DNA from: an uncultured Desulfomonile sp.
GTDB taxonomy: Bacteria > Desulfobacterota > Desulfomonilia > Desulfomonilales > Desulfomonilaceae
Assembly (NCBI GenBank): GCA_903952205.1
Contig: CAJBEZ010000099.1
Coordinates: 62,001 to 126,000, forward strand
Reading direction: 5' to 3'
Length of the DNA: 64,000 nt
Below are positions 1 through 64,000 of the stretch, in pieces. The stretch's first letter is position 1. Each line of letters begins with the position of its first letter. The notes beneath the pieces are model-generated. The model saw only the letters and a program-made list of their open reading frames with translations, was not told where the DNA came from and did no database searches. The position numbers and the translations under genes were made by a program.

Positions 1-185
1 ATAGCCTCACAGGCATTGTGTCTGCCCTGATCGCCTCTGGAGAAGATATTCAGACTGCGGCCATCAGCGCCTGCAAGATTAACCGTTTTATGGGACTCCT
101 TGCCAAACCGACCCCCGCATGGGGTATAAAAGACTTCTTACCTTTTCTTTCAAATGCTATTCAGGAAGCCGAAAATTGTCCATGA
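1..185 (+). CDS. C-terminal end of a YjeF-type NAD(P)H-hydrate dehydratase/carbohydrate kinase-like protein (partial)
   Basis: The window opens inside a reading frame that starts no later than base 3 and stops at TGA 183-185, leaving about 60 visible residues. The visible part begins with S-L-T-G-I-V-S-A-L-I-A-S-G. This resembles the 'GDxLTGIVAALLA' helix after the catalytic Asp of the ribokinase-like ADP-dependent NAD(P)H-hydrate dehydratase (YjeF C-terminal) family, which repairs hydrated NAD(P)H. The catalytic Asp itself lies outside the window. The remaining tail (LAKPTPAWGIKDFLPFL) fits a short C-terminal helix. The assignment rests on about 15 residues, so another ribokinase-like enzyme is possible. 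Confidence 0.5.
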   Translation, partial: SLTGIVSALIASGEDIQTAAISACKINRFMGLLAKPTPAWGIKDFLPFLSNAIQEAENCP

Positions 186-305
186 CTGTCTTTTCTGAGC
201 GGAGTTGACCCCCGACAAAATCATCATAAGCGTTAGATTATGCAGCCTATTCAATACCGTCTCCTGTTTGAAAAAAAACTGACTTATGCGATGGTCTGAT
301 CGAAT

Positions 306-326
306 TGTATCATTTCCAGTGATACA
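306..326. promoter_or_regulatory. Short perfect inverted repeat upstream of tatD
   Basis: TGTATCA and TGATACA form a perfect 7-bp inverted repeat around a 7-base spacer, about 65 bases before the tatD start. It has no following T-run, so it is not an intrinsic terminator. It could be an operator or an mRNA hairpin, or could be chance. The rest of 186-390 shows nothing I recognise. Confidence 0.2.
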
Positions 327-390
327 GTAATGTGGGATTAGAGCAAGTTGCTCGTTTCAAAATTTAAATAGCGCGAAGGAAAGCGCCTTA

Positions 391-1212
391 ATGAAATCAA
401 TAGCCACTAGTGATCCCAAGATGAAAGTCGAATCAGGTGTGAGACTTATCGATTCGCATGCGCATATTGAGTTGGAACCGCTTTCAAACAAGGTTCCCGA
501 AGTAATAGCCAGGGCGTTGGCGACAGGCGTTATAGGAATAATTACGGTTGGGATAGATTACGATGACGCTAGAGCGGCGCTCAACATCGCCAGGGACAAT
601 CCTATTGTTTTCGCCTCTATTGGAATTCACCCACATAATGCTAAGGGAGTAGGGGATGATGATCTTGGCCTCATGGAACAACTTGCCGATAATCCGAAAG
701 TGGTGGCGTACGGTGAAATTGGTCTAGATTTTTTCAGGAACCATTCACCTCATGATGTTCAACGTGGTGTGTTCGACGATCAGATCGAACTGGCCAAGAA
801 GAAAAACAAACCCATGGTGATACACCTGAGGGACGCTTATGCTGAAGGGCTTGGTGTTTTGGAGAAAAAAGGACCATATCCTGCAGGAGGAGTCATACAC
901 TGTTTCTCCGGAGATGAATCGGACGCCCAACGCGCCCTTGATCTAGGTTTCTACATATCAATACCCGGAACTGTCACATACAAGAAGAACAATCAACTCA
1001 GATCTATCGTGAGTCATATTCCGGAGGACCGGATTCTTTTGGAAACCGATTGTCCTTTTTTGTCTCCCGAGCCTTTGCGAGGTAAGGACAATGAACCTTC
1101 TTTCATCATTCATACAGCCAGGAAAGTAGCGGAGGTGAGGGGAGTTGAATTGAGTGATCTGGCCCTGCTAACTACCAACAATGCGATACGTTTGTTCAAT
1201 TTGCCATTGTGA
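391..1212 (+). CDS. tatD: TatD family metal-dependent deoxyribonuclease
   Basis: 273 residues, close to the usual length of about 260 for TatD/YcfH hydrolases, which are metal-dependent TIM-barrel DNases. Expected metal ligands are visible: H23 and H25 in DSHAHIELE, E109 in YGEIGLDFF, H145 in VIHLRDA, H170 in IHCFSG and D220 in LLETDCPFL. The tail (TTNNAIRLF) is the usual TatD C-terminus. The first ATG follows an AAGGAAAG-like ribosome binding site. A second ATG at 421 would remove only a 10-residue extension that has no counterpart in most TatD proteins, so either start is possible. The gene stands alone and is followed by a tRNA on the same strand. Confidence 0.93.
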   Translation: MKSIATSDPKMKVESGVRLIDSHAHIELEPLSNKVPEVIARALATGVIGIITVGIDYDDARAALNIARDNPIVFASIGIHPHNAKGVGDDDLGLMEQLADNPKVVAYGEIGLDFFRNHSPHDVQRGVFDDQIELAKKKNKPMVIHLRDAYAEGLGVLEKKGPYPAGGVIHCFSGDESDAQRALDLGFYISIPGTVTYKKNNQLRSIVSHIPEDRILLETDCPFLSPEPLRGKDNEPSFIIHTARKVAEVRGVELSDLALLTTNNAIRLFNLPL

Positions 1213-1232
1213 TGGATTTTGCGGCAAAGTCC

Positions 1233-1262
1233 TTGACAAGAACGGCCAACAATTTGTACAAA
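1233..1262 (+). promoter_or_regulatory. Likely sigma70 promoter of the tRNA-Glu gene
   Basis: A perfect TTGACA (1233-1238) is followed 18 bases later by TACAAA (1257-1262), which puts the transcription start a few bases before the tRNA 5' end at 1275. The -35 box is strong and the -10 box only fair. Position relative to the tRNA is the main support. Confidence 0.45.
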
Positions 1263-1274
1263 GGAGAGATTGAT

Positions 1275-1350
1275 GGTCCCATCGTCTAGAGGCCTAGGAC
1301 ACCGCCCTCTCACGGCGGAGACACCGGTTCGAAACCGGTTGGGACTGCCA
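1275..1350 (+). tRNA. tRNA-Glu (anticodon CTC), CCA encoded
   Basis: A complete 76-base cloverleaf. The acceptor stem GGTCCCA pairs with TGGGACT (the first pair is G-U). The D-arm contains GTCTAGAGGCC, the anticodon stem CCGCC/GGCGG encloses loop CTCTCAC (anticodon CTC, Glu), and the T-arm is ACCGG-TTCGAAA-CCGGT. The discriminator is G and CCA is genomically encoded at 1348-1350. The sequence closely resembles the Escherichia coli tRNA-Glu pattern, but with CTC instead of TTC, so it decodes GAG. Confidence 0.95.
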
Positions 1351-1402
1351 AAGATTTCAGTGGGTTACGATTCTGGCCAATTTTATTTTATGAACTGCGA
1401 CC

Positions 1403-2194
1403 CTATCTTCGAAACAATCCCCAAAAGCTCTTACGTTTTTTAGTTCTTTGTCTGGGGGGATCGCAATCAACTTCACGCCCGGCTAATATGTCGCGAGGCC
1501 AGTCCTTAACCATTTTGTTCGCTCTTTCATTTCCTACTATAGAAGACACCACGTCTAAAGCGTTGGAGATCCTCGGGGGCCGTTCAACGGCAGAATGAGC
1601 GTCTGTAGCAAGGATATGCGCCAAATCATTTTCGAGGAGATATTTAGCTGTAGATAGAGCAGATAGGCCAGCGTCCCCGGTAACACTGTCCGCTGTGATT
1701 TGCATAAGCAGATCGCCAGGATCAAAAACAGTCAGCAGGTTGTAAATGATTTCAGGGTGTCTCTGAATCTCAAGATTTTTCTCAGGATGAGCAAGGACCA
1801 ACCTTCTGCCGGATTCTAAAACCATTCTTACAAAATTCTCGAATCCAGCCGGGACCAGAGCGATTGGCAATTCCATTAGAACATAGGGCCCTTGATTGAT
1901 CGACAGGATCTTGCCTGTTGATAGGGATCCCAGAACGTCAGCGGTGAGACGAACCTCCATTCCTGGGAATATGGTCAGTTTAATGTTCCTGGCTTCCAGT
2001 TCCTGATTTAATTCCACAACTAACCGATTAACCGCATTTATGTCGCTGAGAAATTTTCCGCTGCCGTAATGTGGAGTGGCCACGATCCCGGAAAAACACT
2101 CGTCTACGGCCATTCTGGACATCTCCAGCGCCTCCTCTGGATCCTGAGCCCCGTCATCAATCCCCGGCAATATATGGCAATGTAAATCTATCAT
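1403..2194 (-). CDS. CpsB/CapC (YwqE)-type PHP-family protein-tyrosine phosphatase
   Basis: 263 residues of the PHP superfamily, the manganese-dependent phosphatases that dephosphorylate bacterial tyrosine kinases controlling capsule synthesis. Metal-binding motifs are in order: MIDLHCHILPGIDDG (H5, H7, D14), ATPHYGSG (H42), PGMEVRL (E80), LAHPEKN (H136) and ATDAHS (D198, H200). The C-terminus is a basic tail (QRTKKRKSF). A Wzc-like BY-kinase with a tyrosine-rich tail lies at 20630-22972, the expected substrate, although the genes are 18 kb apart. The gene faces the upstream tRNA, with no overlap. Function is confident by family; the specific partner is inferred. Confidence 0.88.
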   Translation of the reverse strand: MIDLHCHILPGIDDGAQDPEEALEMSRMAVDECFSGIVATPHYGSGKFLSDINAVNRLVVELNQELEARNIKLTIFPGMEVRLTADVLGSLSTGKILSINQGPYVLMELPIALVPAGFENFVRMVLESGRRLVLAHPEKNLEIQRHPEIIYNLLTVFDPGDLLMQITADSVTGDAGLSALSTAKYLLENDLAHILATDAHSAVERPPRISNALDVVSSIVGNERANKMVKDWPRDILAGREVDCDPPRQRTKKRKSFWGLFRR

Positions 2195-2423
2195 TAAAAC
2201 CTGAGGTCTTTTTGAGTATCTCCTGAACTGTTTAAAACACTAATACTCACGGATAATAAATTCAAGAGCCGTTAAGCTCCGCCACAAAGTTCGCCAAACG
2301 GCAACCGACGGCGAAGAATACTGTTTCGCCTACGGAGAAGTGAGGCTATTTGTAATTTACATGTTTAAACGCAAAACAGTATAACGCTCGAGAATTGGGC
2401 GTAAGCACAAGTAACCTTATTTT

Positions 2424-2452
2424 TTGACAGCTTTGGTTTAATACGGTAAAAT
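2424..2452 (+). promoter_or_regulatory. Strong sigma70-type promoter
   Basis: Perfect TTGACA (2424-2429), a 17-base spacer and TAAAAT (2447-2452), ending 40 bases upstream of the ATG at 2493. It is on the same strand as the secreted protein gene that follows and is one of the best promoter matches in the window. The other part of 2195-2492 holds only a weak GGCGAA/TTCGCC hairpin near 2309-2332. Confidence 0.6.
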
Positions 2453-2492
2453 AAAAGTATCAATGATTACGCAAAAATAAACTCTAGTCTCA

Positions 2493-3119
2493 ATGGTCAA
2501 AATGAGGCGCCTGGCTCAAACCTTGATAAAAATCATCCATATAGAGGTTTACCCTCCTATTGTTCACTTTTTGATCGTCCTTCATCTCCTGCTTTTGCTT
2601 TTCGGAAGCATTTCGCCGGCGGCTAGCGCTGATGAAAGGTGCCTCGAAATCGTCAAAACCCTCGAACAAAACACTTCGAGGCTAAAGGAATACGCCATTG
2701 CGCTCCAGAACGCTCATAGGGAAAGAGATTTTCCCATGGTGACTTTACTTAACAGCGAAATCGACGAAACGCTGAAACAGATCCGAGTCGGTGAGGCGGA
2801 ACTTTTGAACTGCCCCGTGTCAACTAACAGAACCGGCCCTGCATTGAGTTCCGTCAAGTCGCAGGATACAAAATTCGCCGAAGTGAATTGCGACGAATTA
2901 AAGAAAAAACATATCCAGTTGTCGCGCAAATTCAACTCACTGGCGAGACGGCGCCAAAGCACGTTGTCAGAGCTTACCAACGAAGAAAAAATCGAGTTCA
3001 GGGAAACTGAAGATTCCCTCAATGCCGTAGACTCAGAACTCAAGAAACGTTGCCGACCGGCGCAACCTCCGAAACCTTTTCAGCGCCGGCCCCAACCAGC
3101 AGGCGGAAGTTTCCGCTAA
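2493..3119 (+). CDS. Hypothetical secreted protein, helical
   Basis: 208 residues with no family I recognise. The N-terminus is a long basic plus hydrophobic stretch (VHFLIVLHLLLLLFGSISP) ending near AASADE, a plausible type I signal peptide with cleavage after ASA at about residue 46. Alternatively it is an uncleaved anchor. The mature part is charged and helix-prone, with Cys residues in DERCLEIV, LLNCPVS, VNCDELKK and KKRCRPAQ that could form disulfides, and it ends in a proline-rich basic tail. It has its own promoter and is followed 74 bases later by the ankyrin/J-domain gene, so the two may be cotranscribed. A second in-frame ATG lies 9 bases downstream of the chosen start. Confidence 0.6.
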   Translation: MVKMRRLAQTLIKIIHIEVYPPIVHFLIVLHLLLLLFGSISPAASADERCLEIVKTLEQNTSRLKEYAIALQNAHRERDFPMVTLLNSEIDETLKQIRVGEAELLNCPVSTNRTGPALSSVKSQDTKFAEVNCDELKKKHIQLSRKFNSLARRRQSTLSELTNEEKIEFRETEDSLNAVDSELKKRCRPAQPPKPFQRRPQPAGGSFR

Positions 3120-3193
3120 ACGCATGTTTTTGATCTATTCGATGGATCTGAGAAAATGACGCTAATGAACACAACCTGAATCGGCTCGATTTT

Positions 3194-4261
3194 ATGGAAA
3201 CAGACCTTCTTATGTATCTTGGAATAGCCTCAATCTTGTTCATGGGATGCTTAGCCGCATGGATCAAGCTGAAGAGGCTTTTTCGAGGGTTCCGAAAGCT
3301 AAAGACAGAAAGCGATCTCCGCCGGTTGCGGAATAAGTCCGGACTGGTCAGAGGACTGTTCTCAATTTATGCTTGGTGGCAAAAGTTCAGGAGCCATCGC
3401 GGAAATTCGGCTGGATTTGTAAACGCCTGCCGTTCTGGGGATCTTAACCAAGTAAAAAAGCTGATTGAGGACGGGATTGATGTGAATGCGCGCCGTCATA
3501 AAGGTGGCCGGACAGGATTGATGTTTGCGGCGCAGAAAAACCATATCGCCATTGTCGAATTGTTATTAAAAAATGGATGCGACGTCAACGCCTCTGGAGG
3601 CGGCAGCGGCAAGACAGCGCTTATAAGGGCTTCTGAAACCGGCAATCATGAAATAGTGAAGGATCTACTGGAGCATGGGGCGATTGTGGACATTCAGAGC
3701 AAGGCCAGTGGCAAGACGGCCCTCATGAAGGCATCCGAGGGAGGATTCCTCGAAGTGGTCGAACACCTTGTTCGAAGCGGAGCGGCGGTGGACAGGACGG
3801 ACAAGTCCGGAAGAAGCGCCTTGTTCCTGGCGATAAGCCCCTTCAACAAAATGGCCTTTGATGTTGTTGACCTGCTTGTAGGGGCCGGCGCTAACGTCGG
3901 GATAACGGATGACGCGGGGAACAGCGCTCTGGATAGGGCTCGCGAGTATGGTCTAAAGGAATGCGAACAAATACTCATCAAGCATGGGGCCGAGTCCGGT
4001 AGGTATGACAAAACCTCGATTAGCGAACCCCCCGGCGAAAAAGAGAAAGAAGCCTACAGCATTCTGGGTTGCACAGTCAGTGATTCGGATGACCAGGTTA
4101 AAAGCCATTTCCGGGATATGATCAAAAAGTATCATCCAGACACTATTTCAGGGAAGAATCTACATGAGGACTTTGTAAAGTTTGCAAACCAGCGCTTTGT
4201 TGAACTTCACGAAGCATACAAGACGATAATGGATTCACGTAACAATAGTTATTCGAAATGA
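3194..4261 (+). CDS. Membrane-anchored ankyrin-repeat protein with C-terminal DnaJ (J) domain
   Basis: 355 residues. Residues 5-26 form a hydrophobic segment (signal anchor) followed by a basic linker. Residues 73-272 hold about six ankyrin repeats, seen as recurring units such as GRTGLMFAAQKNHIAIVELL, GKTALIRASETGNHEIVKDL and GKTALMKASEGGFLEVV. Residues 285-352 are a J domain: EAYSILGCTVSDSDDQVKSH, the invariant H314-P315-D316 in KKYHPDT, then a final helix. A J domain stimulates Hsp70/DnaK ATPase, and ankyrin repeats bind proteins, so the architecture suggests a membrane-tethered adaptor that hands clients to DnaK. The repeats and HPD are seen directly; the role is inferred. The start is the first ATG before the anchor and lacks a clear ribosome binding site. 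Confidence 0.85.
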   Translation: METDLLMYLGIASILFMGCLAAWIKLKRLFRGFRKLKTESDLRRLRNKSGLVRGLFSIYAWWQKFRSHRGNSAGFVNACRSGDLNQVKKLIEDGIDVNARRHKGGRTGLMFAAQKNHIAIVELLLKNGCDVNASGGGSGKTALIRASETGNHEIVKDLLEHGAIVDIQSKASGKTALMKASEGGFLEVVEHLVRSGAAVDRTDKSGRSALFLAISPFNKMAFDVVDLLVGAGANVGITDDAGNSALDRAREYGLKECEQILIKHGAESGRYDKTSISEPPGEKEKEAYSILGCTVSDSDDQVKSHFRDMIKKYHPDTISGKNLHEDFVKFANQRFVELHEAYKTIMDSRNNSYSK

Positions 4262-4399
4262 TTGGGACGTTTGTAAATTACTATTTCGTGTAATGCGCCA
4301 TTTTTTATATGAAAGAACCTTTTTCTTGAAAAAATAGTGGGAAAAGCATAAGCTAACGCGTGTCTGAAGAATAGTGGAGTTATCTCCGGAAACCGTAAA

Positions 4400-5212
4400 A
4401 TGCCTATGACTGAATCGAAGCGCGGGTGTAAGAGAAAATCCCTTATAGTGGTCTTTTCGGCCATGTTAATATTAATTAGCAGCTCGCAATTCGTGGTGAT
4501 TGTTAACGCGCAAGACCCGTGGCCTCTTGAGAATCCTTTTTCGCCGTTGGCGTCGTTTCCTTTGCTCCGGGGAGAAGCAAAGTTTTCCTTGTTTATCCCA
4601 ACCCTTCAAAAGGGTGAGTTTGAAGATAGTAACAAAGAGAAACGAGACCTGAAGAGCTTTTACAACATTAATGTTGCTGATTCATTATTTACAGATGTTA
4701 TGGTCCGATTCCAGTTAGGGCGTTTCTCATCAAGAACTCATTATGAGTGGAGGGAGTTTTTTAGTGGAAATGGGCCTGGACCAGAACGTGCAATAGATTT
4801 TAGTGGGGTTCGTCAAGGTTTTGATGTCGATATATTTCTGGGAAACAAGTCAAGAGTTGGATTCAATATAGATTGCAGTTTTTACGGACCAGTTTTCACG
4901 GTAATAAATAATCGTGTAACTGGCCAACAGCACAGTTGGACAACTGGTATTCACGGTCTTTATAATCCAACCTGGAATATATTTGGGATGTCCGCTATTG
5001 CTGAAGCATGGGCAAGATGGCCCATTGGAGGCACTTCAGTCACAGATTATCAAGTATCCGGTGGGTTGAAATGGCCCGATACGGTGCTGGGATCTTTTTC
5101 GGTCCAAGCCGGCTATCGTTCCACTTCTGTGAGTTTTTCCGAAGATTCCAAAGGAAATGTCAACGCTACCTGGGACGGCGTATTTGGCTCAATTTCGTAC
5201 TATTATCAATAA
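4400..5212 (+). CDS. Hypothetical secreted or outer-membrane protein
   Basis: 270 residues, family not recognised. The N-terminus (KRGCKRKSLIVVFSAMLILI, then SSSQFVVIVNAQD) is a signal peptide with a likely cleavage after NAQ/D near residue 38. The mature part is rich in aromatic residues and alternating polar/hydrophobic stretches (FNIDCSFYGPVFTVI, GSFSVQAGYRSTSVSF) and ends VFGSISYYYQ. A terminal aromatic residue after an amphipathic strand is typical of outer-membrane beta-barrels, so a small barrel is plausible. It stands alone between the J-domain protein and the wza-like gene, on the opposite strand to the latter. Confidence 0.6.
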   Translation: MPMTESKRGCKRKSLIVVFSAMLILISSSQFVVIVNAQDPWPLENPFSPLASFPLLRGEAKFSLFIPTLQKGEFEDSNKEKRDLKSFYNINVADSLFTDVMVRFQLGRFSSRTHYEWREFFSGNGPGPERAIDFSGVRQGFDVDIFLGNKSRVGFNIDCSFYGPVFTVINNRVTGQQHSWTTGIHGLYNPTWNIFGMSAIAEAWARWPIGGTSVTDYQVSGGLKWPDTVLGSFSVQAGYRSTSVSFSEDSKGNVNATWDGVFGSISYYYQ

Positions 5213-5822
5213 GTTGATCTTAAGCAAAGGCTTTAACCGCCTTTGAATCGGTTACATCTTCCGCAAGGTGAAATCTCGAATGGGAACCGGTCTCCGGTTA
5301 AAAAAGTAATCTTAGAAACATTTCAAATTTCGTCTGGAGGGGTAGGGCGATCTTGGTGGGGTCTTTAGTCGCACCGACGACCGGTAAGTCCGGATGGGTA
5401 GGAAAAGATAATAGGGGCTTTAGGGCACGGATCTCCGGAGAAATATGGCGCCGACTTTCGGGATCGTTCCGCGATGTGAGCGTCGTCTTCAGATCTGCTT
5501 ACCGGCGCTAATCCGCACGGAGTTGGAGCCAATGGCGCTTCTTCAACTTGTCTATAACTGGACATTTTCCGAATTGGGAAGACAATTACCGGCGCGCTAG
5601 TATTCGTTCGGCTTGCGGGGCTAGGGGTCATGGGAACTTGCACGACACCGATTGTGCACTCTCTCACGCCAGTTTTTTCTGCCTTGCCCGCAAAACAGGA
5701 ACCTTCCAAGTCGGTGGAGAAACAAACAGTTGGGGTTAGGAGGGGAACCAGAAGCAAACCAAAAAAGAAGCGCCCATTTCTGAATTGTGATAAAATGCCC
5801 ACTTTTGGCGTCAAATTCTTTC
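5213..5822. other. Intergenic stretch without a convincing gene
   Basis: About 610 bases between two genes that converge on it. It contains small hairpins (AAAGGC/GCCTTT near 5227, AACCGG/CCGGTT near 5285) without T-runs. Overlapping open frames occur on both strands, but none has a good ribosome binding site, a family resemblance or a consistent start. The best is a 71-codon plus-strand frame from 5630 whose upstream extension is hydrophobic. I see no RNA gene. Confidence 0.4.
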
Positions 5823-6923
5823 TCACAAGGGCGAAGCCGGAGTGATTTTTCCGGACAACATCTGGCTGAACCATGAAATTCCGCTTACAACGTTTCCATA
5901 TTGAACCATGAAAAGATTCACGTCAGCGATGTAGGTCCTCGGCACGAAGATTACATCATAAGGTTTAACCAGGATCGCTGAACTCATGTCCCCGACATCC
6001 AGGATCTTTTTGAGGTCAAGCCTTCTGCCGATAGGTTTGCCGTAAACGTCACGGGAAATCAGGATCACACTGGTAAGATCCGCTAAGTCAGGCAGTTCTC
6101 CGCCTGCAAGGGCAAGGGCCTGGAGCGCTGTAATTGGTTGGTCTATGTCATAACCACCAGGACGCGCAACCTGTCCCATTACATAGACCTTGCGGGAGCG
6201 CGCTGCGCCAAGAGACATCGACACAACGACGTGTTTCAACGGACCGTCCCTATATAAACGGGTGACAGTATTTTCCACTTCATTAATTGTGTGGCCTGCG
6301 CACAGGACTCTATCTCTCAACAAGGGTAAATCAATTGTGCCGTCGGGTTTTACAGTGATGTTCGATTTGCTTCCAGTAGCAATATTCATCAGCGATTGCA
6401 TTAACTTGGTGATTTTTTCATAAAACTGGTCTACCGCCACCGTGACCATCTGGTAATTTTTAAGGTCACCTTTTGTTTCGTCCTTGCTGAATATTCCTGT
6501 TTTGACGAATTTATCCTGAATGGCCAGGGCAAGTTGTTCCGGAGTCAATCCTACGGCTCTAATATCTCCAATGGCCTGCAGTGTAATCATGCCGTCAGGT
6601 CTGACTATTGCGTCTTCGTTGAGTTGCGGGTCAAGAATGAACCGTATTTTCAACTTATCGAGAGTGTCGAGTTTGTAACTGCCTATCGGAATATTCCATT
6701 CCGCGGAAAAAAGTATGGACAAATCATCCTTAGGTCCTATCTTATAGTTTCTACAAACTATATCAAAGGCTTGAGCCAGGTCATCAAATTGAGGCGTCTT
6801 ATGCGGACCGGGAGATGGCCTGAAGGGGGAGGGCACAAGGCCGATACAACCTTCCAGCAAGCTACAAATTAATATAATGGACAGGAGTTTGGCTACAAAT
6901 CTCCTACCACCTTTGGGGACCAT
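5823..6923 (-). CDS. Wza-like polysaccharide export lipoprotein (Poly_export/SLBB)
   Basis: 366 residues. A lipoprotein signal peptide ends at LLEGC (C26), so the protein should be lipidated and inserted in the outer membrane. From residue 58 the Poly_export domain begins with YKIGPKDDLSI and AIVRPDGMITLQAIGDI, the usual start of Wza/KpsD/OtnA proteins. SLBB-like domains follow (RKVYVMGQVARPGGYDI, then ALAGGELPDLADLTSVILI). Such proteins form the octameric outer-membrane channel and dock onto the Wzc periplasmic part. The matching Wzc-like kinase lies at 20630-22972. A good minus-strand promoter sits just upstream (6962-6991). The start at 6923 is the first ATG before the signal peptide. Confidence 0.9.
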   Translation of the reverse strand: MVPKGGRRFVAKLLSIILICSLLEGCIGLVPSPFRPSPGPHKTPQFDDLAQAFDIVCRNYKIGPKDDLSILFSAEWNIPIGSYKLDTLDKLKIRFILDPQLNEDAIVRPDGMITLQAIGDIRAVGLTPEQLALAIQDKFVKTGIFSKDETKGDLKNYQMVTVAVDQFYEKITKLMQSLMNIATGSKSNITVKPDGTIDLPLLRDRVLCAGHTINEVENTVTRLYRDGPLKHVVVSMSLGAARSRKVYVMGQVARPGGYDIDQPITALQALALAGGELPDLADLTSVILISRDVYGKPIGRRLDLKKILDVGDMSSAILVKPYDVIFVPRTYIADVNLFMVQYGNVVSGISWFSQMLSGKITPASPL

Positions 6924-6961
6924 CAGGATATCCTTTTGTCCTAATCCAATTTATGAGATAA

Positions 6962-6991
6962 ATTATATAACACGCTGTATATCCAAGTCAA
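6962..6991 (-). promoter_or_regulatory. Sigma70-type promoter for the wza-like gene
   Basis: Read on the minus strand: TTGACT (6991-6986), 18-base spacer, TATAAT (6967-6962). It lies 39 bases before the wza-like ATG. The remainder of 6992-7230 is AT-rich and shows no further gene or clear terminator. Confidence 0.6.
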
Positions 6992-7230
6992 TTAAAACAT
7001 CACATAAAACACATCTCCGACTCTTAAATCTACCCCCTGACTAAACAGATAATTAACATAAACGGTGAAGGCAAAATCGTAGAGTGCCTATTTTCTATCA
7101 CATAAGGTAAATGAGTCAACATGTTTTTGGAGCTTGAACATCAAACAAATATTGTCTTTTTCGACGACTTGAATCAAAAGGAGGCGCAGACTCGACATTA
7201 AACAGTAATCAGTGTCAAGTTGGAGGGCTT

Positions 7231-7845
7231 TTATCTGGCTGGAGACTTAACGTCGTGAACCGAGCACTTCTTCGTATCGCTTTTTTTCGAGATCTCATCG
7301 CTTAGGCGACCTTTGGATATTTTAGTCAGCACAAGGAACGGTTCAAATTTTTCAAGTTCAGGGTTCCAAAAAAACTTTTTCACATCAAAAGCATAACCAA
7401 TATCATCATATATTGTTAACCACCACTCGGCCTTTTCCTGGTCATAACACACAGTGTACTTGGCGGGAGAAGCCACACTGCTAACTGTTTCTGCGGCGAC
7501 GTTCACGACCTTTTCTTCTTCGGACAAGGGTTTTTCCGATTTTCCCTGGGCGGATTTTGAATCCGCTAGTTTATCTTTGCTGTTGGGTAATGGACGCCCC
7601 GTATGCCACGCTTCGCTAATTTTATTCTTCAGGGGTTCCGCTTGAGCGGCCTTTGGTGGTTCAGACTTTTGTTCGGGGGATTTTTCACCTGCTTTTTCTT
7701 TTACAGGCTCAGGGGTTTTGTTGTCCTGACTTTCTGAAACGTTGTCGCTTTTGACATCTTTTAATGCGGGAACGCATGCCCAAAGGGATATGGAAACCAG
7801 AGCCAGGCCGAGGAAAAGAATTCCCGTCTTTAATTTGTTATTCAT
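7231..7845 (-). CDS. Hypothetical lipoprotein
   Basis: 204 residues. The signal peptide MNNKLKTGILFLGLALVSIS ends in a lipobox LWAC (C24). Residues 30-110 are a low-complexity linker rich in Lys, Glu, Pro and Ser, typical of surface lipoproteins that span the periplasm or extend outward. The C-terminal 80 residues look folded (VCYDQEKAEWWLTIYDDIGY, then AFDVKKFFWNPELEKFEPF). I do not recognise the domain. It lies upstream of the wza-like gene on the same strand with a 307-base gap that has its own promoter, so the two are probably separate units. Confidence 0.65.
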   Translation of the reverse strand: MNNKLKTGILFLGLALVSISLWACVPALKDVKSDNVSESQDNKTPEPVKEKAGEKSPEQKSEPPKAAQAEPLKNKISEAWHTGRPLPNSKDKLADSKSAQGKSEKPLSEEEKVVNVAAETVSSVASPAKYTVCYDQEKAEWWLTIYDDIGYAFDVKKFFWNPELEKFEPFLVLTKISKGRLSDEISKKSDTKKCSVHDVKSPAR

Positions 7846-8032
7846 GTTTGATCAAATCGGTCCCCAGAGTTGAAAAAATATAACTCGAAATCCACTTGGG
7901 AATTGATACGGTTAACTCTGAAAAGAGGCGTCAATATGTCAACAGACGCCAGCCGTCCTGGAGAAAAACTGTTCTAAAAAACTTCGCTATTTTAGAAGAT
8001 TGCGGAGTTAAAATCAAACAAGTCTTTATCAA

Positions 8033-8061
8033 TTGACTAGTTGAGCACAGTCTGATATTCT
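8033..8061 (+). promoter_or_regulatory. Sigma70-type promoter for the small secreted protein genes
   Basis: TTGACT (8033-8038), 17-base spacer, TATTCT (8056-8061). It lies 24 bases upstream of the first possible ATG (8086) and 36 bases upstream of the preferred start (8098). It could serve both small genes that follow. Confidence 0.5.
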
Positions 8062-8097
8062 TTAGCCTGATTAAAATGTTTTTCAATGGGACCGCTT

Positions 8098-8370
8098 ATG
8101 AAACGAAAGATCACATTAACAGGAACCGCAGCGCTGATAATTTTTTGTTTCGGGATTGCGTTAAGCTTCGCTGGTGGCTATGGCGATTACCGACGAGGGC
8201 CGGAGCTTGATCACACGCTTATGGGGATGAAAGAACAGGGAGTCTGGTATTTCCCGTGCGTGGCGCCACAATATCCGGTCAAAATAGGGCCGTCTTATGT
8301 TTCATACGGACCGCCGCCGCCATGCGCTCCAATCCCTGGGCCGCCGGTAGCGCCGAGAATAATGAAGTAG
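8098..8370 (+). CDS. Small secreted Gly/Pro/Tyr-rich protein
   Basis: 90 residues from the preferred ATG (an upstream ATG at 8086 adds four residues). The signal peptide MKRKITLTGTAALIIFCFGI ends near SFA/GGYG. The mature part has about 65 residues: a Tyr/Gly-rich start, GVWYFPCVAPQYPVKIGPSY and a proline-rich end with two Cys residues. No family is recognised. It has its own promoter and is followed 64 bases later by another small secreted protein gene. The setting within the polysaccharide region suggests an envelope role, which is inference only. Confidence 0.5.
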   Translation: MKRKITLTGTAALIIFCFGIALSFAGGYGDYRRGPELDHTLMGMKEQGVWYFPCVAPQYPVKIGPSYVSYGPPPPCAPIPGPPVAPRIMK

Positions 8371-8434
8371 GTCTGATTTGATTTGATTCCGAGTTGTTGA
8401 CATAAACTGTGAAGAATTTCCGGAGAATGTAATC

Positions 8435-8677
8435 ATGAAGTTAAGAATAGTGGCCCTCATAGTCGCTTCCTTAATAGCTGTTCCTCATACATCCCACGCG
8501 TTTGGTTTGATGCGATACGCCTTTGACATGGTGGCCAATCAACTTGGACTTGACCGTGGCCCTATCCCCAAGGTCATTCCGAATAATCCCCCGCCAGACG
8601 TAGCCACTCGTAAGGCTCCAGTTGTTCCTCAACATCCTGAAGCGAACAAAATCTATATACAGGCTGAAGGTTTCTGA
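8435..8677 (+). CDS. Small secreted Pro-rich protein
   Basis: 80 residues. A clean signal peptide (MKLRIVALIVASLIAV, cleavage after TSHA at about residue 22) precedes a mature chain of about 58 residues with FGLMRYAFDMVANQLGLDRG and a proline-rich stretch (IPKVIPNNPPPDV). A GGAGA ribosome binding site stands 8 bases before the ATG, which supports translation. No family is recognised. It is probably cotranscribed with the preceding small secreted gene. Confidence 0.5.
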   Translation: MKLRIVALIVASLIAVPHTSHAFGLMRYAFDMVANQLGLDRGPIPKVIPNNPPPDVATRKAPVVPQHPEANKIYIQAEGF

Positions 8678-8771
8678 AATAAAACCACTAAATATTTAAG
8701 GCCTTTCTGCGTTTCAATCATCTCACGCCGGTAAAGTCATTGGCGATTTTCTTCCCGACAAGCATGTAGTT

Positions 8772-9926
8772 TCAAAAGCCTCTGATCTTTCCACCCCTGA
8801 CAAAGTTCAGTAGAGGTTTCTCTGCAATCCTGTGAAAGACCAGACCGGCGGCAATTCCATAGATAGCCAGAACTGCAAATATGGTTTCCGCACTGAGGCG
8901 TTCGATCATTCCAGTTGCAATGAGCGCAAGAAGACATGACACCATGCAGGGGAGATGAACCAGATACATCGAATATGACGCTGTTCCAATAAAACTTAAT
9001 AGTTTCAATTTTCGAAAATGGTAAAAAGTTTCAATGGCGACCATACCCATAATCATGAAGGCGCCTGAAATTCCTTTCATCAAAGCTGGGCCGTAGGGAT
9101 AGCTGACAAACACGTTTGAAAGCCAATGCGTCTTGACCTGAATGATCGATAATCCGAAGAACCAGAGACCGCCGAACACCAACAGGATTAAACCTGTCAA
9201 CCGTCCTATTCGGGTTACAAGTAGCGCCGATATCATACCGATCACAAACTGCATATTTAATGGACTAAAAACAAAAGTGTAAGGAAACTCTCGACATCCT
9301 GTAACTATGTTGACCCAGAACATTCCGGCTATCCATGCCAGGATGACAATCAGCCCCCCTGACCTGCTGATAATTAACGCCCCGAATAGCACGTAGAACA
9401 AAACCTCGTGCTGAAGGGTCCACGCCGGAGGAATAATAAGAAATCCCTGAGTTGGCGCAAGCAGGATGTTTTGCGCAATATATTCTGTTCCCTGAGACAA
9501 TACTACAGAGCGAGTCCAGGGGATTAAAACAAAAGGAAGCGCCACTATCAGCGTGGCTGCCCAATACGCCGGATATATTCTTGCAAAGCGTCGCCATAGA
9601 TATGAACCCGCCTGGCTAGGTTTCCCCCAATGCGATCTATGAACCCACGTGATTATGAAGCCGCTCAGAACAAAGAAAAAATCTACAGCCGAATCACCGA
9701 AAGCAAAAAGGGAATCCAATGGCCTTAAACTGGCTGCGTTGCAAAGCAGATTCGCATGAAACAGGACTACCAGGACCGCTGCAATCCCCCTGGCGGCCTC
9801 GAGGGTGATGAGTTCGTTCCTTTCAGGCAATATTAATTGATCCTTTTCCCAGTCATGAATGCTACTCTTGAATATGTTATACCAATACCATCTATCGAAA
9901 TCGATACGATTCAGACCACGGGGCAT
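8772..9926 (-). CDS. OafA/NodX-type integral membrane acyltransferase (acyltransferase family 3)
   Basis: 384 residues. The AT3 family hallmark is visible: LITLEAARGIAAVLVVLFH with the catalytic-type His at about residue 58, then DFFFVLSGFIITWVHR and FARIYPAYWAA with the conserved Arg. About ten hydrophobic segments follow, including a late SFIGTASYSMYLVHLP motif. AT3 proteins transfer acetyl or other acyl groups to sugars of O-antigens and exopolysaccharides at the inner membrane. The first about 38 residues are not typical of the family, and only 31 bases separate this ATG from the divergent flippase ATG, so the true start may be further inside. It fits as a decorator of the polysaccharide exported by this locus. 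Confidence 0.9.
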   Translation of the reverse strand: MPRGLNRIDFDRWYWYNIFKSSIHDWEKDQLILPERNELITLEAARGIAAVLVVLFHANLLCNAASLRPLDSLFAFGDSAVDFFFVLSGFIITWVHRSHWGKPSQAGSYLWRRFARIYPAYWAATLIVALPFVLIPWTRSVVLSQGTEYIAQNILLAPTQGFLIIPPAWTLQHEVLFYVLFGALIISRSGGLIVILAWIAGMFWVNIVTGCREFPYTFVFSPLNMQFVIGMISALLVTRIGRLTGLILLVFGGLWFFGLSIIQVKTHWLSNVFVSYPYGPALMKGISGAFMIMGMVAIETFYHFRKLKLLSFIGTASYSMYLVHLPCMVSCLLALIATGMIERLSAETIFAVLAIYGIAAGLVFHRIAEKPLLNFVRGGKIRGF

Positions 9927-9957
9927 CTAACACACCATATTGTTTCGTTGAGAGTGT

Positions 9958-11409
9958 ATGTCGATAAAGTCGCAGAAAAGTCTTCTAAAAAATACCGTTG
10001 CCCTGTCAATTCCTAACTGGGTCAATCCATTTGTCTCTTTATTGCTGGTCTATGTTTTGTCGAGAAGGCTGGGGGTAGAGGGAGTCGGCCAGTATGCGCT
10101 TTTATCGTCTTATCTGAGCGTATTTAGCGCCATTGCGTCCATGGGGCTTGGCGGACTGATTGTCCGGGAAATCATCCGTAATCCCCAGCAAATCCATATA
10201 CTGACGGTAAACTCACTCTTGTTTGGGTTATTTTCAAGTCTAATAGCCATAATCGTGATGGACATAACCATTGGATTTTTAAACTATGATCGGGAAATGT
10301 TGCTGGCTTTAATAATAGGGTCAACTTATCTCATGCCGGCTAGTTGTTCGCGCTTTCTGGAGTCATCGTTTTTGGCTGTTGAAAAGTCTGAGTTCACCGC
10401 TCTTGGTCAATTTTTCGAAAATCTGACAAAAGTGGCCCTTTGCACGATTTTTATTCTGTTGGGGTACGGCATCGTAGCGATATCAGCGATGACAGTGCTG
10501 TCCAAATTGATTGGCCTCATTCTGCTTTTGATTTTCTACTTCAAAGCTGTAGGAGTTTTGTCACTTGAACCGAAACAAAATGTTCTGACGATGCTGCTTA
10601 AACAGTCTCCCATCTTTCTGGGGATAGCCGTTTTCTCTTCAATATACACGAATGTAGACATCATACTTCTCTCAAAACTTGCTGGTGTTTCTTCAGTTGG
10701 TATTTATAGCGCCGCATCAAAAATTAGCCAGTTGGCTGTAATTGTGCCAGTGGCTTTTTCTATGGCCATATTGCCGACCTTTTCCAGAGATTTTGTTCAT
10801 GGGTTGGACAGTCTGCGAGACAAAACCGAACTTTCGATTCACTATGTGCTCATAATTTGTTTTCCACTGGTGGGAGGAATAATTGTTTTAGCGGAAAAGC
10901 TAATTTCTCTGATATACGGCCCTGAATTTGGCGGGTCTACGATTATCCTGCAATTGATGGCCCCATCCCTGATACCTTATAGCCTGATATTGATTTTGGC
11001 TCAGACCCTTATCGCATCCAATTATCAGAGAATAGACCTAGTCATCAATGTTGTCGCTGCGATCCTGGCAACTGGCCTTAATTATGTTCTTATACCAAAA
11101 TTCATCGAATTCGGGGCAGTGCTGGCAAGTATTTGCACACTTCTAACCTTTTTGAGTCTCCAGGTCCTGTTTATAACGAGGAACATGTTTCGGCTTAATC
11201 TGCTCCGGCTTTCCATAAAGCCATTCCTGGCTTCAATTGGGATGGTATTGGTGACTTACTCGTTGCGAGAGACCAACCTTTTAATAAATTACCTCATTTC
11301 AACGATATTCTATTTTGGACTCCTGATCGTCCTAAAGGGCCTATATCCTGAGGAGATGGCTGCAATCGAGAGTGCAGCCAAGAGACTAATTCATTTGGTT
11401 AAACTTTAA
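9958..11409 (+). CDS. Wzx-type polysaccharide flippase (MATE/MOP superfamily)
   Basis: 483 residues with about 12-14 hydrophobic helices. The N-terminus (LLKNTVALSIPNWVNPFVSL) and the first helix region YVLSRRLGVEGVGQYALLS are typical of polysaccharide biosynthesis/RfbX proteins, which flip undecaprenyl-PP-linked repeat units across the inner membrane. A further family motif is VDIILLSKLAGVSSVGIYSA. It is divergent from the acyltransferase gene. No clear ribosome binding site precedes the ATG. Within this window it is the only obvious flippase, so it may serve both glycan clusters. Confidence 0.9.
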   Translation: MSIKSQKSLLKNTVALSIPNWVNPFVSLLLVYVLSRRLGVEGVGQYALLSSYLSVFSAIASMGLGGLIVREIIRNPQQIHILTVNSLLFGLFSSLIAIIVMDITIGFLNYDREMLLALIIGSTYLMPASCSRFLESSFLAVEKSEFTALGQFFENLTKVALCTIFILLGYGIVAISAMTVLSKLIGLILLLIFYFKAVGVLSLEPKQNVLTMLLKQSPIFLGIAVFSSIYTNVDIILLSKLAGVSSVGIYSAASKISQLAVIVPVAFSMAILPTFSRDFVHGLDSLRDKTELSIHYVLIICFPLVGGIIVLAEKLISLIYGPEFGGSTIILQLMAPSLIPYSLILILAQTLIASNYQRIDLVINVVAAILATGLNYVLIPKFIEFGAVLASICTLLTFLSLQVLFITRNMFRLNLLRLSIKPFLASIGMVLVTYSLRETNLLINYLISTIFYFGLLIVLKGLYPEEMAAIESAAKRLIHLVKL

Positions 11410-11692
11410 TAAGCAGTACATTCTAAGCGCTATTGCGCCAATCACAAAGGTTCGATATACTGACTCAGGAAAGTAAGACAAGAAATCCATTGAATCATAT
11501 TAAACAGATGTTGTGGGCTTTTTGGTATACAGTTGTTGGGTATGCCTGTACCGCCTGATCGACAACAAAGCACGGCACGTGTGGCGGCCGAAATTTACTG
11601 CAAAGCTTCTGAGATAAAAATATGCTTGGTTGGTTGTGAAGAAAAGCCGCTGAATCCGAATTCTCCGCCATCCGTGTAAGAACAACAAAAAC

Positions 11693-12805
11693 ATGCTTCA
11701 TCGCGCCGATCACATAATATCCTTAGAATTTCCAAGAGATCATGGGAGGCACCATCAGTTCGGAACGGAATGGTGGTACGTTTCCGGACGACTTAAATCG
11801 GATTCGGGCCCAGATTGGGCCTATCATTTTACGATCTTCAGACGGGCCTTTGAAAAATGGTCTCATCTAGCTCTGGTAGGTCTGGCCATCAGCCTAAAAT
11901 CAATAAGGAATGTGGGACTTTTTAAACGGGCCTTCGCAAAGATGCTCGAGAATCAGGAGCTCCATCGTATACGAGTGGACGGTTACGTGGGCCATCTTTC
12001 AATAACCAATATAAGTGAAAAAGATTTCACGTTTTTTGAGCGCGGCGGGACCTCGATTTTCAACGTGGCCGGAGCCTCGGATGACCAACTCAAAGTGTGG
12101 GTAAAAGGATGGAAGCTTTGTGAGGAGAGCGGGCTCATTCATTTGACGGCCAAACGTGAAAACTATGCTATAGATCTCGTGTTAACGCCTGAAAAAGAGC
12201 CAATTCTCAACGGAGAGCAAGGATTGAGTATTAAGGGTAGAGAACCAGGTGCGGCTTCCTATCACTATTCTCTTGCCTCACTAAAGACTCAGGGAACCCT
12301 GGAATGGAAAGGAAATGCCTATCAGGTCGCCGGCGCAAGTTTCATGGACAGGGAGTTTGGAACCTCAATACTTCCCAGGTCTTTGAAAGGTTGGGACTGG
12401 TTTGGCTTAATTCTTGATAATAACCACGAAATTATGATTTCGCTTATTCGGAATTCCGACGGGACCATGGCCGAAACGTCTTCGGGAACACTAGTCCTGC
12501 CGGATGGAAGTTGGAGATGCTTCCTGGCAAAAGATTTACAAGTTCAAGTTCTTGATACATGGACCAGTTTGGAAACCGGGGCCATCTACCCTGTGCATTG
12601 GATTATCGACATTGAATCGTTGGAACTGGCCCTGGAGATTCGAGCCCTCGTAAAGGAACACGAACTTGTTTCCGCAACATCCACTACGATCAATTATTGG
12701 GAAGGACCGGTGGATCTCGCCGGGGAAATGTCTGGTAAGGCGCTTTCCGGGCATGGACATGTCGAACTGGTAGGGTACGCCGAATCAGCCGGGGGAAAGT
12801 TCTAG
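11693..12805 (+). CDS. Lipocalin-like AttH/CrtC-fold protein (predicted hydrolase or hydratase relative)
   Basis: 370 residues. The N-terminal HHQFGTEWWYVSGRL (about 21-35) is the signature of the AttH/CrtC lipocalin-like family, as is SFMDREFGTSILPRSLKGWDWFGL in the second half. Relatives include carotenoid 1,2-hydratase and proteins annotated as secreted hydrolases, but the substrate of most members is unknown. No signal peptide is visible, so this copy seems cytoplasmic. It sits 39 bases upstream of lgt on the same strand, suggesting an operon. No strong ribosome binding site precedes the ATG. The 283 bases before it (11410-11692) hold nothing I recognise. Confidence 0.75.
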   Translation: MLHRADHIISLEFPRDHGRHHQFGTEWWYVSGRLKSDSGPDWAYHFTIFRRAFEKWSHLALVGLAISLKSIRNVGLFKRAFAKMLENQELHRIRVDGYVGHLSITNISEKDFTFFERGGTSIFNVAGASDDQLKVWVKGWKLCEESGLIHLTAKRENYAIDLVLTPEKEPILNGEQGLSIKGREPGAASYHYSLASLKTQGTLEWKGNAYQVAGASFMDREFGTSILPRSLKGWDWFGLILDNNHEIMISLIRNSDGTMAETSSGTLVLPDGSWRCFLAKDLQVQVLDTWTSLETGAIYPVHWIIDIESLELALEIRALVKEHELVSATSTTINYWEGPVDLAGEMSGKALSGHGHVELVGYAESAGGKF

Positions 12806-12844
12806 CCTTTATTTGAGAGCAAAGACGGCGGTTATCGCAAACAA

Positions 12845-13654
12845 ATGCCTTTCTCAACCCTAACCTGTCCTTTTGTCGATCCGGCGCTTTTTAAGCTGGG
12901 GCCGTTGACCAGTAGCTGGTATGGCCTCATGTATTGCCTGGGCGCCATTCTTTGGTTAATCGTCATACGCCATGAGCTGAATAGAAGAAAAGGGCCTATC
13001 CCGGTCCAGGCATTACCGGAACTGCTCTTTTTCGGACTGATGGGTGGCATCATAGGAGCCAGGCTTGGATACGGTATTTTTTACAACCTTTCTTTTTTCA
13101 TCCAAAAACCCTGGGAGATTCTTTTTCTGTGGCACGGCGGTATGAGCGCTCATGGGTGGCTCATAGGCATGTCTGTCGGGGGGCTACTGTTCATAAGGAA
13201 ACACGGTGTTCCGATGAGGGAACTGTCCGACGCTGTTTATCTGGGGCTTCCCCTGGGATTGGCCGCAGTCAAGATCGGAAACTTTATCAATTGTGAGGGT
13301 TTCGGACGTGTCACCAACATTCCGTGGGGTATGATATTTCCGGCCGGCGGACCGCAACCACGACATCCATCGCAGTTGTACGAGGCGGTGTTTGAGGGGC
13401 TGCTTTTGTTCGTGGTACTCTGGAATCTCAGGAAACGGCCATTAAAACCCGGTGACCTTAGTAGCTTTTTTCTCATTGGATATGGGTGTCTCAGGTTCCT
13501 GATAGAGTTTACTACCCGGCCCGAGCGATTGTGGGATGGCGCTCTGGGTTGGTTAAACGCCGGCCAGGTTTTATCTCTGTTTGTGATCGGTGTTGGAGTA
13601 GTTGGGTATGCCCTCCCGCGGCTAGGCCGGCAAGTTCCCCCACAAGTTATTTAA
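12845..13654 (+). CDS. lgt: Prolipoprotein diacylglyceryl transferase
   Basis: 269 residues with about seven membrane helices. It transfers diacylglyceryl from phosphatidylglycerol to the lipobox Cys of prolipoproteins, acting in the inner membrane. Motifs seen: GGIIGARLGY, WHGGMSAHG (the essential His of the HGG-type loop), IGNFINCEGFGRV (conserved Asn, Glu and Gly), RHPSQLYEA and GYGCLRFLIEFTTRPE. One difference is that the residue two before GNFIN, usually Arg (E. coli R143), is Lys here (AVKIGNF). The family match is otherwise complete. It lies downstream of the lipocalin-like gene and converges with the next gene, with a 14-base gap. Confidence 0.93.
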   Translation: MPFSTLTCPFVDPALFKLGPLTSSWYGLMYCLGAILWLIVIRHELNRRKGPIPVQALPELLFFGLMGGIIGARLGYGIFYNLSFFIQKPWEILFLWHGGMSAHGWLIGMSVGGLLFIRKHGVPMRELSDAVYLGLPLGLAAVKIGNFINCEGFGRVTNIPWGMIFPAGGPQPRHPSQLYEAVFEGLLLFVVLWNLRKRPLKPGDLSSFFLIGYGCLRFLIEFTTRPERLWDGALGWLNAGQVLSLFVIGVGVVGYALPRLGRQVPPQVI

Positions 13655-13668
13655 ACCCCGAATTTTTT

Positions 13669-15087
13669 TCAATGGAACTCTTCAGGGGGTTGACCATCCA
13701 GGACATCAATAACAAGATCCATGAATGCCTTAGCTTCCTCGTTCGTGAATTTCCATGCCGCTGCGGACAGCATCAGGTTCAGTTTTTTTCGAAAAAAATA
13801 TACGGCCAGGTATAAAGGCGTCCTTGAAACAATCCTGTAGGCCATGGCGTGCGCTTCGACTATATTCAGACTACCAGCCGAAGTGAGATAGGAATCTCCA
13901 GAGATTCTACGACCGTTAGATTCCGGCCAAAGCACGCCCATAAAGCCCAAAGCAAAAGATGTCTGATGCCTCTCAAGTATTTCAAGGTATGCTTTTTGCC
14001 TTAGTTTGAACGGTAAAAGCCTCAAGAAGTTATTTAACTTCGTCATCCCCTTGAAATATTTAATATCCATCTGGTCCCTGAACAGCCTGATTCTGGATCT
14101 GCCAACGTGGCGAGCAAGCTTTTTGAGACTGCTTCTCTGGTCGCGACTAAATTGGAAATACAGCACGCTGTCATTGTTTGGGCCGTCTGCCCCACTGAAG
14201 CGTCCCTGCATGTTAACGGTAAGCGCCGCTGAAAGCGTTGAAGATTCCTTATTTCGAGCGTCATTCCAACGGTCTATGGCCAATGCCATGCCGGCCATCA
14301 GGTAGTCAACAAAAGGGACTCTCATTCTAGCGCAATCCATTGCAATACTGTTCGTTCTATCTTCCGAAAGTAATCGCTTAACGTAATGCTCTCCAGGTTG
14401 ATTAAGAACGCCATTGCCCTCTGGTATGGCACACCTTTGATAAGGAATCATTGCCTGACCAAAAGTGTCCCAATAGTCCCTCATGGAGCTATTTTTCTTG
14501 CGGATTTTGCGTTTGTAGGCAGTTGACGCCACAGATGGATATCCAGAAAATATCGAGGTTTCCCCAGTGACCAGCTCGTGATAATTCGACATGAAAACCT
14601 TGACTATTTCCGCCAGAGTGATCGCGTCGGCGGCCCGGTGCCCCAGGATGAGGGCCAGGATATGCCTGTCCCCGCCACCAAATCTTAACAAGTGGAATTC
14701 ACTCGCAGGCTCCTCAAAGGGATTCCTCTCTCGAGTTAAGCTCTGTTCAACTCGCTTAAGCAAAGCTTCAAATCCATAGCCCGTGCTATTTGATTCCCCC
14801 AGACTGCTGATCACCAAGGGTATTTCCAGGCTTTGTCTATGATCCCATACCAGGTAGCGCCTTCCCTTTGACTTGATCTCGGTAAGAGAAGCTTTGAGTT
14901 GAGGAAAAAAATCCCCAATGCTGTTCACTGTGGCTCTCAAAGCCGAGAGATCGAGTGGCCCCCTAAGATCCAACGCCCCCAGGATAATGTTCCTATTTTT
15001 GGAGTTAGTGGTTAGAACAAGCGCCTCCGCCAACGGATTGAGCACAGTGTATTTCTCGGGCGCCAGGCCATCATTCTTGAAGTCCAT
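13669..15087 (-). CDS. Condensation-domain/acyltransferase-like protein (CoA-dependent acyltransferase fold)
   Basis: 472 residues. The layout matches the chloramphenicol acetyltransferase-like condensation fold: an N-terminal strand (LDLRGPLDLSALRATVNSI), FPQLKASL, and at residues 150-155 the motif H-R-A-A-D-A, a variant of the catalytic HHxxxDG with His150 and Asp154 retained. A later stretch TLSAALTVNMQGRF corresponds to the domain's second half. No carrier protein or adenylation domain is nearby, so a nonribosomal peptide role is unlikely. Acyl transfer onto a sugar or lipid is more likely, as in PapA-type enzymes. It lies 76 bases downstream of the ligase-VWA gene on the same strand and is probably cotranscribed. 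Substrate unknown. Confidence 0.7.
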   Translation of the reverse strand: MDFKNDGLAPEKYTVLNPLAEALVLTTNSKNRNIILGALDLRGPLDLSALRATVNSIGDFFPQLKASLTEIKSKGRRYLVWDHRQSLEIPLVISSLGESNSTGYGFEALLKRVEQSLTRERNPFEEPASEFHLLRFGGGDRHILALILGHRAADAITLAEIVKVFMSNYHELVTGETSIFSGYPSVASTAYKRKIRKKNSSMRDYWDTFGQAMIPYQRCAIPEGNGVLNQPGEHYVKRLLSEDRTNSIAMDCARMRVPFVDYLMAGMALAIDRWNDARNKESSTLSAALTVNMQGRFSGADGPNNDSVLYFQFSRDQRSSLKKLARHVGRSRIRLFRDQMDIKYFKGMTKLNNFLRLLPFKLRQKAYLEILERHQTSFALGFMGVLWPESNGRRISGDSYLTSAGSLNIVEAHAMAYRIVSRTPLYLAVYFFRKKLNLMLSAAAWKFTNEEAKAFMDLVIDVLDGQPPEEFH

Positions 15088-15163
15088 GAGCTAACTAAAA
15101 CCGTGCCTTTCGGAACAATGCCGGGATTTCGACCGATAGCGCTCTACAAATCATGAAACCGGG

Positions 15164-17536
15164 CTATTTTTCGATCGTGACCTGATCGTCATTAATGAGG
15201 ATGTTGAGCACCCTGTTTTCTCCGCCTGAGAGTTTTATGCCTTTAACATTTCGTTTAGAATCTTCCAGGCCTACAATTTCAGGTAATTTAAGGTCATAGG
15301 TTCCGGGTTTCAGTTTGAGATTTGATCCAGGCAAGACGGTCTGAACGTAATCTTCCCGCGAAACAGTGACTCGTTCAAGAAAAGGTTCTTTCAGTATCTT
15401 TAAATAATTGTCCAGGCACGAGCTTAAATCCTGGGGAGAAACCAGATTCAGTCCGGTCCCCCCAGTTTCGGTCGCTTCGTCCAGAAGTCGTTTAGACCAA
15501 GGTTCTGTAGCCCCCATAAAAGCCACATCCAATAAAGGATGACGACCCCCAATCATGGTCTTTTTAATGCTTTCAATCACGGGATCCAGAAAGCATTCTG
15601 TCGTTGCGTCTGTTACCAGCAGAATACGGGCCCCGGAATTTGTATTTGCAGATACAAAATCCCTGGTTAACGCTGATTCAACCGCCGCACAGAGATTGTT
15701 TTCACCCGCATGATCCTGTGGAAACCGGAGAACATGCCCCGGATGCCATGGTAGGCTTATCCAGGGGAGAATCAGCCGGCTTACTCTGAAGTTGATCTCT
15801 CTACCTCTTCGTTTCAGAGGACCCGCGTCAGAAAATGTTTTGATGGCCAGTTTACTCTCCGGCGCTGACTTTTGACCTAGCTGGTCAATAAAGACCAACC
15901 CATCTGCAAGCCGATTCGGATTCCATGGAGCGTCCATCTTGACCATGGATGTAGAATTGTCCAAAATGCATAGAATATCCCAGTTCGAGGGCCTGCCCAA
16001 ATAACCCTGAATGTTTATTGTTAGTGTAGCCCAATCCAGTTGATCAGACGTGTCCTGAACTGATTTTGACTCAAGCACAGGTGAAATCAACGGCAGCTTT
16101 TTGAATCGATCCCTGATGCTGTCGGTGGATGGCAGGTTCTCTGGTTTGAAAGCTGGGTGGGTACCCACGAGTGTCCCTAAAAGCGCTGCAACGATCGCCA
16201 GACCCGCCACCGAAAAAACTGAACGAATTTTAATGCGCTCTCTTTGGGCTTTAGGCGCAGGTTTAGGAATCAAAGCCAGCAATACGTGAAAAAACCAGGC
16301 GATCATCGGCGTCAGGAGAATATCCATCATCATATAGTGTAATATTGCGCCGGTGATCGGGATCAGGAGGGCTAACGGTGGGATCAGAGAATTGGGATCC
16401 GGGCTGAATGTGGCCCTCAGCAATCGAATCACGAGAAACACTAGAGCAAAGAGATAAAGCGCGGCAAAAGGTAAACCGAACCCTACCATGAAGGTTAACA
16501 AAATATTTTGGGACGTAACAAGAGTCTTTACATTTGCTGAAAATTCCTTTTCCGAATAATTTGGGTGCCAGCCTATATAATCAGCTAAATAGTGGTAGCG
16601 CGGTGTTCTTATGCCGATTCCGACCAATGGCGACTGTTTGGCGACATGAGCTGAAAAATTGTAGAACTCCAATCTCTCTGATTGATATGTTTTGTTGGAA
16701 TATCCTTCAGTTGTAACCCAGGATAGATAATGGGCGGTAACCGCCACTGCGAACAGCACGATTATGACAGGGGCCAATCGGCTTTTGGTCCTCGAAAGAG
16801 CCAATACCAAACCTAGGACCAGAATCACAGGCGGTATTAGTAAAGCCGATTCCACACCACCCACAGCGCAGACATAAAACGCTACGTAAGAGAGAACAAG
16901 GAGGGAGACCCCGAACATTACTCCCAGAATTTTTCCGCTTTTGGTCAAGGCCAGGCTGGAAAACGAAAGTAGCAGTATGATGTTGACCAGCATATGTAGA
17001 TCGAACACAAAATATGTGCTCAAACCGTGGAAATAATAACCCCACAGGCTGAGAATCAACAGTAGGTCCAAAGTACCGGCGCACAGCCAAATAAAAACTT
17101 TAACCCTGGTCTGAGTTGTGAGCAAAAGTCGAGCCGCCCAATAACCGCCAAGCGCGTTGGCCCCCCATGTCAATGCCCAGACCGTTGAACTCCATGGCGT
17201 AGCGCTGTAAATTCCACTGAGAATAGCAAGCGTAAGCAAAGCTCCGGAAATTAGCAGTTCAGTCCAGGGAACCTGTCGAACTCTGGCTCCGGCGGCCAGG
17301 ATGGCGCAGGACAGAGTAATAGCGGACACAGCGCCAAGGTACGCGTCAGTTTTGACACCCAGAATGACTGGGACAAATGTCTTGAAAAGGGCAAACTGCA
17401 CGGATGTCGCGCAGAAAAAAGCGAAGGCGACCTTTTCGGGGAAAGAACTTTTCTCTTCAGGTTTGTCCAATTTTGAGGGATTAATATCAATCATACATCT
17501 ACAAGCACTATTTAAATAAGTGTCATGAAAAGTCAA
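15164..17536 (-). CDS. O-antigen ligase/polymerase-like membrane protein fused to a C-terminal von Willebrand A domain
   Basis: 790 residues. Residues about 36-430 hold roughly ten or more membrane helices with a large periplasmic loop in the middle (about 285-345) containing SPLVGIGIRTPRYHY, the PLxGxG-type signature of the Wzy_C/O-antigen ligase family. A further helix (about 450-468) leads into a soluble region. From about 510 a von Willebrand A domain begins. MIDAS residues D526-x-S528-x-S530 (ILDNSTSMVK) and a later D653 (LLVTDATTE) are present. A C-terminal beta-rich tail (GSNLKLKPGTYDLKLP) follows. The ligase part would join or polymerise undecaprenyl-linked glycan at the periplasmic face, and the VWA part would bind a protein partner through a metal ion. 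An alternative start at 17494 (MIDINPSK) is plausible; neither has a strong ribosome binding site. Confidence 0.83.
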   Translation of the reverse strand: MTFHDTYLNSACRCMIDINPSKLDKPEEKSSFPEKVAFAFFCATSVQFALFKTFVPVILGVKTDAYLGAVSAITLSCAILAAGARVRQVPWTELLISGALLTLAILSGIYSATPWSSTVWALTWGANALGGYWAARLLLTTQTRVKVFIWLCAGTLDLLLILSLWGYYFHGLSTYFVFDLHMLVNIILLLSFSSLALTKSGKILGVMFGVSLLVLSYVAFYVCAVGGVESALLIPPVILVLGLVLALSRTKSRLAPVIIVLFAVAVTAHYLSWVTTEGYSNKTYQSERLEFYNFSAHVAKQSPLVGIGIRTPRYHYLADYIGWHPNYSEKEFSANVKTLVTSQNILLTFMVGFGLPFAALYLFALVFLVIRLLRATFSPDPNSLIPPLALLIPITGAILHYMMMDILLTPMIAWFFHVLLALIPKPAPKAQRERIKIRSVFSVAGLAIVAALLGTLVGTHPAFKPENLPSTDSIRDRFKKLPLISPVLESKSVQDTSDQLDWATLTINIQGYLGRPSNWDILCILDNSTSMVKMDAPWNPNRLADGLVFIDQLGQKSAPESKLAIKTFSDAGPLKRRGREINFRVSRLILPWISLPWHPGHVLRFPQDHAGENNLCAAVESALTRDFVSANTNSGARILLVTDATTECFLDPVIESIKKTMIGGRHPLLDVAFMGATEPWSKRLLDEATETGGTGLNLVSPQDLSSCLDNYLKILKEPFLERVTVSREDYVQTVLPGSNLKLKPGTYDLKLPEIVGLEDSKRNVKGIKLSGGENRVLNILINDDQVTIEK

Positions 17537-17687
17537 AATATGGCCATCATCTTATCTTAAATGAGTTTTAAGGCAACTTCTGAAGTTTGGCTCAGGTCCA
17601 TTTTGTTGAAAATGTCCTTATGATAGTATAAACGCCATGGCGTAACTGAATTTGAAAGTCTCATGGAACCTCAAGATTAATAGAACA

Positions 17688-18845
17688 ATGAGAAAATTAC
17701 TATTTATCCAAATTTTGTTAATGGTTGTGTCGGTAATGGCGTATGAATCCCTGGCAATTGAGGCGGTCGATCGTTTCCGCATGTTACGAGTCAAAGCCAG
17801 AGCTGAGTCCTTCGTTGAAGAGGGTAGAAGAGACCTCGAAAGAGGGGCGTATATGAAGGCGATAAGGGTCCTCTCGGTAGCAATCGGCAAGGGCGCGGGC
17901 AACGAGGCTTACGAACTAAGGTCAAAAGCGTATGAGGCTGTAGGTTCTAAAGACCTGGCGTTGAAGGATCTAAACCACGTCATTGCATCGCGTTCCACAG
18001 ACCCGTCAGGATATGTGGCACGCGCCGACGCCGCAACTTCAATGAAGTATCATGAAAGGGCGATTTCTGATTACGATAGGGCCATTGAACTGGATCCGTT
18101 TTTTATCGATGCTTATTTAGGTAGAGGAGCCGCGTTTGCCGCTATCGAAAAATACGAATTCTCAATACGCGATTTCGAGCTTGCTCTTAAAATAGATCAG
18201 AATAATCCGGAAGCCATCTATAATATGGGGATTATTTGTTTCTTGGCTGGGCTACCGGAAGCAGGAAAAGATTTTGTCAACAGGGCGCTGAATCAGGAAA
18301 CCAATCCCGCTGATAGGGACAGGCTTGTTTCTCTTCTGGCCGAATCGCCCTCTCAATCAGAATATGAGAAAAAGAAAGGCGGGATCAATGGGATTCTGGC
18401 GGAGCTTGCAAAAACAGAAAGCTTTAAGCTTACCAGCTCAGACAATACGGAATCTAAACGCGGCGCCAAACTCAACTCAAACGATCAGGCTAAACTTGAC
18501 GGTCATGAAAAATCCAATCGCGCTACAGAGGCTCGTGAACTACTGGCAAAAATAGGCAAGGAGGATTTTTCCGGCACAAGTTTCGGGAATTACATGGGAC
18601 TTGAATGGAGAGCCTCTTTTAGATTTTCAGGTAATACGGTAACGGGAACATTGAAAATTGTCACACCGTCAGGTAAACAGGAAGTTCATCATGGAAGAGG
18701 AACTGTTACCAACGGAGTTGTCGAGGCCTCGGACAATCTGGGATTCAGGTTCAGTGGAAGAGTCACAGATGACTTCAAACTCGTTGGATCAATGACTACC
18801 GCCGACGGCAAGAGCGTATCCGTCGACATGCCACTGGATCATTGA
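17688..18845 (+). CDS. Secreted TPR-repeat protein
   Basis: 385 residues from ATG 17688. A TTG 36 bases upstream stays in frame but would put 12 polar residues before the signal peptide (MRKLLFIQILLMVVSVMAYE), so the ATG is preferred. Residues about 45-200 contain four TPR-like units (RDLERGAYMKAIRVLSVAIG, HERAISDYDRAIELDPFFID, YEFSIRDFELALKIDQNNPE). The C-terminal 100 residues are a separate beta-rich domain (DFSGTSFGNYMGLEWRASF) that I do not recognise. Periplasmic TPR proteins commonly scaffold envelope assembly. It is divergent from the ligase-VWA gene. Confidence 0.75.
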   Translation: MRKLLFIQILLMVVSVMAYESLAIEAVDRFRMLRVKARAESFVEEGRRDLERGAYMKAIRVLSVAIGKGAGNEAYELRSKAYEAVGSKDLALKDLNHVIASRSTDPSGYVARADAATSMKYHERAISDYDRAIELDPFFIDAYLGRGAAFAAIEKYEFSIRDFELALKIDQNNPEAIYNMGIICFLAGLPEAGKDFVNRALNQETNPADRDRLVSLLAESPSQSEYEKKKGGINGILAELAKTESFKLTSSDNTESKRGAKLNSNDQAKLDGHEKSNRATEARELLAKIGKEDFSGTSFGNYMGLEWRASFRFSGNTVTGTLKIVTPSGKQEVHHGRGTVTNGVVEASDNLGFRFSGRVTDDFKLVGSMTTADGKSVSVDMPLDH

Positions 18846-18869
18846 TTTCAGTAATCGTGAAAAATGTTA

Positions 18870-18897
18870 TTGAAAAAAACAACCATCGGTATATAAT
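18870..18897 (+). promoter_or_regulatory. Sigma70-type promoter for the small lipoprotein
   Basis: TTGAAA (18870-18875), 16-base spacer, perfect TATAAT (18892-18897). It starts 24 bases after the stop of the TPR gene and reads toward the short lipoprotein gene, leaving a leader of about 95 bases. Confidence 0.5.
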
Positions 18898-18998
18898 GAT
18901 ACGCAGTAATAGAGTATGTAGAAGAATTGTAACATTAAACTTAGCCTTTCTTAATGTGCCGTAAGGTACCAAGTGAACAGAAGGGGGTATTAAAGCAG

Positions 18999-19166
18999 AT
19001 GAGAGAATTATTAAGATTTCTTGGAACAAAAACTGAGAAGGTTGAAGGTTTCGAAGTTTCTTGTCATAAGTACGTAACGTATCTTGTGATCCTGTTACCG
19101 GTGCTCACATTCCTGTTAGTAGCGTGCGGCGGCGGCGGAAGCGGAAGCAGTTCAACAGACCATTAA
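18999..19166 (+). CDS. Very small lipoprotein
   Basis: 55 residues from ATG 18999, the preferred start because an AGAAGGGGG run stands upstream; an ATG at 18954 would add 15 residues. The sequence has a basic start, then a hydrophobic segment VTYLVILLPVLTFLL directly followed by a lipobox LVAC and a short tail CGGGGSGSSSTDH. If processed by Lgt and LspA the mature lipopeptide would be only 13 residues. The strong promoter just upstream argues for a real gene. No homolog is recalled, and a chance frame remains possible. Confidence 0.45.
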   Translation: MRELLRFLGTKTEKVEGFEVSCHKYVTYLVILLPVLTFLLVACGGGGSGSSSTDH

Positions 19167-19318
19167 TAATGAATCAATCCTTTCAGGGTTGTTTTAAAAA
19201 TACGCATGTTTCAGGGTCAATCTAAATCCCGTGAATGCGTGTTATTAATGATTGTTGTTGATAGGTTTGAAAAATTAGACGTGGCAAGTTGTCACGTCTA
19301 ACAGGATTTGTTTTTTCC

Positions 19319-20617
19319 GTGCGGAACCCAAGAACTTCCTCGATAATCTACGCTGTATTCGCTCTTCTGATAATTACCGCTACTGGAATAGTTCTGAAGC
19401 CTCGTCTAACCGATCTGACACAAGCTTACGATTATATAACAAATCAGATTTTTCGTGATGTGTCGTTTTTGACAAAACCCATCATTGAATCCGATCTGAA
19501 GATAAAAGAACGTGGCCTCGGGGAAACCAGGAAACGCCTGATGTCAATTGACCCTGGCATAAGGTTGGAAGCCATCAAATCGATAGAGGAAAAGAGTGAT
19601 CCACAGTTTGTCCCACAGATGATCAAACTTCTCAACGACACTGCATCGGTTGAGGATAAGAACATCGGGGCAAATTATCAAATCAGCGAAGCGGCCAAGA
19701 GCGCGTTAACAAAAATAATGAAGGACAACATCATTCGGGAACCCGGAAACATGGCAACGTTCATTCCATTGTTTCAGGCCGGGCTACAGGGTTCTCATGC
19801 GGAAAAAATTGGTGTCATAGCCATACTTTCCGCTCTGAGGGAGCCGACTGCTTATCCTTTGCTCAAACAGATGTCTGAAAACAGTGAACAACCTCAAATT
19901 GCATTGATGGCGTCCGACGCTGCACGCTCACTCCTGCCTAAATCAGTTACTTCTAATGATTATTTCCTTGTCACATTCAGACGAATCGAAATTGTTTACC
20001 TTCTCATGTTTATGGGCGTAATCATGGGAATTGCCGCAATAGCGGGGCTGTTGAAACTTAAATCAGCAAAGTTTGCGGTTCTTTGTGTCCTGGCGCTAGC
20101 CCTAAACGTCGGACTGGGGATGCTTGTTCACGCGGAATTAAATCGAGGCGCCATTACTGAAACTTCCCTGAAAAACGCTCTGAATTCAGAGGATCTTCCT
20201 GCGTTACGCTCTATGAGCTATTCGGAGAACACTTTGTACCCGGGAGATTCGTTCTTCGCTCAGAATCTTGTTCAATCTCCATCCGCCAATGCAGTTAGAG
20301 TCTTGATCGCGCTGCCGGAAATAGAACCCGATGATCTACCGTACTTCAAAACCAATTTTCAGATCAGAAGCCGCTGGATAATGGCGCGTATCCTGATGCT
20401 GAATTTAGGCAAGCCAATCCTTGAAACCATAATTGACAGCTCCGACGAGGACGTCAATATTGCTGTGATTGAAACGTTTGAGCGGTTACAGATTCAGAAC
20501 GATCATATTAAGGGTTATCTGGAAAGATTGAGCGAGGATGACAAACCGGAAAAAGTCAGGAATGCGGCCGGAAAAACGCTGTCCAATATAAAAGCACGCC
20601 CTTTGTGGCCGCTGTGA
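19319..20617 (+). CDS. Membrane protein with HEAT-like repeats
   Basis: 432 residues from GTG 19319 (a TTG at 19289 gives 442). An N-terminal anchor (TSSIIYAVFALLIITATGIV) is followed by an alpha-helical soluble region with HEAT-like units (MSIDPGIRLEAIKSIEEKSD, PQFVPQMIKLLNDTASVEDK). Two adjacent membrane helices come at about 230-275 (VYLLMFMGVIMGIAAIAGLL, FAVLCVLALALNVGLGML), then a second HEAT-like region (SSDEDVNIAVIETFERLQ). It converges with the wzc-like gene, 12 bases apart at their 3' ends. HEAT repeats bind proteins; the role is unknown. Neither start has a convincing ribosome binding site. Confidence 0.65.
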   Translation: MRNPRTSSIIYAVFALLIITATGIVLKPRLTDLTQAYDYITNQIFRDVSFLTKPIIESDLKIKERGLGETRKRLMSIDPGIRLEAIKSIEEKSDPQFVPQMIKLLNDTASVEDKNIGANYQISEAAKSALTKIMKDNIIREPGNMATFIPLFQAGLQGSHAEKIGVIAILSALREPTAYPLLKQMSENSEQPQIALMASDAARSLLPKSVTSNDYFLVTFRRIEIVYLLMFMGVIMGIAAIAGLLKLKSAKFAVLCVLALALNVGLGMLVHAELNRGAITETSLKNALNSEDLPALRSMSYSENTLYPGDSFFAQNLVQSPSANAVRVLIALPEIEPDDLPYFKTNFQIRSRWIMARILMLNLGKPILETIIDSSDEDVNIAVIETFERLQIQNDHIKGYLERLSEDDKPEKVRNAAGKTLSNIKARPLWPL

Positions 20618-20629
20618 TGTAATAGCCCC

Positions 20630-22972
20630 TTATGACTTTTGATAATACTTGTAGCTCTGATGATAGGAATAACCACCATAGCGGTAGCCGTATTTGTAAC
20701 CATAACCGTACAATGCCGGTGAATGCGCCCGATTAAAGACCACGCCCAAGACGTTGGCGCCATCAACAGCGCTTACTTGATCAATCGCTTCGGAAATTTC
20801 ATTTTTCCCCACGTATCCCTGCCTGGCCACAATAACCAGCCCATCAGCGTACCGACTCACTATAGGTGTATCGGGAAATCCCAAAATCGGCGGACAATCG
20901 AATACAATATAGTCAAAAGTCGATCGCAACTCATCCACGACCTTTTTCAGGTTGTGGGAATGCAAGAGGCTCACTGAATCAGAAGGAACCGGCCCAGCCG
21001 TAATATAGAACAATCCGGGGATTGTATGCGCTCTAAGAACTTCTGAAAGGGTTGTTGAGTCCCCGTTGTCGCTCAATAAATTTGACATGCCAGGTGTAGT
21101 CTGCGGAACGCCAAAAACTTTATGAATTCTGGGTTTTCGCATATCCATATCAACAACAACCGCTCTCTTGTTTCCGTTGGAGCACATCACTGACGCAAAT
21201 GAAACCGCCAGCATAGTCTTGCCTTCCGAAGGCAGTGAACTGGAAATAGACAGACATTTTATTTCATAACCAGGATACGAAAACATTATGGACATTTGAA
21301 GGTTTCGGATCGAATCCGCAATCGGGGTTTGGGGCTTATGATACGCAAGGAACTCGACAGCGCCTTCCGAAAGCTCGTTCTTCCCGTAAGTCCCTGATTT
21401 AGTAAGATCAGGGACAACACCCAGCCGTCGCACGCGAAGGGATTTGGCGAGGTCGTCAGGATTCTGTACGGTATCATCCATCTGTTCCCAGATAAAGGCG
21501 CACGCTACGCCTCCAACAAGGCCGGCCACAAGTCCAATCATCAATATGAGCTTTTTCTTGGGCCAGGAAGGGCTCCGAGGCATCGTGGGAGGATCCACTG
21601 TGACCAAGTTGTTGCTGATGGTTCTTGCTTTGATGTCCATTTCCTGGGTTTCTTTCATGATCAACTTCAGAAATTCCTGGTTTGTTTCAACTTCTTTCTT
21701 GAGAATGGAATATTCAGCTTCAAGCCCCTTGACGCGTGATACCTCCTGCTTGGTTTTTTCAACACTTCCCTTAAGCGCTGCGTCGACCTTTTCAGCAGAT
21801 TCTACTGCGCCTGTCGCCAGGTTTCTCTCAATCTCTGCGATCCTGTTTTCCAGAAACTTTATCTTCCGCGCCTGTAACACCATTTTTGGGTAATTGGCCG
21901 AATATACTCCCTGCATTTGGGTGTATTCGGCTTCCTGCTTTGCCAGATCTTCCTTCAGTTTGTTTATGTATGTTTGGTTCGCGTCACTCGACTTATTTTC
22001 AACATCCGCATACTTGGTTTCCTTCCCGACTTGCGCCCTCAATTTGGTTTCTTCCGAACGCACCTGGCCCTCAACCTTTTTATTCAGGAGAGCCATAACC
22101 TGCCCCAGCGCTCCTTCTGTGGATACTACAAGGCCGTGTTCAAAAGAAAAATCGAGTAGTTTAGACTCAGCTTCCCTTAATTTTTTTCCTACTTTACCCG
22201 ACTCCTCAGTGAGCCATTCCGCTGCCTGGATACTCTCGCTTCGTCTTTTTTCGAGGTTTCTGTTAAGGTAAGTGTCCAGATAGGTTGTCAAAAGTTCATT
22301 AGCCATTTTGGGAGACTTCGCCGGGATTGAAACCTCAAGCAAATTACTGGTCTTCACAGGTTTTGCGACCAGGCTGCCCGCCAGAGAATCCGCCATGATA
22401 GCTCTATTCAAAGCTTTTGTGTCATCCGGCAAATCTGACGGATCATCCTTAAAACCACTTAAAACTGTTCGCCACAAGTAAGCTGGAACCTGTAGCAGGG
22501 GTAGACTCTTTGACTGGTCAGCGTCTTTTTCCAAAAGCTTCATACGATCGACTACAGCTTCGGCAAGGGGTCTTGATTTTAGGATTTCGATCTGGGTCAT
22601 CATGAAGGGCTTGGTATCAATAGCTTCTTCAGCAGACAGGCGTTTTTCGGACTTTTCTTTTTTGTCTAAAACTTCGAGGCGGGCGTTTGATGTGTATAGT
22701 GGTGTCGCCAGAAAGGCATAAGCGACTGAAATACACACAGACAAGGCAAGAAATATGATTACCGCAACGCGTCGGCGGAGTATAATATCAAGATAATCTT
22801 TAAGTGATCTGTTTGAGTCAGCAAACCCGTCGTCTCCGGCATTAGGCGGATATCCCAACTGATGCTGAAGAACATAAGGACTCGCTGGGTGGCCAGCCGG
22901 AGAAAGCGGTTGACTCGCAGGCGGCTGGTCTCCTCCGGGATTATTTCTGGGAACAAGTTTGTCGATACTCAT
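20630..22972 (-). CDS. Wzc-like polysaccharide co-polymerase and BY-family tyrosine autokinase
   Basis: 780 residues. A proline-rich cytoplasmic N-terminus leads to TM1 (about 68-92), a periplasmic Wzz domain with long coiled coil (about 245-440), and TM2 (about 473-494) preceded by the proline-rich PPTMPRSPSWP. The cytoplasmic kinase has Walker A S582-E-G-K585-T (SLPSEGKT), Walker A' VVVDMDMRKP (D608, D610) and Walker B YIVFDCPP (D692). The C-terminus is a tyrosine cluster of 11 Tyr within about 24 residues (755-778), the autophosphorylation tail. Such proteins control chain length and gate the Wza channel, cycling with a phosphatase such as the CpsB-type protein here. The start ATG follows a short leader. 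Confidence 0.94.
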   Translation of the reverse strand: MSIDKLVPRNNPGGDQPPASQPLSPAGHPASPYVLQHQLGYPPNAGDDGFADSNRSLKDYLDIILRRRVAVIIFLALSVCISVAYAFLATPLYTSNARLEVLDKKEKSEKRLSAEEAIDTKPFMMTQIEILKSRPLAEAVVDRMKLLEKDADQSKSLPLLQVPAYLWRTVLSGFKDDPSDLPDDTKALNRAIMADSLAGSLVAKPVKTSNLLEVSIPAKSPKMANELLTTYLDTYLNRNLEKRRSESIQAAEWLTEESGKVGKKLREAESKLLDFSFEHGLVVSTEGALGQVMALLNKKVEGQVRSEETKLRAQVGKETKYADVENKSSDANQTYINKLKEDLAKQEAEYTQMQGVYSANYPKMVLQARKIKFLENRIAEIERNLATGAVESAEKVDAALKGSVEKTKQEVSRVKGLEAEYSILKKEVETNQEFLKLIMKETQEMDIKARTISNNLVTVDPPTMPRSPSWPKKKLILMIGLVAGLVGGVACAFIWEQMDDTVQNPDDLAKSLRVRRLGVVPDLTKSGTYGKNELSEGAVEFLAYHKPQTPIADSIRNLQMSIMFSYPGYEIKCLSISSSLPSEGKTMLAVSFASVMCSNGNKRAVVVDMDMRKPRIHKVFGVPQTTPGMSNLLSDNGDSTTLSEVLRAHTIPGLFYITAGPVPSDSVSLLHSHNLKKVVDELRSTFDYIVFDCPPILGFPDTPIVSRYADGLVIVARQGYVGKNEISEAIDQVSAVDGANVLGVVFNRAHSPALYGYGYKYGYRYGGYSYHQSYKYYQKS

Positions 22973-23077
22973 TAGACCTGACTCCTGTAAATTTAAGGAG
23001 CGCCAATTGACAGTAAACCAAAACCTTTTTAAATTATATCACACTTTTAGACTATAACATTAAGGATTTTATGGCAA

Positions 23078-23120
23078 GGCCGTACCTGGAGGCCGTACCT
23101 GGAGGCCGTACCTGGAGGCC
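23078..23120. repeat. 13-bp tandem repeat, three units
   Basis: Three exact copies of GGCCGTACCTGGA (23078-23090, 23091-23103, 23104-23116) followed by a partial GGCC. It lies in the 236-base gap between the kinase-less Wzz gene and the wzc-like gene, upstream of wzc. It may be a slippage-prone array or a set of binding sites. No function is evident. Confidence 0.8.
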
Positions 23121-23208
23121 CTCACCTGCGGACTGTTCCCCATGACGGTTAAATATCCTCGGGATCAATCCACTTTATCAGAATAGAGCCACAGTCATGC
23201 TGCAATTT

Positions 23209-24489
23209 TTAAAAAAACCAAGGAATCCAGAAATGTTTCCACCAAGGCGGCGCTCCGACACGCGGCCCATCGATCACAACAATATTGTTGCTGATTGTTC
23301 TGGTCTTGATATTCCATTGATGGGCCTCCTTTCGGACAAGATTATGAAAATCCGCCTTGCTGTCTAGATCCCGTTTCAGTTCAGAGTATTGTTCTTCGAG
23401 TGACTTGGCCTTGTTAAGTGATGTCCGGGGTTTTTCCGGTCCATCGTGCGAGGCCGCTGCCGTCCTGGTAGAGAAATCATCTGCCTGAGATGAATCCAGC
23501 GATGAGTTCCTGCGGAAATAATCAATCCGGTCACGCAGGAAATCGATTTTGCCGTTCAGGGCAATCATTTTAGGATGGTTCATACCCAGCGTTGAAGCCA
23601 GGCCTGACTGTTCAGCCTCAAGCTTTCCCAGGTCCAGAGACATTCGATGCGTCAATTCATTGAAGTCGGTTTTCTGGTCAGCAGTTTGTACAATAGACCG
23701 TGATCCCTCGATGTGGCGGTTAATGAGCCTGAACACACTCCCGAGCCCGCTGCCTTCCGTTGCCGAGAAACCGTTTTCAACCACGAAATCCAATAAGGTG
23801 GCCTCTGCCTCCTTGAGGTGTTTTAAGGTTTCTGCTACTCCTTCATTAAGATTATCAGTGGACGCCTTTGTTTGAAGACGCCGTTTTTCGAGGTTTCTGG
23901 CCGAGAATATTCTCAAATATTCCTTGAGTAACTGAACAGCAAGAGGCTGGGTCGGGGCCTCAATTGTAATGTCAAGCATGTTGCAGCCTGACACAGGCGC
24001 CACGGATAGACGCTCACAAATATGATCGGTAGGTTCACACGCCGGCGCCTCAGTGTGATATTCGCGAAAAGACGCAAAAGACTTTGCCATCGCCGATACG
24101 CCCCGATCGCTGGTCGGCTTTCTTAACAAAGCGAGTTGCAGTTCCTGGAAGCTCTCGTTAGGCAGCGCCGCAACGACCGACCGGGCGAGGTCGCGCGATT
24201 TGAAGGCTTCGGCGTGTTCCTGGACGCTACTGGTTAGGGTAGGGGAGAATTTGTCCTGAAACCAGATTCTAGGATCGAAAAGGTCGTGGCTGCCCAGTAT
24301 CTCGATCCTTGCTGTTGCGCTATGTTGATTGCGCGAGAACCACCATGTAAACCCCAAAATAATTATGGCCCACAGGATTAAAATTCCCGCGAGCCATATC
24401 ATTCTTCTGATTATTGCGCCATGATCGTGCGCCGTCGCCTTCGAATCATTCGATTCAGCGCCTGTGAATCCACCTGGATTGGTCTTCAT
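23209..24489 (-). CDS. Wzz-like chain-length determinant without kinase domain and without second membrane helix
   Basis: 426 residues, paralogous to the periplasmic part of the neighbouring Wzc-like protein. Shared blocks include FSARNLEKRRLQTKAS versus LNRNLEKRRSESIQAA, the LKEAEATLLDFVVENG versus LREAESKLLDFSFEHG block, MNHPKMIALNGKIDFLRDRI versus ANYPKMVLQARKIKFLENRI, and IKTRTISNNIVVIDGP versus IKARTISNNLVTVDPP. It has TM1 (about 29-51), but the frame ends at HFWIPWFF just where TM2 should start, so the protein would have a free periplasmic C-terminus. A T7 run at the end (near 23210) is a possible slippage site. A strong GGGGGA ribosome binding site precedes the ATG. It lies upstream of wzc on the same strand. 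Confidence 0.85.
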   Translation of the reverse strand: MKTNPGGFTGAESNDSKATAHDHGAIIRRMIWLAGILILWAIIILGFTWWFSRNQHSATARIEILGSHDLFDPRIWFQDKFSPTLTSSVQEHAEAFKSRDLARSVVAALPNESFQELQLALLRKPTSDRGVSAMAKSFASFREYHTEAPACEPTDHICERLSVAPVSGCNMLDITIEAPTQPLAVQLLKEYLRIFSARNLEKRRLQTKASTDNLNEGVAETLKHLKEAEATLLDFVVENGFSATEGSGLGSVFRLINRHIEGSRSIVQTADQKTDFNELTHRMSLDLGKLEAEQSGLASTLGMNHPKMIALNGKIDFLRDRIDYFRRNSSLDSSQADDFSTRTAAASHDGPEKPRTSLNKAKSLEEQYSELKRDLDSKADFHNLVRKEAHQWNIKTRTISNNIVVIDGPRVGAPPWWKHFWIPWFF

Positions 24490-24585
24490 GCTTCCCCCCG
24501 CCTGGGATTACTATGCGAACCATTAATTGATTATGTTGGATATGTTAACATGATTTACGAGAATATACAATAATAATGTGATGAA

Positions 24586-24780
24586 TTCTCTTGAGAGTGA
24601 TCCCCTTTGCCCCCCTTGATGGGGCAAAGTTCATGAGCCCATGGCTATGCCGTAGGCGTATTTGTCCTGGGTGTTGGGATTTGTGTTCGGTTCTGTGTCG
24701 GGTAGTTGTAGGGGCGCTCCTGCGTGTGCGCCCTCTTAATGAATTTGTGTCTAACCGGTCTCTTCTGTTCCCCGTTAGCT
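24586..24780. repeat. Interspersed repeat family A, copy A1 (partial)
   Basis: Lacks the CACAGCG...ATGGGC first arm but carries the family's ctcttgagagtg block, the TTGATGGGGCAAAGTTCATG block, the ATGGCTATGCC arm, TTGTGTTCGGTTCTG and a GGGGCGCTCCTGCGTGTGCG module. It is followed at about 24780-24812 by a degenerate half of family B (ctctcgtcgctgccgctctg). The interval 24490-24834 holds no gene. Confidence 0.7.
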
Positions 24781-24834
24781 CTCGTCGCTGCCGCTCTGTC
24801 CAGATGACATCCGTCGGCGCCTCCACAGATATTT

Positions 24835-25638
24835 TTACAATTGGTACGAAAAATACAGTGCAATATTCTTGCCCTGAATGTAACGTCTGACGTCAAGGGA
24901 CGTTTGATACGTCACAAGGAGGGGGACAATCGGCTTGCTTATGATAGGTTCCAGGATTTTCAAGGTTTGTAGGAATTTGTCAACATCTCTCTTTTTAAGT
25001 TGGCTCTTTGCCTCACCAATAATTTCGACTGGTTGACCGTCGCGAAGTCCATGACCCCAAATGTTGAGTTCCACATACTTCTTGGGACCAATCTCCACGT
25101 AGTCCCTGATGAGCGTGCCCTGCGTTTCAATAAACAAGTCCCGCTTCAATAGCCGGGGCAGCGACTTCATGGCTTCGTCTTCCAGTCTGTAGCCTACGGT
25201 GTGGGACAGCCCCCCTATTTCTTGCCTCATATCCTGGATGGTCACCTTTATGCCTTTCATCTCTCCAACAAGGTCTTCAACCTTACGTTCGAGACGGGAG
25301 ACATTTACCGTCAGTTCATCCATGCGCTTGGTCAAGGTGTCAACACGTTGAGTCAGCTCATCCATACGCTTGGTCAATGTGTCTACACGCTGAGTCAGCT
25401 CATCCATACGCTTGGTCAATGTGTCTACACGCTGAGTGAGTTCATCCATGCGCTTGGTGAGATTACTTACTTGTCCGGCAAGATCCTTAACAATTTCTTT
25501 TAGTTCATTGAACTCAACCTTAATAACTGAATTCTGGAGTTCTTCGTAAACAGACGTGATCACGTCCACAATTTTCTCGGCGGCCGTGGGGTCCATCGTC
25601 TGTTTCAGGTCATTGAAAATTTTTAGAGTATTGATCAT
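24835..25638 (-). CDS. Coiled-coil protein with C-terminal PD-(D/E)XK-like (DUF3782-type) domain
   Basis: 267 residues. Residues about 40-135 form a coiled coil dominated by three perfect 14-residue units DELTQRVDTLTKRM (65-106). Residues about 150-267 match the DUF3782-type nuclease-like domain: GYRLEDEAMKSLPRLLKRD, VELNIWGHGL and PVEIIGEAKSQLKKRDVDKF, where E-I-I-G-E-A-K is a PD-(D/E)XK-like catalytic strand. Such proteins are frequent in genomes rich in repeats and often occur in several copies; their substrate is not established. A relative with a different coiled coil is at 33401-34042. It is flanked on both sides by family A repeats. Alternative start: M15. Confidence 0.72.
   Translation of the reverse strand: MINTLKIFNDLKQTMDPTAAEKIVDVITSVYEELQNSVIKVEFNELKEIVKDLAGQVSNLTKRMDELTQRVDTLTKRMDELTQRVDTLTKRMDELTQRVDTLTKRMDELTVNVSRLERKVEDLVGEMKGIKVTIQDMRQEIGGLSHTVGYRLEDEAMKSLPRLLKRDLFIETQGTLIRDYVEIGPKKYVELNIWGHGLRDGQPVEIIGEAKSQLKKRDVDKFLQTLKILEPIISKPIVPLLVTYQTSLDVRRYIQGKNIALYFSYQL
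25321..25446. repeat. Three 42-bp in-frame tandem repeats inside the coiled-coil gene
   Basis: Each 42-bp unit encodes DELTQRVDTLTKRM. The units differ at only a few synonymous bases, which points to recent expansion. Because 42 is a multiple of 3 and of the heptad period (2 x 21), unit gain or loss would lengthen or shorten the coil without breaking it. Confidence 0.85.
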
Positions 25639-25790
25639 TGCTTATAAAGTCCCAAGAATCGATAATACTTCGTATAGGTTAACATTTCGATATCTGATCG
25701 TCAATAACTGGTCGTCATTTCTACCAACCCAACCCAGCCGATGGCAACACAAAAAATAAAACCCAACCAACGAAATATCTCACTGCACAC

Positions 25791-26012
25791 GGTAGGGGCT
25801 CAAGATCTTGAGCCCGTGGCTGACAAAACCAAGCCAGCAAACCCAAAGAACCCACAGCGTTGCTATGGGCTAACATATGTAACCCTTAAAGGGTTAATGG
25901 GATGTTCTCTTAAGAGCAATCCATATGCGCCCCGTACGGGGCAGCGTCAGAATAGCCCATAGCAACGCTATGGGTATATTTGGTTCCCGGTTTCGGGATT
26001 TGTGTTCGGTTC
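25791..26012. repeat. Interspersed repeat family A, copy A2 (near complete)
   Basis: It opens with the palindrome module GGGCTCAAGATCTTGAGCCC. Then comes the core: CCCACAGCGTTGCTATGGGC at 25851, an AACCCTTAAAGGGTTAATG hairpin, GCGCCCCGTACGGGGC and the inverted arm GCCCATAGCAACGCTATGGG ending near 25975. The tail ends with TTGTGTTCGGTTC. The two arms of the core are near-perfect inverted complements about 125 bp apart. This copy is the best type specimen. The interval 25639-26080 holds no gene. Confidence 0.85.
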
Positions 26013-26080
26013 AACCATGGGCGCATCATCCCGAATCATCGGATTTGTCCGGCATGCGCCGGCTGCTTTCTCTTGATCAG

Positions 26081-27565
26081 TCATTCATGTCGCCGTTCAC
26101 ATCGTTCCAACAAACGGTTCTTCTCCTCAACTGCGCTCAGAAAACGCCACCACACCAATTCCAGGTATTTCTGATACGACGGGTCATCATGTGTTGGGAC
26201 GACCCATTTCACCAACAAATCAGAATCCTTAAAGTTCCGGAGCCCAGTCTTTTTCGGGGAATCCGGATGAATGTCCCGTGGGTTATTCCACACATGTGGC
26301 TGATATCCGTTCAGGTTGACTTCGACCTTGAGCAAATCAAGGTCCCGGACACCTACCTCCATTAGTAAAACAAGTTCATCGTGCGATTTTACCCGACGCA
26401 GCCTTGCCTCCATGTATGAATTGAAGGTCGACAGGAACTGGCAGTCCTGGCGATTCTTTATCGCTTTGGTAAGGCGGTCTATTCTATTGACGTGAAGCAC
26501 TAGAGCCATGATCGCCACAAGCCCTATAATCGAGACCCCTGCGATTATCCAGGGTAAAGACGATCCGGGATTGAGATTGATCAAAAGCGTGACAGAACAG
26601 AAAAGGGCGCTGAAAATATAAAATATTCCAATGACCAGCCTTGGTCTCTGGAACATTTCCATGAACCGGTGGTGTATATGATCCGCGTCAGGTAGGAAGA
26701 TCTTCCTTCCACTGATCCATCGGCGTGCGATAGCAAGGGCCACGTCAATCAATGCGATGGCGAAAGGCAGAAGCAAAGCCAGGAGCGTGGTCAGGGTTGT
26801 GTATCGTGAACCGGACCCCTTGACTATATCGCTGGTCGCGAAAATACTCAGCATAAACCCCATGGAGAGGCTCCCGGAATCACCCATGAAAATGGAAGCC
26901 GGCGGAAAATTGAACCTCAGAAAAGCTACCAGGCTGCCCGCCAATGTGAAACATATAGCGGTGACCAGCAGGTTTCCCTTGGCGAACGCAAGTATGCCGC
27001 AGGTCAACGAAGCAAAAAAACAAATCCCACCCGCAAGTCCATCCATGCCGTCAATCAGGTTAATGGCGTTCATCACGAGCAATATTATGAAGCCCAGTAT
27101 CGGGTAGCCCAGAGCCCCAGTATCGATAAGCCCGTAAAATGGGATAACGATCTTTCCGATGGAATTGCCGCCTATCAGAACTATCATGACCCCAAATATC
27201 TGACCCGCCAACTTCTTGCGCCACCCAAGGTTGGCCCTGTCGTCGATCAGCCCGACAAAGAGGACCCACAGGGTTCCTGCAAACACCGAAATGAACTGCG
27301 GAACCGTATCATGATCGATCAGCGCAGAGCCAACGCCAACCAGGTACAGATAACCTGAAAACAATACAAGATGCGGCGCAAAAATTGCCACACCACCCAG
27401 GACAGGGATTGCGTTCCCATGTAATTTCCGGCCACCCGGGTAGGACAGAAAGCCATACGCTACCGCTAGTCTCTTCATCGCAGGTATTAATAGATAAGTA
27501 ACGATGAAACCGAAGCCGACCAAAATGGCTATGTATTTGTAATATTGATCCAAATCGTCCCCCAA
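26081..27565 (-). CDS. WecA/TagO-type undecaprenyl-phosphate sugar-1-phosphate transferase with C-terminal extension
   Basis: 494 residues; the first about 350 match the polyprenyl-phosphate HexNAc-1-phosphate transferase family (WecA, TagO, MraY relatives), about eleven membrane helices. Motifs: GRKLHGNAIPVLGG, VGLIDDRANLGWRKK (DD motif), NAINLIDGMDGLAGG, FMGDSGSLSMGF and the PDADHIHHR loop (HxHH), all in the right order. It primes glycan repeat units by adding a sugar-1-phosphate to undecaprenyl phosphate on the cytoplasmic face. Residues about 360-494 are an additional cytoplasmic region (VKSHDELVLLMEVGVRDLDL, WKTH-free, rich in charged residues) that I do not recognise. It is flanked by family A repeats. 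Confidence 0.9.
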   Translation of the reverse strand: MGDDLDQYYKYIAILVGFGFIVTYLLIPAMKRLAVAYGFLSYPGGRKLHGNAIPVLGGVAIFAPHLVLFSGYLYLVGVGSALIDHDTVPQFISVFAGTLWVLFVGLIDDRANLGWRKKLAGQIFGVMIVLIGGNSIGKIVIPFYGLIDTGALGYPILGFIILLVMNAINLIDGMDGLAGGICFFASLTCGILAFAKGNLLVTAICFTLAGSLVAFLRFNFPPASIFMGDSGSLSMGFMLSIFATSDIVKGSGSRYTTLTTLLALLLPFAIALIDVALAIARRWISGRKIFLPDADHIHHRFMEMFQRPRLVIGIFYIFSALFCSVTLLINLNPGSSLPWIIAGVSIIGLVAIMALVLHVNRIDRLTKAIKNRQDCQFLSTFNSYMEARLRRVKSHDELVLLMEVGVRDLDLLKVEVNLNGYQPHVWNNPRDIHPDSPKKTGLRNFKDSDLLVKWVVPTHDDPSYQKYLELVWWRFLSAVEEKNRLLERCERRHE

Positions 27566-27660
27566 TTAATTCCGGTCATTGTATTAATTAATATGATTGT
27601 AACATGAAAGTTCGTTAATTGAAACTTATGGCATCCCAAAAGACGGCCCAATGCGCGGCA

Positions 27661-27860
27661 CGGATAGGGGCTCAAGATCTTGAGCCCTAGGCTCTCTCCC
27701 GAATAACATCTCCGAACCAAAGAACCCACAGCGCTGCTATGGGTATTTCGTTCCCGGTTTCGGGATTTATGTTCGGTTCTTCGTACGGGCGCTCCTGCGT
27801 GTGCGCTCTGTCTTTTCTATTCCCCGTCAGGGGATACATAATTCAGCCCCCGGAAACGCC
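27661..27860. repeat. Interspersed repeat family A, copy A3 (left part, split by a MITE)
   Basis: Carries the GGGGCTCAAGATCTTGAGCCC-like palindrome, a shortened CACAGCGCTGCTATGGG arm, the GTTCCCGGTTTCGGGATTT block, the GCGCTCCTGCGTGTGCGC module and the TTCCCCGTCAGGGGATACAT module, ending in GGAAACGCC. The last module resumes at 28056 after the MITE. Confidence 0.8.
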
Positions 27861-28055
27861 CCTGAGCATGCCCCATAAGTGTCCCGCTGGACACCGGGAG
27901 CCGAACAGTCTGTAGAGGTAACTATCTGAAAATGTTTATGCTGACAATTTGCTTTTGAAGAATTCTTGTGGCGGTCGTGACTTTGTGGCCATAATAAATT
28001 CATGATGTTACCTGTCCACTACGGTGTCCAGCCATGAGATGTGGGGCATGGTCAG
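27861..28055. mobile_element. 195-bp MITE with about 35-bp terminal inverted repeats
   Basis: It is bounded by a 9-bp direct duplication GGAAACGCC (27852-27860 and 28056-28064). The ends are inverted repeats: CTGAGCATGCCCCA at the left and CTGACCATGCCCCA on the other strand at the right, both followed about 10 bases later by CTGGACACCG. Removing the element and one duplication restores a family A module identical in layout to those at 30220-30240. It encodes no transposase, so it would depend on a partner elsewhere. The 9-bp duplication is common among several IS families and does not by itself identify one. Confidence 0.75.
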
Positions 28056-28285
28056 GGAAACGCCGGGGGGGATTGCGTTGCGATGTATGTCTTTGCGGCC
28101 CAAAGAGGACCCACAGCGCTGCTATGGGCTAACATATGTAACCCCTCCAGGGTTAATGGGATGTTCTCTCAAGAACAATCCATATGCGTCCCGGAGGGGC
28201 AGCGTCAGAATAGCCCATGGCATCGCCATGGGTATATTGCGATTGCGCCTATCGTTATCCCATGGCTGTGCCGTGGGTGTATTTG
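28056..28285. repeat. Interspersed repeat family A, copy A4 (plus remainder of A3)
   Basis: It begins with the resumed GGAAACGCCGGGGGG module. The core runs from CCCACAGCGCTGCTATGGGC (about 28110) through ACCCCTCCAGGGTTAATGGG and GCGTCCCGGAGGGGCAGCG to GCCCATGGCATCGCCATGGG (ending near 28233), then a second CCCATGGCTGTGCCGTGGG hairpin. The space 27566-28390 is filled by A3, the MITE and A4 and holds no gene. Confidence 0.8.
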
Positions 28286-28390
28286 TCGCGGTTTTTGGTA
28301 ATTGTCTGGTATTATGCCTATGTTGTTTCAACTAAAAAAGATTTGCGGAATAACCGAGATATCTGGTATTAAATATAATTAATAACCGAT

Positions 28391-29704
28391 ATGGCTGGTA
28401 CAATGCTGAATCTCTCACAAGATAAAATCATCGAAATCCTGCTCGATGTTAATTTCTGGCAGGAGGACCGTTTCTGCGGCGTTGAACGAGGGCCATACCT
28501 GGAGAGGATTTTCCAACTCGCTCAGGATGGTCTCGCCGTAACGCTTGTTGGGCCAAGGCGGAGCGGGAAATCGACGATCATGAACCAATTGATCCAGCGT
28601 CTGATCGCTCAAGGTGTCCCCCGAAAGAATACGCTTTTCATCAACTTTGAAGATCCCCGTTTCTTTGGCGAACTCACCCCGGAATTCATGAACCGTCTGT
28701 TAAGCGCCTATTTGACATTCCTTAAACCGGAAGGAAAAACCTATATCTTTCTGGACGAGGTTCAGAATGTGCGCTCATGGGAGCGGTTTGTTCGCCAGGT
28801 GATCGATAAAGGCGGGCGACAGATATTTATCACAGGGTCTTCGTCAAAACTGCTGAGCCGGGAGTTGGGCACTCTCTTGACGGGACGTCATCTTGATGCT
28901 GAGATCTATCCTCTGAATTTCGGCGAATTTCTATCTTTTAATGGGATAGTCTATGGCGATCGGCTCGATATGATCGGCAGACAAGACGAGATCCATGGAA
29001 AAATCCGGGAGTTCATGCAGTGGGGCGGATTCCCCGCTGTAGTTCTTGGGCAAAATAAACAGGAGATTCTTTTGGCTTATGCCCGTGATATTCTCACACG
29101 CGATATTGTCGAGCGTTACAGTATTGCCAAGGTGGATAATCTACGGACGCTTTACAAATATTATATGACCAATGCCGCGTCGCTGATATCCTACAATAGT
29201 ATCAAAGGTTTCTTGAATATTCCGGTCGATACCGTCGAAAGATGGTCTGACTATTTGAATCAGGCCTTTCTTTTCTTTTTCGTAAGGCGTTTTTCATATT
29301 CACTGAAGGAGCAGGAAAAAAATCCCAGAAAGGTATACTGCGTCGACACTGGCATGCGGAACGCCGTGTCGTTCCGATTTACTGAAGACCTGGGTAAGCT
29401 TTTGGAAAACCTTGTTTTTATGAAATTCCTGCATGAGGGAGCCGATGTCTTTTATTGGAAGGACGCTCAGGGCTACGAAGTTGATTTTGTAACCATGAAA
29501 CAGGGGAAAATCAGGGATGTCCTCCAGGTCTCCTTTGATGTGTCGGAGGCAAAAACTAAAAATCGGGAGGTCAGGGCCCTTCTTCGCTCCATGGCCTTTT
29601 TCAACATGAAGGAAGGGCTGATCGTCACGGAAGACCTGGAGGCGGAAGAAACAATCAATGGATACCTGATCCGCTATGTCCCTATCTGGAAGTTTCTGCT
29701 GTAG
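28391..29704 (+). CDS. AAA-family ATPase with DUF4143 domain (AAA_14)
   Basis: 437 residues. Walker A G54-PRRSG-K60-S (LVGPRRSGKST) and Walker B YIFLDEVQN (D122, E123) define the ATPase, followed by FITGSSSKLLSRELGTLLTG, typical of AAA_14 proteins, and the DUF4143 C-terminus from about 200 (EILLAYARDILTRDIVERY, then VYCVDTGMRNAV, FWYKD-like YWKDAQGYEVDFV). The YEVDFV strand resembles a degenerate nuclease core. This is a widespread orphan ATPase family, often multi-copy in repeat-rich genomes. Its function is not established. It stands alone between family A and B repeats. The start ATG gives the usual N-terminus; MLNLS five codons in is possible. Confidence 0.88.
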   Translation: MAGTMLNLSQDKIIEILLDVNFWQEDRFCGVERGPYLERIFQLAQDGLAVTLVGPRRSGKSTIMNQLIQRLIAQGVPRKNTLFINFEDPRFFGELTPEFMNRLLSAYLTFLKPEGKTYIFLDEVQNVRSWERFVRQVIDKGGRQIFITGSSSKLLSRELGTLLTGRHLDAEIYPLNFGEFLSFNGIVYGDRLDMIGRQDEIHGKIREFMQWGGFPAVVLGQNKQEILLAYARDILTRDIVERYSIAKVDNLRTLYKYYMTNAASLISYNSIKGFLNIPVDTVERWSDYLNQAFLFFFVRRFSYSLKEQEKNPRKVYCVDTGMRNAVSFRFTEDLGKLLENLVFMKFLHEGADVFYWKDAQGYEVDFVTMKQGKIRDVLQVSFDVSEAKTKNREVRALLRSMAFFNMKEGLIVTEDLEAEETINGYLIRYVPIWKFLL

Positions 29705-29731
29705 GGAGCCCGCATAATCCAAAATATGAAT

Positions 29732-29845
29732 GTCATTTCGAACGCAGAGAGAAATCTAAGCCGTTACGGATTACGTACATAACCATCCATATTGCCAAAC
29801 GCTGCTTGATTAGATCTCTCGTCGCAAGGCTCTGTCGAGATGACA
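29732..29845. repeat. Interspersed repeat family B, copy B1
   Basis: About 114 bp starting GTCATTTCGAACGCAGAGAG and ending CTCTGTCGAGATGACA. The ends are inverted complements (GTCATTTCGA and TCGAGATGAC, with one mismatch) and inner arms AAATCT/AGATCT pair, so the unit is a long imperfect palindrome with an AT-rich centre. Confidence 0.8.
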
Positions 29846-29872
29846 TGAAAACAAAATCGCAAACCCAAAGAA

Positions 29873-30240
29873 CCCACAGCGCTGCTATGGGCTAACATAT
29901 GTAACCCTTCCAGGGTTAATGGGATGTTCTCTCAAGAGTAATCATATTTGCCCCTCTTGATGGGGCAACGTTCATGAGCCCATGGCTGTGCCATGGGGAT
30001 ATTGTCCGGGTTTTTGGATTTGTGTTCGGCTATGCCGTGGGTGTGTTTCGTTCCCGTTGGACCGTGTCCATCAATTGTGGCCGTTCTACCATGGGTGGAT
30101 TGTCGGTGATTTCGGGGTTTGTGTTCGGTTCTGCGTAGGGGCGCTCCTGGGTGTGCGCCCTCTTTATCCATTTGCATCTACCCTCTATTTTCTGTTCCCC
30201 GTCAGGGGATACATAATTTAGACCCCGGAAACGCCGGGGG
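29873..30240. repeat. Interspersed repeat family A, copy A5 (long composite)
   Basis: Core from CCCACAGCGCTGCTATGGGC with TTGATGGGGCAACGTTCATG and GCCCATGGCTGTGCCATGGG, then several TTGTGTTCGG-type blocks, the GGGGCGCTCCTGGGTGTGCG module and an uninterrupted TTCCCCGTCAGGGGATACAT ... GGAAACGCCGGGGGG module. This last part is the reference for the MITE insertion site in A3/A4. Confidence 0.75.
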
Positions 30241-30247
30241 GATTGGT

Positions 30248-30628
30248 TCACGCGTGATGACTTTCGACGCTGCCGGCCAGCACAGAAACAATGAACTGGT
30301 TAAGACTCACGTCGTTGTGCTTAGCTGTCAGGACCAATTCCCGGTGCAGGTATTTGGGTAGTCTAACCACAAATTTGCCGCTATAAGCTTGTTCGTCTTT
30401 TTCCGGTTCCGGAATAATCAATCCCTCTTGAATATATTCGGAAAATCTCTCACGCTTTATTTGTTCCAGGTTCTTAACCGCTTCTTCTATTGTTTCCCCG
30501 TCAGCGAGCAGAGAGCATCTCCCCAATTGCGGTATGCTGGCCGAAAATCCTCCGCCATCTTCCGCAGGGATAGGCTTTAGTTCGACTATATAGGGCAGGC
30601 TCATGTAGTAATTAAGATCCTTTTTCAT
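30248..30628 (-). CDS. hicB: HicB-family antitoxin
   Basis: 126 residues. The N-terminal half has the HicB fold signature (EDGGGFSASIPQLGRCSLLA, then DGETIEEAVKNLEQ), a partial RNase H-like domain that binds the HicA toxin. The C-terminal RLPKYLHRELVLTAKHNDVSL is a ribbon-helix-helix DNA-binding segment used for autoregulation. The gene overlaps the upstream hicA by 17 bases, which signals translational coupling. The family A repeat A5 ends only a few bases downstream of its 3' end. Confidence 0.85.
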   Translation of the reverse strand: MKKDLNYYMSLPYIVELKPIPAEDGGGFSASIPQLGRCSLLADGETIEEAVKNLEQIKRERFSEYIQEGLIIPEPEKDEQAYSGKFVVRLPKYLHRELVLTAKHNDVSLNQFIVSVLAGSVESHHA

Positions 30629-30914
30629 GTCCTTTGTCCTCCCGACTCTCTATGATTTCGACAGCGCCGGCAATTTTCTTTAAATATTCTCTTTTTACAT
30701 GTTGTCCACCCTTTACTGGGATCTCGAGGTGACCTAGAGGACCAAATTCTTTCATTCCTGCTAATCTCTTGTCCTTCACGGTAATATGTGAACCACCTTT
30801 AGTCACTATGCCATCAGGGAAATACCGTTCAAGGATTGCAATGACATGATCTGTGGGAGACTCTGTCGGGGCATTCTTTAACCACAATTGAACCCGTTTT
30901 TCTGTTTTCGACAT
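30612..30914 (-). CDS. hicA: HicA-like toxin (mRNA interferase family)
   Basis: 100 residues. The dsRBD-like HicA features are seen: an N-terminal helix, KGGSHITVKDKRL with the catalytic-type His in GGSH, and IPVKGGQHVKREYLKKIAGA, which corresponds to the 'IPvHgGkeikrGTLrkIL' end of HicA. It lies directly upstream of hicB (17-base overlap), the usual order toxin then antitoxin. It is somewhat longer than a canonical 60-80 residue HicA because of an N-terminal extension (KTEKRVQLWLKNAPTESPTD). Confidence 0.8.
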   Translation of the reverse strand: MSKTEKRVQLWLKNAPTESPTDHVIAILERYFPDGIVTKGGSHITVKDKRLAGMKEFGPLGHLEIPVKGGQHVKREYLKKIAGAVEIIESREDKGHEKGS

Positions 30915-31006
30915 TCTCTCCTAACACTAATAGTATTATATTCAGTATCAAATTGCAATCGTTGGTAGAGAGTTCACCGAAAAAAGGTCAATTATTCGAT
31001 GCAACG

Positions 31007-31375
31007 GTAGAGGCGCTCCTGCGTGTGCGCCCTCTTAATGAATTTGTGTCCGCCCGGTGGATTGTGATTTCGGTCTTCTCTATTCCCCGTCAGGGGATAC
31101 ATAATTTAGCCCCCGAAAACTCCGGGGGGAGGCGTTGCGGTGTGTGTAATTGCGGTCCAAAGAACCCACAGCGCTGCAATGGGCTAACATATGTAACCCT
31201 TACAGGGTTAATGAGACGTTCTCTCAAGAGCAATCCATATGCGCCCCGGAGGGGCAGCGTCAGAATAGCCCATGGCATCGCCATGGGTATATTGCCCTGG
31301 GTTTTGGGGATTTGCGTATTATTCTATTCCCCGTAAGGGGATACATAATTCAGCCCCCGGTAACACCGGGGGGGA
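31007..31375. repeat. Interspersed repeat family A, copy A6 (long composite)
   Basis: In order: the AGGCGCTCCTGCGTGTGCGC module, a TTCCCCGTCAGGGGATACAT module with GGGGGG end, the core (CCCACAGCGCTGCAATGGGC, ACCCTTACAGGGTTAATG, CGCCCCGGAGGGGCAGCG, GCCCATGGCATCGCCATGGG) and another TTCCCCGTAAGGGGATACAT module. It shows that the modules can be reordered and duplicated. The interval 30915-31506 holds no gene. Confidence 0.8.
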
Positions 31376-31506
31376 TGCGTTGCGGTGTGGGGTATTCATA
31401 GGTGGGTAGACACGCATGCTCTCTTCATCTTGATCGTGTGCGCCCTGTCTTGTTTTATATACGTCCGCCCTCTTGCCTGTCCTTTCGACCTCTATATGGT
31501 GTCATT

Positions 31507-31722
31507 TTACAGGGCGACCGGCGTCAGCGTAAACACCTGGCCATGCCGTGCGGCTTCATTCAGATCGCCTCGACGCAAAGCCTCCCGAACATCGTCCAAT
31601 TTACCGGCGTCTTCGAGTGATAAATAAGGAGACCAACCTTCTTCCATATAGATCAGATCAACCGGAACTTCGGCTACGTATCCACCTTCATGGATAAGTT
31701 TTCTTTCTCGCTTCCTTCTCAT
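31507..31722 (-). CDS. Small antitoxin-like protein paired with a DUF4258 protein
   Basis: 71 residues: a basic start (MRRKRERKLIHEGGYVAEVP), then VDLIYMEEGWSPYLSLEDAG and a helical end LDDVREALRRGDLNEAARHG. The start overlaps the stop of the DUF4258 gene by 4 bases (ATGA-type), so the two are translationally coupled. DUF4258 proteins are commonly found beside small antitoxin-like genes of this kind; function here is by association. Confidence 0.7.
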   Translation of the reverse strand: MRRKRERKLIHEGGYVAEVPVDLIYMEEGWSPYLSLEDAGKLDDVREALRRGDLNEAARHGQVFTLTPVAL

Positions 31723-32042
31723 CTACGCCTCCTGAGAAAATCCTCGGACCACCTTCGCGGATCCGGCCTATATGCTGTGATCAAGACTGCTGGAAATGAT
31801 CTGCCTTTGGGAATCCCCCACACAACGTGAATCGGATTGCCGGCGGGATCCTTCTGAAGTGTCAAGACGCAGGGTCCTTTCCAATAATCAGGATAGTCCT
31901 CAACCACCGTGGCCTCGCCAAGGCTTCCCAATGCATCCCGCACAAAAATGCTCTCATCACTCAGTTCATCATAACCGTGACTGGATATCAGTAACTCGTT
32001 GTTTTGAATTAACTCTACGATCCGCTGAAAGGTTTCGCTCAC
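31719..32042 (-). CDS. DUF4258 domain protein, probable toxin of a TA pair
   Basis: 107 residues: ISSHGYDELSDESIFVRDAL (the His-containing start of DUF4258), EATVVEDYPDYWKGPCVLTL, and a strand HVVWGIPKGRSFPAVLITAY ending YRPDPRRW. The family is related to BrnT/RelE-like small RNases by fold prediction and is thought to be a toxin component. It precedes its partner by a 4-base overlap. Confidence 0.75.
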   Translation of the reverse strand: MSETFQRIVELIQNNELLISSHGYDELSDESIFVRDALGSLGEATVVEDYPDYWKGPCVLTLQKDPAGNPIHVVWGIPKGRSFPAVLITAYRPDPRRWSEDFLRRRR

Positions 32043-32291
32043 GAATAAATCCTAACCTCGTTGAGAGAGACTGACAAGTATATTACTATGATCAACAATA
32101 CCAGACAATAGCCGATTGGAGCGGGGGTGGTCTGTCCTTTCGACCAAAAGAGCCCACGATGGGCGATGTGTCCCTACGGTAATCGTCCTACCCATGAATC
32201 AGATATGATATGTTTATGTCAGCATGGAAATACGAGGGCGCAAAAAAGTTCAACGCCAGAGTGATCTAGAATTTTCGTCGGTGGTGTTAGC

Positions 32292-32642
32292 ATGATAATT
32301 GAACCGATTAGGACCGAAGCAGATTACAAAGCCGCGATGGCCAGGATAGATGAACTGTGGGGAAGTGACCTCGGGACACCAGAAGGCGACGAGCTTGACA
32401 TACTGATTGCGATAGCCGGCGCCTATGAAAAAAAACACTACCATATTGACCCGCCGGACCCTCTTGCTCTCCTCGAATACAGGCTTGACCAACTGGGGTT
32501 GAGTCAAAAAGATATTCAACGTGTGATGGAATTCAGGAAAAAGGTCCCGGAAATCTTGTCGCGCGCGAGTGGGCTTAGCCCGGAAATTATTCATTCATTC
32601 AAAGACATTCCATTGGAGGCGTTTCTAGTTTCGGCGGATTAA
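32292..32642 (+). CDS. HigA-like antitoxin, apparently without its toxin gene
   Basis: 116 residues. The N-terminus IRTEADYKAAMARIDELWG, GTPEGDELDILIAIAGAYE and HYHIDPPDPLALLEYRLDQL match the HigA-family antitoxins that pair with HigB mRNA interferases. The helix-turn-helix follows (LGLSQKDIQRVM) but its recognition part is shorter and diverged (FRKKVPEILSRASGLSPEII). The 200 bases upstream, where higB is expected, show only a short open frame near 32220-32265, so the toxin seems lost or decayed. Confidence 0.75.
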   Translation: MIIEPIRTEADYKAAMARIDELWGSDLGTPEGDELDILIAIAGAYEKKHYHIDPPDPLALLEYRLDQLGLSQKDIQRVMEFRKKVPEILSRASGLSPEIIHSFKDIPLEAFLVSAD

Positions 32643-32702
32643 TTCACATGGAGGCGCCCTGTGTTGGACCGCAGGAGCGGCCCAAAAGTCGACCCAATGC
32701 AG

Positions 32703-32900
32703 GGTAGGGGCTCAAGATCTTGAGCCCTGGGCCTTTCCCGAATAACATCCCCGACCTGAAGAACCCACAGCGTTGCAATGGGCTAACATATGTAACCCTT
32801 TCAGGGTTAATGGGAAGTCTCTCAAGAGTGCTCCTATTTGCCCCTCTTGATGGGGCAACGTTCATGAGCCCATGGCTATGCCGTGGGGTTATTTGGTCCC
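32703..32900. repeat. Interspersed repeat family A, copy A7
   Basis: Palindrome module GGGCTCAAGATCTTGAGCCC, then CCCACAGCGTTGCAATGGGC, ACCCTTTCAGGGTTAATGG, a shortened loop with TTGATGGGGCAACGTTCATG, and the arm GCCCATGGCTATGCCGTGGG. It is followed immediately by B2. Confidence 0.8.
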
Positions 32901-32905
32901 CTCCT

Positions 32906-33020
32906 GTCATTTCGACCTTTGGGAGAAATCCAACCCGGCCTGTAACACGTACATACCCGCCCATATTGCCAAACGCAGCTTGGTTGGATCTCTCGTCGCA
33001 AAGCTCTGTCGAGATGACAG
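32906..33020. repeat. Interspersed repeat family B, copy B2
   Basis: 115 bp, GTCATTTCGACCTTTGGGAG to CTCTGTCGAGATGACAG; lies between two family A copies (A7 and A8). Confidence 0.85.
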
Positions 33021-33043
33021 CCGACAACCCAAACCCCACCCCA

Positions 33044-33250
33044 CCCACAGCGTTGCTATGGGCTATTATGTGTAACCCTTCCAGGGTTAATGAGACGTTC
33101 TCTTAAGAGCAATCCACATGCGCCCCGTACGGGGCAGCGTCAGAATAGCCCATAGCAACGCTGTGGGTGAATTTGTCGGCGATATTGGTATTTGTGTCCG
33201 GCTGTGCCGTGGGTATATTTCGTTCCCGGTTTTAAAGTTCATGTTCGGGA
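33044..33250. repeat. Interspersed repeat family A, copy A8
   Basis: Core with CCCACAGCGTTGCTATGGGC, ACCCTTCCAGGGTTAATG, CGCCCCGTACGGGGCAGCG and GCCCATAGCAACGCTGTGGG, then a TTCCCGGTTTT block. Arms complementary as in A2. The space 32643-33400 is filled by A7, B2 and A8 and has no gene. Confidence 0.8.
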
Positions 33251-33400
33251 TGTACAGGCAGGGACGTCTGTCACTACCATGAATGATCGGCAGAGACGCC
33301 GATCCGTGAATATCATTTCGACCGTTGGGACAAATCTTGACGCTCATTTCAAAATAATTAATACTAATAGCCGTAAATCAAGGGGGCAAGGAGATAACTC

Positions 33401-34042
33401 ATGAAAAATACACTAATGGAATCCCGAGTAAGAACCCTGGAAGAAATGATGGCCGATCTGATCGCCACAGTGGAGCAAACATCAATCGAGGTACGTGCAT
33501 CCAATGACCGGATGGAAAGAGATACGGCCAAGTTCATAGAAGAGATGCGCGTCTTTAAGGATGAAACACGTCAGGAACATCGAAATTTAAACAAACAACT
33601 CGGCGAGATCGCTAACAAGCAGGGTCGTATGACCGAAGACCTGGTCGCTCCAAGCATTTGCCGGATACTTCAGGAAGTGCTAGATTGCCCACCAAACCTT
33701 GGTTGTGGTCTGCTGGTAAGAGCACGGCGAATCAATCCTAACAACCGGAGCATGACCAAAGAATTTGATGTCATAGCCGATTGTGGTGATTACGTTCTGG
33801 TAAATGAAACCAAGAGCAACCTTTCGCCTACGGATATCGATAAACTTATGTATACAATCAAAGATGTTCGTGAATACTTCCCAGAATATACAGACCGAAA
33901 AATTATTGGTTCCCTCGCCACATTATACGCTGACAAGAGCCTGGTAAAATTCGCTTCCCGCAAAGGAATAATGATTTTAGCCGTGGGTAATGAATTGATG
34001 GATGTGATGAACGAACCCGGGTTCAAACCCGCTGAATTTTGA
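33401..34042 (+). CDS. Coiled-coil protein with C-terminal PD-(D/E)XK-like (DUF3782-type) domain, second copy
   Basis: 213 residues. Residues about 5-80 are a coiled coil (VRTLEEMMADLIATVEQTSI, DRMERDTAKFIEEMRVFKDE). From about 85 the nuclease-like domain follows: VAPSICRILQEVLDCPPNLG, then KEFDVIADCGDYVLVNETKS, with E-F-D and N-E-T-K forming the D/E-x-K type core. It shares architecture, not close sequence, with the protein at 24835-25638. It is embedded between family A copies A8 and A9, a third case in this window of a single orphan gene isolated between repeats. Confidence 0.72.
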   Translation: MKNTLMESRVRTLEEMMADLIATVEQTSIEVRASNDRMERDTAKFIEEMRVFKDETRQEHRNLNKQLGEIANKQGRMTEDLVAPSICRILQEVLDCPPNLGCGLLVRARRINPNNRSMTKEFDVIADCGDYVLVNETKSNLSPTDIDKLMYTIKDVREYFPEYTDRKIIGSLATLYADKSLVKFASRKGIMILAVGNELMDVMNEPGFKPAEF

Positions 34043-34072
34043 TTAATGCAATTTAGATCAACCCACACCCCA

Positions 34073-34210
34073 CCCACAGCGTTGCAATGGGCTAACATAT
34101 GTAACCCTTTCAGGGTTAATGGGAAGTCTCTCAAGAGTGTTCCTATTTGCCCCTCTTGATGGGGCAGCGTTCATGAGCCCATGGCATGGCCATGGGTGTA
34201 TTTGGTTCCC
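34073..34210. repeat. Interspersed repeat family A, copy A9
   Basis: CCCACAGCGTTGCAATGGGC, ACCCTTTCAGGGTTAATGG, TTGATGGGGCAGCGTTCATG, GCCCATGGCATGGCCATGGG. Nearly identical in layout to A7, and like A7 it is followed at once by a family B unit. Confidence 0.8.
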
Positions 34211-34214
34211 TCCT

Positions 34215-34329
34215 GTCATTTCGACCTTTGGGAGAAATCCAACCCGGCCTGTAACACATACATACCCGACCATATTGCCGGACGCTGCTTGGTTGGATCT
34301 CTCGTCGCAAGGCTCTGTCGAGATGACAG
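34215..34329. repeat. Interspersed repeat family B, copy B3
   Basis: 115 bp, very close to B2 (same GTCATTTCGACCTTTGGGAG start), so the A-then-B pair A7/B2 and A9/B3 look like a duplicated block. Confidence 0.85.
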
Positions 34330-34384
34330 CCAACGCAACCCAAGAACAAGCGGCAGGATGCCGCTTCTACACACCCCCACCCCA

Positions 34385-34660
34385 CCCACAGCGCTGCTAT
34401 GGGCTAACATATGTAACCCATCCAGGGTTAATGGGATGTTCTCTCAAGAACAATCCATATGCGTCCCGGAGGGGCAGCGTCAGAATAGCCCATGGCATCG
34501 CCGTGGGTATATTGCGATTGCGGCTATCGTTATCCCATGGCTGTGCCGTGGGTGGATTGTCGGTGATTTCGGGGTTTGTGTTCGGTTCTGCGTAGGGGCG
34601 CTCCTGCGTGTGCGCCCTCTTATGAATTTGTGTCTGCCCGGTATTCTCTGTTCCCCGTCA
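34385..34660. repeat. Interspersed repeat family A, copy A10 (composite)
   Basis: Core CCCACAGCGCTGCTATGGGC, ACCCATCCAGGGTTAATGGG, GCGTCCCGGAGGGGCAGCG, GCCCATGGCATCGCCGTGGG, then CCCATGGCTGTGCCGTGGG, TTGTGTTCGGTTCTG, the GGGGCGCTCCTGCGTGTGCG module and a truncated TTCCCCGTCAG. Very similar to A4. Confidence 0.8.
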
Positions 34661-34694
34661 GATCTCTCGGCGCAAGGCTCTGTCGAGATGACAG
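34660..34694. repeat. Half-unit of repeat family B
   Basis: Only the right arm, AGATCTCTCGGCGCAAGGCT through CGAGATGACAG, joined directly to the truncated end of A10 inside its TTCCCCGTCAG module. Confidence 0.8.
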
Positions 34695-34716
34695 CATACG
34701 TCCAATGCAGGGCACG

Positions 34717-34940
34717 GTAGGGGCTCAAGATCTTGAGCCCTGGGCTCTCCCGAATAACATCTCTGAACCAAAAAACCCACAGCGCTGCTATGGGCTATTT
34801 TGACGCCGCCCGTCCAGGGCTTTTGGGGATGTGATTTTGAGAGCGATCATATTTGCCCCTCTTGATGGGGCAAAGTTCATGAGCCCATGGCAACGCCAGG
34901 GGTATATTTGGTCCCCGGTGTTGGGATTTGTGCTGGGTCC
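34717..34940. repeat. Interspersed repeat family A, copy A11
   Basis: Palindrome GGGCTCAAGATCTTGAGCCC, CCCACAGCGCTGCTATGGGC, an altered centre, TTGATGGGGCAAAGTTCATG, CCCATGGCAACGCCAGGGG. The entire space 34043-34946 is repeats A9, B3, A10, half-B and A11, with no gene. Confidence 0.75.
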
Positions 34941-34946
34941 GCCATG

Positions 34947-36170
34947 TCATTTTCCCAAAACCTTCTCAAAAGACCTCAAACATTCTTCCGCCTTTAACTG
35001 CCGGCTATATTTTTCAATTGCGGCTGTCCTTCCATTCCTTCCTATTTGCTCTAACTCATCAGGCTGATTACTGAGCCTCAATATCTCGTCGGCCATTCTT
35101 ACTGGATCACCCGGAGGTATACATACGCCCGCCCCTGACTCGGCCACAACTCTCGCTCCTTCCCCTTCAAGAGCGCACAGGATTGGCGTTCCCATAGCCA
35201 TGGCTTCGAATATCTTCGATGGTATTACTGTCTTAAAAACAGGGTGAGGTTTCAGGTGAACCAGGAACATGTCCAGCGCCGAAAAATAATCGGGCATTTG
35301 GTCATGAGGCACGGAATCTCTGAACAAGACGTTGCCATTCCCCATCTCACAGCTCCTGAGTTCTAATGTTTTACGTTCAGCGCCATCCCCCATGATCAGG
35401 AACTTTATCCGGCTATTCTCCCGGCATCGTTGAGCGGCCTCCAACATGGTTTCCAGGCCATGCGCCATGCCTGTTGTGCCGAAGTAGGCGACAAGAAAGT
35501 CGTCACGAGCAATGCCCAAAGATTCTCGGGCGTCCACTTTCACGTTTTGAGGATTGAACATTTCCGTGTCAACGCCATTGGTGGCAATGTCAATTTTGGC
35601 AGGGGATATTCCACGACTGGTAAGGTTGTCTCTGAATGCTTCAGTGAGCGAGATTATTCGATCAGCCTTTCGATACAGGAACATTTCGACTTTTTCCAGG
35701 ATGCGCATAGGTGTCTTGTTGCCAAGGCCAACGGCCTCGATGCTAGCCGGCCACAGGTCTCGAAGCTCGAAAATCCACGGACGTCGCCACATACGTGAAA
35801 TCATGTATCCTGCCATTGCAACAAACAGAGGAGGTGAACTTGCAAGGATCACATCGAACTTCGGAAAACGCCACGATTGCATTACGCTCGATGCCGTGAA
35901 GCTGGCCAGATCTAATATGCGCTTGGCAAAGCCAGCGTTTGCGGTAATATATGACCAAAGTCTGATAACATGAACACCTTCTATCCATTCTGCCTGATAC
36001 AGTTTATTGGTATATCCGGGAAAAATCCGACCTCGTGGCGCATTTGGAGCGCACGTGACTACCGTCACATCATGGCCCGCTTCACGCCAGCATTTAGCAT
36101 GGTCCATCAGGCGGAACGACGGCGCTGATATTTCCGGGATGAATCGGTCAGTTAGGATGAGGATTCGCAT
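34947..36170 (-). CDS. Glycosyltransferase family 4 (WbuB-like)
   Basis: 407 residues, GT-B fold. The N-terminus MRILILTDRFIPEISAPSF with RLMDHAKCWREAGHDVTVVT matches WbuB-like enzymes, and the C-terminal donor-site motif is KIFEAMAMGTPILCALEGEG (the E-x7-E pattern), preceded by DDFLVAYFGTTGMAHGLETM. It would transfer a sugar (often an N-acetylated amino sugar) from a nucleotide donor to the lipid-linked chain at the cytoplasmic face. The C5-epimerase-like gene lies upstream on the same strand beyond two family B repeats. Confidence 0.9.
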   Translation of the reverse strand: MRILILTDRFIPEISAPSFRLMDHAKCWREAGHDVTVVTCAPNAPRGRIFPGYTNKLYQAEWIEGVHVIRLWSYITANAGFAKRILDLASFTASSVMQSWRFPKFDVILASSPPLFVAMAGYMISRMWRRPWIFELRDLWPASIEAVGLGNKTPMRILEKVEMFLYRKADRIISLTEAFRDNLTSRGISPAKIDIATNGVDTEMFNPQNVKVDARESLGIARDDFLVAYFGTTGMAHGLETMLEAAQRCRENSRIKFLIMGDGAERKTLELRSCEMGNGNVLFRDSVPHDQMPDYFSALDMFLVHLKPHPVFKTVIPSKIFEAMAMGTPILCALEGEGARVVAESGAGVCIPPGDPVRMADEILRLSNQPDELEQIGRNGRTAAIEKYSRQLKAEECLRSFEKVLGK

Positions 36171-36230
36171 GGATGTTATCGCGTGACGGGCGTCCTTGCC
36201 CGGTGTTTTGTGATTGCGGTTAATACCGAT

Positions 36231-36345
36231 GTCATTTCGAACGCAGTGAGAAATCTAACCCGTTACTGTGTATGTAATTCCCCGACCATATCGCGAAAAG
36301 CTGATTGATTAGATCTCTCGTCGCAAGGCTCTGTCGAGATGACAG
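36231..36345. repeat. Interspersed repeat family B, copy B4
   Basis: 115 bp, GTCATTTCGAACGCAGTGAG to TCTGTCGAGATGACAG, with centre AATTCCCCGACCATAT. The interval 36171-36540 holds B4 and B5 and no gene. Confidence 0.85.
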
Positions 36346-36394
36346 CACAACCCAGATTACCCATGGCTGTGCCGTGGGTTGGTTGTGCCCGCAT

Positions 36395-36509
36395 GTCATT
36401 TCGAACGTAGTGAGAAATCTAACCCGTTGCGGTGTATGTAATTCCCCGACCATTTAGCTGAAAGCTGTTTGATTAGATCTCTCGTCGCAAGGCTCTGTCG
36501 AGATGACAG
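36395..36509. repeat. Interspersed repeat family B, copy B5
   Basis: 115 bp in the same orientation as B4, 49 bases after it. A CCCATGGCTGTGCCGTGGG hairpin, an arm of family A, sits in the spacer (about 36360-36378). Confidence 0.85.
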
Positions 36510-36540
36510 CCAGGAGAATGCGCTGCCAACATGACAACCG

Positions 36541-37518
36541 CTAATAATACGCGAGCTTAAATCCTACCTTATACGCCAACGCCAAGTTTCTATAAACAGG
36601 ATTATCGAGATATCGAGACCATTTGTCAGCATACATCAGAAAATCAGGGTGGCCTGTCATCTGATGCATAATGCGCAATTGAACGATGTGTAACCGATGG
36701 TAGAAATTGCTTGCAATGCTTTTTATTCTCTGCGGCGTTAGCTCATAGTATGACCAGAAGCCTGAATCGTAGTGCGGGAGATTCTTGACGATAGTAGCGA
36801 CATACGAGTCGAAAAGCTTGAACGCTTCTTCCTTTTTCGTGAGCAAATAATAGTCGTAAATTCCCCACAATGCCCATATAAAGCCGTTAAGAATATGAGT
36901 CGGTGGGTCAACCAAATATTCCTCTATCCACTCATGACCTTCGTCGTCTCGGTATATGACACCACCCTCAGCGATTGGTAACTTTAAAGTTTCGTAAACT
37001 TGATCAGCGGCTCTCCCTAACCTTGATTCGCCGGTTTCCGCATAAGCCCTAACGAGAACCGACAAACCCTGTCCTTGAGCCAGGCCAGAATGCCACGGCG
37101 TCTTTAACGTCCGAAAATATTCGAAGTCAAATAAATGAGACCACAAGTATGTCCCATACCCGGTAGGTTTCAAATTGTCGAGCAGCCATTGGGCGTTTGT
37201 CACGAACTTGCCAAAACAGTCACTGTTAGCGGTCTTCTTGAACAGATTGTAATTGCCCAGAGCATACTGCGATATTGCAATTGAATAATACTGTTTGCCT
37301 ATCGTGCCGTGGTAATCGAGTAATGGAATGCCATTATCATCAAACGGTCCGGGATAGAGCGCCTTTTCCTCAAACGTCATATAATATGGGCCAAGCTTGT
37401 CAAAACTAGTTTCGGGATTGGCCGTTGGTGTCTCATGCCAGAACGTGAGGTTGCTATTCCGGCTGAAGATGTAGGATGTGAATATTCGTTTGAGGTATTG
37501 GGCGCGGGATGTGGGCAT
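36541..37518 (-). CDS. D-glucuronyl C5-epimerase-like protein
   Basis: 325 residues. The C-terminal half carries motifs of the glucuronyl C5-epimerase C-terminal domain: DPPTHILNGFIWALWGIYDY, HYDSGFWSYYEL and SNFYHRLHIVQLRIMHQMTG. The N-terminal half (GTIGKQYYSIAISQYALGNY, then TPWHSGLAQGQGLSVLVRAY) also matches the (alpha/alpha) toroid of that family. The enzyme class converts D-glucuronic to L-iduronic acid in heparin-like polymers, and prokaryotic members act on varied substrates. No signal peptide is visible, so action may be on a cytoplasmic lipid-linked unit. It is flanked by family B copies and lies between the GT4 gene and the bi-domain dehydrogenase. Substrate is inferred. Confidence 0.82.
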   Translation of the reverse strand: MPTSRAQYLKRIFTSYIFSRNSNLTFWHETPTANPETSFDKLGPYYMTFEEKALYPGPFDDNGIPLLDYHGTIGKQYYSIAISQYALGNYNLFKKTANSDCFGKFVTNAQWLLDNLKPTGYGTYLWSHLFDFEYFRTLKTPWHSGLAQGQGLSVLVRAYAETGESRLGRAADQVYETLKLPIAEGGVIYRDDEGHEWIEEYLVDPPTHILNGFIWALWGIYDYYLLTKKEEAFKLFDSYVATIVKNLPHYDSGFWSYYELTPQRIKSIASNFYHRLHIVQLRIMHQMTGHPDFLMYADKWSRYLDNPVYRNLALAYKVGFKLAYY

Positions 37519-37545
37519 GGTGTGTGTTATGAACTTTGGGGCAAC

Positions 37546-37660
37546 GTCATTTCGACCGGAGGGAGAAATCCATCCCGTTTCGGTGTATATAATTTACCGA
37601 CCATATTGCCAAACGCTGCTTGGTTGGATTTCTCGTCGCAAGGCTCACTCGAAATGACAG
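37546..37660. repeat. Interspersed repeat family B, copy B6
   Basis: 115 bp, GTCATTTCGACCGGAGGGAG to CACTCGAAATGACAG; the right arm is changed and pairs better with the left arm than in other copies (GTCATTTCGA/TCGAAATGAC). Confidence 0.85.
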
Positions 37661-37726
37661 CCATTTATAACCTCACGCGAGATGACAGGCCTCGTTGATA
37701 CTGCAATGCGAACAATCAACACCCAT

Positions 37727-37754
37727 GTCATTTCGAACGAAGTGAGAAATCTAA
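37727..37754. repeat. Left half-unit of repeat family B beside the GIY-YIG gene
   Basis: GTCATTTCGAACGAAGTGAG followed by AAATCTAA only; it stops exactly at the 3' end of the GIY-YIG gene. The matching full unit B8 begins 22 bases beyond the other end of the gene. Confidence 0.75.
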
Positions 37755-38048
37755 TCACCATGAATCACTGAGATCTTGCCATGCAGGATTAATGCTTGAA
37801 ACAAGACGACTTTTTTTGGCTCGGCCCCACTTTTTGATTTCTTTTTCACGTGTTATTGCAGCCAGGATATCGGTGGTTTCCTGAAAGTACACTAACTTGT
37901 TTAGGTTGTATTTCTGGGTGAAGCCTTTATGAATTTTGTTTTTATGCTCGTAAAGCCTACGTCCAATGTCGCTGGTTACGCCGACGTACAGGACGTTATT
38001 ATTCCAGTTTGTGAGTATATAGACATAGTACTTACGGTCTATAGGCAT
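37755..38048 (-). CDS. GIY-YIG family small nuclease-like protein (UvrC N-terminal-like)
   Basis: 97 residues: YYVYILTNWNNNVLYVGVTS (Y-V-Y-I...Y-V-G), IGRRLYEHKNKIHKGFTQKY with the conserved Arg, LVYFQETTDILAAITREKEI with the catalytic Glu, and KKWGRAKKSRLVSSINPAW. These stand-alone domains are predicted metal-dependent endonucleases with unknown cell role and occur in many copies next to repeats. The gene sits exactly between a half and a full family B unit. Confidence 0.88.
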   Translation of the reverse strand: MPIDRKYYVYILTNWNNNVLYVGVTSDIGRRLYEHKNKIHKGFTQKYNLNKLVYFQETTDILAAITREKEIKKWGRAKKSRLVSSINPAWQDLSDSW

Positions 38049-38069
38049 GTGATTCAGACCAACGTGTAT

Positions 38070-38185
38070 GTCATTTCGAACGAAGAGAGAAATCTATCCT
38101 GTTACGAAATACGTTCATTACCGACCATATAGCCAAATAGTTGCTTGGTTAGATCTCTCGTCGCAAAGCTCTGTCGAGATGACAG
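38070..38185. repeat. Interspersed repeat family B, copy B8
   Basis: 116 bp, GTCATTTCGAACGAAGAGAG to CGAGATGACAG, followed by an extra CTTCGCTCACTCGAGATGA half-arm. It lies beyond the 5' end of the GIY-YIG gene. Confidence 0.85.
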
Positions 38186-38287
38186 CCGTCGCTTCGCTCA
38201 CTCGAGATGAACCCCTTCAGAAAGCGCTATAGAGAAGACAACAGCCATTGTTTCCCGTACCGCAATGTCTGCACAATCAACACCAAT

Positions 38288-38402
38288 GTCATTTCGAACG
38301 AAGAGAGAAATCTAACCCGTTACGAAATACATTTATAACCGACCATATATGCAAACGCTGCTTGATTAGATCTCTCGTCGCAAGGCTCTGTCGAGATGAC
38401 AG
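38288..38402. repeat. Interspersed repeat family B, copy B9
   Basis: 115 bp, same start as B8, followed by a short repeat of its end (CTCTGTCGTGATGACA). The interval 38049-38437 holds B8 and B9 and no gene. Confidence 0.85.
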
Positions 38403-38437
38403 CCGGGAGAATGCTCTGTCGTGATGACAAATACGAA

Positions 38438-40588
38438 CTACCCAACCTCAAACGCGACGCCTTCCCTTATACTCCTCACAGCAAGGATCGAGGCAATCGA
38501 GACCGCCCGCAGATCCTCCCACGATATTGGCCAGTCACCGCCATTTGTGACGGCCAGCGCAAAGGCTTCAATTTCGGCTGAGTGCCCCTTATCCTGTCCT
38601 CGATATTTCTGCCGCTGGGTTTTGCCATTGCGGCACAGGATGACCTCCCGAAAATCATCTATGATTCCGACAGCGCCACCGCCGAACATCTCAACACGTT
38701 CCTTGGGGAAGGATTTGTCCCCGCCGGATAAATACGCTATGTTGGACACTGATCCGTCAGCATGCCGCAACGTAATAAAGCACTGATCGTCAGTTATAGC
38801 AGGGGATGTCGGGCCACCAACCGATTCAGCGAACACGCGAACAGGCGGGCTGCCAACCAGATATGTGGCAAGGTCTATGCCGTGGCACGCTTCACCAATG
38901 ATTCTGCCGCCGCCAACTTCGAGGTCCTGTGTCCAGTGTTCAGCAGGTATTTCGCCTGCATTAAAACGCACAGACACTGTTTTTGGGGCCCCAATCGACG
39001 AGAAGAATTCCTTGAGTCTCTGGGCGGCAGGGGAGAATCTGCGGTTAAACCCGACCATCACAATTGGCGCAGAGTCCGATTCAGCGAGAGCAGTTTGAAT
39101 TTCGTCTATTTCTTCCAAACTCAGCGCTAACGGCTTTTCTACGAAAACATGTTTGCCAGCTCTAATTGCCTTGAGAACCTGTGTTGCGTGCTGATCATGC
39201 CGAGTCACTACAAAGACCGCTTTGACATCAGGATCGTTAAATATGGCGTCTTCATCAGTAACCGCAGACTCAAATCCAAGCTTTGTCCCAGTGGTTGTTG
39301 CGCTTAACCCGCCAGCCGAGCATATCAGTTTCGGATAAAATTGCGGGATCTTGCTCACGGTCGGAGCGAGAACCATTCGCGCGAAATTGCCGACGCCAAT
39401 AAACCCATAAGCGATCTTTCCTGCAGACGCTTGAACGCCGGGCTTCAACACGACTTTACGATCCAGCGGCTGGTCAGTCGTTATCTCAGGATAGGTAAGC
39501 AGCACACCAAGGTAGGGTTCTTTCCCTGTTTCGATTAGATTATATGCGTCTTCAGCTTGTTCGATAGGAAAACAATGACTAATTAATGGGGAAACATCGA
39601 GCTTGCCCGCGCCCATGAGATCCAGGACCGCCTGAATATTGCGCTGCTCGGTCCATCGAACATACGCAGGTGGATAATCATGTCCACGATCTTCATACGA
39701 GGGATCATAGCGACCCGGCCCATACGAGCATGACACAACGAATTCAGCTTCCTTGAAATAGAATGGTCGGCGATCGAGTTCCAGCCCCACTACACCGACA
39801 AGGACAACCCGCCCCTTTTGCCGGACAGCATTGGCCGCAAGACTGATAGGCCCCTGGGATTTAGTAGAAGCGGTGATGAGCACGGCGTCAGCGCCGAGTC
39901 CTCGTGTCAACTCCATTACATCACTAGCGGTCAGGCTTGGCCGTGCGATATCTGCGCCCATTTTTCCCGCCGCAAGCGCACACTTAGCAGTGTCAAGGTC
40001 TGTGCCTATTACTCGAACACCCGCAGCTTTCAGCAGGGCCACAGTAATCTGGCCAATCAGCCCAAGCCCGATCACCATCGCTGTTTCGCCAATTGTAACC
40101 TTCGATAGCCGTACGCCCTGCATTGCAATTGCGCCCAGCACACCGAATGCCGCATGATCAAATGGCACGTTGTCTGGCGCATGGGCGCATAAATGCTTTG
40201 GGACGCACACAACCCCAGCATGTGGCCCATTGGACGCAACCCTATCCCCAGGCTTGAATTCTTGAACACCAGCGCCACACGCCAGAACAACGCCCGCGGA
40301 GGAATATCCCATGGTCATGGGCTCATCGAGCTTCTCACGGACTTGGCTGAGTGTCTGAAAAAAACCTTCGTTTTTGAGCTTTTCGAGGACTCGCCGCACC
40401 TGATCAGGCCGTTCTCGAGCCTTGCCCAGCAGCGATTTACGAGCAAGGTCCATTGTCATCTTTTCCGTGCCCGCGGAAATGACCGACACAGCGTTGGCGA
40501 TCAGCACATGTCCGGGTTGAACCATCGGTTCAGGAACCGTGGCCACGCTTAGTTTACCGTTTCGGATGTTTTGGATTATTTGGCGCAA
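38438..40588 (-). CDS. Bi-domain dehydrogenase: zinc-type medium-chain dehydrogenase fused to Gfo/Idh/MocA oxidoreductase
   Basis: 716 residues from TTG 40588. The first about 350 residues are a medium-chain dehydrogenase with its Rossmann motif (VIGLGLIGQITVALLKAAGV). From about 380 a Gfo/Idh/MocA domain begins (YGFIGVGNFARMVLAP) with the catalytic-type HVFVEKPLALSLEE. This fusion is widely seen in polysaccharide clusters next to AsnB and heparinase- or epimerase-type genes and probably oxidises a nucleotide or lipid-linked sugar. An ATG at 40732 extends the frame by 48 residues, but that stretch is translated repeat C (VGVDPRVCP), so I reject it. TTG 40588 has an AGGAA site five bases upstream and gives the normal family N-terminus (RQIIQNIRNGKLSVATVP). 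Confidence 0.87.
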   Translation of the reverse strand: MRQIIQNIRNGKLSVATVPEPMVQPGHVLIANAVSVISAGTEKMTMDLARKSLLGKARERPDQVRRVLEKLKNEGFFQTLSQVREKLDEPMTMGYSSAGVVLACGAGVQEFKPGDRVASNGPHAGVVCVPKHLCAHAPDNVPFDHAAFGVLGAIAMQGVRLSKVTIGETAMVIGLGLIGQITVALLKAAGVRVIGTDLDTAKCALAAGKMGADIARPSLTASDVMELTRGLGADAVLITASTKSQGPISLAANAVRQKGRVVLVGVVGLELDRRPFYFKEAEFVVSCSYGPGRYDPSYEDRGHDYPPAYVRWTEQRNIQAVLDLMGAGKLDVSPLISHCFPIEQAEDAYNLIETGKEPYLGVLLTYPEITTDQPLDRKVVLKPGVQASAGKIAYGFIGVGNFARMVLAPTVSKIPQFYPKLICSAGGLSATTTGTKLGFESAVTDEDAIFNDPDVKAVFVVTRHDQHATQVLKAIRAGKHVFVEKPLALSLEEIDEIQTALAESDSAPIVMVGFNRRFSPAAQRLKEFFSSIGAPKTVSVRFNAGEIPAEHWTQDLEVGGGRIIGEACHGIDLATYLVGSPPVRVFAESVGGPTSPAITDDQCFITLRHADGSVSNIAYLSGGDKSFPKERVEMFGGGAVGIIDDFREVILCRNGKTQRQKYRGQDKGHSAEIEAFALAVTNGGDWPISWEDLRAVSIASILAVRSIREGVAFEVG

Positions 40589-40620
40589 TTGTTTCCTGTT
40601 TTGGGTTTGGATTACGGGGA

Positions 40621-40820
40621 CAGGGTAGACATGAATACAGATTGAGAGGTAAACAGAAACACGGACAACAGGGTGGACACGAATAAAGGTAAGAGGGCAG
40701 ACACGCGGGTCTACCCCTACGTAGGGGCGCACCCATGTGTGCGCCCAGAATTTGCGGGTCTACACCCACGGCTGGAAACAATCGGATGTGCCGTAGAGGC
40801 GCACCGGCGTGTGCGCCCTG
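40621..40820. repeat. Interspersed repeat family C, cluster C1
   Basis: Variants of GGTAGACACGCGGGTCTACC with CCCTACGTAGGGGCGCACCC and ATGTGTGCGCCC, plus degenerate GGGTAGACA/GGTAAACAG stretches. Units are short palindromes (GGGTAGAC.../GTCTACCC, GGGCGCAC/GTGCGCCC). Located between the RAYT gene and the dehydrogenase gene. Confidence 0.8.
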
Positions 40821-40842
40821 ATTTTGCATTGATGCGCCTTCT

Positions 40843-41799
40843 TTATGGTGTTTCCGTCCCATTTTGATCATATTTGTCCAACAACGTTCCGGTAATTCCC
40901 GGAAACATCTCATCATCCTTCCAATTCTTGGGGTTGTTGACAATATATTCACGGATTTTATTCAATGATTCATCATCCCGGGTGATGTGTTCATAATAGT
41001 TGCGTTGCCACAATTTCCTGTCGAATGCTTGCCACCCGTTTAGCCTTTCATTACGGATGTATTCATTCGTCGTCATGGTTTTGAACCATTGCATCATTTT
41101 GTGTAGGCGGGCGGGTTTACCCGTATCGTAGGGGCGAACCCATGTGTCCGCCCACGTTTGGTTCTGTTCGTGTGATTGGGATGGCAGACAGGCATCAGGA
41201 TAATTGGGTAGACACGCAGACGGCGAGGAGGGTAGAAACGAACGCGGAATAAGAGGGTAGACACGCGGGTCTACCCCTACGGTAGGGGCGGACCCATGTG
41301 TCCGCCCGGCATTTGCGGGTCTACCCCTACGGTAGGGAACCACGGGATGTTGCGGTAGGGGCGAATACGGGGAATCAGGGTAGACACGCGGGTCTACCCC
41401 TACATGTAGGGGCGCACCCATGTGTGCGCCCTCTTTGTCTTGATCGTGTTCGGTCTGTTTTTCAATGGCGTATTCGCCCTCTATTTGATATGTGTTTTCG
41501 CATTGATTTCGCTGGTCTGGTCCTGCGGGATTCTTAATTTCTATGATCCCGTGAAAATGATTCGGCATCACGATGTATTTGTCCAATTGAACATTCGTAA
41601 ATTTTAGGGACAATTTGTTCCACCAACGATCAATCATGTTTCCTGCCGAATTCAGAAGCGACTGGTTGTCAACGATTGAGCCCAAAAGGCATAACCGACT
41701 CTGGACACAAATCGTCACAAAATATAGGCCTGGCCGGGAATAATCGTGCCCCTCCAAACGGATTGATCGCCTTCTATGAATATCTGGATCAAATGTCAT
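40843..41799 (-). CDS. REP-associated tyrosine transposase (RAYT, IS200-like) carrying in-frame repeat C
   Basis: 318 residues, about 110 more than a typical RAYT of this group. The Y1 HUH fold is seen: YSRPGLYFVTICVQSRLCLL, then the metal-binding H81-F-H83 in VMPNHFHGIIEI, and the C-terminal part LHKMMQWFKTMTTNEYIR and WQRNYYEHITRDDESLNKIR. Between them, residues about 121-230 are not protein-family sequence but translated repeat C (GAHMGAPLHVGVDPRVYP, and again GRTHGSAPTVGVDPRVYP). All insertions keep the frame, so the ORF remains open. RAYTs mobilise REP sequences as single-stranded DNA, and copies of repeat C flank this gene on both sides. Whether the enlarged enzyme works is unknown. Confidence 0.85.
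   Translation of the reverse strand: MTFDPDIHRRRSIRLEGHDYSRPGLYFVTICVQSRLCLLGSIVDNQSLLNSAGNMIDRWWNKLSLKFTNVQLDKYIVMPNHFHGIIEIKNPAGPDQRNQCENTYQIEGEYAIEKQTEHDQDKEGAHMGAPLHVGVDPRVYPDSPYSPLPQHPVVPYRRGRPANAGRTHGSAPTVGVDPRVYPLIPRSFLPSSPSACLPNYPDACLPSQSHEQNQTWADTWVRPYDTGKPARLHKMMQWFKTMTTNEYIRNERLNGWQAFDRKLWQRNYYEHITRDDESLNKIREYIVNNPKNWKDDEMFPGITGTLLDKYDQNGTETP
41110..41439. repeat. Interspersed repeat family C, cluster C2, inside the RAYT coding sequence
   Basis: About 330 bases (110 codons) of repeated GGGTAGACACGCGGGTCTAC, CCCTACGGTAGGGGCGGACC and TGTGTCCGCCC units inside the transposase ORF. The unit ends are the same as in C1 and C3. Confidence 0.85.
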
Positions 41800-41858
41800 T
41801 TATTGTAGGGCGCAATGCAAATATACCGGTAGAGACGCCCGGCGCATCGATCGTGGTT

Positions 41859-42070
41859 GGTAGGGGCGCACCCGCGTGTGCGCCCTGATATTCGATTCAT
41901 TGGATCGATCAATCGGGTAGACACATATTACGGGAATCAGGGTAGACACGCGGGTCTACCCCTACGTAGGGGCGAACCCATGTGTTCGCCCTGTCTTTGT
42001 GGGTCTACCCCTACATGTAGGGGCGCACCCATGTGTGCGCCCTCTTTGTCTGTTGATGTGTGCGCCCTGT
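41859..42070. repeat. Interspersed repeat family C, cluster C3
   Basis: Units GGTAGGGGCGCACCCGCGTG, GGGTAGACACGCGGGTCTAC, CCCTACGTAGGGGCGAACCC and CCTACATGTAGGGGCGCACC in tandem, between the RAYT gene and asnB. Together with C1 they bracket the RAYT gene. Confidence 0.8.
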
Positions 42071-42086
42071 ATTGTTGGTTTTGGTG

Positions 42087-44000
42087 TCACACCACCCCAA
42101 TAGGCCCATCAATAAAGATTCTGCACCACATCTCAATACAAATGAGCGAAAAAATCGAGTAAGCGGCGTCGATCCTCCCGGCCCGGTTCATTTCAATCAG
42201 TCGCCACACACTATTAGGATCAAACAGGCCTCGTCTCTTAAGACTTTCTTTGTTAAGGGTATCATTGACAAGCTCATGTAAACCATGCCCCATCCAACCA
42301 CGTAACGGGACCCCAAATCCAGTCTTGGGCCTTTTTAGGATAGCTGGAGGGAGGTCATTGGCCATTGCTTTTCTTAGAATATATTTACCAATCCGACCGT
42401 GTTGTTTCATACGTGGCGGGAGCTTGGCAGCCAAGGCGACAAGGTCCGGGTCCAGAAACGGCACTCTGGTTTCAACGCCGACGGCCATACTCATCTTGTC
42501 GGTATAATTCAGGTTATGGTCTACCAGGAAGTGTTTTGCGTCCAAATACAGCATTTGATGTAAACTGGGTGTATCCGGCCCGAGTTCGCTAAGTGATTTC
42601 ATCAATGGCTCAGAGAAAGGTTCGTCACGCAAACTTTCTTTCATCGATGCGCTGTAAAGGCCATTCTGGATTGCAGGATCAAGCCAATGGAAATAACCCG
42701 CTATGCGAGCCTCCTTATCCATATCCGCAAACTTGAACGCTTTGGAAAGTCTTCTCAGACCTGGCAAGCGGGCATCCAGCTTTGCGGAATAATAGCGAAT
42801 GGCTCGTCTTACACTTAACGGTAACCATGCCCAGTAATGTTCAAGCACAAGGGCGTAGTGGCGACGATAACCCGCAAAAATATCATCGCTCCCGGTCCCG
42901 GACAGTAATACCTTGATGCCATGATCACGGGCCAACGATGAGATGAACAGAACATTTATCGCCGCTGGATCAGCTTGAGGTTCATCCAGGTGATAGATCA
43001 TTTTCTTCAAATTGTCGATTAAATCCAAAGCAACATTTATTACATGAAGATCTACCCCCAAATAATCCGCCATCTGCCTCGAGTATGGGAGGTCACTGGC
43101 AAAACCTTCATCTGAGGTGCCTTGCGGATCAATGGTAAAACACTGAAGTTTTTGTCCTTCGGTAGTATACTTTCGAGCAATAGCGCAGATCGAACTTGAA
43201 TCCAAACCACCTGAAAGGAAAGCCCCGACAGGGACATCAGCCACCATCTGTCTCTCAACCGCCTTATCCAGGGTCCTGCGAACTTCAATCACAGCCTCCG
43301 TTTCGGAAATAGCGTCATCGCCGCTGAGGCAAGGAATATCATAGAACTTCCATGTTCTTGTAATTGCTCCGTCCCTGACAACCATCGCATGGCCAGGTTC
43401 CAGTTTCTTTACATGCTCGAGCATAGTCCATGGAGCAGGTGCCCACAGATAACTCAAGTAGTAATGGATAGCCTTTGCGCTGAGATCACGGCTAACCGTT
43501 GGTTCCAAGAGGAGCGCCTTGAGTTCACTCGCAAATAGAAAACCCTTTGGAGTTTGGGTGTAATACACAGGCTTCACCCCAAAACCATCTCTGGCCAGTA
43601 AAAGCGATTTATCCCGAGTGTCAAAGATTGCAAATGCGAAAATTCCGTTCAGGACTTTCAGCATTTCGTGACCGTCACGCAGATACAAACTTAGCAGGAT
43701 TTCAGTGTCGGTCTGACTATGGAATTGGAAACCATCTTCAACCAAGCCCTGGCGTAACTCACGATAATTGTAGATTTCCCCGTTAAATGTAATTGCGCAG
43801 GTATGTGTCGCGTCCCACATAGGCTGTGCGCCTGCTGACGAAAGATCAATTATGGAGAGTCTCCTATGAGCCAATCCCGTGCGGCTTGTTGGGTCATAGT
43901 ATGCGCCTGCATCATCCGGGCCGCGATGAGCCAGAATAGAGTTCATTCTGTCCAATAAACCTGGATCAAAATCGCCCTGGAATCCACTTATGCCGCACAT
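42087..44000 (-). CDS. asnB: Glutamine-hydrolysing asparagine synthase-like amidotransferase (AsnB family)
   Basis: 637 residues. The N-terminal nucleophile Cys2 (MCGISGFQGD), RGPDDAG, LAHRRLSIIDLS and ITFNGEIYNYRELR define the class II glutaminase domain; the C-terminal synthetase has PVGAFLSGGLDSSSICAIAR (PP-loop SGGLDSS) and SGTGSDDIFAGYRRH. In glycan loci such proteins are thought to amidate uronic acids or other sugar carboxylates rather than aspartate. The neighbours here (bi-domain dehydrogenase, C5-epimerase) make a uronate substrate reasonable, but this is inference. The gene begins 5 bases after the stop of the GT2 gene, so they are cotranscribed. Confidence 0.93.
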   Translation of the reverse strand: MCGISGFQGDFDPGLLDRMNSILAHRGPDDAGAYYDPTSRTGLAHRRLSIIDLSSAGAQPMWDATHTCAITFNGEIYNYRELRQGLVEDGFQFHSQTDTEILLSLYLRDGHEMLKVLNGIFAFAIFDTRDKSLLLARDGFGVKPVYYTQTPKGFLFASELKALLLEPTVSRDLSAKAIHYYLSYLWAPAPWTMLEHVKKLEPGHAMVVRDGAITRTWKFYDIPCLSGDDAISETEAVIEVRRTLDKAVERQMVADVPVGAFLSGGLDSSSICAIARKYTTEGQKLQCFTIDPQGTSDEGFASDLPYSRQMADYLGVDLHVINVALDLIDNLKKMIYHLDEPQADPAAINVLFISSLARDHGIKVLLSGTGSDDIFAGYRRHYALVLEHYWAWLPLSVRRAIRYYSAKLDARLPGLRRLSKAFKFADMDKEARIAGYFHWLDPAIQNGLYSASMKESLRDEPFSEPLMKSLSELGPDTPSLHQMLYLDAKHFLVDHNLNYTDKMSMAVGVETRVPFLDPDLVALAAKLPPRMKQHGRIGKYILRKAMANDLPPAILKRPKTGFGVPLRGWMGHGLHELVNDTLNKESLKRRGLFDPNSVWRLIEMNRAGRIDAAYSIFSLICIEMWCRIFIDGPIGVV

Positions 44001-44005
44001 TTAAG

Positions 44006-44917
44006 TTAAGACCTGTCCCAATTCGGAGAAAGCATTATTTGTTTTTGAAGGGGAGACGAAAGCACGCGAGGGTCGAAATCTCCATGTGAAGCCCTTGGTA
44101 TTTCCGAAATTCTTCGAGTGTTTTGCATCTCAAGCGCCTTATACTCTCTCATTCTCATTACTTCCACACGTAGGTGCATCCATGCCAAGCCTATGGCGCC
44201 ATCACGAAACGCGCCTGAAGTGACCATCAAGTAAAGCCAATAAAGAAGAAAGCGTAACGGAACAGAGTCAAAATGTTTTTTGAAAAACATTCTACGTTCT
44301 AATTTGTTTCCGAAGAACCTGGGCTTACCCGCTAGTGAATCAGTCCTGATTTTCATGATGGCTTCCAAAGTTGAATAGCGGTTCTGTTTATCCAGCCAAT
44401 GGTTCAGATCAGGGCTGTCATGGTGTTCGAGAAAGCTCCTCAATCGTCCTATCTGGCCGTCAATAAGGGGATGTTCATTTACAAGCACATCTGAGAACCG
44501 GCATTTGCCTGTCTTCCAGAGTCGTAGCACATCATTTTTCATATGTAGCGGTTTTCCCATAAACCATAGCCGCCGAGATATCCAGTAACCATCACACGAC
44601 TCGGGTAACGAGACCACACGAGCCATTTCCTCAACAAGCTCGGGAGTGACCCGCTCATCCGGATCGATTTTCATAGTCCAGGGAGTGGTTACAGGGCAAT
44701 TTTCAATAGCGAAATTCCATTGATCGCCAAAATTTGTAAATCTTCGTTGAGCAATATTAACACCATGTTCTAGAGCTATATCTACGGTATGGTCGGTGCT
44801 GCAACTGTCTAATATAAATATCTCCGAAGCCCACGGTTGCACATTCTCAATCGCTTCCCCAATATGGTATGCCTCGTTGAGAGTGAGCATTATAATTGTT
44901 ATTGGTAGTTTAGACAT
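44006..44917 (-). CDS. Glycosyltransferase family 2
   Basis: 303 residues from ATG 44917 (MSKLPITIIMLTLNEAYHIG), 19 bases after the stop of the upstream methyltransferase gene; a longer frame to 44965 would overlap that gene. GT-A motifs: ITIIMLTLNE, FILDSCSTDHTVDIA, then the D-x-D in MKIDPDERVTPEL, and RRMFFKKHFDSVPLRFLLYW at the C-terminal membrane-associated part. Similar to WaaE/KdtX-like enzymes that add a sugar to a lipid-linked acceptor. Cotranscribed with asnB. Confidence 0.88.
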   Translation of the reverse strand: MSKLPITIIMLTLNEAYHIGEAIENVQPWASEIFILDSCSTDHTVDIALEHGVNIAQRRFTNFGDQWNFAIENCPVTTPWTMKIDPDERVTPELVEEMARVVSLPESCDGYWISRRLWFMGKPLHMKNDVLRLWKTGKCRFSDVLVNEHPLIDGQIGRLRSFLEHHDSPDLNHWLDKQNRYSTLEAIMKIRTDSLAGKPRFFGNKLERRMFFKKHFDSVPLRFLLYWLYLMVTSGAFRDGAIGLAWMHLRVEVMRMREYKALEMQNTRRISEIPRASHGDFDPRVLSSPLQKQIMLSPNWDRS

Positions 44918-44936
44918 TCCACAATCTCGGACGGTC

Positions 44937-45602
44937 TCAATGCCGGCTCTTTTGTCCCTCCACAATCAATGTATGTGGGGTGATAAAATCTGATTCGTTT
45001 TCCTTATCCAGACAATCTGCAAAAAACTCTGGGAAACCGGTGTCTTTGCTTGGTAAGCATTTGCTTATATATACAAACCCTTCGTTCTCCATGAGTTCTT
45101 GGACGAACGAGTAGGTCACGATCGTAAGATGTTCTCCTTTACAAAAAACAAAATTCTCAAATCTTCCTCCGATACTTTTCCTATTGACGGGCCAGTCTCC
45201 GAACCATAGCTTGTCACCATCTATGAATTTACTGATTGCGGAATCCCCATTTGGCACCCCCACCCTGTACACCCCCCCCGGTTTCAGACATCTGAAAACA
45301 TCCTTGAAATGGAAATCCAAGTTGGGTAAATGTTCGATAACGTGATGAGAATAGAAGGAATCCACGGAATTGTTGTTGAATGGTAATCGATTTCTCAGGT
45401 CTACCCAAACATCACATTTCGCAGTAAACATGTTTGCGTCAAGATTTAGCCATCCATCCAAATATCTTTTTTGCCCGGGCCCCAAATGAACTTTCACCCG
45501 ACCCGATAGTGGGGCTCGTAACCATCGAAAAAACCAACCATTTACAGACATAAATGGACCAGCAAGGGTATAAAAGACCCATTTTGTTCGCCGACTGAGC
45601 AC
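44937..45602 (-). CDS. Class I SAM-dependent methyltransferase (Methyltransf_11-type)
   Basis: 221 residues. VKVHLGPGQKRYLDGWLNLD is the SAM-binding strand/loop I; FYSHHVIEHLPNLDFHFKD and FRCLKPGGVYRVGVPNGD are motifs of methyltransferases that act within surface-glycan clusters. The N-terminus is amphipathic and basic, suggesting membrane association. It forms a minus-strand series with the GT2 and AsnB genes. Confidence 0.82.
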   Translation of the reverse strand: MLSRRTKWVFYTLAGPFMSVNGWFFRWLRAPLSGRVKVHLGPGQKRYLDGWLNLDANMFTAKCDVWVDLRNRLPFNNNSVDSFYSHHVIEHLPNLDFHFKDVFRCLKPGGVYRVGVPNGDSAISKFIDGDKLWFGDWPVNRKSIGGRFENFVFCKGEHLTIVTYSFVQELMENEGFVYISKCLPSKDTGFPEFFADCLDKENESDFITPHTLIVEGQKSRH

Positions 45603-45667
45603 TTAATTTAATACCCCATAATATTATTGAACTTATTCAAATGTTTGCAAAAAATCCTTCGGTTTTT

Positions 45668-46630
45668 TTATGCTTTAGTCTTCTTGGCATAAACGTTCAA
45701 CATCATTCCGAGATGATACATGTCAACTGCTTTCAGAGCGCCAATCATCATTCTATGGAGTGTTTTTGCAAAACAACTACCTATTCCTGAGCCAGCCAAT
45801 CTTCGCTCTAAGGCCGAGTAGGGGACCCTTGACACATATTGAACTTTGCATACGTTAAGCCCATGCTTTCTAAGTAAATTGGCGAGGCTCCTTTCAGTGA
45901 AAAAATTCAAGTGAGCCGGTGGGCAGATATAAGACTCATTTTCCTGCATCACAAGACGGAAAATACTGTTGAAATTGGGTAGGGCTATGGCCAAGACTCC
46001 GTCAGGTTTGAGTAATCTTCTTGCTTTCAAAATCCACTGGTTCACATCGTAAGCGTGTTCTAAAATTTGGCTCATCAGGATGATTGAAAAATAATTTTTC
46101 TCGTATTGAAAATCTTCAAATGAAACAGTAAAGGCTTTGACTTTTGTCAGTTGTTCACAAATCTCATTTTCACTGCCGGCCACTTCAATTGCAGTCACAT
46201 CTAATTTATTAAGCAAGGCTTCTCGAAGAAAAAAGCCGTATCCACTTCCTACGTCAAGAAAGGTATTACAATCTGGATTTAGAGAGATAACTGTACTAAC
46301 GATTCGCTCGGCGTCAACAGTCGAGTTTGGATAAATCCTTTCTTGTTCCAGGACTTCAGCAAGGGTCGAAAATTTCTCTCCACCATCACTATTGTGGCCA
46401 CTCACTGAATAAAATTCTCTCAAGAATCCCGGAAAAGGCCTGGGATTAACAAATGCGTAACCACATTTTGAGCATCTATCGATATTGAACTTGCCAAATT
46501 TATGAGTCTCTTTGGTCTTCCACAAATAAGTTCGACTGGAACAAACGGGGCATAATTCGCATCTTTTTCCTGCGATATTTTGTTTTGTATTTTTATCTCC
46601 GTTTACGTTCTTTGTTTTGACGCTGAACAT
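45668..46630 (-). CDS. Class I SAM-dependent methyltransferase with N-terminal zinc-binding region
   Basis: 320 residues from ATG 46630, preferred over 46678 because a GAGAGAAA site precedes it. N-terminal CPVCSS ... CSKCGYAFVNP is a C-x2-C...C-x2-C zinc-ribbon as in C-methyltransferases of deoxysugar pathways. Then TFLDVGSGYGFFLREALLNK (SAM loop), ISLIL-type strand IILMSQILEHAYDVNQWILK and LLKPDGVLAIALPNFNSIF. Likely methylates a sugar. Similar architecture recurs at 61512-62372. Confidence 0.82.
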   Translation of the reverse strand: MFSVKTKNVNGDKNTKQNIAGKRCELCPVCSSRTYLWKTKETHKFGKFNIDRCSKCGYAFVNPRPFPGFLREFYSVSGHNSDGGEKFSTLAEVLEQERIYPNSTVDAERIVSTVISLNPDCNTFLDVGSGYGFFLREALLNKLDVTAIEVAGSENEICEQLTKVKAFTVSFEDFQYEKNYFSIILMSQILEHAYDVNQWILKARRLLKPDGVLAIALPNFNSIFRLVMQENESYICPPAHLNFFTERSLANLLRKHGLNVCKVQYVSRVPYSALERRLAGSGIGSCFAKTLHRMMIGALKAVDMYHLGMMLNVYAKKTKA

Positions 46631-46716
46631 TAATTTCTCTCGACCTCGTCCCTGACCGGCCAGACGACTGACGGTCACAGTTTTAATACGAAATCTTCCG
46701 AAACGTACAACTCATT

Positions 46717-47898
46717 TCAGGTCACCAAGACACAATCCGGTTTGGGGCCCAGACCGGTCATCCATTGATAGACACGAAGCATTTCTCCACCGATTTTGTA
46801 CCACGAAAACTCTCGTTCAACCATACATCGTCCACGTTGTCCCATTTCATGGCGTTCGAGATCGGAGAGAGATACTGCTTCTCGAATGGCATTGGCAATA
46901 GGCTCGACGGCTGGTTCGACCCACCATCCACTCCGATTGGTTACTATCTCTTTCCATGGAGCGCCTGTTGTAGTGATCACCGGTAATCCATAGCTGAGCG
47001 CTTCGGCGACCGCCACTCCAAAGTTTTCACTGAACGTCGGAAGGATAAACAAGTCCGCGTCTCGATACAGTTGCTCTTTGACTTCGCCTTCTACCGTCCC
47101 GACAAATTTGAAATCCCGATCCAATCCGGCCAGCGTAGCTGCTTTTTGCACTTCACGTAAGTGCCCAGCCTCATCAGATCCAGCTACTATCATTTGCCAT
47201 CCTTTTGGACGAATTTGATCCCAGGCCGCAACAAGGTTCATTAGACCTTTAACAGGATGAATACGTGACAGGAACAGCGCATAACGGATTTCTTTTTCTA
47301 AAGTGAGGCGATCCGTCCAAGTCGGGATGCTTACTCCGTTAGGTATGACTGCAATTGGCTGTCGGAATCCGAGATCGCGAATGAATACAGCCTCTTGATC
47401 GGATGTGGCTACAAGAAGAGAGGCTCTCGATAGGTCACGTTTTTGATAGAGATTCCACGCCACTTTTTTTTTCCACGCGTGATAATTTAGGGTCCAAGCT
47501 TTGAGTGTCCCTCGTGGCTGTATCACCAAAGGGATTCTAAGGCCACGGGCGGCAGTAACGGCAGCATGGTTGTATGGAAGCCATATCCCATTATCGTGAA
47601 CAATCTGTATGCAATGCTGTCTGCAAATATCCTCTACCGTCCTTTTGAAAGTCGGCGCATAGTACAATCGCCACCGCTTATTAGCTAAGAGAAGTCTAAC
47701 CAAATGGGTATTCACATACTTGGGATTAGGAATGATTCTGGAACCTAGATGTGACGATTCTTGTTGAGACAGAATATGGACCGTTGCCCCGAGCGCCCCC
47801 AAAGCCTCGCAGAGCCCCGACACCGAGCGTGATGGCCCGCCCGAACTCTTATTCAGACTGCCGACAACATGCAATATTCTAATGGATGAATTAGCCAT
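46717..47898 (-). CDS. Glycosyltransferase family 4
   Basis: 393 residues. GT-B fold: IRILHVVGSLNKSSGGPSRS at the N-terminus, RYALFLSRIHPVKGLMNLVA at the start of the donor domain, and PTFSENFGVAVAEALSYGLP with the E-x7-E pattern (VTTTGAPWKE follows). Transfers a hexose or related sugar to the growing unit. Confidence 0.9.
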   Translation of the reverse strand: MANSSIRILHVVGSLNKSSGGPSRSVSGLCEALGALGATVHILSQQESSHLGSRIIPNPKYVNTHLVRLLLANKRWRLYYAPTFKRTVEDICRQHCIQIVHDNGIWLPYNHAAVTAARGLRIPLVIQPRGTLKAWTLNYHAWKKKVAWNLYQKRDLSRASLLVATSDQEAVFIRDLGFRQPIAVIPNGVSIPTWTDRLTLEKEIRYALFLSRIHPVKGLMNLVAAWDQIRPKGWQMIVAGSDEAGHLREVQKAATLAGLDRDFKFVGTVEGEVKEQLYRDADLFILPTFSENFGVAVAEALSYGLPVITTTGAPWKEIVTNRSGWWVEPAVEPIANAIREAVSLSDLERHEMGQRGRCMVEREFSWYKIGGEMLRVYQWMTGLGPKPDCVLVT

Positions 47899-48007
47899 AT
47901 ATTAGCGTTTCAAGTTTTTGAAACAGTTAGGAGAGAAGCATGGCTTTTGTCAATAAAAAAGCAATGAGTCGATTCTACTGTATTTTTCAAACAAGGCAAA
48001 TTTATGT

Positions 48008-48997
48008 TTAAGAAACAACCAGTTCTTTATATATCGCCGCATATTGCGCCGCAACCGCTTCAGGCTCAAATCGCAACACATTTCGGAAACCATTTTTGAT
48101 TAGATGATCTCGGTAATCCCTATCCTCAATTACCCGGAGAACCCCTGCACGAATGCTCTGGATGTCAAAGGGGTCTATCAAGCAGGCTGCATCACCTGCA
48201 ACTTCGGGCATGGAAAGTATATTGCTAGTAACCACAGGTCTCCCCATGGCGTTAGCCTCAACTATGGGTAAACCAAAGCCTTCATAGGTAGAACAGAAAA
48301 CAACCATATCACAATCACGGTACTTTCTGACGATCGCATTGTCGGTAATATCAGCAACAGATGAATATCGGATTCTGTTTCGCTGTAACATCTCGATTTG
48401 TTGGTCGGAAAGTCTTCCGACTATGTCTAAATGGCAAGAAATACCTTTTAGAGCTTGAGCTAGTCTGATGAGATTTTTATTTTTTGCAGTCCCTACTTGA
48501 AGAATGACTGGCATTGAGAAGTTGAAGGAGTAAGGAGTAGGCTTGAAAAATGGGGATGCGCAGTTGGGTACAACCCGAATCTTATTTGGCCGACAACGAA
48601 CGTATTTTAACAATTCTTGCTTAGTAGATTCGGACACAACTGTAATCAACTCCGACCGTTTTTCTGGAAGCCAGTACCAGAAAAAAAAGAAAATCATCTT
48701 TTGGATACCTCGCAGTCGTTCCAGAGTGACACAATCATGTATAGTTAGTAAGGTCTTCCGTTTTTTGAGAAAACAAGCTACATAGTGAATATCTCCAGTG
48801 ATGTGGTTTACATCAGATTGTCTTCTTGCGGCATAAAAAGCATTATAGAGACGACGAAATATTCCATAACTACGAAACGGTGCCATCGAAACTTTCTGTT
48901 CGATCCGGTGATCCAATGCTTGTCGCACATCATCAAAAAGCCTCTCAATGCTATAATTACCGGGAACAGGCTTGCGATGGTAATAGGTAACTCTCAT
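48008..48997 (-). CDS. Glycosyltransferase family 4
   Basis: 329 residues. MRVTYYHRKPVPGNYSIERL, NHITGDIHYVACFL, LLTIHDCVTLERLRGIQKMI, and donor-site motif CSTYEGFGLPIVEANAMGRP followed by SMPEVAGDAACLIDPFD. Mannosyltransferase-like GT4s have this pattern. It lies upstream of the previous GT4 gene on the same strand with a 109-base gap. Confidence 0.9.
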   Translation of the reverse strand: MRVTYYHRKPVPGNYSIERLFDDVRQALDHRIEQKVSMAPFRSYGIFRRLYNAFYAARRQSDVNHITGDIHYVACFLKKRKTLLTIHDCVTLERLRGIQKMIFFFFWYWLPEKRSELITVVSESTKQELLKYVRCRPNKIRVVPNCASPFFKPTPYSFNFSMPVILQVGTAKNKNLIRLAQALKGISCHLDIVGRLSDQQIEMLQRNRIRYSSVADITDNAIVRKYRDCDMVVFCSTYEGFGLPIVEANAMGRPVVTSNILSMPEVAGDAACLIDPFDIQSIRAGVLRVIEDRDYRDHLIKNGFRNVLRFEPEAVAAQYAAIYKELVVS

Positions 48998-49031
48998 AGC
49001 GTGCCGAAAAATTGGACTATCCTTGGTTGTA

Positions 49032-50084
49032 TTATAAATGGCTATCCCTAAAACTACTATAAAGTGGCAACAGATTAGCCAAATCCGCCTTGATTCTATC
49101 GAAATATGTGTATCCTGATGTCAAAGCCCTTCTTTTCCCAAAAGTTGCTATGCGCTCACGATCGGTTTCATTGGCTAAGTAGAACTGAATTTTCTCTAAA
49201 AGTTCATCTGAGGATTCAAAAAATTCGGCTTCATGACCTTCTTCATATAGGCGAAGATGATCTTCAGTCCTTTCTCCCAGCATGAAAGTTCCAATAGCAG
49301 GGATCTCATACGATCGGCCCGTCTCCTGGTTCCGATTGCATTTAGAAAGAAAACATAAAGCTATTTTTGAACTCGAAATTGCCTGGGCATATTCACTATC
49401 CGGTATCCATTCCATCCGGTAGTGATCACTTAGGTGTCTCTTGTAACGACATTTTTTCCAATTCATACCCCAGACCTTAATATTGACACCCTGATCTATC
49501 AAGAAACTAACATGTTCTTCCGTATGTTCTTCCCAGTGACCCACAAAAATAACATCCGTCGAATATTTAGGCGCGGATTTCAAAATAAAAGGCGGACAAC
49601 AAATAGAAGGATCAAAACCTAAATGTGTCCTTACCCAATTACTAGCTTTGAGCGATCGGAGCTCATGTTTATGGAACGGATGTATCGAAAGATGGGCGTT
49701 GTAATACTTTGCTCCAGACAGGTAATGCCTGAACTGCCGCTTATTATACATAAAATCATCAGTTAAGTGGTGAACTACGAAAACGCCTTGAAATCTGAGA
49801 TGTCTAACGGTCTCGGTAAAAATATATATTCCCTTGTCAATCCATACCCAATCCGGGGAACAACTGTCTGCGAGTTGAATCAAGTCGTGGTTAAGGTTGG
49901 CTATCGATGGGCCCCAAGAAAATTTGCTCTGTAATCTCGTTAAAAAAGATCTACGTGGCAAATAATCGATAATGTTCAATGGTATTACTACGTAGCCTAA
50001 TCTTTCGAGTGCCTCACGTCTCGATCCACAAGTACCGAAGAACGTAGTGCCTACATAGAGTATCTTTAGAGTTTGCGGTGTCAT
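49032..50084 (-). CDS. CgeB-type glycosyltransferase
   Basis: 350 residues. KILYVGTTFFGTCGSRREAL, WVWIDKGIYIFTETVRHLR, HLTDDFMYNKRQFRHYLSG and, in the C-terminal half, YSTDVIFVGHWEEHTEEHVS, then ETGRSYEIPAIGTFMLGERT (donor-site Glu region) match the CgeB/Glyco_trans_1_2 family of GT-B enzymes. The specific sugar is unknown. Confidence 0.85.
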   Translation of the reverse strand: MTPQTLKILYVGTTFFGTCGSRREALERLGYVVIPLNIIDYLPRRSFLTRLQSKFSWGPSIANLNHDLIQLADSCSPDWVWIDKGIYIFTETVRHLRFQGVFVVHHLTDDFMYNKRQFRHYLSGAKYYNAHLSIHPFHKHELRSLKASNWVRTHLGFDPSICCPPFILKSAPKYSTDVIFVGHWEEHTEEHVSFLIDQGVNIKVWGMNWKKCRYKRHLSDHYRMEWIPDSEYAQAISSSKIALCFLSKCNRNQETGRSYEIPAIGTFMLGERTEDHLRLYEEGHEAEFFESSDELLEKIQFYLANETDRERIATFGKRRALTSGYTYFDRIKADLANLLPLYSSFRDSHL

Positions 50085-50163
50085 TACGGCATCATGGTGT
50101 ATGTGTCTAGAAAGTCAAATATTTCTACAAGTATTCTAGCCATAAGAATCAATCGTTACATCC

Positions 50164-51378
50164 TCAGGCAGTCCCAGACTTGGTTAAAGCATATTCTACG
50201 GCTTTCTTAAGTTCGCTAATTACCTTATCATGACCCCAATCTTGCGCAATAAGATATGATTGCTCACCCATTTGCTTCCAACTTCCTATTTTAGCAAGCA
50301 TAGTAGAAATGGCGACTATCAAAGCTTTTTCATCCAGACCGTCGTAGATTAAACCATTAACATTGTGCTGCAAAATATCGTGGCTTGCTCCAACGAGATC
50401 GGACGCCACAATCGGCAGCCGGCAAACGGCAGCCTCCTGTACCGAACAACCCCATGGCTCTCTAAGTCCGGGGTGAACAAACAAGTCACTAATTGCATAG
50501 AGTTCGATCAATCGCGAGTAAGAAACCCATCCTGGGAATATCACTTTCCTTTTACTTTGAGAAGCCCAGTCCTTTAATTCTGCGTTTTGTGGCCCATCTC
50601 CGACCAATAGTAATGTGGGGGATAGATCCTTTGGTGGCAACCGAATAAATGCTCTCAAGAGATTTAAGGCTCCTTCGCGGGGAACAAATTTTAGGGCGCT
50701 CATAATTACTATATCTTCACAGTCTATTCCTAGGTCCTTGCGCAACTCAGCGCGGCGCTGACGATGATGGTTTGCCATTTCGGATACAAATTGATTGTCG
50801 ATGGCATATGGAAACATGAAGATGCGCTCTTCCGATATCCCATTTTGCCTAAGATGATTCCGCGTTAGAGAGCTGGTGACCATAAATGCGGCCGGAACAC
50901 GGTATAAAAGAGAACGCACAAGCGCACGCCTCAAGCTAACCAATCTAGATACAGGATAGATGTCCACTGTGTCGAGTCGAAAAATTACCGGTATCTTTTT
51001 TCGCCAGGCGGCAAAAAGAGCCAAAAGCGCCGCTTTGCTGTTCCAGCCGTTTATTAGTGCCACCCTTTTCTCTCTTGGATCCAACGCCCTATCGTTGATG
51101 AACCTCCAGCATTCAGATATCTGCGGCGGAAGAAGAAAATGCACGTATCCCTCAGTTTGAGGCAAACAATCCCATTCAGGCGTTAATCCAGTTTCACGAT
51201 CCACAAGGAAATTACTAGTTATTTGGGTACGCCAGAAATAGACCTCTAATTCGATGTTAGCGTTGGAAGCAATCTTTGGGTATAACGGACCCTCAAATTG
51301 GGTAGGATGCGATACAAAGAAACTCAGGCGTGGAGTAACTGGCATGAATGTTTTTCCTTGAGTTGAAGTATAATTCAT
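50164..51378 (-). CDS. Glycosyltransferase family 4
   Basis: 404 residues. LSFFVSHPTQFEGPLYPKIA at the N-terminus, then IVIMSALKFVPREGALNLLR and LLVGDGPQNAELKDWASQSK; donor site VHPGLREPWGCSVQEAAVCR with the usual Glu positions, followed by LPIVASDLVGASHDIL. Start ATG 51378 precedes a Ser/Thr-rich stretch; M12 (MPVTPRLSFF) is an alternative and gives a more usual N-terminus. Confidence 0.88.
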   Translation of the reverse strand: MNYTSTQGKTFMPVTPRLSFFVSHPTQFEGPLYPKIASNANIELEVYFWRTQITSNFLVDRETGLTPEWDCLPQTEGYVHFLLPPQISECWRFINDRALDPREKRVALINGWNSKAALLALFAAWRKKIPVIFRLDTVDIYPVSRLVSLRRALVRSLLYRVPAAFMVTSSLTRNHLRQNGISEERIFMFPYAIDNQFVSEMANHHRQRRAELRKDLGIDCEDIVIMSALKFVPREGALNLLRAFIRLPPKDLSPTLLLVGDGPQNAELKDWASQSKRKVIFPGWVSYSRLIELYAISDLFVHPGLREPWGCSVQEAAVCRLPIVASDLVGASHDILQHNVNGLIYDGLDEKALIVAISTMLAKIGSWKQMGEQSYLIAQDWGHDKVISELKKAVEYALTKSGTA

Positions 51379-51441
51379 ATGGCTGGACCTGTCTTGTATT
51401 AAATCTTGTCTAACGAGAGTATTTGGAAACCATAACCGGCT

Positions 51442-52251
51442 CTATTTATAGCAATAAAAAACCGATCGCCACTTAATCATTCGGAATTGAAGTTTTGATA
51501 GAGCCTTCTCTACCGCTGAGAACGCCTCCGCATTATGGATTTCGATGATTAGCAAATCAGTTTTGGAAAGCCAATTTTGATCTGGACTCGAGAACACATG
51601 CGCCTCTGCCCCTTCAATATCCATTTTTAAAATGCTAATACGAGGGATCTGGTGCTCACTCATGATGGTATCAATCTGTATGCCTTCCAAATCGAACTCG
51701 GCTTGCTCACGAGGCACTTCCTCTACGTAAGTAAAATTCAGATCATTCTTCAACCGGAGTTTTGAGTTTGATTTCCAAACTCCTTTCTGTAAAAGTGTAC
51801 ACCTCGAAGCATAAGGTGCCAGATTCTGTCGTGCAATTTTATAATTTTGTGGGTTTGCTTCGATAGCTATGACTCGCAAATCGCGGAACCGATTCAAAAA
51901 ATAGACAGATGTGTCCCCAATGTAAGCACCTGCATCAATCATCCATTTCGGTTCAGTCATAAGCGGAAGTCTTCCATATTCTCCGCGTATTATGCAAGAT
52001 ATCACGTGATGAGCGTCTGGAGTTCCCTGCCTTATAAAGAAGGGGTGTTCTAGGCAACGCAAACTAAGGGATATAAGGTCCCCTCCAGCGCGAACATCTT
52101 TCCGACTAGCTTCTCGTAGACGTTGCCATGTTTCACAACCCTCTTTTCTAACTACTTGGAACGAATCTAGGGCGTCCGCTCCTTTTTGATAAACACTTTG
52201 AGGCAAGATACCTCTTAGTGCTGTTCGCAATCGATCCGTGTTCTCTATCAT
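51442..52251 (-). CDS. FkbM family methyltransferase
   Basis: 269 residues. PKWMIDAGAYIGDTSVYFLN (SAM loop), VIAIEANPQNYKIARQNLAP (motif II with Glu), GIQIDTIMSEHQIPRISILK and MDIEGAEAHVFSSPDQNWL (FkbM M-D-x-E-G motif) are all present. FkbM proteins O-methylate sugars or polyketides; here the substrate should be a glycan. A second FkbM gene occurs at 56074-56859. Confidence 0.87.
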   Translation of the reverse strand: MIENTDRLRTALRGILPQSVYQKGADALDSFQVVRKEGCETWQRLREASRKDVRAGGDLISLSLRCLEHPFFIRQGTPDAHHVISCIIRGEYGRLPLMTEPKWMIDAGAYIGDTSVYFLNRFRDLRVIAIEANPQNYKIARQNLAPYASRCTLLQKGVWKSNSKLRLKNDLNFTYVEEVPREQAEFDLEGIQIDTIMSEHQIPRISILKMDIEGAEAHVFSSPDQNWLSKTDLLIIEIHNAEAFSAVEKALSKLQFRMIKWRSVFYCYK

Positions 52252-52384
52252 AACAACCCTACCTGTTCATGTTGGCCACGACTCGCAAAAATTATTTCTG
52301 CCCAGTGTGACGTTCCCTAAGAATTTGCATATTAGGCCCACCATGGCTTTTCGGGTATAGATCCATTTGAACGGGCGAGCCCTA

Positions 52385-53560
52385 TGCTATAGTGCCGCTC
52401 AGTGGCAATAGGCTTGACAAAAGACGCGACATTTGTCCAGAAATTTGATATGTCCCTTCCAACAGATGAAGGGAGTGAAGATGAATGCCTAAGAGTGGTC
52501 TGAGACTTAATACGGAGGATTACAATCAGATCGTCGAGCACCGCTATCTTGCCAAGAAGAGGAAAGATCTTGATTCAAGGGTTCGTCTGAGATCTATTTT
52601 GCTGGTTCATGAAGGCAATACTCTTGGACAAGTTGGTCAAATTCTTGAAGTAGCTCGGAGTACGGTAGAGCGATGGATAAAGAGGTATAGGGATTTAGGC
52701 GTAACGGGCTTGCTTGTGCGAGGACCGTACCAAGGCAAAAAGCCGAGGTTAAGTCTGGACCAGAAGAGGGAACTTGCCATGATGGTTCGACAAGGTCCTG
52801 AAGACAGTGGGTTTGATACTGGGGTCTGGACGTCCCCAATCATTGCAGACTTGGTCAAACGGCGTTTCGGAATCTCATATAGCCCATCTCAGATTCGCAG
52901 GGTTCTTCACGAGGTGGGTTTTTCACTTCAATATCCTAGACAAGAGCTCTCAAAAGCCGATGGGAAACTTCAGGCCACATGGCTTGAGGATGAACTGCCT
53001 GACATTAAAAGAAAGTCCAAAAGGACAATGGCATCCTGATGTATCAAGATGAAGTAAGTTTCAAACAAGCGGGTTCTATTTTTCGACATTGGGCCTTGAA
53101 GGGCATTGGATGTGTGGTGAAGACTCCGCCCACAAGGAAATCCTTGAAGGTGAGGGAGCGGTAACAGTCTGTAATGATCCCAAATTTCACTTCCGATTCG
53201 TCAACTGGTTCAACACCAAGCCTTTTCTGAGCTTTCTTGACCAACTTATCTCCAGATACAAGAATAAAAAGATACACTTGATCCTGGACAACGCCAAGTA
53301 TCACAAGGGTCCCAAAGTAACGAAGTGGCTCAATGGTAAGGAGGATCGCATTGAACTCCACTATCTGCCCCCATACTCGCCAAAATTCAATACGGTCGAA
53401 TATATCTGGAAAGAAACCAGAAGAAAGACCACTCACAACCGGTTCTTCAAAACCTTGAGTGAACTCAAGCAGAGACTGTTCAGAAGATTCAACCGATTTC
53501 AGGGAAATCCTGCGTCGTTGAGAAGCGTGCTTGAATCTTTCGCTTAGGACCCAGTTTCAT
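52385..53560 (+). mobile_element. IS630-family insertion sequence, degenerate
   Basis: A Tc1/mariner-like IS630 element holding the split transposase at 52485-53547. Exact ends are not resolved: the left side may begin near a CTATAGTGCCGCTC stretch at 52387, and the right side ends shortly after the transposase stop, where it abuts coding sequence of another IS630-family element. No clean TA duplication could be confirmed by eye. Confidence 0.6.
52485..53547 (+). pseudogene. IS630-family transposase, frameshifted
   Basis: Three frame segments make one transposase. Segment 1 (52485-53039) has the helix-turn-helix part (GNTLGQVGQILEVARSTVER). At about 53019-53023 an AAAAG run allows a -1 shift to a second frame reading KDNGILMYQDEVSFKQAGSI, the first catalytic Asp region (DEVSF). 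At about 53150 a second shift (probable one-base loss in KV-F-GAV) leads to the frame ending at 53547, with KKIHLILDNAKYHKGPKVTK (second Asp) and LPPYSPKFNTVEYIWKE (final Glu). The first shift could be programmed, as in some IS elements; the second looks like a real lesion, so the copy is probably dead. Confidence 0.8.
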
Positions 53561-53750
53561 TGCGTATCACGATAGTCGTATTGTTTGATGTAATGCCTGA
53601 TCTGTTTTGTAAGTTCCTCTCCGGGATGCCAGATTCCACTTTTGAGAACATCGCGTGTAAGATATTGAACCAGATTTCCACCTGACTTAACCAGGAGGCG
53701 TATGCGGGAGTGAAATGGAGTGTGAATCGACGTCCGTGTGACAGAAATGG
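53561..53750 (-). pseudogene. C-terminal fragment of a second IS630-family transposase
   Basis: On the minus strand one frame reads FTLHFTPAYASWLSQVEIWF, and the adjacent frame continues as LTRDVLKSGIWHPGEELTKQ then IRHYIKQYDYRD. Together they match the end of an IS630-type DDE transposase with one frameshift between IWF and the next part. Its upstream half is missing, and the 3' part of wzy runs into it. On the other side it is cut by the first IS630 copy. It is a relic of an earlier insertion. Confidence 0.7.
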
Positions 53751-55243
53751 TGTATAGTGTTGCTCACTTGTCCATCCTGGACAGATTTGGCCAATTTGAG
53801 GGGTAGGGGAACGAAAGTCTTTATTAAATACCAAGTTCCGGCCATTAAAGGCAAACTACCCACAAAGGTCGGAACAAATGGAGATTCTACTGAAGATCCG
53901 TATCCTATGCCAAGGAATATTATGGGTAAATACCTGATGTCATTGTTTCGCCAATAGTAATAGGTTTTGTGTGAAAGGATAGCCAAAACGACTCCAATAA
54001 AAAGGCTTGCGCTAATAACCAGAAGCCATCCCCCAGACCCATATAAGTCTCCGAAAACAGTTGGAGCTAACGAGCTACCTTCATTTCCAGTTTTGCGCTT
54101 GTATAGATCAAGACCCACATTGGTAGTGGAGGGTTTGTCTTTCCATAGGATTCTGGGAACAAAAACTATAGCCAATCGGTCCATGCTGCCTAAACCCGCT
54201 CCTGAATCATATTCGCTCATGATGTAACCTTGAACATTTGAAAACGACAAACGGGTCCACAATGCCTGAGTAGTACGATCCGAATAATCAATGCTATCGT
54301 TCGAATCAAACACCATATAGTCCCAAACAAAACTGATTGAATCTCCGAACGTGTCGAAATTTTTGGATCGGCCCAAGTCTGATAACGGTTTATACCATGA
54401 AAAAAAAAGTACAACGACTGCAGCGCCAACTAACAATATGGTTTTTTTTCTTGTGGCCAGAAACGCTGCCAATAAGCAGACCACTAAAGGCACCAGAACG
54501 CCAGACTTTGAATAAGTAGGCAATGCTAATCCCATTTCGAATATCAGTAAAGAGAAAGCAAGGATCCGAAGAGATTTCATAGCCTTGAAATATAGGTAAG
54601 AGACCAAAAACAAACATACTAAGGTCAATCTCCCAGTCTGAGCCAAAGAGGATGGAATAGCCCAGCCTGCATCCAGATAACTATTCAACAGTACAAGACA
54701 TCTTACGGGAACGGAAAAGGCCAAAATGACAATTGTAAATCTCGATACGGCGCGGTAATCGAAAATATATTGTTCGTTCTTGTTGGACATGTTTGACAAA
54801 TAATTACGGGACATCATAACATAGCCTAGACACACCATGAAAATGCCAACAGCGTTCAGCAGATTAGTGCGAAGCAAAAGTTCATCTCTAACATGGAAAA
54901 GCGAATCTAAATGCCGCACGGAATCAGCATTTCCATAAAAGTAAATAAGAGGTCCGCCCCCAAAACAAACGCCACACGCAAAGATGAACCATGACACAGC
55001 TCCAAGAATAAACACCGGATCATCCCTAATGGCTCCCAATACCGTCAGACCGCAACCAACAATAAGAAGCATCGGGAGAAAACCGTTCGCCAATTCTATG
55101 GTCTCTATATTTCCCGAGACACCCGTCACCACGTAGCACAGGATCATTAAAAAGCTGAGCAACAACATTAACTTCAGCGACATCATATTTGGGCTGACTT
55201 TTTTTTTGTGGAGACACAAGTGTTGGTTCATTACGTTTTTCAA
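53687..55243 (-). CDS. wzy: Wzy-type oligosaccharide repeat-unit polymerase (O-antigen polymerase family), 3' end altered by IS sequence
   Basis: 518 residues with about 11-12 hydrophobic helices and a large periplasmic loop containing YSDRTTQALWTRLSFSNVQG, then SMDRLAIVFVPRILWKDKPS, and FGDLYGSGGWLLVISASLFI, as in Wzy polymerases (conserved Arg in the loop). It polymerises repeat units at the periplasmic face. The last about 30 residues (after LPLKLAKS, about 53770) are read out of frame from the IS630-family remnant, so the native C-terminus is lost. The gene ends overlap a remnant frame. It starts 4 bases inside the upstream glycosyltransferase gene (ATGA overlap). Confidence 0.82.
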   Translation of the reverse strand: MKNVMNQHLCLHKKKVSPNMMSLKLMLLLSFLMILCYVVTGVSGNIETIELANGFLPMLLIVGCGLTVLGAIRDDPVFILGAVSWFIFACGVCFGGGPLIYFYGNADSVRHLDSLFHVRDELLLRTNLLNAVGIFMVCLGYVMMSRNYLSNMSNKNEQYIFDYRAVSRFTIVILAFSVPVRCLVLLNSYLDAGWAIPSSLAQTGRLTLVCLFLVSYLYFKAMKSLRILAFSLLIFEMGLALPTYSKSGVLVPLVVCLLAAFLATRKKTILLVGAAVVVLFFSWYKPLSDLGRSKNFDTFGDSISFVWDYMVFDSNDSIDYSDRTTQALWTRLSFSNVQGYIMSEYDSGAGLGSMDRLAIVFVPRILWKDKPSTTNVGLDLYKRKTGNEGSSLAPTVFGDLYGSGGWLLVISASLFIGVVLAILSHKTYYYWRNNDIRYLPIIFLGIGYGSSVESPFVPTFVGSLPLMAGTWYLIKTFVPLPLKLAKSVQDGQVSNTIHHFCHTDVDSHSISLPHTPPG

Positions 55244-56073
55244 TGCACTGTTCTGGTCTTAATAATATCCGCAAGTTTTTTGTTTCTATACCATCGGTGA
55301 AGGCGACGTGAAACGACACCAGGCATCAACCTTTTTAAAATTGAACGCCATCTAGTTGACTCCTGTTGACGCAAGAACAGTTTTTGGGTTTTTGTCAAAA
55401 TATCGCGATGATTTAAATCAACGTTGACTCTCGATTGCCTACATATAGTCAAGCCTTCTTCTAACCAGCGCCCTCTCTCCAAACAATGCCTGTAATCTAT
55501 TATGGGCTCATATACTCCCCAATATTTCCCAGGGAGCCTCTCGCTCAGTAGCGACCCGTAAACTTCAAAATCCCATGCCGAAAATCCGGGCATTGCAATT
55601 TTACGCAACAAGTCCGTTTTCCAGATCGCGACCTGGGTTGAAATCCTGTAATCTTCACCGGCCGAGATCACTCCTAAGTTATTGAACTCCTGGCATCTTC
55701 TAGACGGGGGGGGTGGCGATGGCTTCAAACGCAAGCAATCCACATCATTATGTACCGCTATATTTACCATTCCCTGGACGTCGACCGTGTCAACGTTACG
55801 AATAAGCAAGAAATCCTCAAGAAACATTATCACTCTATCAGAATCAATCTTGTCGAGCATATGATGCAGATTGGATGCCCAATCCACATCTGCCCCAACA
55901 CATATTGTGGTCACGTCGTCGCCATCGTACTTCTCGTAATTGGATCCCAAATACACATTGTACGGACAATCAGGCCACTTCTTACGAAAAATCTCGAAGA
56001 AAGGCCGCCAGATATCAGAATAATTGTCACATGAAACTACGAGAATTGGAATATGGATCGAATCAGAGATCAT
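55240..56073 (-). CDS. Putative glycosyltransferase (GT-A-like), family not resolved
   Basis: 277 residues. IPILVVSCDNYSDIWRPFFE and WPDCPYNVYLGSNYEKYDGD resemble the N-terminal half of GT-A enzymes, and SDRVIMFLEDFLLIRNVDT carries an E-D pattern in the place of the metal-binding D-x-D. GFSAWDFEVYGSLLSERLPG follows. Similar small proteins occur in O-antigen loci without a tested function. It overlaps wzy by 4 bases and starts directly at the stop of the FkbM gene upstream, so it is cotranscribed. Confidence 0.65.
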   Translation of the reverse strand: MISDSIHIPILVVSCDNYSDIWRPFFEIFRKKWPDCPYNVYLGSNYEKYDGDDVTTICVGADVDWASNLHHMLDKIDSDRVIMFLEDFLLIRNVDTVDVQGMVNIAVHNDVDCLRLKPSPPPPSRRCQEFNNLGVISAGEDYRISTQVAIWKTDLLRKIAMPGFSAWDFEVYGSLLSERLPGKYWGVYEPIIDYRHCLERGRWLEEGLTICRQSRVNVDLNHRDILTKTQKLFLRQQESTRWRSILKRLMPGVVSRRLHRWYRNKKLADIIKTRTVH

Positions 56074-56859
56074 CTACTCACGTGACAAGGCCAAGAAATT
56101 AGTGGTGATAAATATTTCATAGGTTTCCTTATAGTTTTCTATTGGAAACAATCCCTTTTTGAGCACCCGAAACAACTTGAACCTGCCATTTAATAAATAA
56201 TAGAAATCTTGAAAAAATGTCCGTGAGTCTATATTGCATCCGCCAAATTCAAACTGGATGGCTCCGACCCCGTCTTTGGCAAGCAGCAGTTCGGCTCCTT
56301 TTAGAACTTCCAATTCGTGGCCTTCAACATCCAACTTCAAAAAATGAATAAAATCTATCCCATGTTCCTGGCAAAAGATATCAATTGTGGACACTTTTAC
56401 AGTTTCTGGAATTTCCATAGTGATTCCGAAATGGTCTAATCTTCGTTTGTAGAAACTGGCTATACCGCTTTCGGGAGCGTTGGAGTAAAGTATCAGAGAA
56501 TCATCCTTTTCACCCATCGCGATGTTTGAGAGATGAACACCCTCACGTCCAGCTAATCGACTTTCCAATCTTGAGTATGAGGAAGCCGCCGGTTCGAAAC
56601 AGTAAAGTTCCACTTTATTGGACAGCTTTGAGATGACTTGTTCCGCGTAATCTCCAACATTTGCTCCGACATCGAAAATTATGAAAGGGGGCTGGCTGTT
56701 CAAATTCGCAAATAGGACATCCAGAACAAACGACTCACCACTACAGACGACACCCCCACCTTCTCCAATGTTCATACCGCTCAATGCAGTTCTGAATAGA
56801 CGTTCCCAAATAGGTTGGAACCCGGCAAAACCAGCCATTTTTTTCAGAGTTGTCTTCAT
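56074..56859 (-). CDS. FkbM family methyltransferase
   Basis: 261 residues. IIFDVGANVGDYAEQVISKL (SAM loop), ELYCFEPAASSYSRLESRLA, IDIFCQEHGIDFIHFLKLDV and EGHELEVLKGAELLLAKDGV (LDVEGHE, FkbM signature) are clear. Adjacent to the GT-A-like gene and 15 bases after a GT4 gene on the same strand. Confidence 0.88.
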   Translation of the reverse strand: MKTTLKKMAGFAGFQPIWERLFRTALSGMNIGEGGGVVCSGESFVLDVLFANLNSQPPFIIFDVGANVGDYAEQVISKLSNKVELYCFEPAASSYSRLESRLAGREGVHLSNIAMGEKDDSLILYSNAPESGIASFYKRRLDHFGITMEIPETVKVSTIDIFCQEHGIDFIHFLKLDVEGHELEVLKGAELLLAKDGVGAIQFEFGGCNIDSRTFFQDFYYLLNGRFKLFRVLKKGLFPIENYKETYEIFITTNFLALSRE

Positions 56860-56874
56860 AATATTTTCAAAATG

Positions 56875-58023
56875 TTATGCCGGCATTGCATTACGGGTAA
56901 CCAAAGTTTCCAGAAAAGTATTTATAGGGGAAAAATGTTTTTCTAATAATAACTCAGTCTCAAAATGTCGTAAAGCCCCCTTTTGAAAACGAGGGTAATT
57001 AGAAATAATAAAATTGGCTGCATTCATAATTTTATTGGGCGCTGTCACTGAAAACCCAGACGAAAAAGCAATTAACTGATCAGAAATCAGCGGTAGCATA
57101 TTACTAATTACTGGTTTCCCACAGCGGAGAAAATGACAAAGCTTTCCTGAAGCATGCCCAACATATTTTATGTTGGGCGACTCATGGTCGTAAAACACAA
57201 GCCCAATATCGCAGGAATCTATAACATCATCGAGCAGATCGTTAGGCAAGTCAGCATTTGAGACCAAGACGTTTTGTGGCAATGAATTATTAAAAAACGC
57301 TCTTACCTGTGCAAAACTGCCTCTAACATGCATGATTAATTTATGGTTTGTGGGCCAGTAGCGACTTGCTTCCACTAGTTGACTTGACCAAGCCCACTCG
57401 CCTAAAGACCCAGCATATAATAAAATGAAGTCGGTTTCTGCCAATTGGAATTTTTCCTTGAGGTAATTGGATCGTCTTAACCTAGGAGGTCCTATAGGTG
57501 CATTCGGGAAAGTAAGAATCTTACTCAGCGGAATTCGGCTATCAGCGGCCATCAGCTCGGCTCTTATATGATCTTGCGTTATAACGAAAGCAGCTTTGAG
57601 GATAAGTCTCTTTTCCATCCACACATATTGGGGGTACCATATTCTAGTTTTGTCATACGAGAGCATCAACTCAAGGGATTCATAAACCAAGAATGGGACG
57701 TGTTTGAATTTTGAAAACAGGTAACCCGAGACTAAACCCGGTGGATCTACGCCAATACAAACATCATAGCTATGCTTGGTTGACGTCAGAACCCAATTTA
57801 GGAACGCCAGGAAATTCGGAATCCATCTTCTCAAACAACTCTCAAACTTGCGATTCATTTCAAATACAGATATTCGGTTGTCCTGAAAACGTACCACCGT
57901 GTTGGTGCTAGCTACGGTGAATACATCTACACGGTGGCCCGCAGATGCTAGCATGTTGATCAAATTGTAAGAGCAAGGCAAGTAAGCCATGGTGTTCAAT
58001 GGGCACAAAAATGCTATGTTCAT
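56875..58023 (-). CDS. Glycosyltransferase family 4-like
   Basis: 382 residues. MNIAFLCPLNTMAYLPCSYN and VRVFTV-like start (AGHRVDVFTVASTNTVVRFQ), then DFILLYAGSLGEWAWSSQLV and a C-terminal ASGKLCHFLRCGKPVISNML. The GT-B arrangement is clear, though the donor-site motif is less typical than in the other GT4 proteins here. Start ATG 58023 is the first codon of the usual MNIAFL N-terminus. Confidence 0.82.
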   Translation of the reverse strand: MNIAFLCPLNTMAYLPCSYNLINMLASAGHRVDVFTVASTNTVVRFQDNRISVFEMNRKFESCLRRWIPNFLAFLNWVLTSTKHSYDVCIGVDPPGLVSGYLFSKFKHVPFLVYESLELMLSYDKTRIWYPQYVWMEKRLILKAAFVITQDHIRAELMAADSRIPLSKILTFPNAPIGPPRLRRSNYLKEKFQLAETDFILLYAGSLGEWAWSSQLVEASRYWPTNHKLIMHVRGSFAQVRAFFNNSLPQNVLVSNADLPNDLLDDVIDSCDIGLVFYDHESPNIKYVGHASGKLCHFLRCGKPVISNMLPLISDQLIAFSSGFSVTAPNKIMNAANFIISNYPRFQKGALRHFETELLLEKHFSPINTFLETLVTRNAMPA

Positions 58024-58084
58024 TGACGTAATATTTAGTAAATCCTGTATGTTAAATGTTTTATTATTGTCCCCCTCGGGGAAT

Positions 58085-58640
58085 GGGAGAAAAACCCTCG
58101 CCTTTAGGCGAAGACTTCAGTAGGCTTGGGGTATTATGCAACACTATCGCAAGACATCGCACGCGGTTTATGACATCAAGCTGAATCTGGTATGGATCAC
58201 AAAATACCGCAAGCCGGTTCTTCATGGCGATGTGGCGATTCGGCTTCGGGATTTGATCCGCGAGATTTGTAAGTCTTTGGATGTTGAAATCATAAAAGGT
58301 CATGTTTCAAAAGACCATTTGCATATCTTGGTGTCTTCTCCAGCCAATTTGGCGGTTTCAAAACTGATGCAAAGCTTCAAGGGAAAAACGTCTCGCAAGC
58401 TATTAAGCGAATATCGAAGTCTCTCCCGGGAATTTTGGGGACGTCATCTATGGGCTCGCGGATATTTTGTAGCAAGCAGCGGCAACGTCACAGATGACAT
58501 AATAGCGCAATACATCGCGATGCAAGACAAAATGGAGCGAGCCCGTGATGACGACTTCGCGATAGGCGACAACGCCTGAAGTCGACTTACAGTCGACAAA
58601 CGGGAAGCCACCGCCTTACAGGCGGTGGAGCCTTCACTTT
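58085..58640. mobile_element. IS200/IS605-group element (tnpA only)
   Basis: It contains tnpA (58136-58579). The left-end hairpin is TCGCC-TTTA-GGCGA at about 58098-58111, upstream of tnpA. The right end has two hairpins: GTCGACT-TAC-AGTCGAC (58581-58597) and CCACCGCC-TTACA-GGCGGTGG (58608-58628). These subterminal hairpins and the absence of terminal inverted repeats fit IS200-type elements. Exact cleavage sites are not resolved. It interrupts the glycan operon between two minus-strand genes without breaking either. Confidence 0.8.
58136..58579 (+). CDS. tnpA: IS200/IS605 family Y1 transposase TnpA
   Basis: 147 residues, the usual length. The HUH motif is H-L-H in VSKDHLHILVSSPANL; the catalytic Tyr lies in the C-terminal helix IIAQYIAMQDKM. 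SKLMQSFKGKTSRKLL and FWGRHLWARGYFVASSGNVT are standard for the family. It cleaves and rejoins single-stranded DNA at hairpins. No TnpB is present. The frame is intact, so the element may be active. Confidence 0.93.
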   Translation: MQHYRKTSHAVYDIKLNLVWITKYRKPVLHGDVAIRLRDLIREICKSLDVEIIKGHVSKDHLHILVSSPANLAVSKLMQSFKGKTSRKLLSEYRSLSREFWGRHLWARGYFVASSGNVTDDIIAQYIAMQDKMERARDDDFAIGDNA

Positions 58641-58685
58641 TCCTGAACGGCCTTGATCAAAACCAGACCAAGCGTAATATCCATT

Positions 58686-59441
58686 TTAAATCGCACGCAA
58701 AATAAAGCAACATAGCCAGTCAGTTAGTTGAACATTCCGATCAATGTCCATCCATGGAAACACTGTCAACAATTCTAGGTTGTTGAGCGTTGCCAAGTGT
58801 TTCACTTCCTGAACAAAAAGTGGTCGCATGAAATGGTGCTCAGTCACCTCACTAATTTTCTGATGACCGAACGTTTCCAAGACATCAAATCTTATATCTA
58901 TTACTTGGTTTACAAGATCGAAAGTAGGAGTTGCGTTTCGGACAACACGTTTTTCCTCTGCTACCAGTTCTTTTCGCCGAAAAATTGGAGGTTCATGAAA
59001 AACGCCTGGTCCAAACCAGCTATCAAATACAAACAGTCCTTTCGGATTTAAATGGTGACGAGCTGTATAAAAAGCGCTCAACAGATCCTCATTTCTGGTC
59101 ATATAGTTCATGACAGCAAACATAGAAATAATAGCGTCAAATTTCTTATCCAATCTCAGATCACATATGTCTGCCTCATGAAAAATTACTTTCCCTGCGC
59201 TTTCCTTTTTCTGGGCTAAGCGTAACATTTCTATGGAACGGTCTACACCGACTACTGAATAGCCACGGCGTGCCAAAATAATTGCATGACCTCCAGTACC
59301 ACAACCGAGGTCCAGTATTGTTTTCAACCGCTTAGAAGCGTAACGTGTGAAAATAAATTCTAAGAAATCACATTCTGCTTCGTAAGCTTTATCCTGATAA
59401 AGAAAATCATAAAATGATGCGTATTGTCCAAAAACAGTCAT
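58686..59441 (-). CDS. Class I SAM-dependent methyltransferase
   Basis: 251 residues. TILDLGCGTGGHAIILARRG (SAM loop), YSVVGVDRSIEMLRLAQKKE, FDAIISMFAVMNYMTRNEDL and HHLNPKGLFVFDSWFGPGVF are all typical of Methyltransf_25/11 proteins. It is probably a sugar or glycan methyltransferase by context. It is separated from the cupin gene by 38 bases. Confidence 0.85.
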   Translation of the reverse strand: MTVFGQYASFYDFLYQDKAYEAECDFLEFIFTRYASKRLKTILDLGCGTGGHAIILARRGYSVVGVDRSIEMLRLAQKKESAGKVIFHEADICDLRLDKKFDAIISMFAVMNYMTRNEDLLSAFYTARHHLNPKGLFVFDSWFGPGVFHEPPIFRRKELVAEEKRVVRNATPTFDLVNQVIDIRFDVLETFGHQKISEVTEHHFMRPLFVQEVKHLATLNNLELLTVFPWMDIDRNVQLTDWLCCFILRAI

Positions 59442-59479
59442 GTTTATTTGGAATTTCCTCCGAGAATTAATTTCAAACT

Positions 59480-59896
59480 TTAAAATCGCTCTTTTTCATC
59501 CAAACCAGTGTATGGTCCCTGTTTGATTTCTAAAAGAACTGTATCTTCCAGCATTCTAAATCCATGTCCACCGCCTACCATCAGCATGATGTCACCGGGA
59601 AATAGGTCTCGAGTGGCAACCAGTTTGTGATTGTCATTGTAGATATCTATTAAACAATGACCTTTCTTTACGACCAAGACCTCAGATGTCCCAATTAGCT
59701 TCCGCTCTATTGATCTGTGAACATGACGCGCAATTTCACCCCCAGCGCAATAAACAACGTATCCAACCTGTTGTTTCCATTCGGGGGGCGTAAGGAAAGT
59801 TGTTTCCGTTGGTACAAGTTCGGATCTAATGAGATAGCATAAAGGTATCCCATCCCAAAGAATGCGTTCTATTTTGTCCTGAATTTCGGCCTTCAA
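59480..59896 (-). CDS. Cupin-fold protein
   Basis: 138 residues, a small single-domain cupin. GGEIARHVHRSIERKLIGTS (H-x-H metal site), EVLVVKKGHCLIDIYNDN and LFPGDIMLMVGGGHGFRMLE (second cupin motif with His) are seen. Such cupins occur in glycan clusters as sugar epimerases/isomerases or as unknown partners. No closer assignment can be made. Confidence 0.75.
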   Translation of the reverse strand: MKAEIQDKIERILWDGIPLCYLIRSELVPTETTFLTPPEWKQQVGYVVYCAGGEIARHVHRSIERKLIGTSEVLVVKKGHCLIDIYNDNHKLVATRDLFPGDIMLMVGGGHGFRMLEDTVLLEIKQGPYTGLDEKERF

Positions 59897-59964
59897 GATA
59901 ACGTACCTACAGTCGAATTAATTTCAATTGTCTAAAATTGCTCCTGGAGCGATGGTCTCGTGGT

Positions 59965-61257
59965 TCAGCATTCATTAAGCGTCTTTTCCACAAAATCAAG
60001 TAACGGAGAAGGACTCAAAAAAGATTCATAATCTGAACTGGTTATTTCGCTTAGTTTCCTGAACTGGTCGATGGAGTTAATGTATATTACCTTATCCAAA
60101 AGTCTCATTTCGTCACCAGCAGGATAATCAAAAAGATCTAAACTGATTACTATCTTTCCACCCATTAACGTAGCCCACCACAACACTGTCGACACGTCTG
60201 AGACAATGATTTTACTTTGAACAATGTGCCATTCCGCGATCTCGGTGGTTGGCAGAAAATCGATATCGGAAAATCGAGCACCAATTTCATCCAATATTGA
60301 CTCCCATAGGGCGTTCCCTTTTGCACTCGGATGCAATTTCATCGCATATGTATAATAAGGGTATTGGACTCGTAATGCGTCGATTGCTTCACACCATTTG
60401 CCAGAAATGTTGGAAACAACATCTTTTTTGCAAAGACCTTCTGTAAAAAGTCTTGATTCAAGGCCAATAGTTGGTAGCATTATAATCTGTTCCTTGACAT
60501 TGAATTTACCGAAAAAGAACTCAAAGACTTCCTGCCAACATTGTTTCATCGGATGATCTATTCTAAACCATGCGTTGACCTCTCTATCCTGGAGAATCTT
60601 AATTTCTGTCTCTAAATAAGCCAACCAGAAATACTTCCTTGATTGATTAAGATGTTCTAGAACCACTAGATCATATTCCCCGGTATAAAAATTCATCGCT
60701 GGCTTGAGCCTGTGCCTAATGAATAAAAGTGGCATAAGCGTAAAAACAAACCAAAACTTAATTTTGTTTCTTGTAAAATAAACAAACCTAGCCAACCACG
60801 ACCAGCGCACGATAAACGACCAAGTCTTTTGAATTTGATCTATGCCAAACGCATGTCGCGCTTTGTAATCATCGGAATGAGAAACCTCCGTACGGCCAGC
60901 CAGAAAAACAAATCTGAGACAATTCGGCGCATATTCTTCGCAACAATGTAACAAATACTGACAGTCCGGCAATACATGATCGTAAAGAAAAATAGCTTTG
61001 GGGGAGTACTTTTTTAAGAGGACTAGGAATTTTTTAGGATAATAGTAGTGCATAGTAAATTTTCGGGGAGACAGGTAAACAATATGTTCTATGAAAGAAG
61101 AATTTGTCAGCTTCTTGAATCGCTCATTCTTCTCATAACTTGAATTAACCAGCAACACGACTTGATACCTTTTGCCAAGTTCCCAAGCATAGAATACCCC
61201 TGAGGTCCAAAACAAATGGATCGGTCCTGGCATCAGAAATACAATTTGGCGTTCCAT
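59965..61257 (-). CDS. Putative capsule-type glycosyltransferase or glycerophosphotransferase-like protein
   Basis: 430 residues from ATG 61257 (MERQIVFLMPGPIHLFWTSG); an upstream ATG at 61287 adds 10. The C-terminal half shows YAMKLHPSAKGN and IIVSDVSTVLWWATLMGGKI, a K-L-H-P ... S-D-x-S-T arrangement shared with capsule polysaccharide and CDP-glycerol glycerophosphotransferase-like GT-B proteins, where the SDxST loop binds the donor. The donor is not clear. It lies upstream of the cupin gene on the same strand. Confidence 0.65.
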   Translation of the reverse strand: MERQIVFLMPGPIHLFWTSGVFYAWELGKRYQVVLLVNSSYEKNERFKKLTNSSFIEHIVYLSPRKFTMHYYYPKKFLVLLKKYSPKAIFLYDHVLPDCQYLLHCCEEYAPNCLRFVFLAGRTEVSHSDDYKARHAFGIDQIQKTWSFIVRWSWLARFVYFTRNKIKFWFVFTLMPLLFIRHRLKPAMNFYTGEYDLVVLEHLNQSRKYFWLAYLETEIKILQDREVNAWFRIDHPMKQCWQEVFEFFFGKFNVKEQIIMLPTIGLESRLFTEGLCKKDVVSNISGKWCEAIDALRVQYPYYTYAMKLHPSAKGNALWESILDEIGARFSDIDFLPTTEIAEWHIVQSKIIVSDVSTVLWWATLMGGKIVISLDLFDYPAGDEMRLLDKVIYINSIDQFRKLSEITSSDYESFLSPSPLLDFVEKTLNEC

Positions 61258-61283
61258 GCAACTGCCTTTCCCTGCAGTTACCG

Positions 61284-61505
61284 TCACAAGCGCCTGGATT
61301 TAGGCCGAGATAGTATTGTTGCAAATGAAACAGCGGCTATGACTCGCTTCTTCCTCCATCCGCAGCCAAGTATCGTGAACAGCGGCCTTGCAAAATCCTC
61401 TTGACAAATCCCGACGATCTGACTTTGGTACAGTAAATATTTATGAAGAAGCCTCCCTTGCATCACGCAGATGGGGTTTTCCAAGTGAGCCATTAGGTTG
61501 TTCAT
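61284..61505 (-). pseudogene. Remnant of a sugar-phosphate isomerase/epimerase (TIM-barrel) gene
   Basis: The frame opens with NPICVMQGRLLHKYLLYQSQ and IVGICQEDFA, which mirrors the N-terminus of xylose isomerase-like TIM-barrel proteins of glycan clusters (GVMQGRLLPKY..YQ.HPV..WQ.EF). After about 40 residues the similarity stops and the frame closes after 73 codons, whereas the full protein should be about 280 residues. I read it as a decayed or deleted gene. It fills the space between the capsule-type GT and the next methyltransferase gene. Confidence 0.6.
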
Positions 61506-61511
61506 GCGAAA

Positions 61512-62372
61512 CTACTCAGCGGTTATCCCTGCTAAAAGTGTGTCACACATGCCCAACGCAGCAAGTTGTGAGCTATAGGATTCCTGCAGAGAGAGACTAT
61601 CTATGAATGCCCATTTTTTGTGACCACCGGGTTTGCCACAAGCCAACCAGTACAAATGGTTAGACAATGTGTATCTCTGCAGTTGCTTAATCCATAATAT
61701 GTTAAGCCCCTCTTGTTCTACAAGCTTTGATAAGGTTCGCTGATTAAACAAGAATAAGTGCTGACTCCAGTAAGTAAAACTCATGAAAGGCTCGCATTTG
61801 AATAACGTTAACAATGCGTCTTCTGAATTGGGCACTTCAATGATCAGTTCATCTCCAGGATTCAATAATCCAGCTAGCTGGATTATGACTAACCTTGAAT
61901 TGGGCAGGTGTTCAACCACATGGAATGCCGTGATCAAGTCAAACTTTAAACCTGAGGCGAGAACTTCACCGATTGAAGGAAATACTTGTAACCCCTCTGA
62001 TCTGAAATAATTTTGAAGTCTCAACGCCGGCTCAACCCCAGTAACACGTACTGCAACACTTCTAGCCTTGTCAAGAAATCCGCCCGGGCCACAGCCAAAA
62101 TCTAGCAACCTCTTGCCGACAAGTTTAGGTTTCAAAAAGTTGATACGACGAACATCATCCGATTCTGATTCGAGTAACCACGCTGTAATTTCAGGCAACT
62201 CATCTCCGTGCATTCCAGAATGCTCGTAGTGACAATCTTGGATATGTTCAAATGATGAAAGAAAAACCAATCCACAGTCATTACACTGAAGGACCCTCAA
62301 TTCTGGCGCATCACGGACAATCCCTCGCCGTTGTGCATTCGATGTACTCCCACAAAGATAACAAGGATTCAT
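61512..62372 (-). CDS. Class I SAM-dependent methyltransferase with N-terminal zinc-binding region
   Basis: 286 residues. The N-terminal CYLCGS ... CNDCGLVFLS is a C-x2-C/C-x2-C zinc site. KRLLDFGCGPGGFLDKARSV is the SAM loop, then FDLITAFHVVEHLPNSRLVI and GLLNPGDELIIEVPNSEDAL. It is built like the protein at 45668-46630 and probably methylates a sugar. It ends 6 bases before the remnant and starts 6 bases after the stop of the DegT gene upstream, so the two are coupled. Confidence 0.85.
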   Translation of the reverse strand: MNPCYLCGSTSNAQRRGIVRDAPELRVLQCNDCGLVFLSSFEHIQDCHYEHSGMHGDELPEITAWLLESESDDVRRINFLKPKLVGKRLLDFGCGPGGFLDKARSVAVRVTGVEPALRLQNYFRSEGLQVFPSIGEVLASGLKFDLITAFHVVEHLPNSRLVIIQLAGLLNPGDELIIEVPNSEDALLTLFKCEPFMSFTYWSQHLFLFNQRTLSKLVEQEGLNILWIKQLQRYTLSNHLYWLACGKPGGHKKWAFIDSLSLQESYSSQLAALGMCDTLLAGITAE

Positions 62373-62378
62373 TTGGTC

Positions 62379-63599
62379 CTAGCCTCTGTTGAGCCGCCTT
62401 ATCGTGCGCTTTAAAGCCAAGGCTTTGTCCTTGGCGAGATCCAAATCTCTGTAGTTAGTTTTGAACTGCATCAGCTTAGGCTGAATTTCCTCGGCGTTGG
62501 GACAGAGTCCTTTATCATACTGCAGCTTTTCATATACCCAGGGACATCTCTTTATGAAACGGCGTTCTAATATTACTGGTTCGAGATAAGGAACACTCCA
62601 TGCACCGTAAATGCCATCCCCACCTTCCTGAATGCATGCCTTCCTGAATTCTTCCCAAGAGACCCCTATCTGCTCTTGTCCTTCGTAAACAACGCCCAGC
62701 GTGTAATAGGAGTGCGTGTATCCGTCAGGAGTCCATTGCGGGATGAGGTAATCACAGGATGACATAACATCCAGAAAAATTTCCGCACTTTTAATTCGAA
62801 GATCAACAAGATATTCAATCCGTTCCAATTGCGCTAAAGCCACGGCAGCGCCAAATTCTGACAGGCGATAGTTCCAACCAAGACAATCGTGGCGTTTGTA
62901 ATTTGGGTTCTGAAATACATCCTGGTTAAGGCGAATTCTACCTTCATCCGCCCGGAGGTTTTTGAATCCGTGACCACCTAGCTTGCGTACGTTTTCTGCG
63001 TAGTTTTCGTTATTTGTTAAAATAATTCCACCCTCACCGCACGATAGATGCTTTGTGGTCTCAAAACTGTAGCTCGCCATATGACCAATTGTACCAGTCA
63101 AGCGGCCTTTGTAACGGCTCAGCATACACTGCGCATTGTCTTCAATCACGACTAGGCCGTGTCGTTCAGCGAGTTCCATAAGGGGGGCCATATCCGGCGG
63201 CAGCCCGTACAACGAAACCGGAATAATCGCTTTGGTTCGTGGTGAGACCTTACGAGCAACATCTGTTGGATCAATTGTAAACGTCTTTGGGTCAATGTCC
63301 GCATAGACAGGAACGGCGTTTGAATGAATAGTTGCTGTCGTGTCCATAATAACAGTCAATGCTGGCGAAATAACTTCATCACCTGGGCCGACCCCTGCTG
63401 CTTCCAGAGCTGCATGGAGTGTCGATGTCCCAGAGTTTAAGGCAACAGCGTACCTGATACCAAACTTCTCGGCGAATTTCTGCTCCAGTGTCCAGACCCA
63501 ACCCCCTCCAGTTGATGACCACGATTCCCCCTCGAGTACTTTCCCCAGGTAATCAATCTCATTACCCAGATATTTAGAAGGATTATTAATATTGGCCAT
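62379..63599 (-). CDS. DegT/DnrJ/EryC1/StrS family PLP-dependent sugar aminotransferase
   Basis: 406 residues. Motifs: FAEKFGIRYAVALNSGTSTL, GPGDEVISPALTVIMDTTAT, VVIEDNAQCM (PLP Asp-x2-Gln), SYSFETTKHLSCGEGGIILT with the Lys that binds PLP, then NYRLSEFGAAVALAQLERIE. The enzyme makes amino sugars from keto sugars using glutamate. It opens, within the window, the long minus-strand series that follows, just downstream of the radical SAM gene. Confidence 0.92.
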   Translation of the reverse strand: MANINNPSKYLGNEIDYLGKVLEGESWSSTGGGWVWTLEQKFAEKFGIRYAVALNSGTSTLHAALEAAGVGPGDEVISPALTVIMDTTATIHSNAVPVYADIDPKTFTIDPTDVARKVSPRTKAIIPVSLYGLPPDMAPLMELAERHGLVVIEDNAQCMLSRYKGRLTGTIGHMASYSFETTKHLSCGEGGIILTNNENYAENVRKLGGHGFKNLRADEGRIRLNQDVFQNPNYKRHDCLGWNYRLSEFGAAVALAQLERIEYLVDLRIKSAEIFLDVMSSCDYLIPQWTPDGYTHSYYTLGVVYEGQEQIGVSWEEFRKACIQEGGDGIYGAWSVPYLEPVILERRFIKRCPWVYEKLQYDKGLCPNAEEIQPKLMQFKTNYRDLDLAKDKALALKRTIRRLNRG

Positions 63600-63632
63600 T
63601 TTCTCTCCGTTTCATATATTGGACGACATGAC

Positions 63633-64000
63633 TCAATTAACAAAATGTCCAATTAGTTTCATGTCGCATTGATTAGTACATTTTATCCCTTCGGTTAGAT
63701 TAAAATGATCTTTCCGGAATTTCCTATACTTTTCGCCATTCCAGATGTCGGAGAGTGATTCTTTTCTCGCATCACCGAGAATTATTTCGTTGTTGAAATC
63801 TTCCATACACATCGTGGCCTCACCATTCGACTTGATTGTCATTGACATCCAGGGATGCTTACAAAATTCGGACCAGTGTATTGATTTAGTCCCATGAAAA
63901 TCCTTACGGTACCATTGTTGATCTTCACTTTTTAGGTAAATATAGACATCATACCCTGAAAAAGCTTGTTTAAGCAGCTCAAACTCTTTTGCCTGCTGGG
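63633..64000 (-). CDS. Radical SAM/SPASM-domain protein, C-terminal part (cut by window edge)
   Basis: The frame is open to the right edge of the window (about 122 codons seen), ending at TAA near 63633. WSEFCKHPWMSMTIKSNGE followed by ATMCMEDFNNEIILGDARKE, then SLSDIWNGEKYRKFRKDH and IKCTNQCDMK is the C-terminal iron-sulfur (SPASM/Twitch) pattern of radical SAM proteins. Cys residues are visible in EFCKHPW, ATMCMED, IKCTNQCDM. The radical SAM core CxxxCxxC lies outside the window. Function cannot be set further; such proteins occur in glycan clusters. Confidence 0.75.
   Translation of the reverse strand, partial: QQAKEFELLKQAFSGYDVYIYLKSEDQQWYRKDFHGTKSIHWSEFCKHPWMSMTIKSNGEATMCMEDFNNEIILGDARKESLSDIWNGEKYRKFRKDHFNLTEGIKCTNQCDMKLIGHFVN

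Follow-up and report, generated by a model that had tools for sequence, protein, structure and literature searches.

Membrane enzymes of the Wzy_C superfamily (Pfam PF04932) comprise the WaaL O-antigen ligases, the type-B Wzy polymerases and PglL. They have many transmembrane helices and a large periplasmic loop with the motif GN1, R-x(11-24)-GxG. Deletion has shown that GN1 and a second motif, GN2 (HN-x9-G-x(2-4)-G), are both required for polymerase function, and a Gly of GN2 is sensitive to point mutation (PMC12502699). PglL and WaaL both contain Wzy_C, and H349 of the former and H338 of the E. coli enzyme are among the important residues (PMC3643930). On the other side, the von Willebrand A (VWA)/integrin I-domain fold is that of TFIIH p44, Rpn10, the CD11b I-domain (1ido) and the aerotolerance-related structure 4jdu. 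The gene described here carries both. It lies in a window of 64,000 nucleotides, the whole stretch of DNA analysed, from an uncultured Desulfomonile sp., and encodes a genuine and conserved fusion of a Wzy_C-superfamily membrane half, a last helix, a VWA domain and a beta tail.

The coding sequence runs over positions 15164..17494 on the minus strand, as do all parts of the protein given below, and specifies 776 residues without internal stops from the ATG at 17494, which we prefer. The fusion homologues (776-777 aa) begin at the equivalent of this ATG, and the TTG at 17536, which adds 14 residues, therefore probably lies 14 codons upstream of the true start. Residue numbers are ATG-based here, that is, those of the earlier note minus 14. 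Its proposal of one frame carrying both halves is borne out, the frame being uninterrupted on the minus strand. It had also envisaged that a sequencing error might have joined two adjacent genes, and an assembly error could have done the same. Every related genome identified by title is a draft assembled from metagenomes, which leaves some room for such an accident; however, the same continuous frame is present in seven independent assemblies, down to ~31-33% identity, and the junction is under selection. From the measurable pairs among four closer species, dN/dS values are 0.06-0.11 for the junction with the last helix, 0.08-0.17 for the membrane half, 0.14-0.25 for the VWA domain and 0.12-0.26 for the tail: purifying selection acts across the junction, which together with the membrane half is the most constrained part. 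An artefactual join or frameshift is so improbable that we reject it. Scans for promoters and terminators gave chance-level signals only.

The membrane half covers residues 1-411 (16262..17494), stand-alone homologues aligning over residues 35-425. Hydropathy gives 12 helices, with a further one possible between residues 99 and 132; together with alignment to other Wzy_C proteins it delineates the large periplasmic, presumably catalytic loop at residues 259-340 (16475..16720). Plain hmmscan of the fusion protein returned no Wzy_C match, and with neighbouring frame matches PF04932 reaches 28.1/31.7 bits, exactly at its cut-off of 31.7. The family is recognized more clearly in fusion homologue L009 (42.2 bits against 31.7) and was matched in 9 of the 11 members of the alignment of this half (best E 2.2e-13). 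As judged by HMM and topology, the membrane half is a member of the superfamily, yet lacks one of the motifs that define WaaL and type-B Wzy enzymes. GN1 is present as R274-x17-GIG294 (16613..16675) and overlaps SPLVGIGIRTP (residues 288-298), the segment that the earlier note had pointed out in the WaaL-like part. At the GN2 position, by contrast, we find Q329-N330-x9-G340 (16475..16510) followed by LP, so that both the His and the second Gly of the motif are missing.

This replacement is general among the fusions. The ‘HN’ of GN2 is QN in the five fusions of the genus, EN in the two others and carries E, D or Q in the stand-alone relatives, whereas other Wzy_C proteins of the same genomes keep HN where the genus fusions have QN. 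Alignment to canonical Wzy_C proteins from this and related genomes also reveals, in the loop of the fusions, an insertion of ~20 residues preceding the GN2 position. Of the residues that characterize E. coli WaaL (R215, R288, H338), the His position is Gln in the fusion. The Wzy_C-like half and its SPLVGIGIRTP stand as first described, but the specific label of O-antigen ligase is not established, since Gln or Glu replaces the HN-motif His of WaaL/Wzy in every fusion; for the same reason its catalytic activity is uncertain. Stand-alone members of the same subfamily were found in glycan clusters, and one of them, encoded in the same genome (G000:C33:128825-130003, L002), displays ‘SED’ at the HN position. 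When the PDB was searched by sequence with profiles of the fusion and of Wzy, no WaaL-type entry and only weak VWA matches came up. The full-length AlphaFold model has a pLDDT of 56.6, too low for the membrane half or for the relative placement of domains; VWA folds were alone among the top matches listed in structure searches made with it.

After the membrane half, a loop at residues 411-425 with six Lys/Arg (+6), presumably cytoplasmic, precedes a last transmembrane helix at residues 426-444 (16163..16219). By the positive-inside pattern, the VWA domain is predicted to be periplasmic, on the same side as the loop 259-340, in agreement with the location anticipated earlier. The additional helix and beta-rich tail described in the earlier note are both present. 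In the stand-alone VWA proteins discussed below, a Pro-rich linker follows a single N-terminal helix; this points to their signal anchor as the counterpart of the last helix of the fusion.

The VWA domain spans residues ~499-703 (15386..16000). Its Pfam match is below threshold in this protein (16.9 versus 27) and above it in homologue L008 (27.8). A model of the C-terminal half, built from a 20-sequence alignment (A4), has a pLDDT of 83.5 and matches VWA/I-domains at Z 19-21, with rmsd ~2.5 Å over 170-182 residues. The best matches are protein-docking VWA domains: TFIIH p44 (Z 21.0, rmsd 2.5 Å, 178 residues), Rpn10 and integrin I-domains, including that of CD11b, 1ido (Z 19.5, rmsd 2.5 Å, 170 residues). 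The fold is complete, as in these proteins, while the fusion differs from them by its modified metal site, by the all-beta tail that follows the VWA domain in the model (residues 704-776, ~70 residues, 15167..15385; kept in the stand-alone VWA proteins) and by the attached glycan transferase half.

Concerning the metal site, the DxSxS residues noticed earlier, D526/S528/S530 when counted from the TTG, exist as D512-N-S514-T-S516 (15947..15961). The distal Asp had been misplaced: residue 653 is not an Asp, and the MIDAS Asp is D643 in that numbering, or D629 (15608..15610), in the sequence VTDAT of strand 4. At the MIDAS Thr position, Asn599 is found (15698..15700). In all seven fusions the distal Asp is unchanged, the last position of DxSxS holds Ser or Thr, and Asn or Gly takes the place of the MIDAS Thr. 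The structure model upholds the VWA fold, but an intact MIDAS, as initially proposed, has to be rejected.

Related genomes, to which the earlier note had pointed for comparison, do conserve the fusion: it is intact in 7 of 18 genomes of the family, namely five of the seven in the genus and G013 and G014, which represent two other genera of this Desulfomonilaceae-like family. No further fusion was detected in 395 genomes of the phylum, where the membrane half occurs in stand-alone form only. None was found in a profile scan of genome contigs with alignment A1, and a contig scan with the single fusion protein as query gave no match. A stand-alone VWA homologue is present in 17 of the 18 family genomes, the exception, G003, being an 82%-complete assembly; outside the family, the phylum search for such homologues gave weak, partial VWA matches only. 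In trees of both halves, the fusions are located on one side of a single branch (support 90/89 and 70/99), and one fusion event is therefore the simplest reading. The C-terminal half derives from a paralogue of the stand-alone, single-helix VWA protein.

This stand-alone protein (e.g. G000:C70, L003) shares with the fusion the VWA domain and beta tail, with 22-31% identity there, and its N-terminal helix may correspond to the last one of the fusion. Unlike the fusion, it has a long Pro-rich linker in place of the Wzy half and mostly keeps the MIDAS Thr but frequently lacks the Asp and the third Ser. Its gene is situated directly downstream of rnpB, encoding RNase P RNA, and is divergent from a gene for an exported AhpC/TSA-like redoxin, often with a NusG-like gene nearby. 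This neighbourhood was compared in seven genomes and rnpB confirmed by Rfam in three (L129 10838-11197, L130 10307-10664 and L134 10518-10875); ORFs called opposite rnpB are spurious.

A different evolutionary behavior of the two halves is seen in the sister species G003 and G004. In segments of 250 bases, their identity is 90.8-100% through the TPR gene, the membrane half, the condensation gene and Lgt, but 66-81% over the VWA domain and tail, where the allele of G004 is the divergent one (L034 8700-9760, compared with L033 of G003 and L035 of G002). Identity falls off from about residues 484-504 onwards and recovers just past the gene. Informative sites grouping G003 with G004, against those grouping G003 with G002, number 134:10 in TPR, 69:37 in the N-terminal half, 28:186 in VWA and tail, 307:25 in the condensation gene and 54:10 in Lgt. 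Between G003 and G004, dS is 0.12 in the N-terminal half versus 1.29 in the VWA domain; relaxed constraint alone therefore does not explain the divergence, whereas allele replacement in G004 does. The VWA domain and tail thus appear to have been swapped as a module by recombination in G004, although this divergence possibly comes from a chimeric metagenome contig. It is tempting, if rather speculative, to see in VWA and tail a swappable specificity module, species recombining VWA alleles while keeping the enzyme half, so that the periplasmic domain would fit the transferase to whatever varies, be it the partner, the acceptor or the polysaccharide.

By the families assigned to its neighbours, the fusion gene sits in a Wza/Wzc/Wzx/WecA-type export locus. 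From left to right, the window contains CpsB/CapC, a Wza-type polysaccharide export protein (5823..6923, minus strand), an acyltransferase, a Wzx-type flippase (9958..11409, plus), a CrtC-like lipocalin protein, Lgt, a condensation-domain (PapA5-like) acyltransferase (13669..15087, minus) and the fusion. Beyond it are the divergently transcribed TPR gene (17652..18845, plus), a membrane HEAT-repeat protein (19289..20617, plus), a Wzc-type PCP/tyrosine autokinase (20630..22972, minus), a Wzz-like protein, a WecA/MraY-type initiating glycosyl-1-phosphate transferase (26081..27565, minus) and then a glycosyltransferase cluster. The setting among wzx, condensation-fold, TPR and HEAT genes, already pointed out in the earlier note, is confirmed, and this polysaccharide-export context suits a protein-docking role. 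The fusion is the sole Wzy_C protein of the window, yet a second Wzy-like protein is encoded at 53687-55243; this 518-aa, 9-helix protein belongs to no Pfam family, weakly resembles exosortase Y-associated Wzy and is probably the polymerase of the glycosyltransferase cluster.

Within the genus the order TPR-fusion-condensation-Lgt is kept, and contigs of sufficient length show HEAT and Wzc beyond it. In G014, the fusion, homologues of the condensation and TPR genes and two Wzc genes are found on one 39.7-kb contig. In G013, the fusion and the homologues of condensation, TPR and Wzc are on different contigs. Outside the genus, the closest relatives of Wzc are those of the two remaining genera with the fusion, represented by G014 and G013. 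The condensation-domain acyltransferase, unexpected in a capsule-type locus, has homologues in 16 of the 18 family genomes, several in some of them. Two further peculiarities concern the surroundings. In G006 (L032 10217-12176), two Lgt-like ORFs with the same N-terminus flank another ORF, suggesting a partial duplication or an assembly error. At 3194-4261 of the window, one protein combines an N-terminal hydrophobic segment, ankyrin repeats and a C-terminal DnaJ domain.

Taken together, we favor, with a probability of roughly 55%, an inner-membrane lipid-linked-glycan transferase, docked to a partner by its fused periplasmic VWA domain and born from one fusion. The membrane half would be the polymerase or ligase of an exopolysaccharide/capsule system; the data fit either. 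Its C-terminal periplasmic VWA and beta module would have been gained in one fusion with a paralogue of the family-wide membrane-anchored VWA protein. Most likely, this module would tether the enzyme either to an acceptor or to a protein of the export apparatus (the Wza-type porin or the periplasmic part of Wzc/Wzz), and transfer of the glycan would then coincide with its export. Points against this reading are the Gln or Glu in place of the GN2 His, the second Wzy-like protein at 53687-55243 and, in G013, the separate contigs of fusion and Wzc.

Loss of the GN2 His also makes an inactive scaffold possible, in which a catalytically dead Wzy half would bind lipid-linked glycan as a scaffold or sensor in the membrane and the VWA domain would relay this to partners. 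The contrast between the QN of all five genus fusions and the HN of other Wzy_C proteins in the same genomes is in line with this idea, as is the separate Wzy candidate of the sugar-transferase cluster. We nevertheless hold it to be rather unlikely: the whole stand-alone subfamily has E, D or Q at the His position in a strongly conserved surrounding motif, where E could act as a base; the Arg and GxG of GN1 are retained; and it is on the membrane half and the junction that purifying selection is strongest. Still less probable, in our opinion, is that the fusion works as an O-oligosaccharyltransferase in the manner of PglL, with the VWA domain either catching the protein substrate of glycosylation or serving as the acceptor. 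The Wzy_C domain shared by PglL and WaaL (PMC3643930), a module for protein binding on the side of the membrane where the acceptor would be and a fast-evolving VWA domain and tail, apparently swapped as a unit in one species, would all fit, but the position of PglL H349 is Gln or Glu in the fusions (PMC3643930), and the linked genes are export/capsule genes among which a glycoprotein substrate is not evident.

The association of Wzy_C with VWA is a new domain combination, conserved but narrowly distributed in a small deltaproteobacterial family. In the open-access literature searched, no title or abstract describes a fusion of Wzy with a von Willebrand/VWA domain, and ‘Wzy_C’ and ‘VWA’ do not occur together as whole words in any paper there. 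How Wzy/WaaL-type enzymes couple to chain-length regulators, acceptors and the export machinery is an open question. With a putative periplasmic docking domain naturally fused to the enzyme, and each half also encoded separately in close relatives, the partner can be sought directly.
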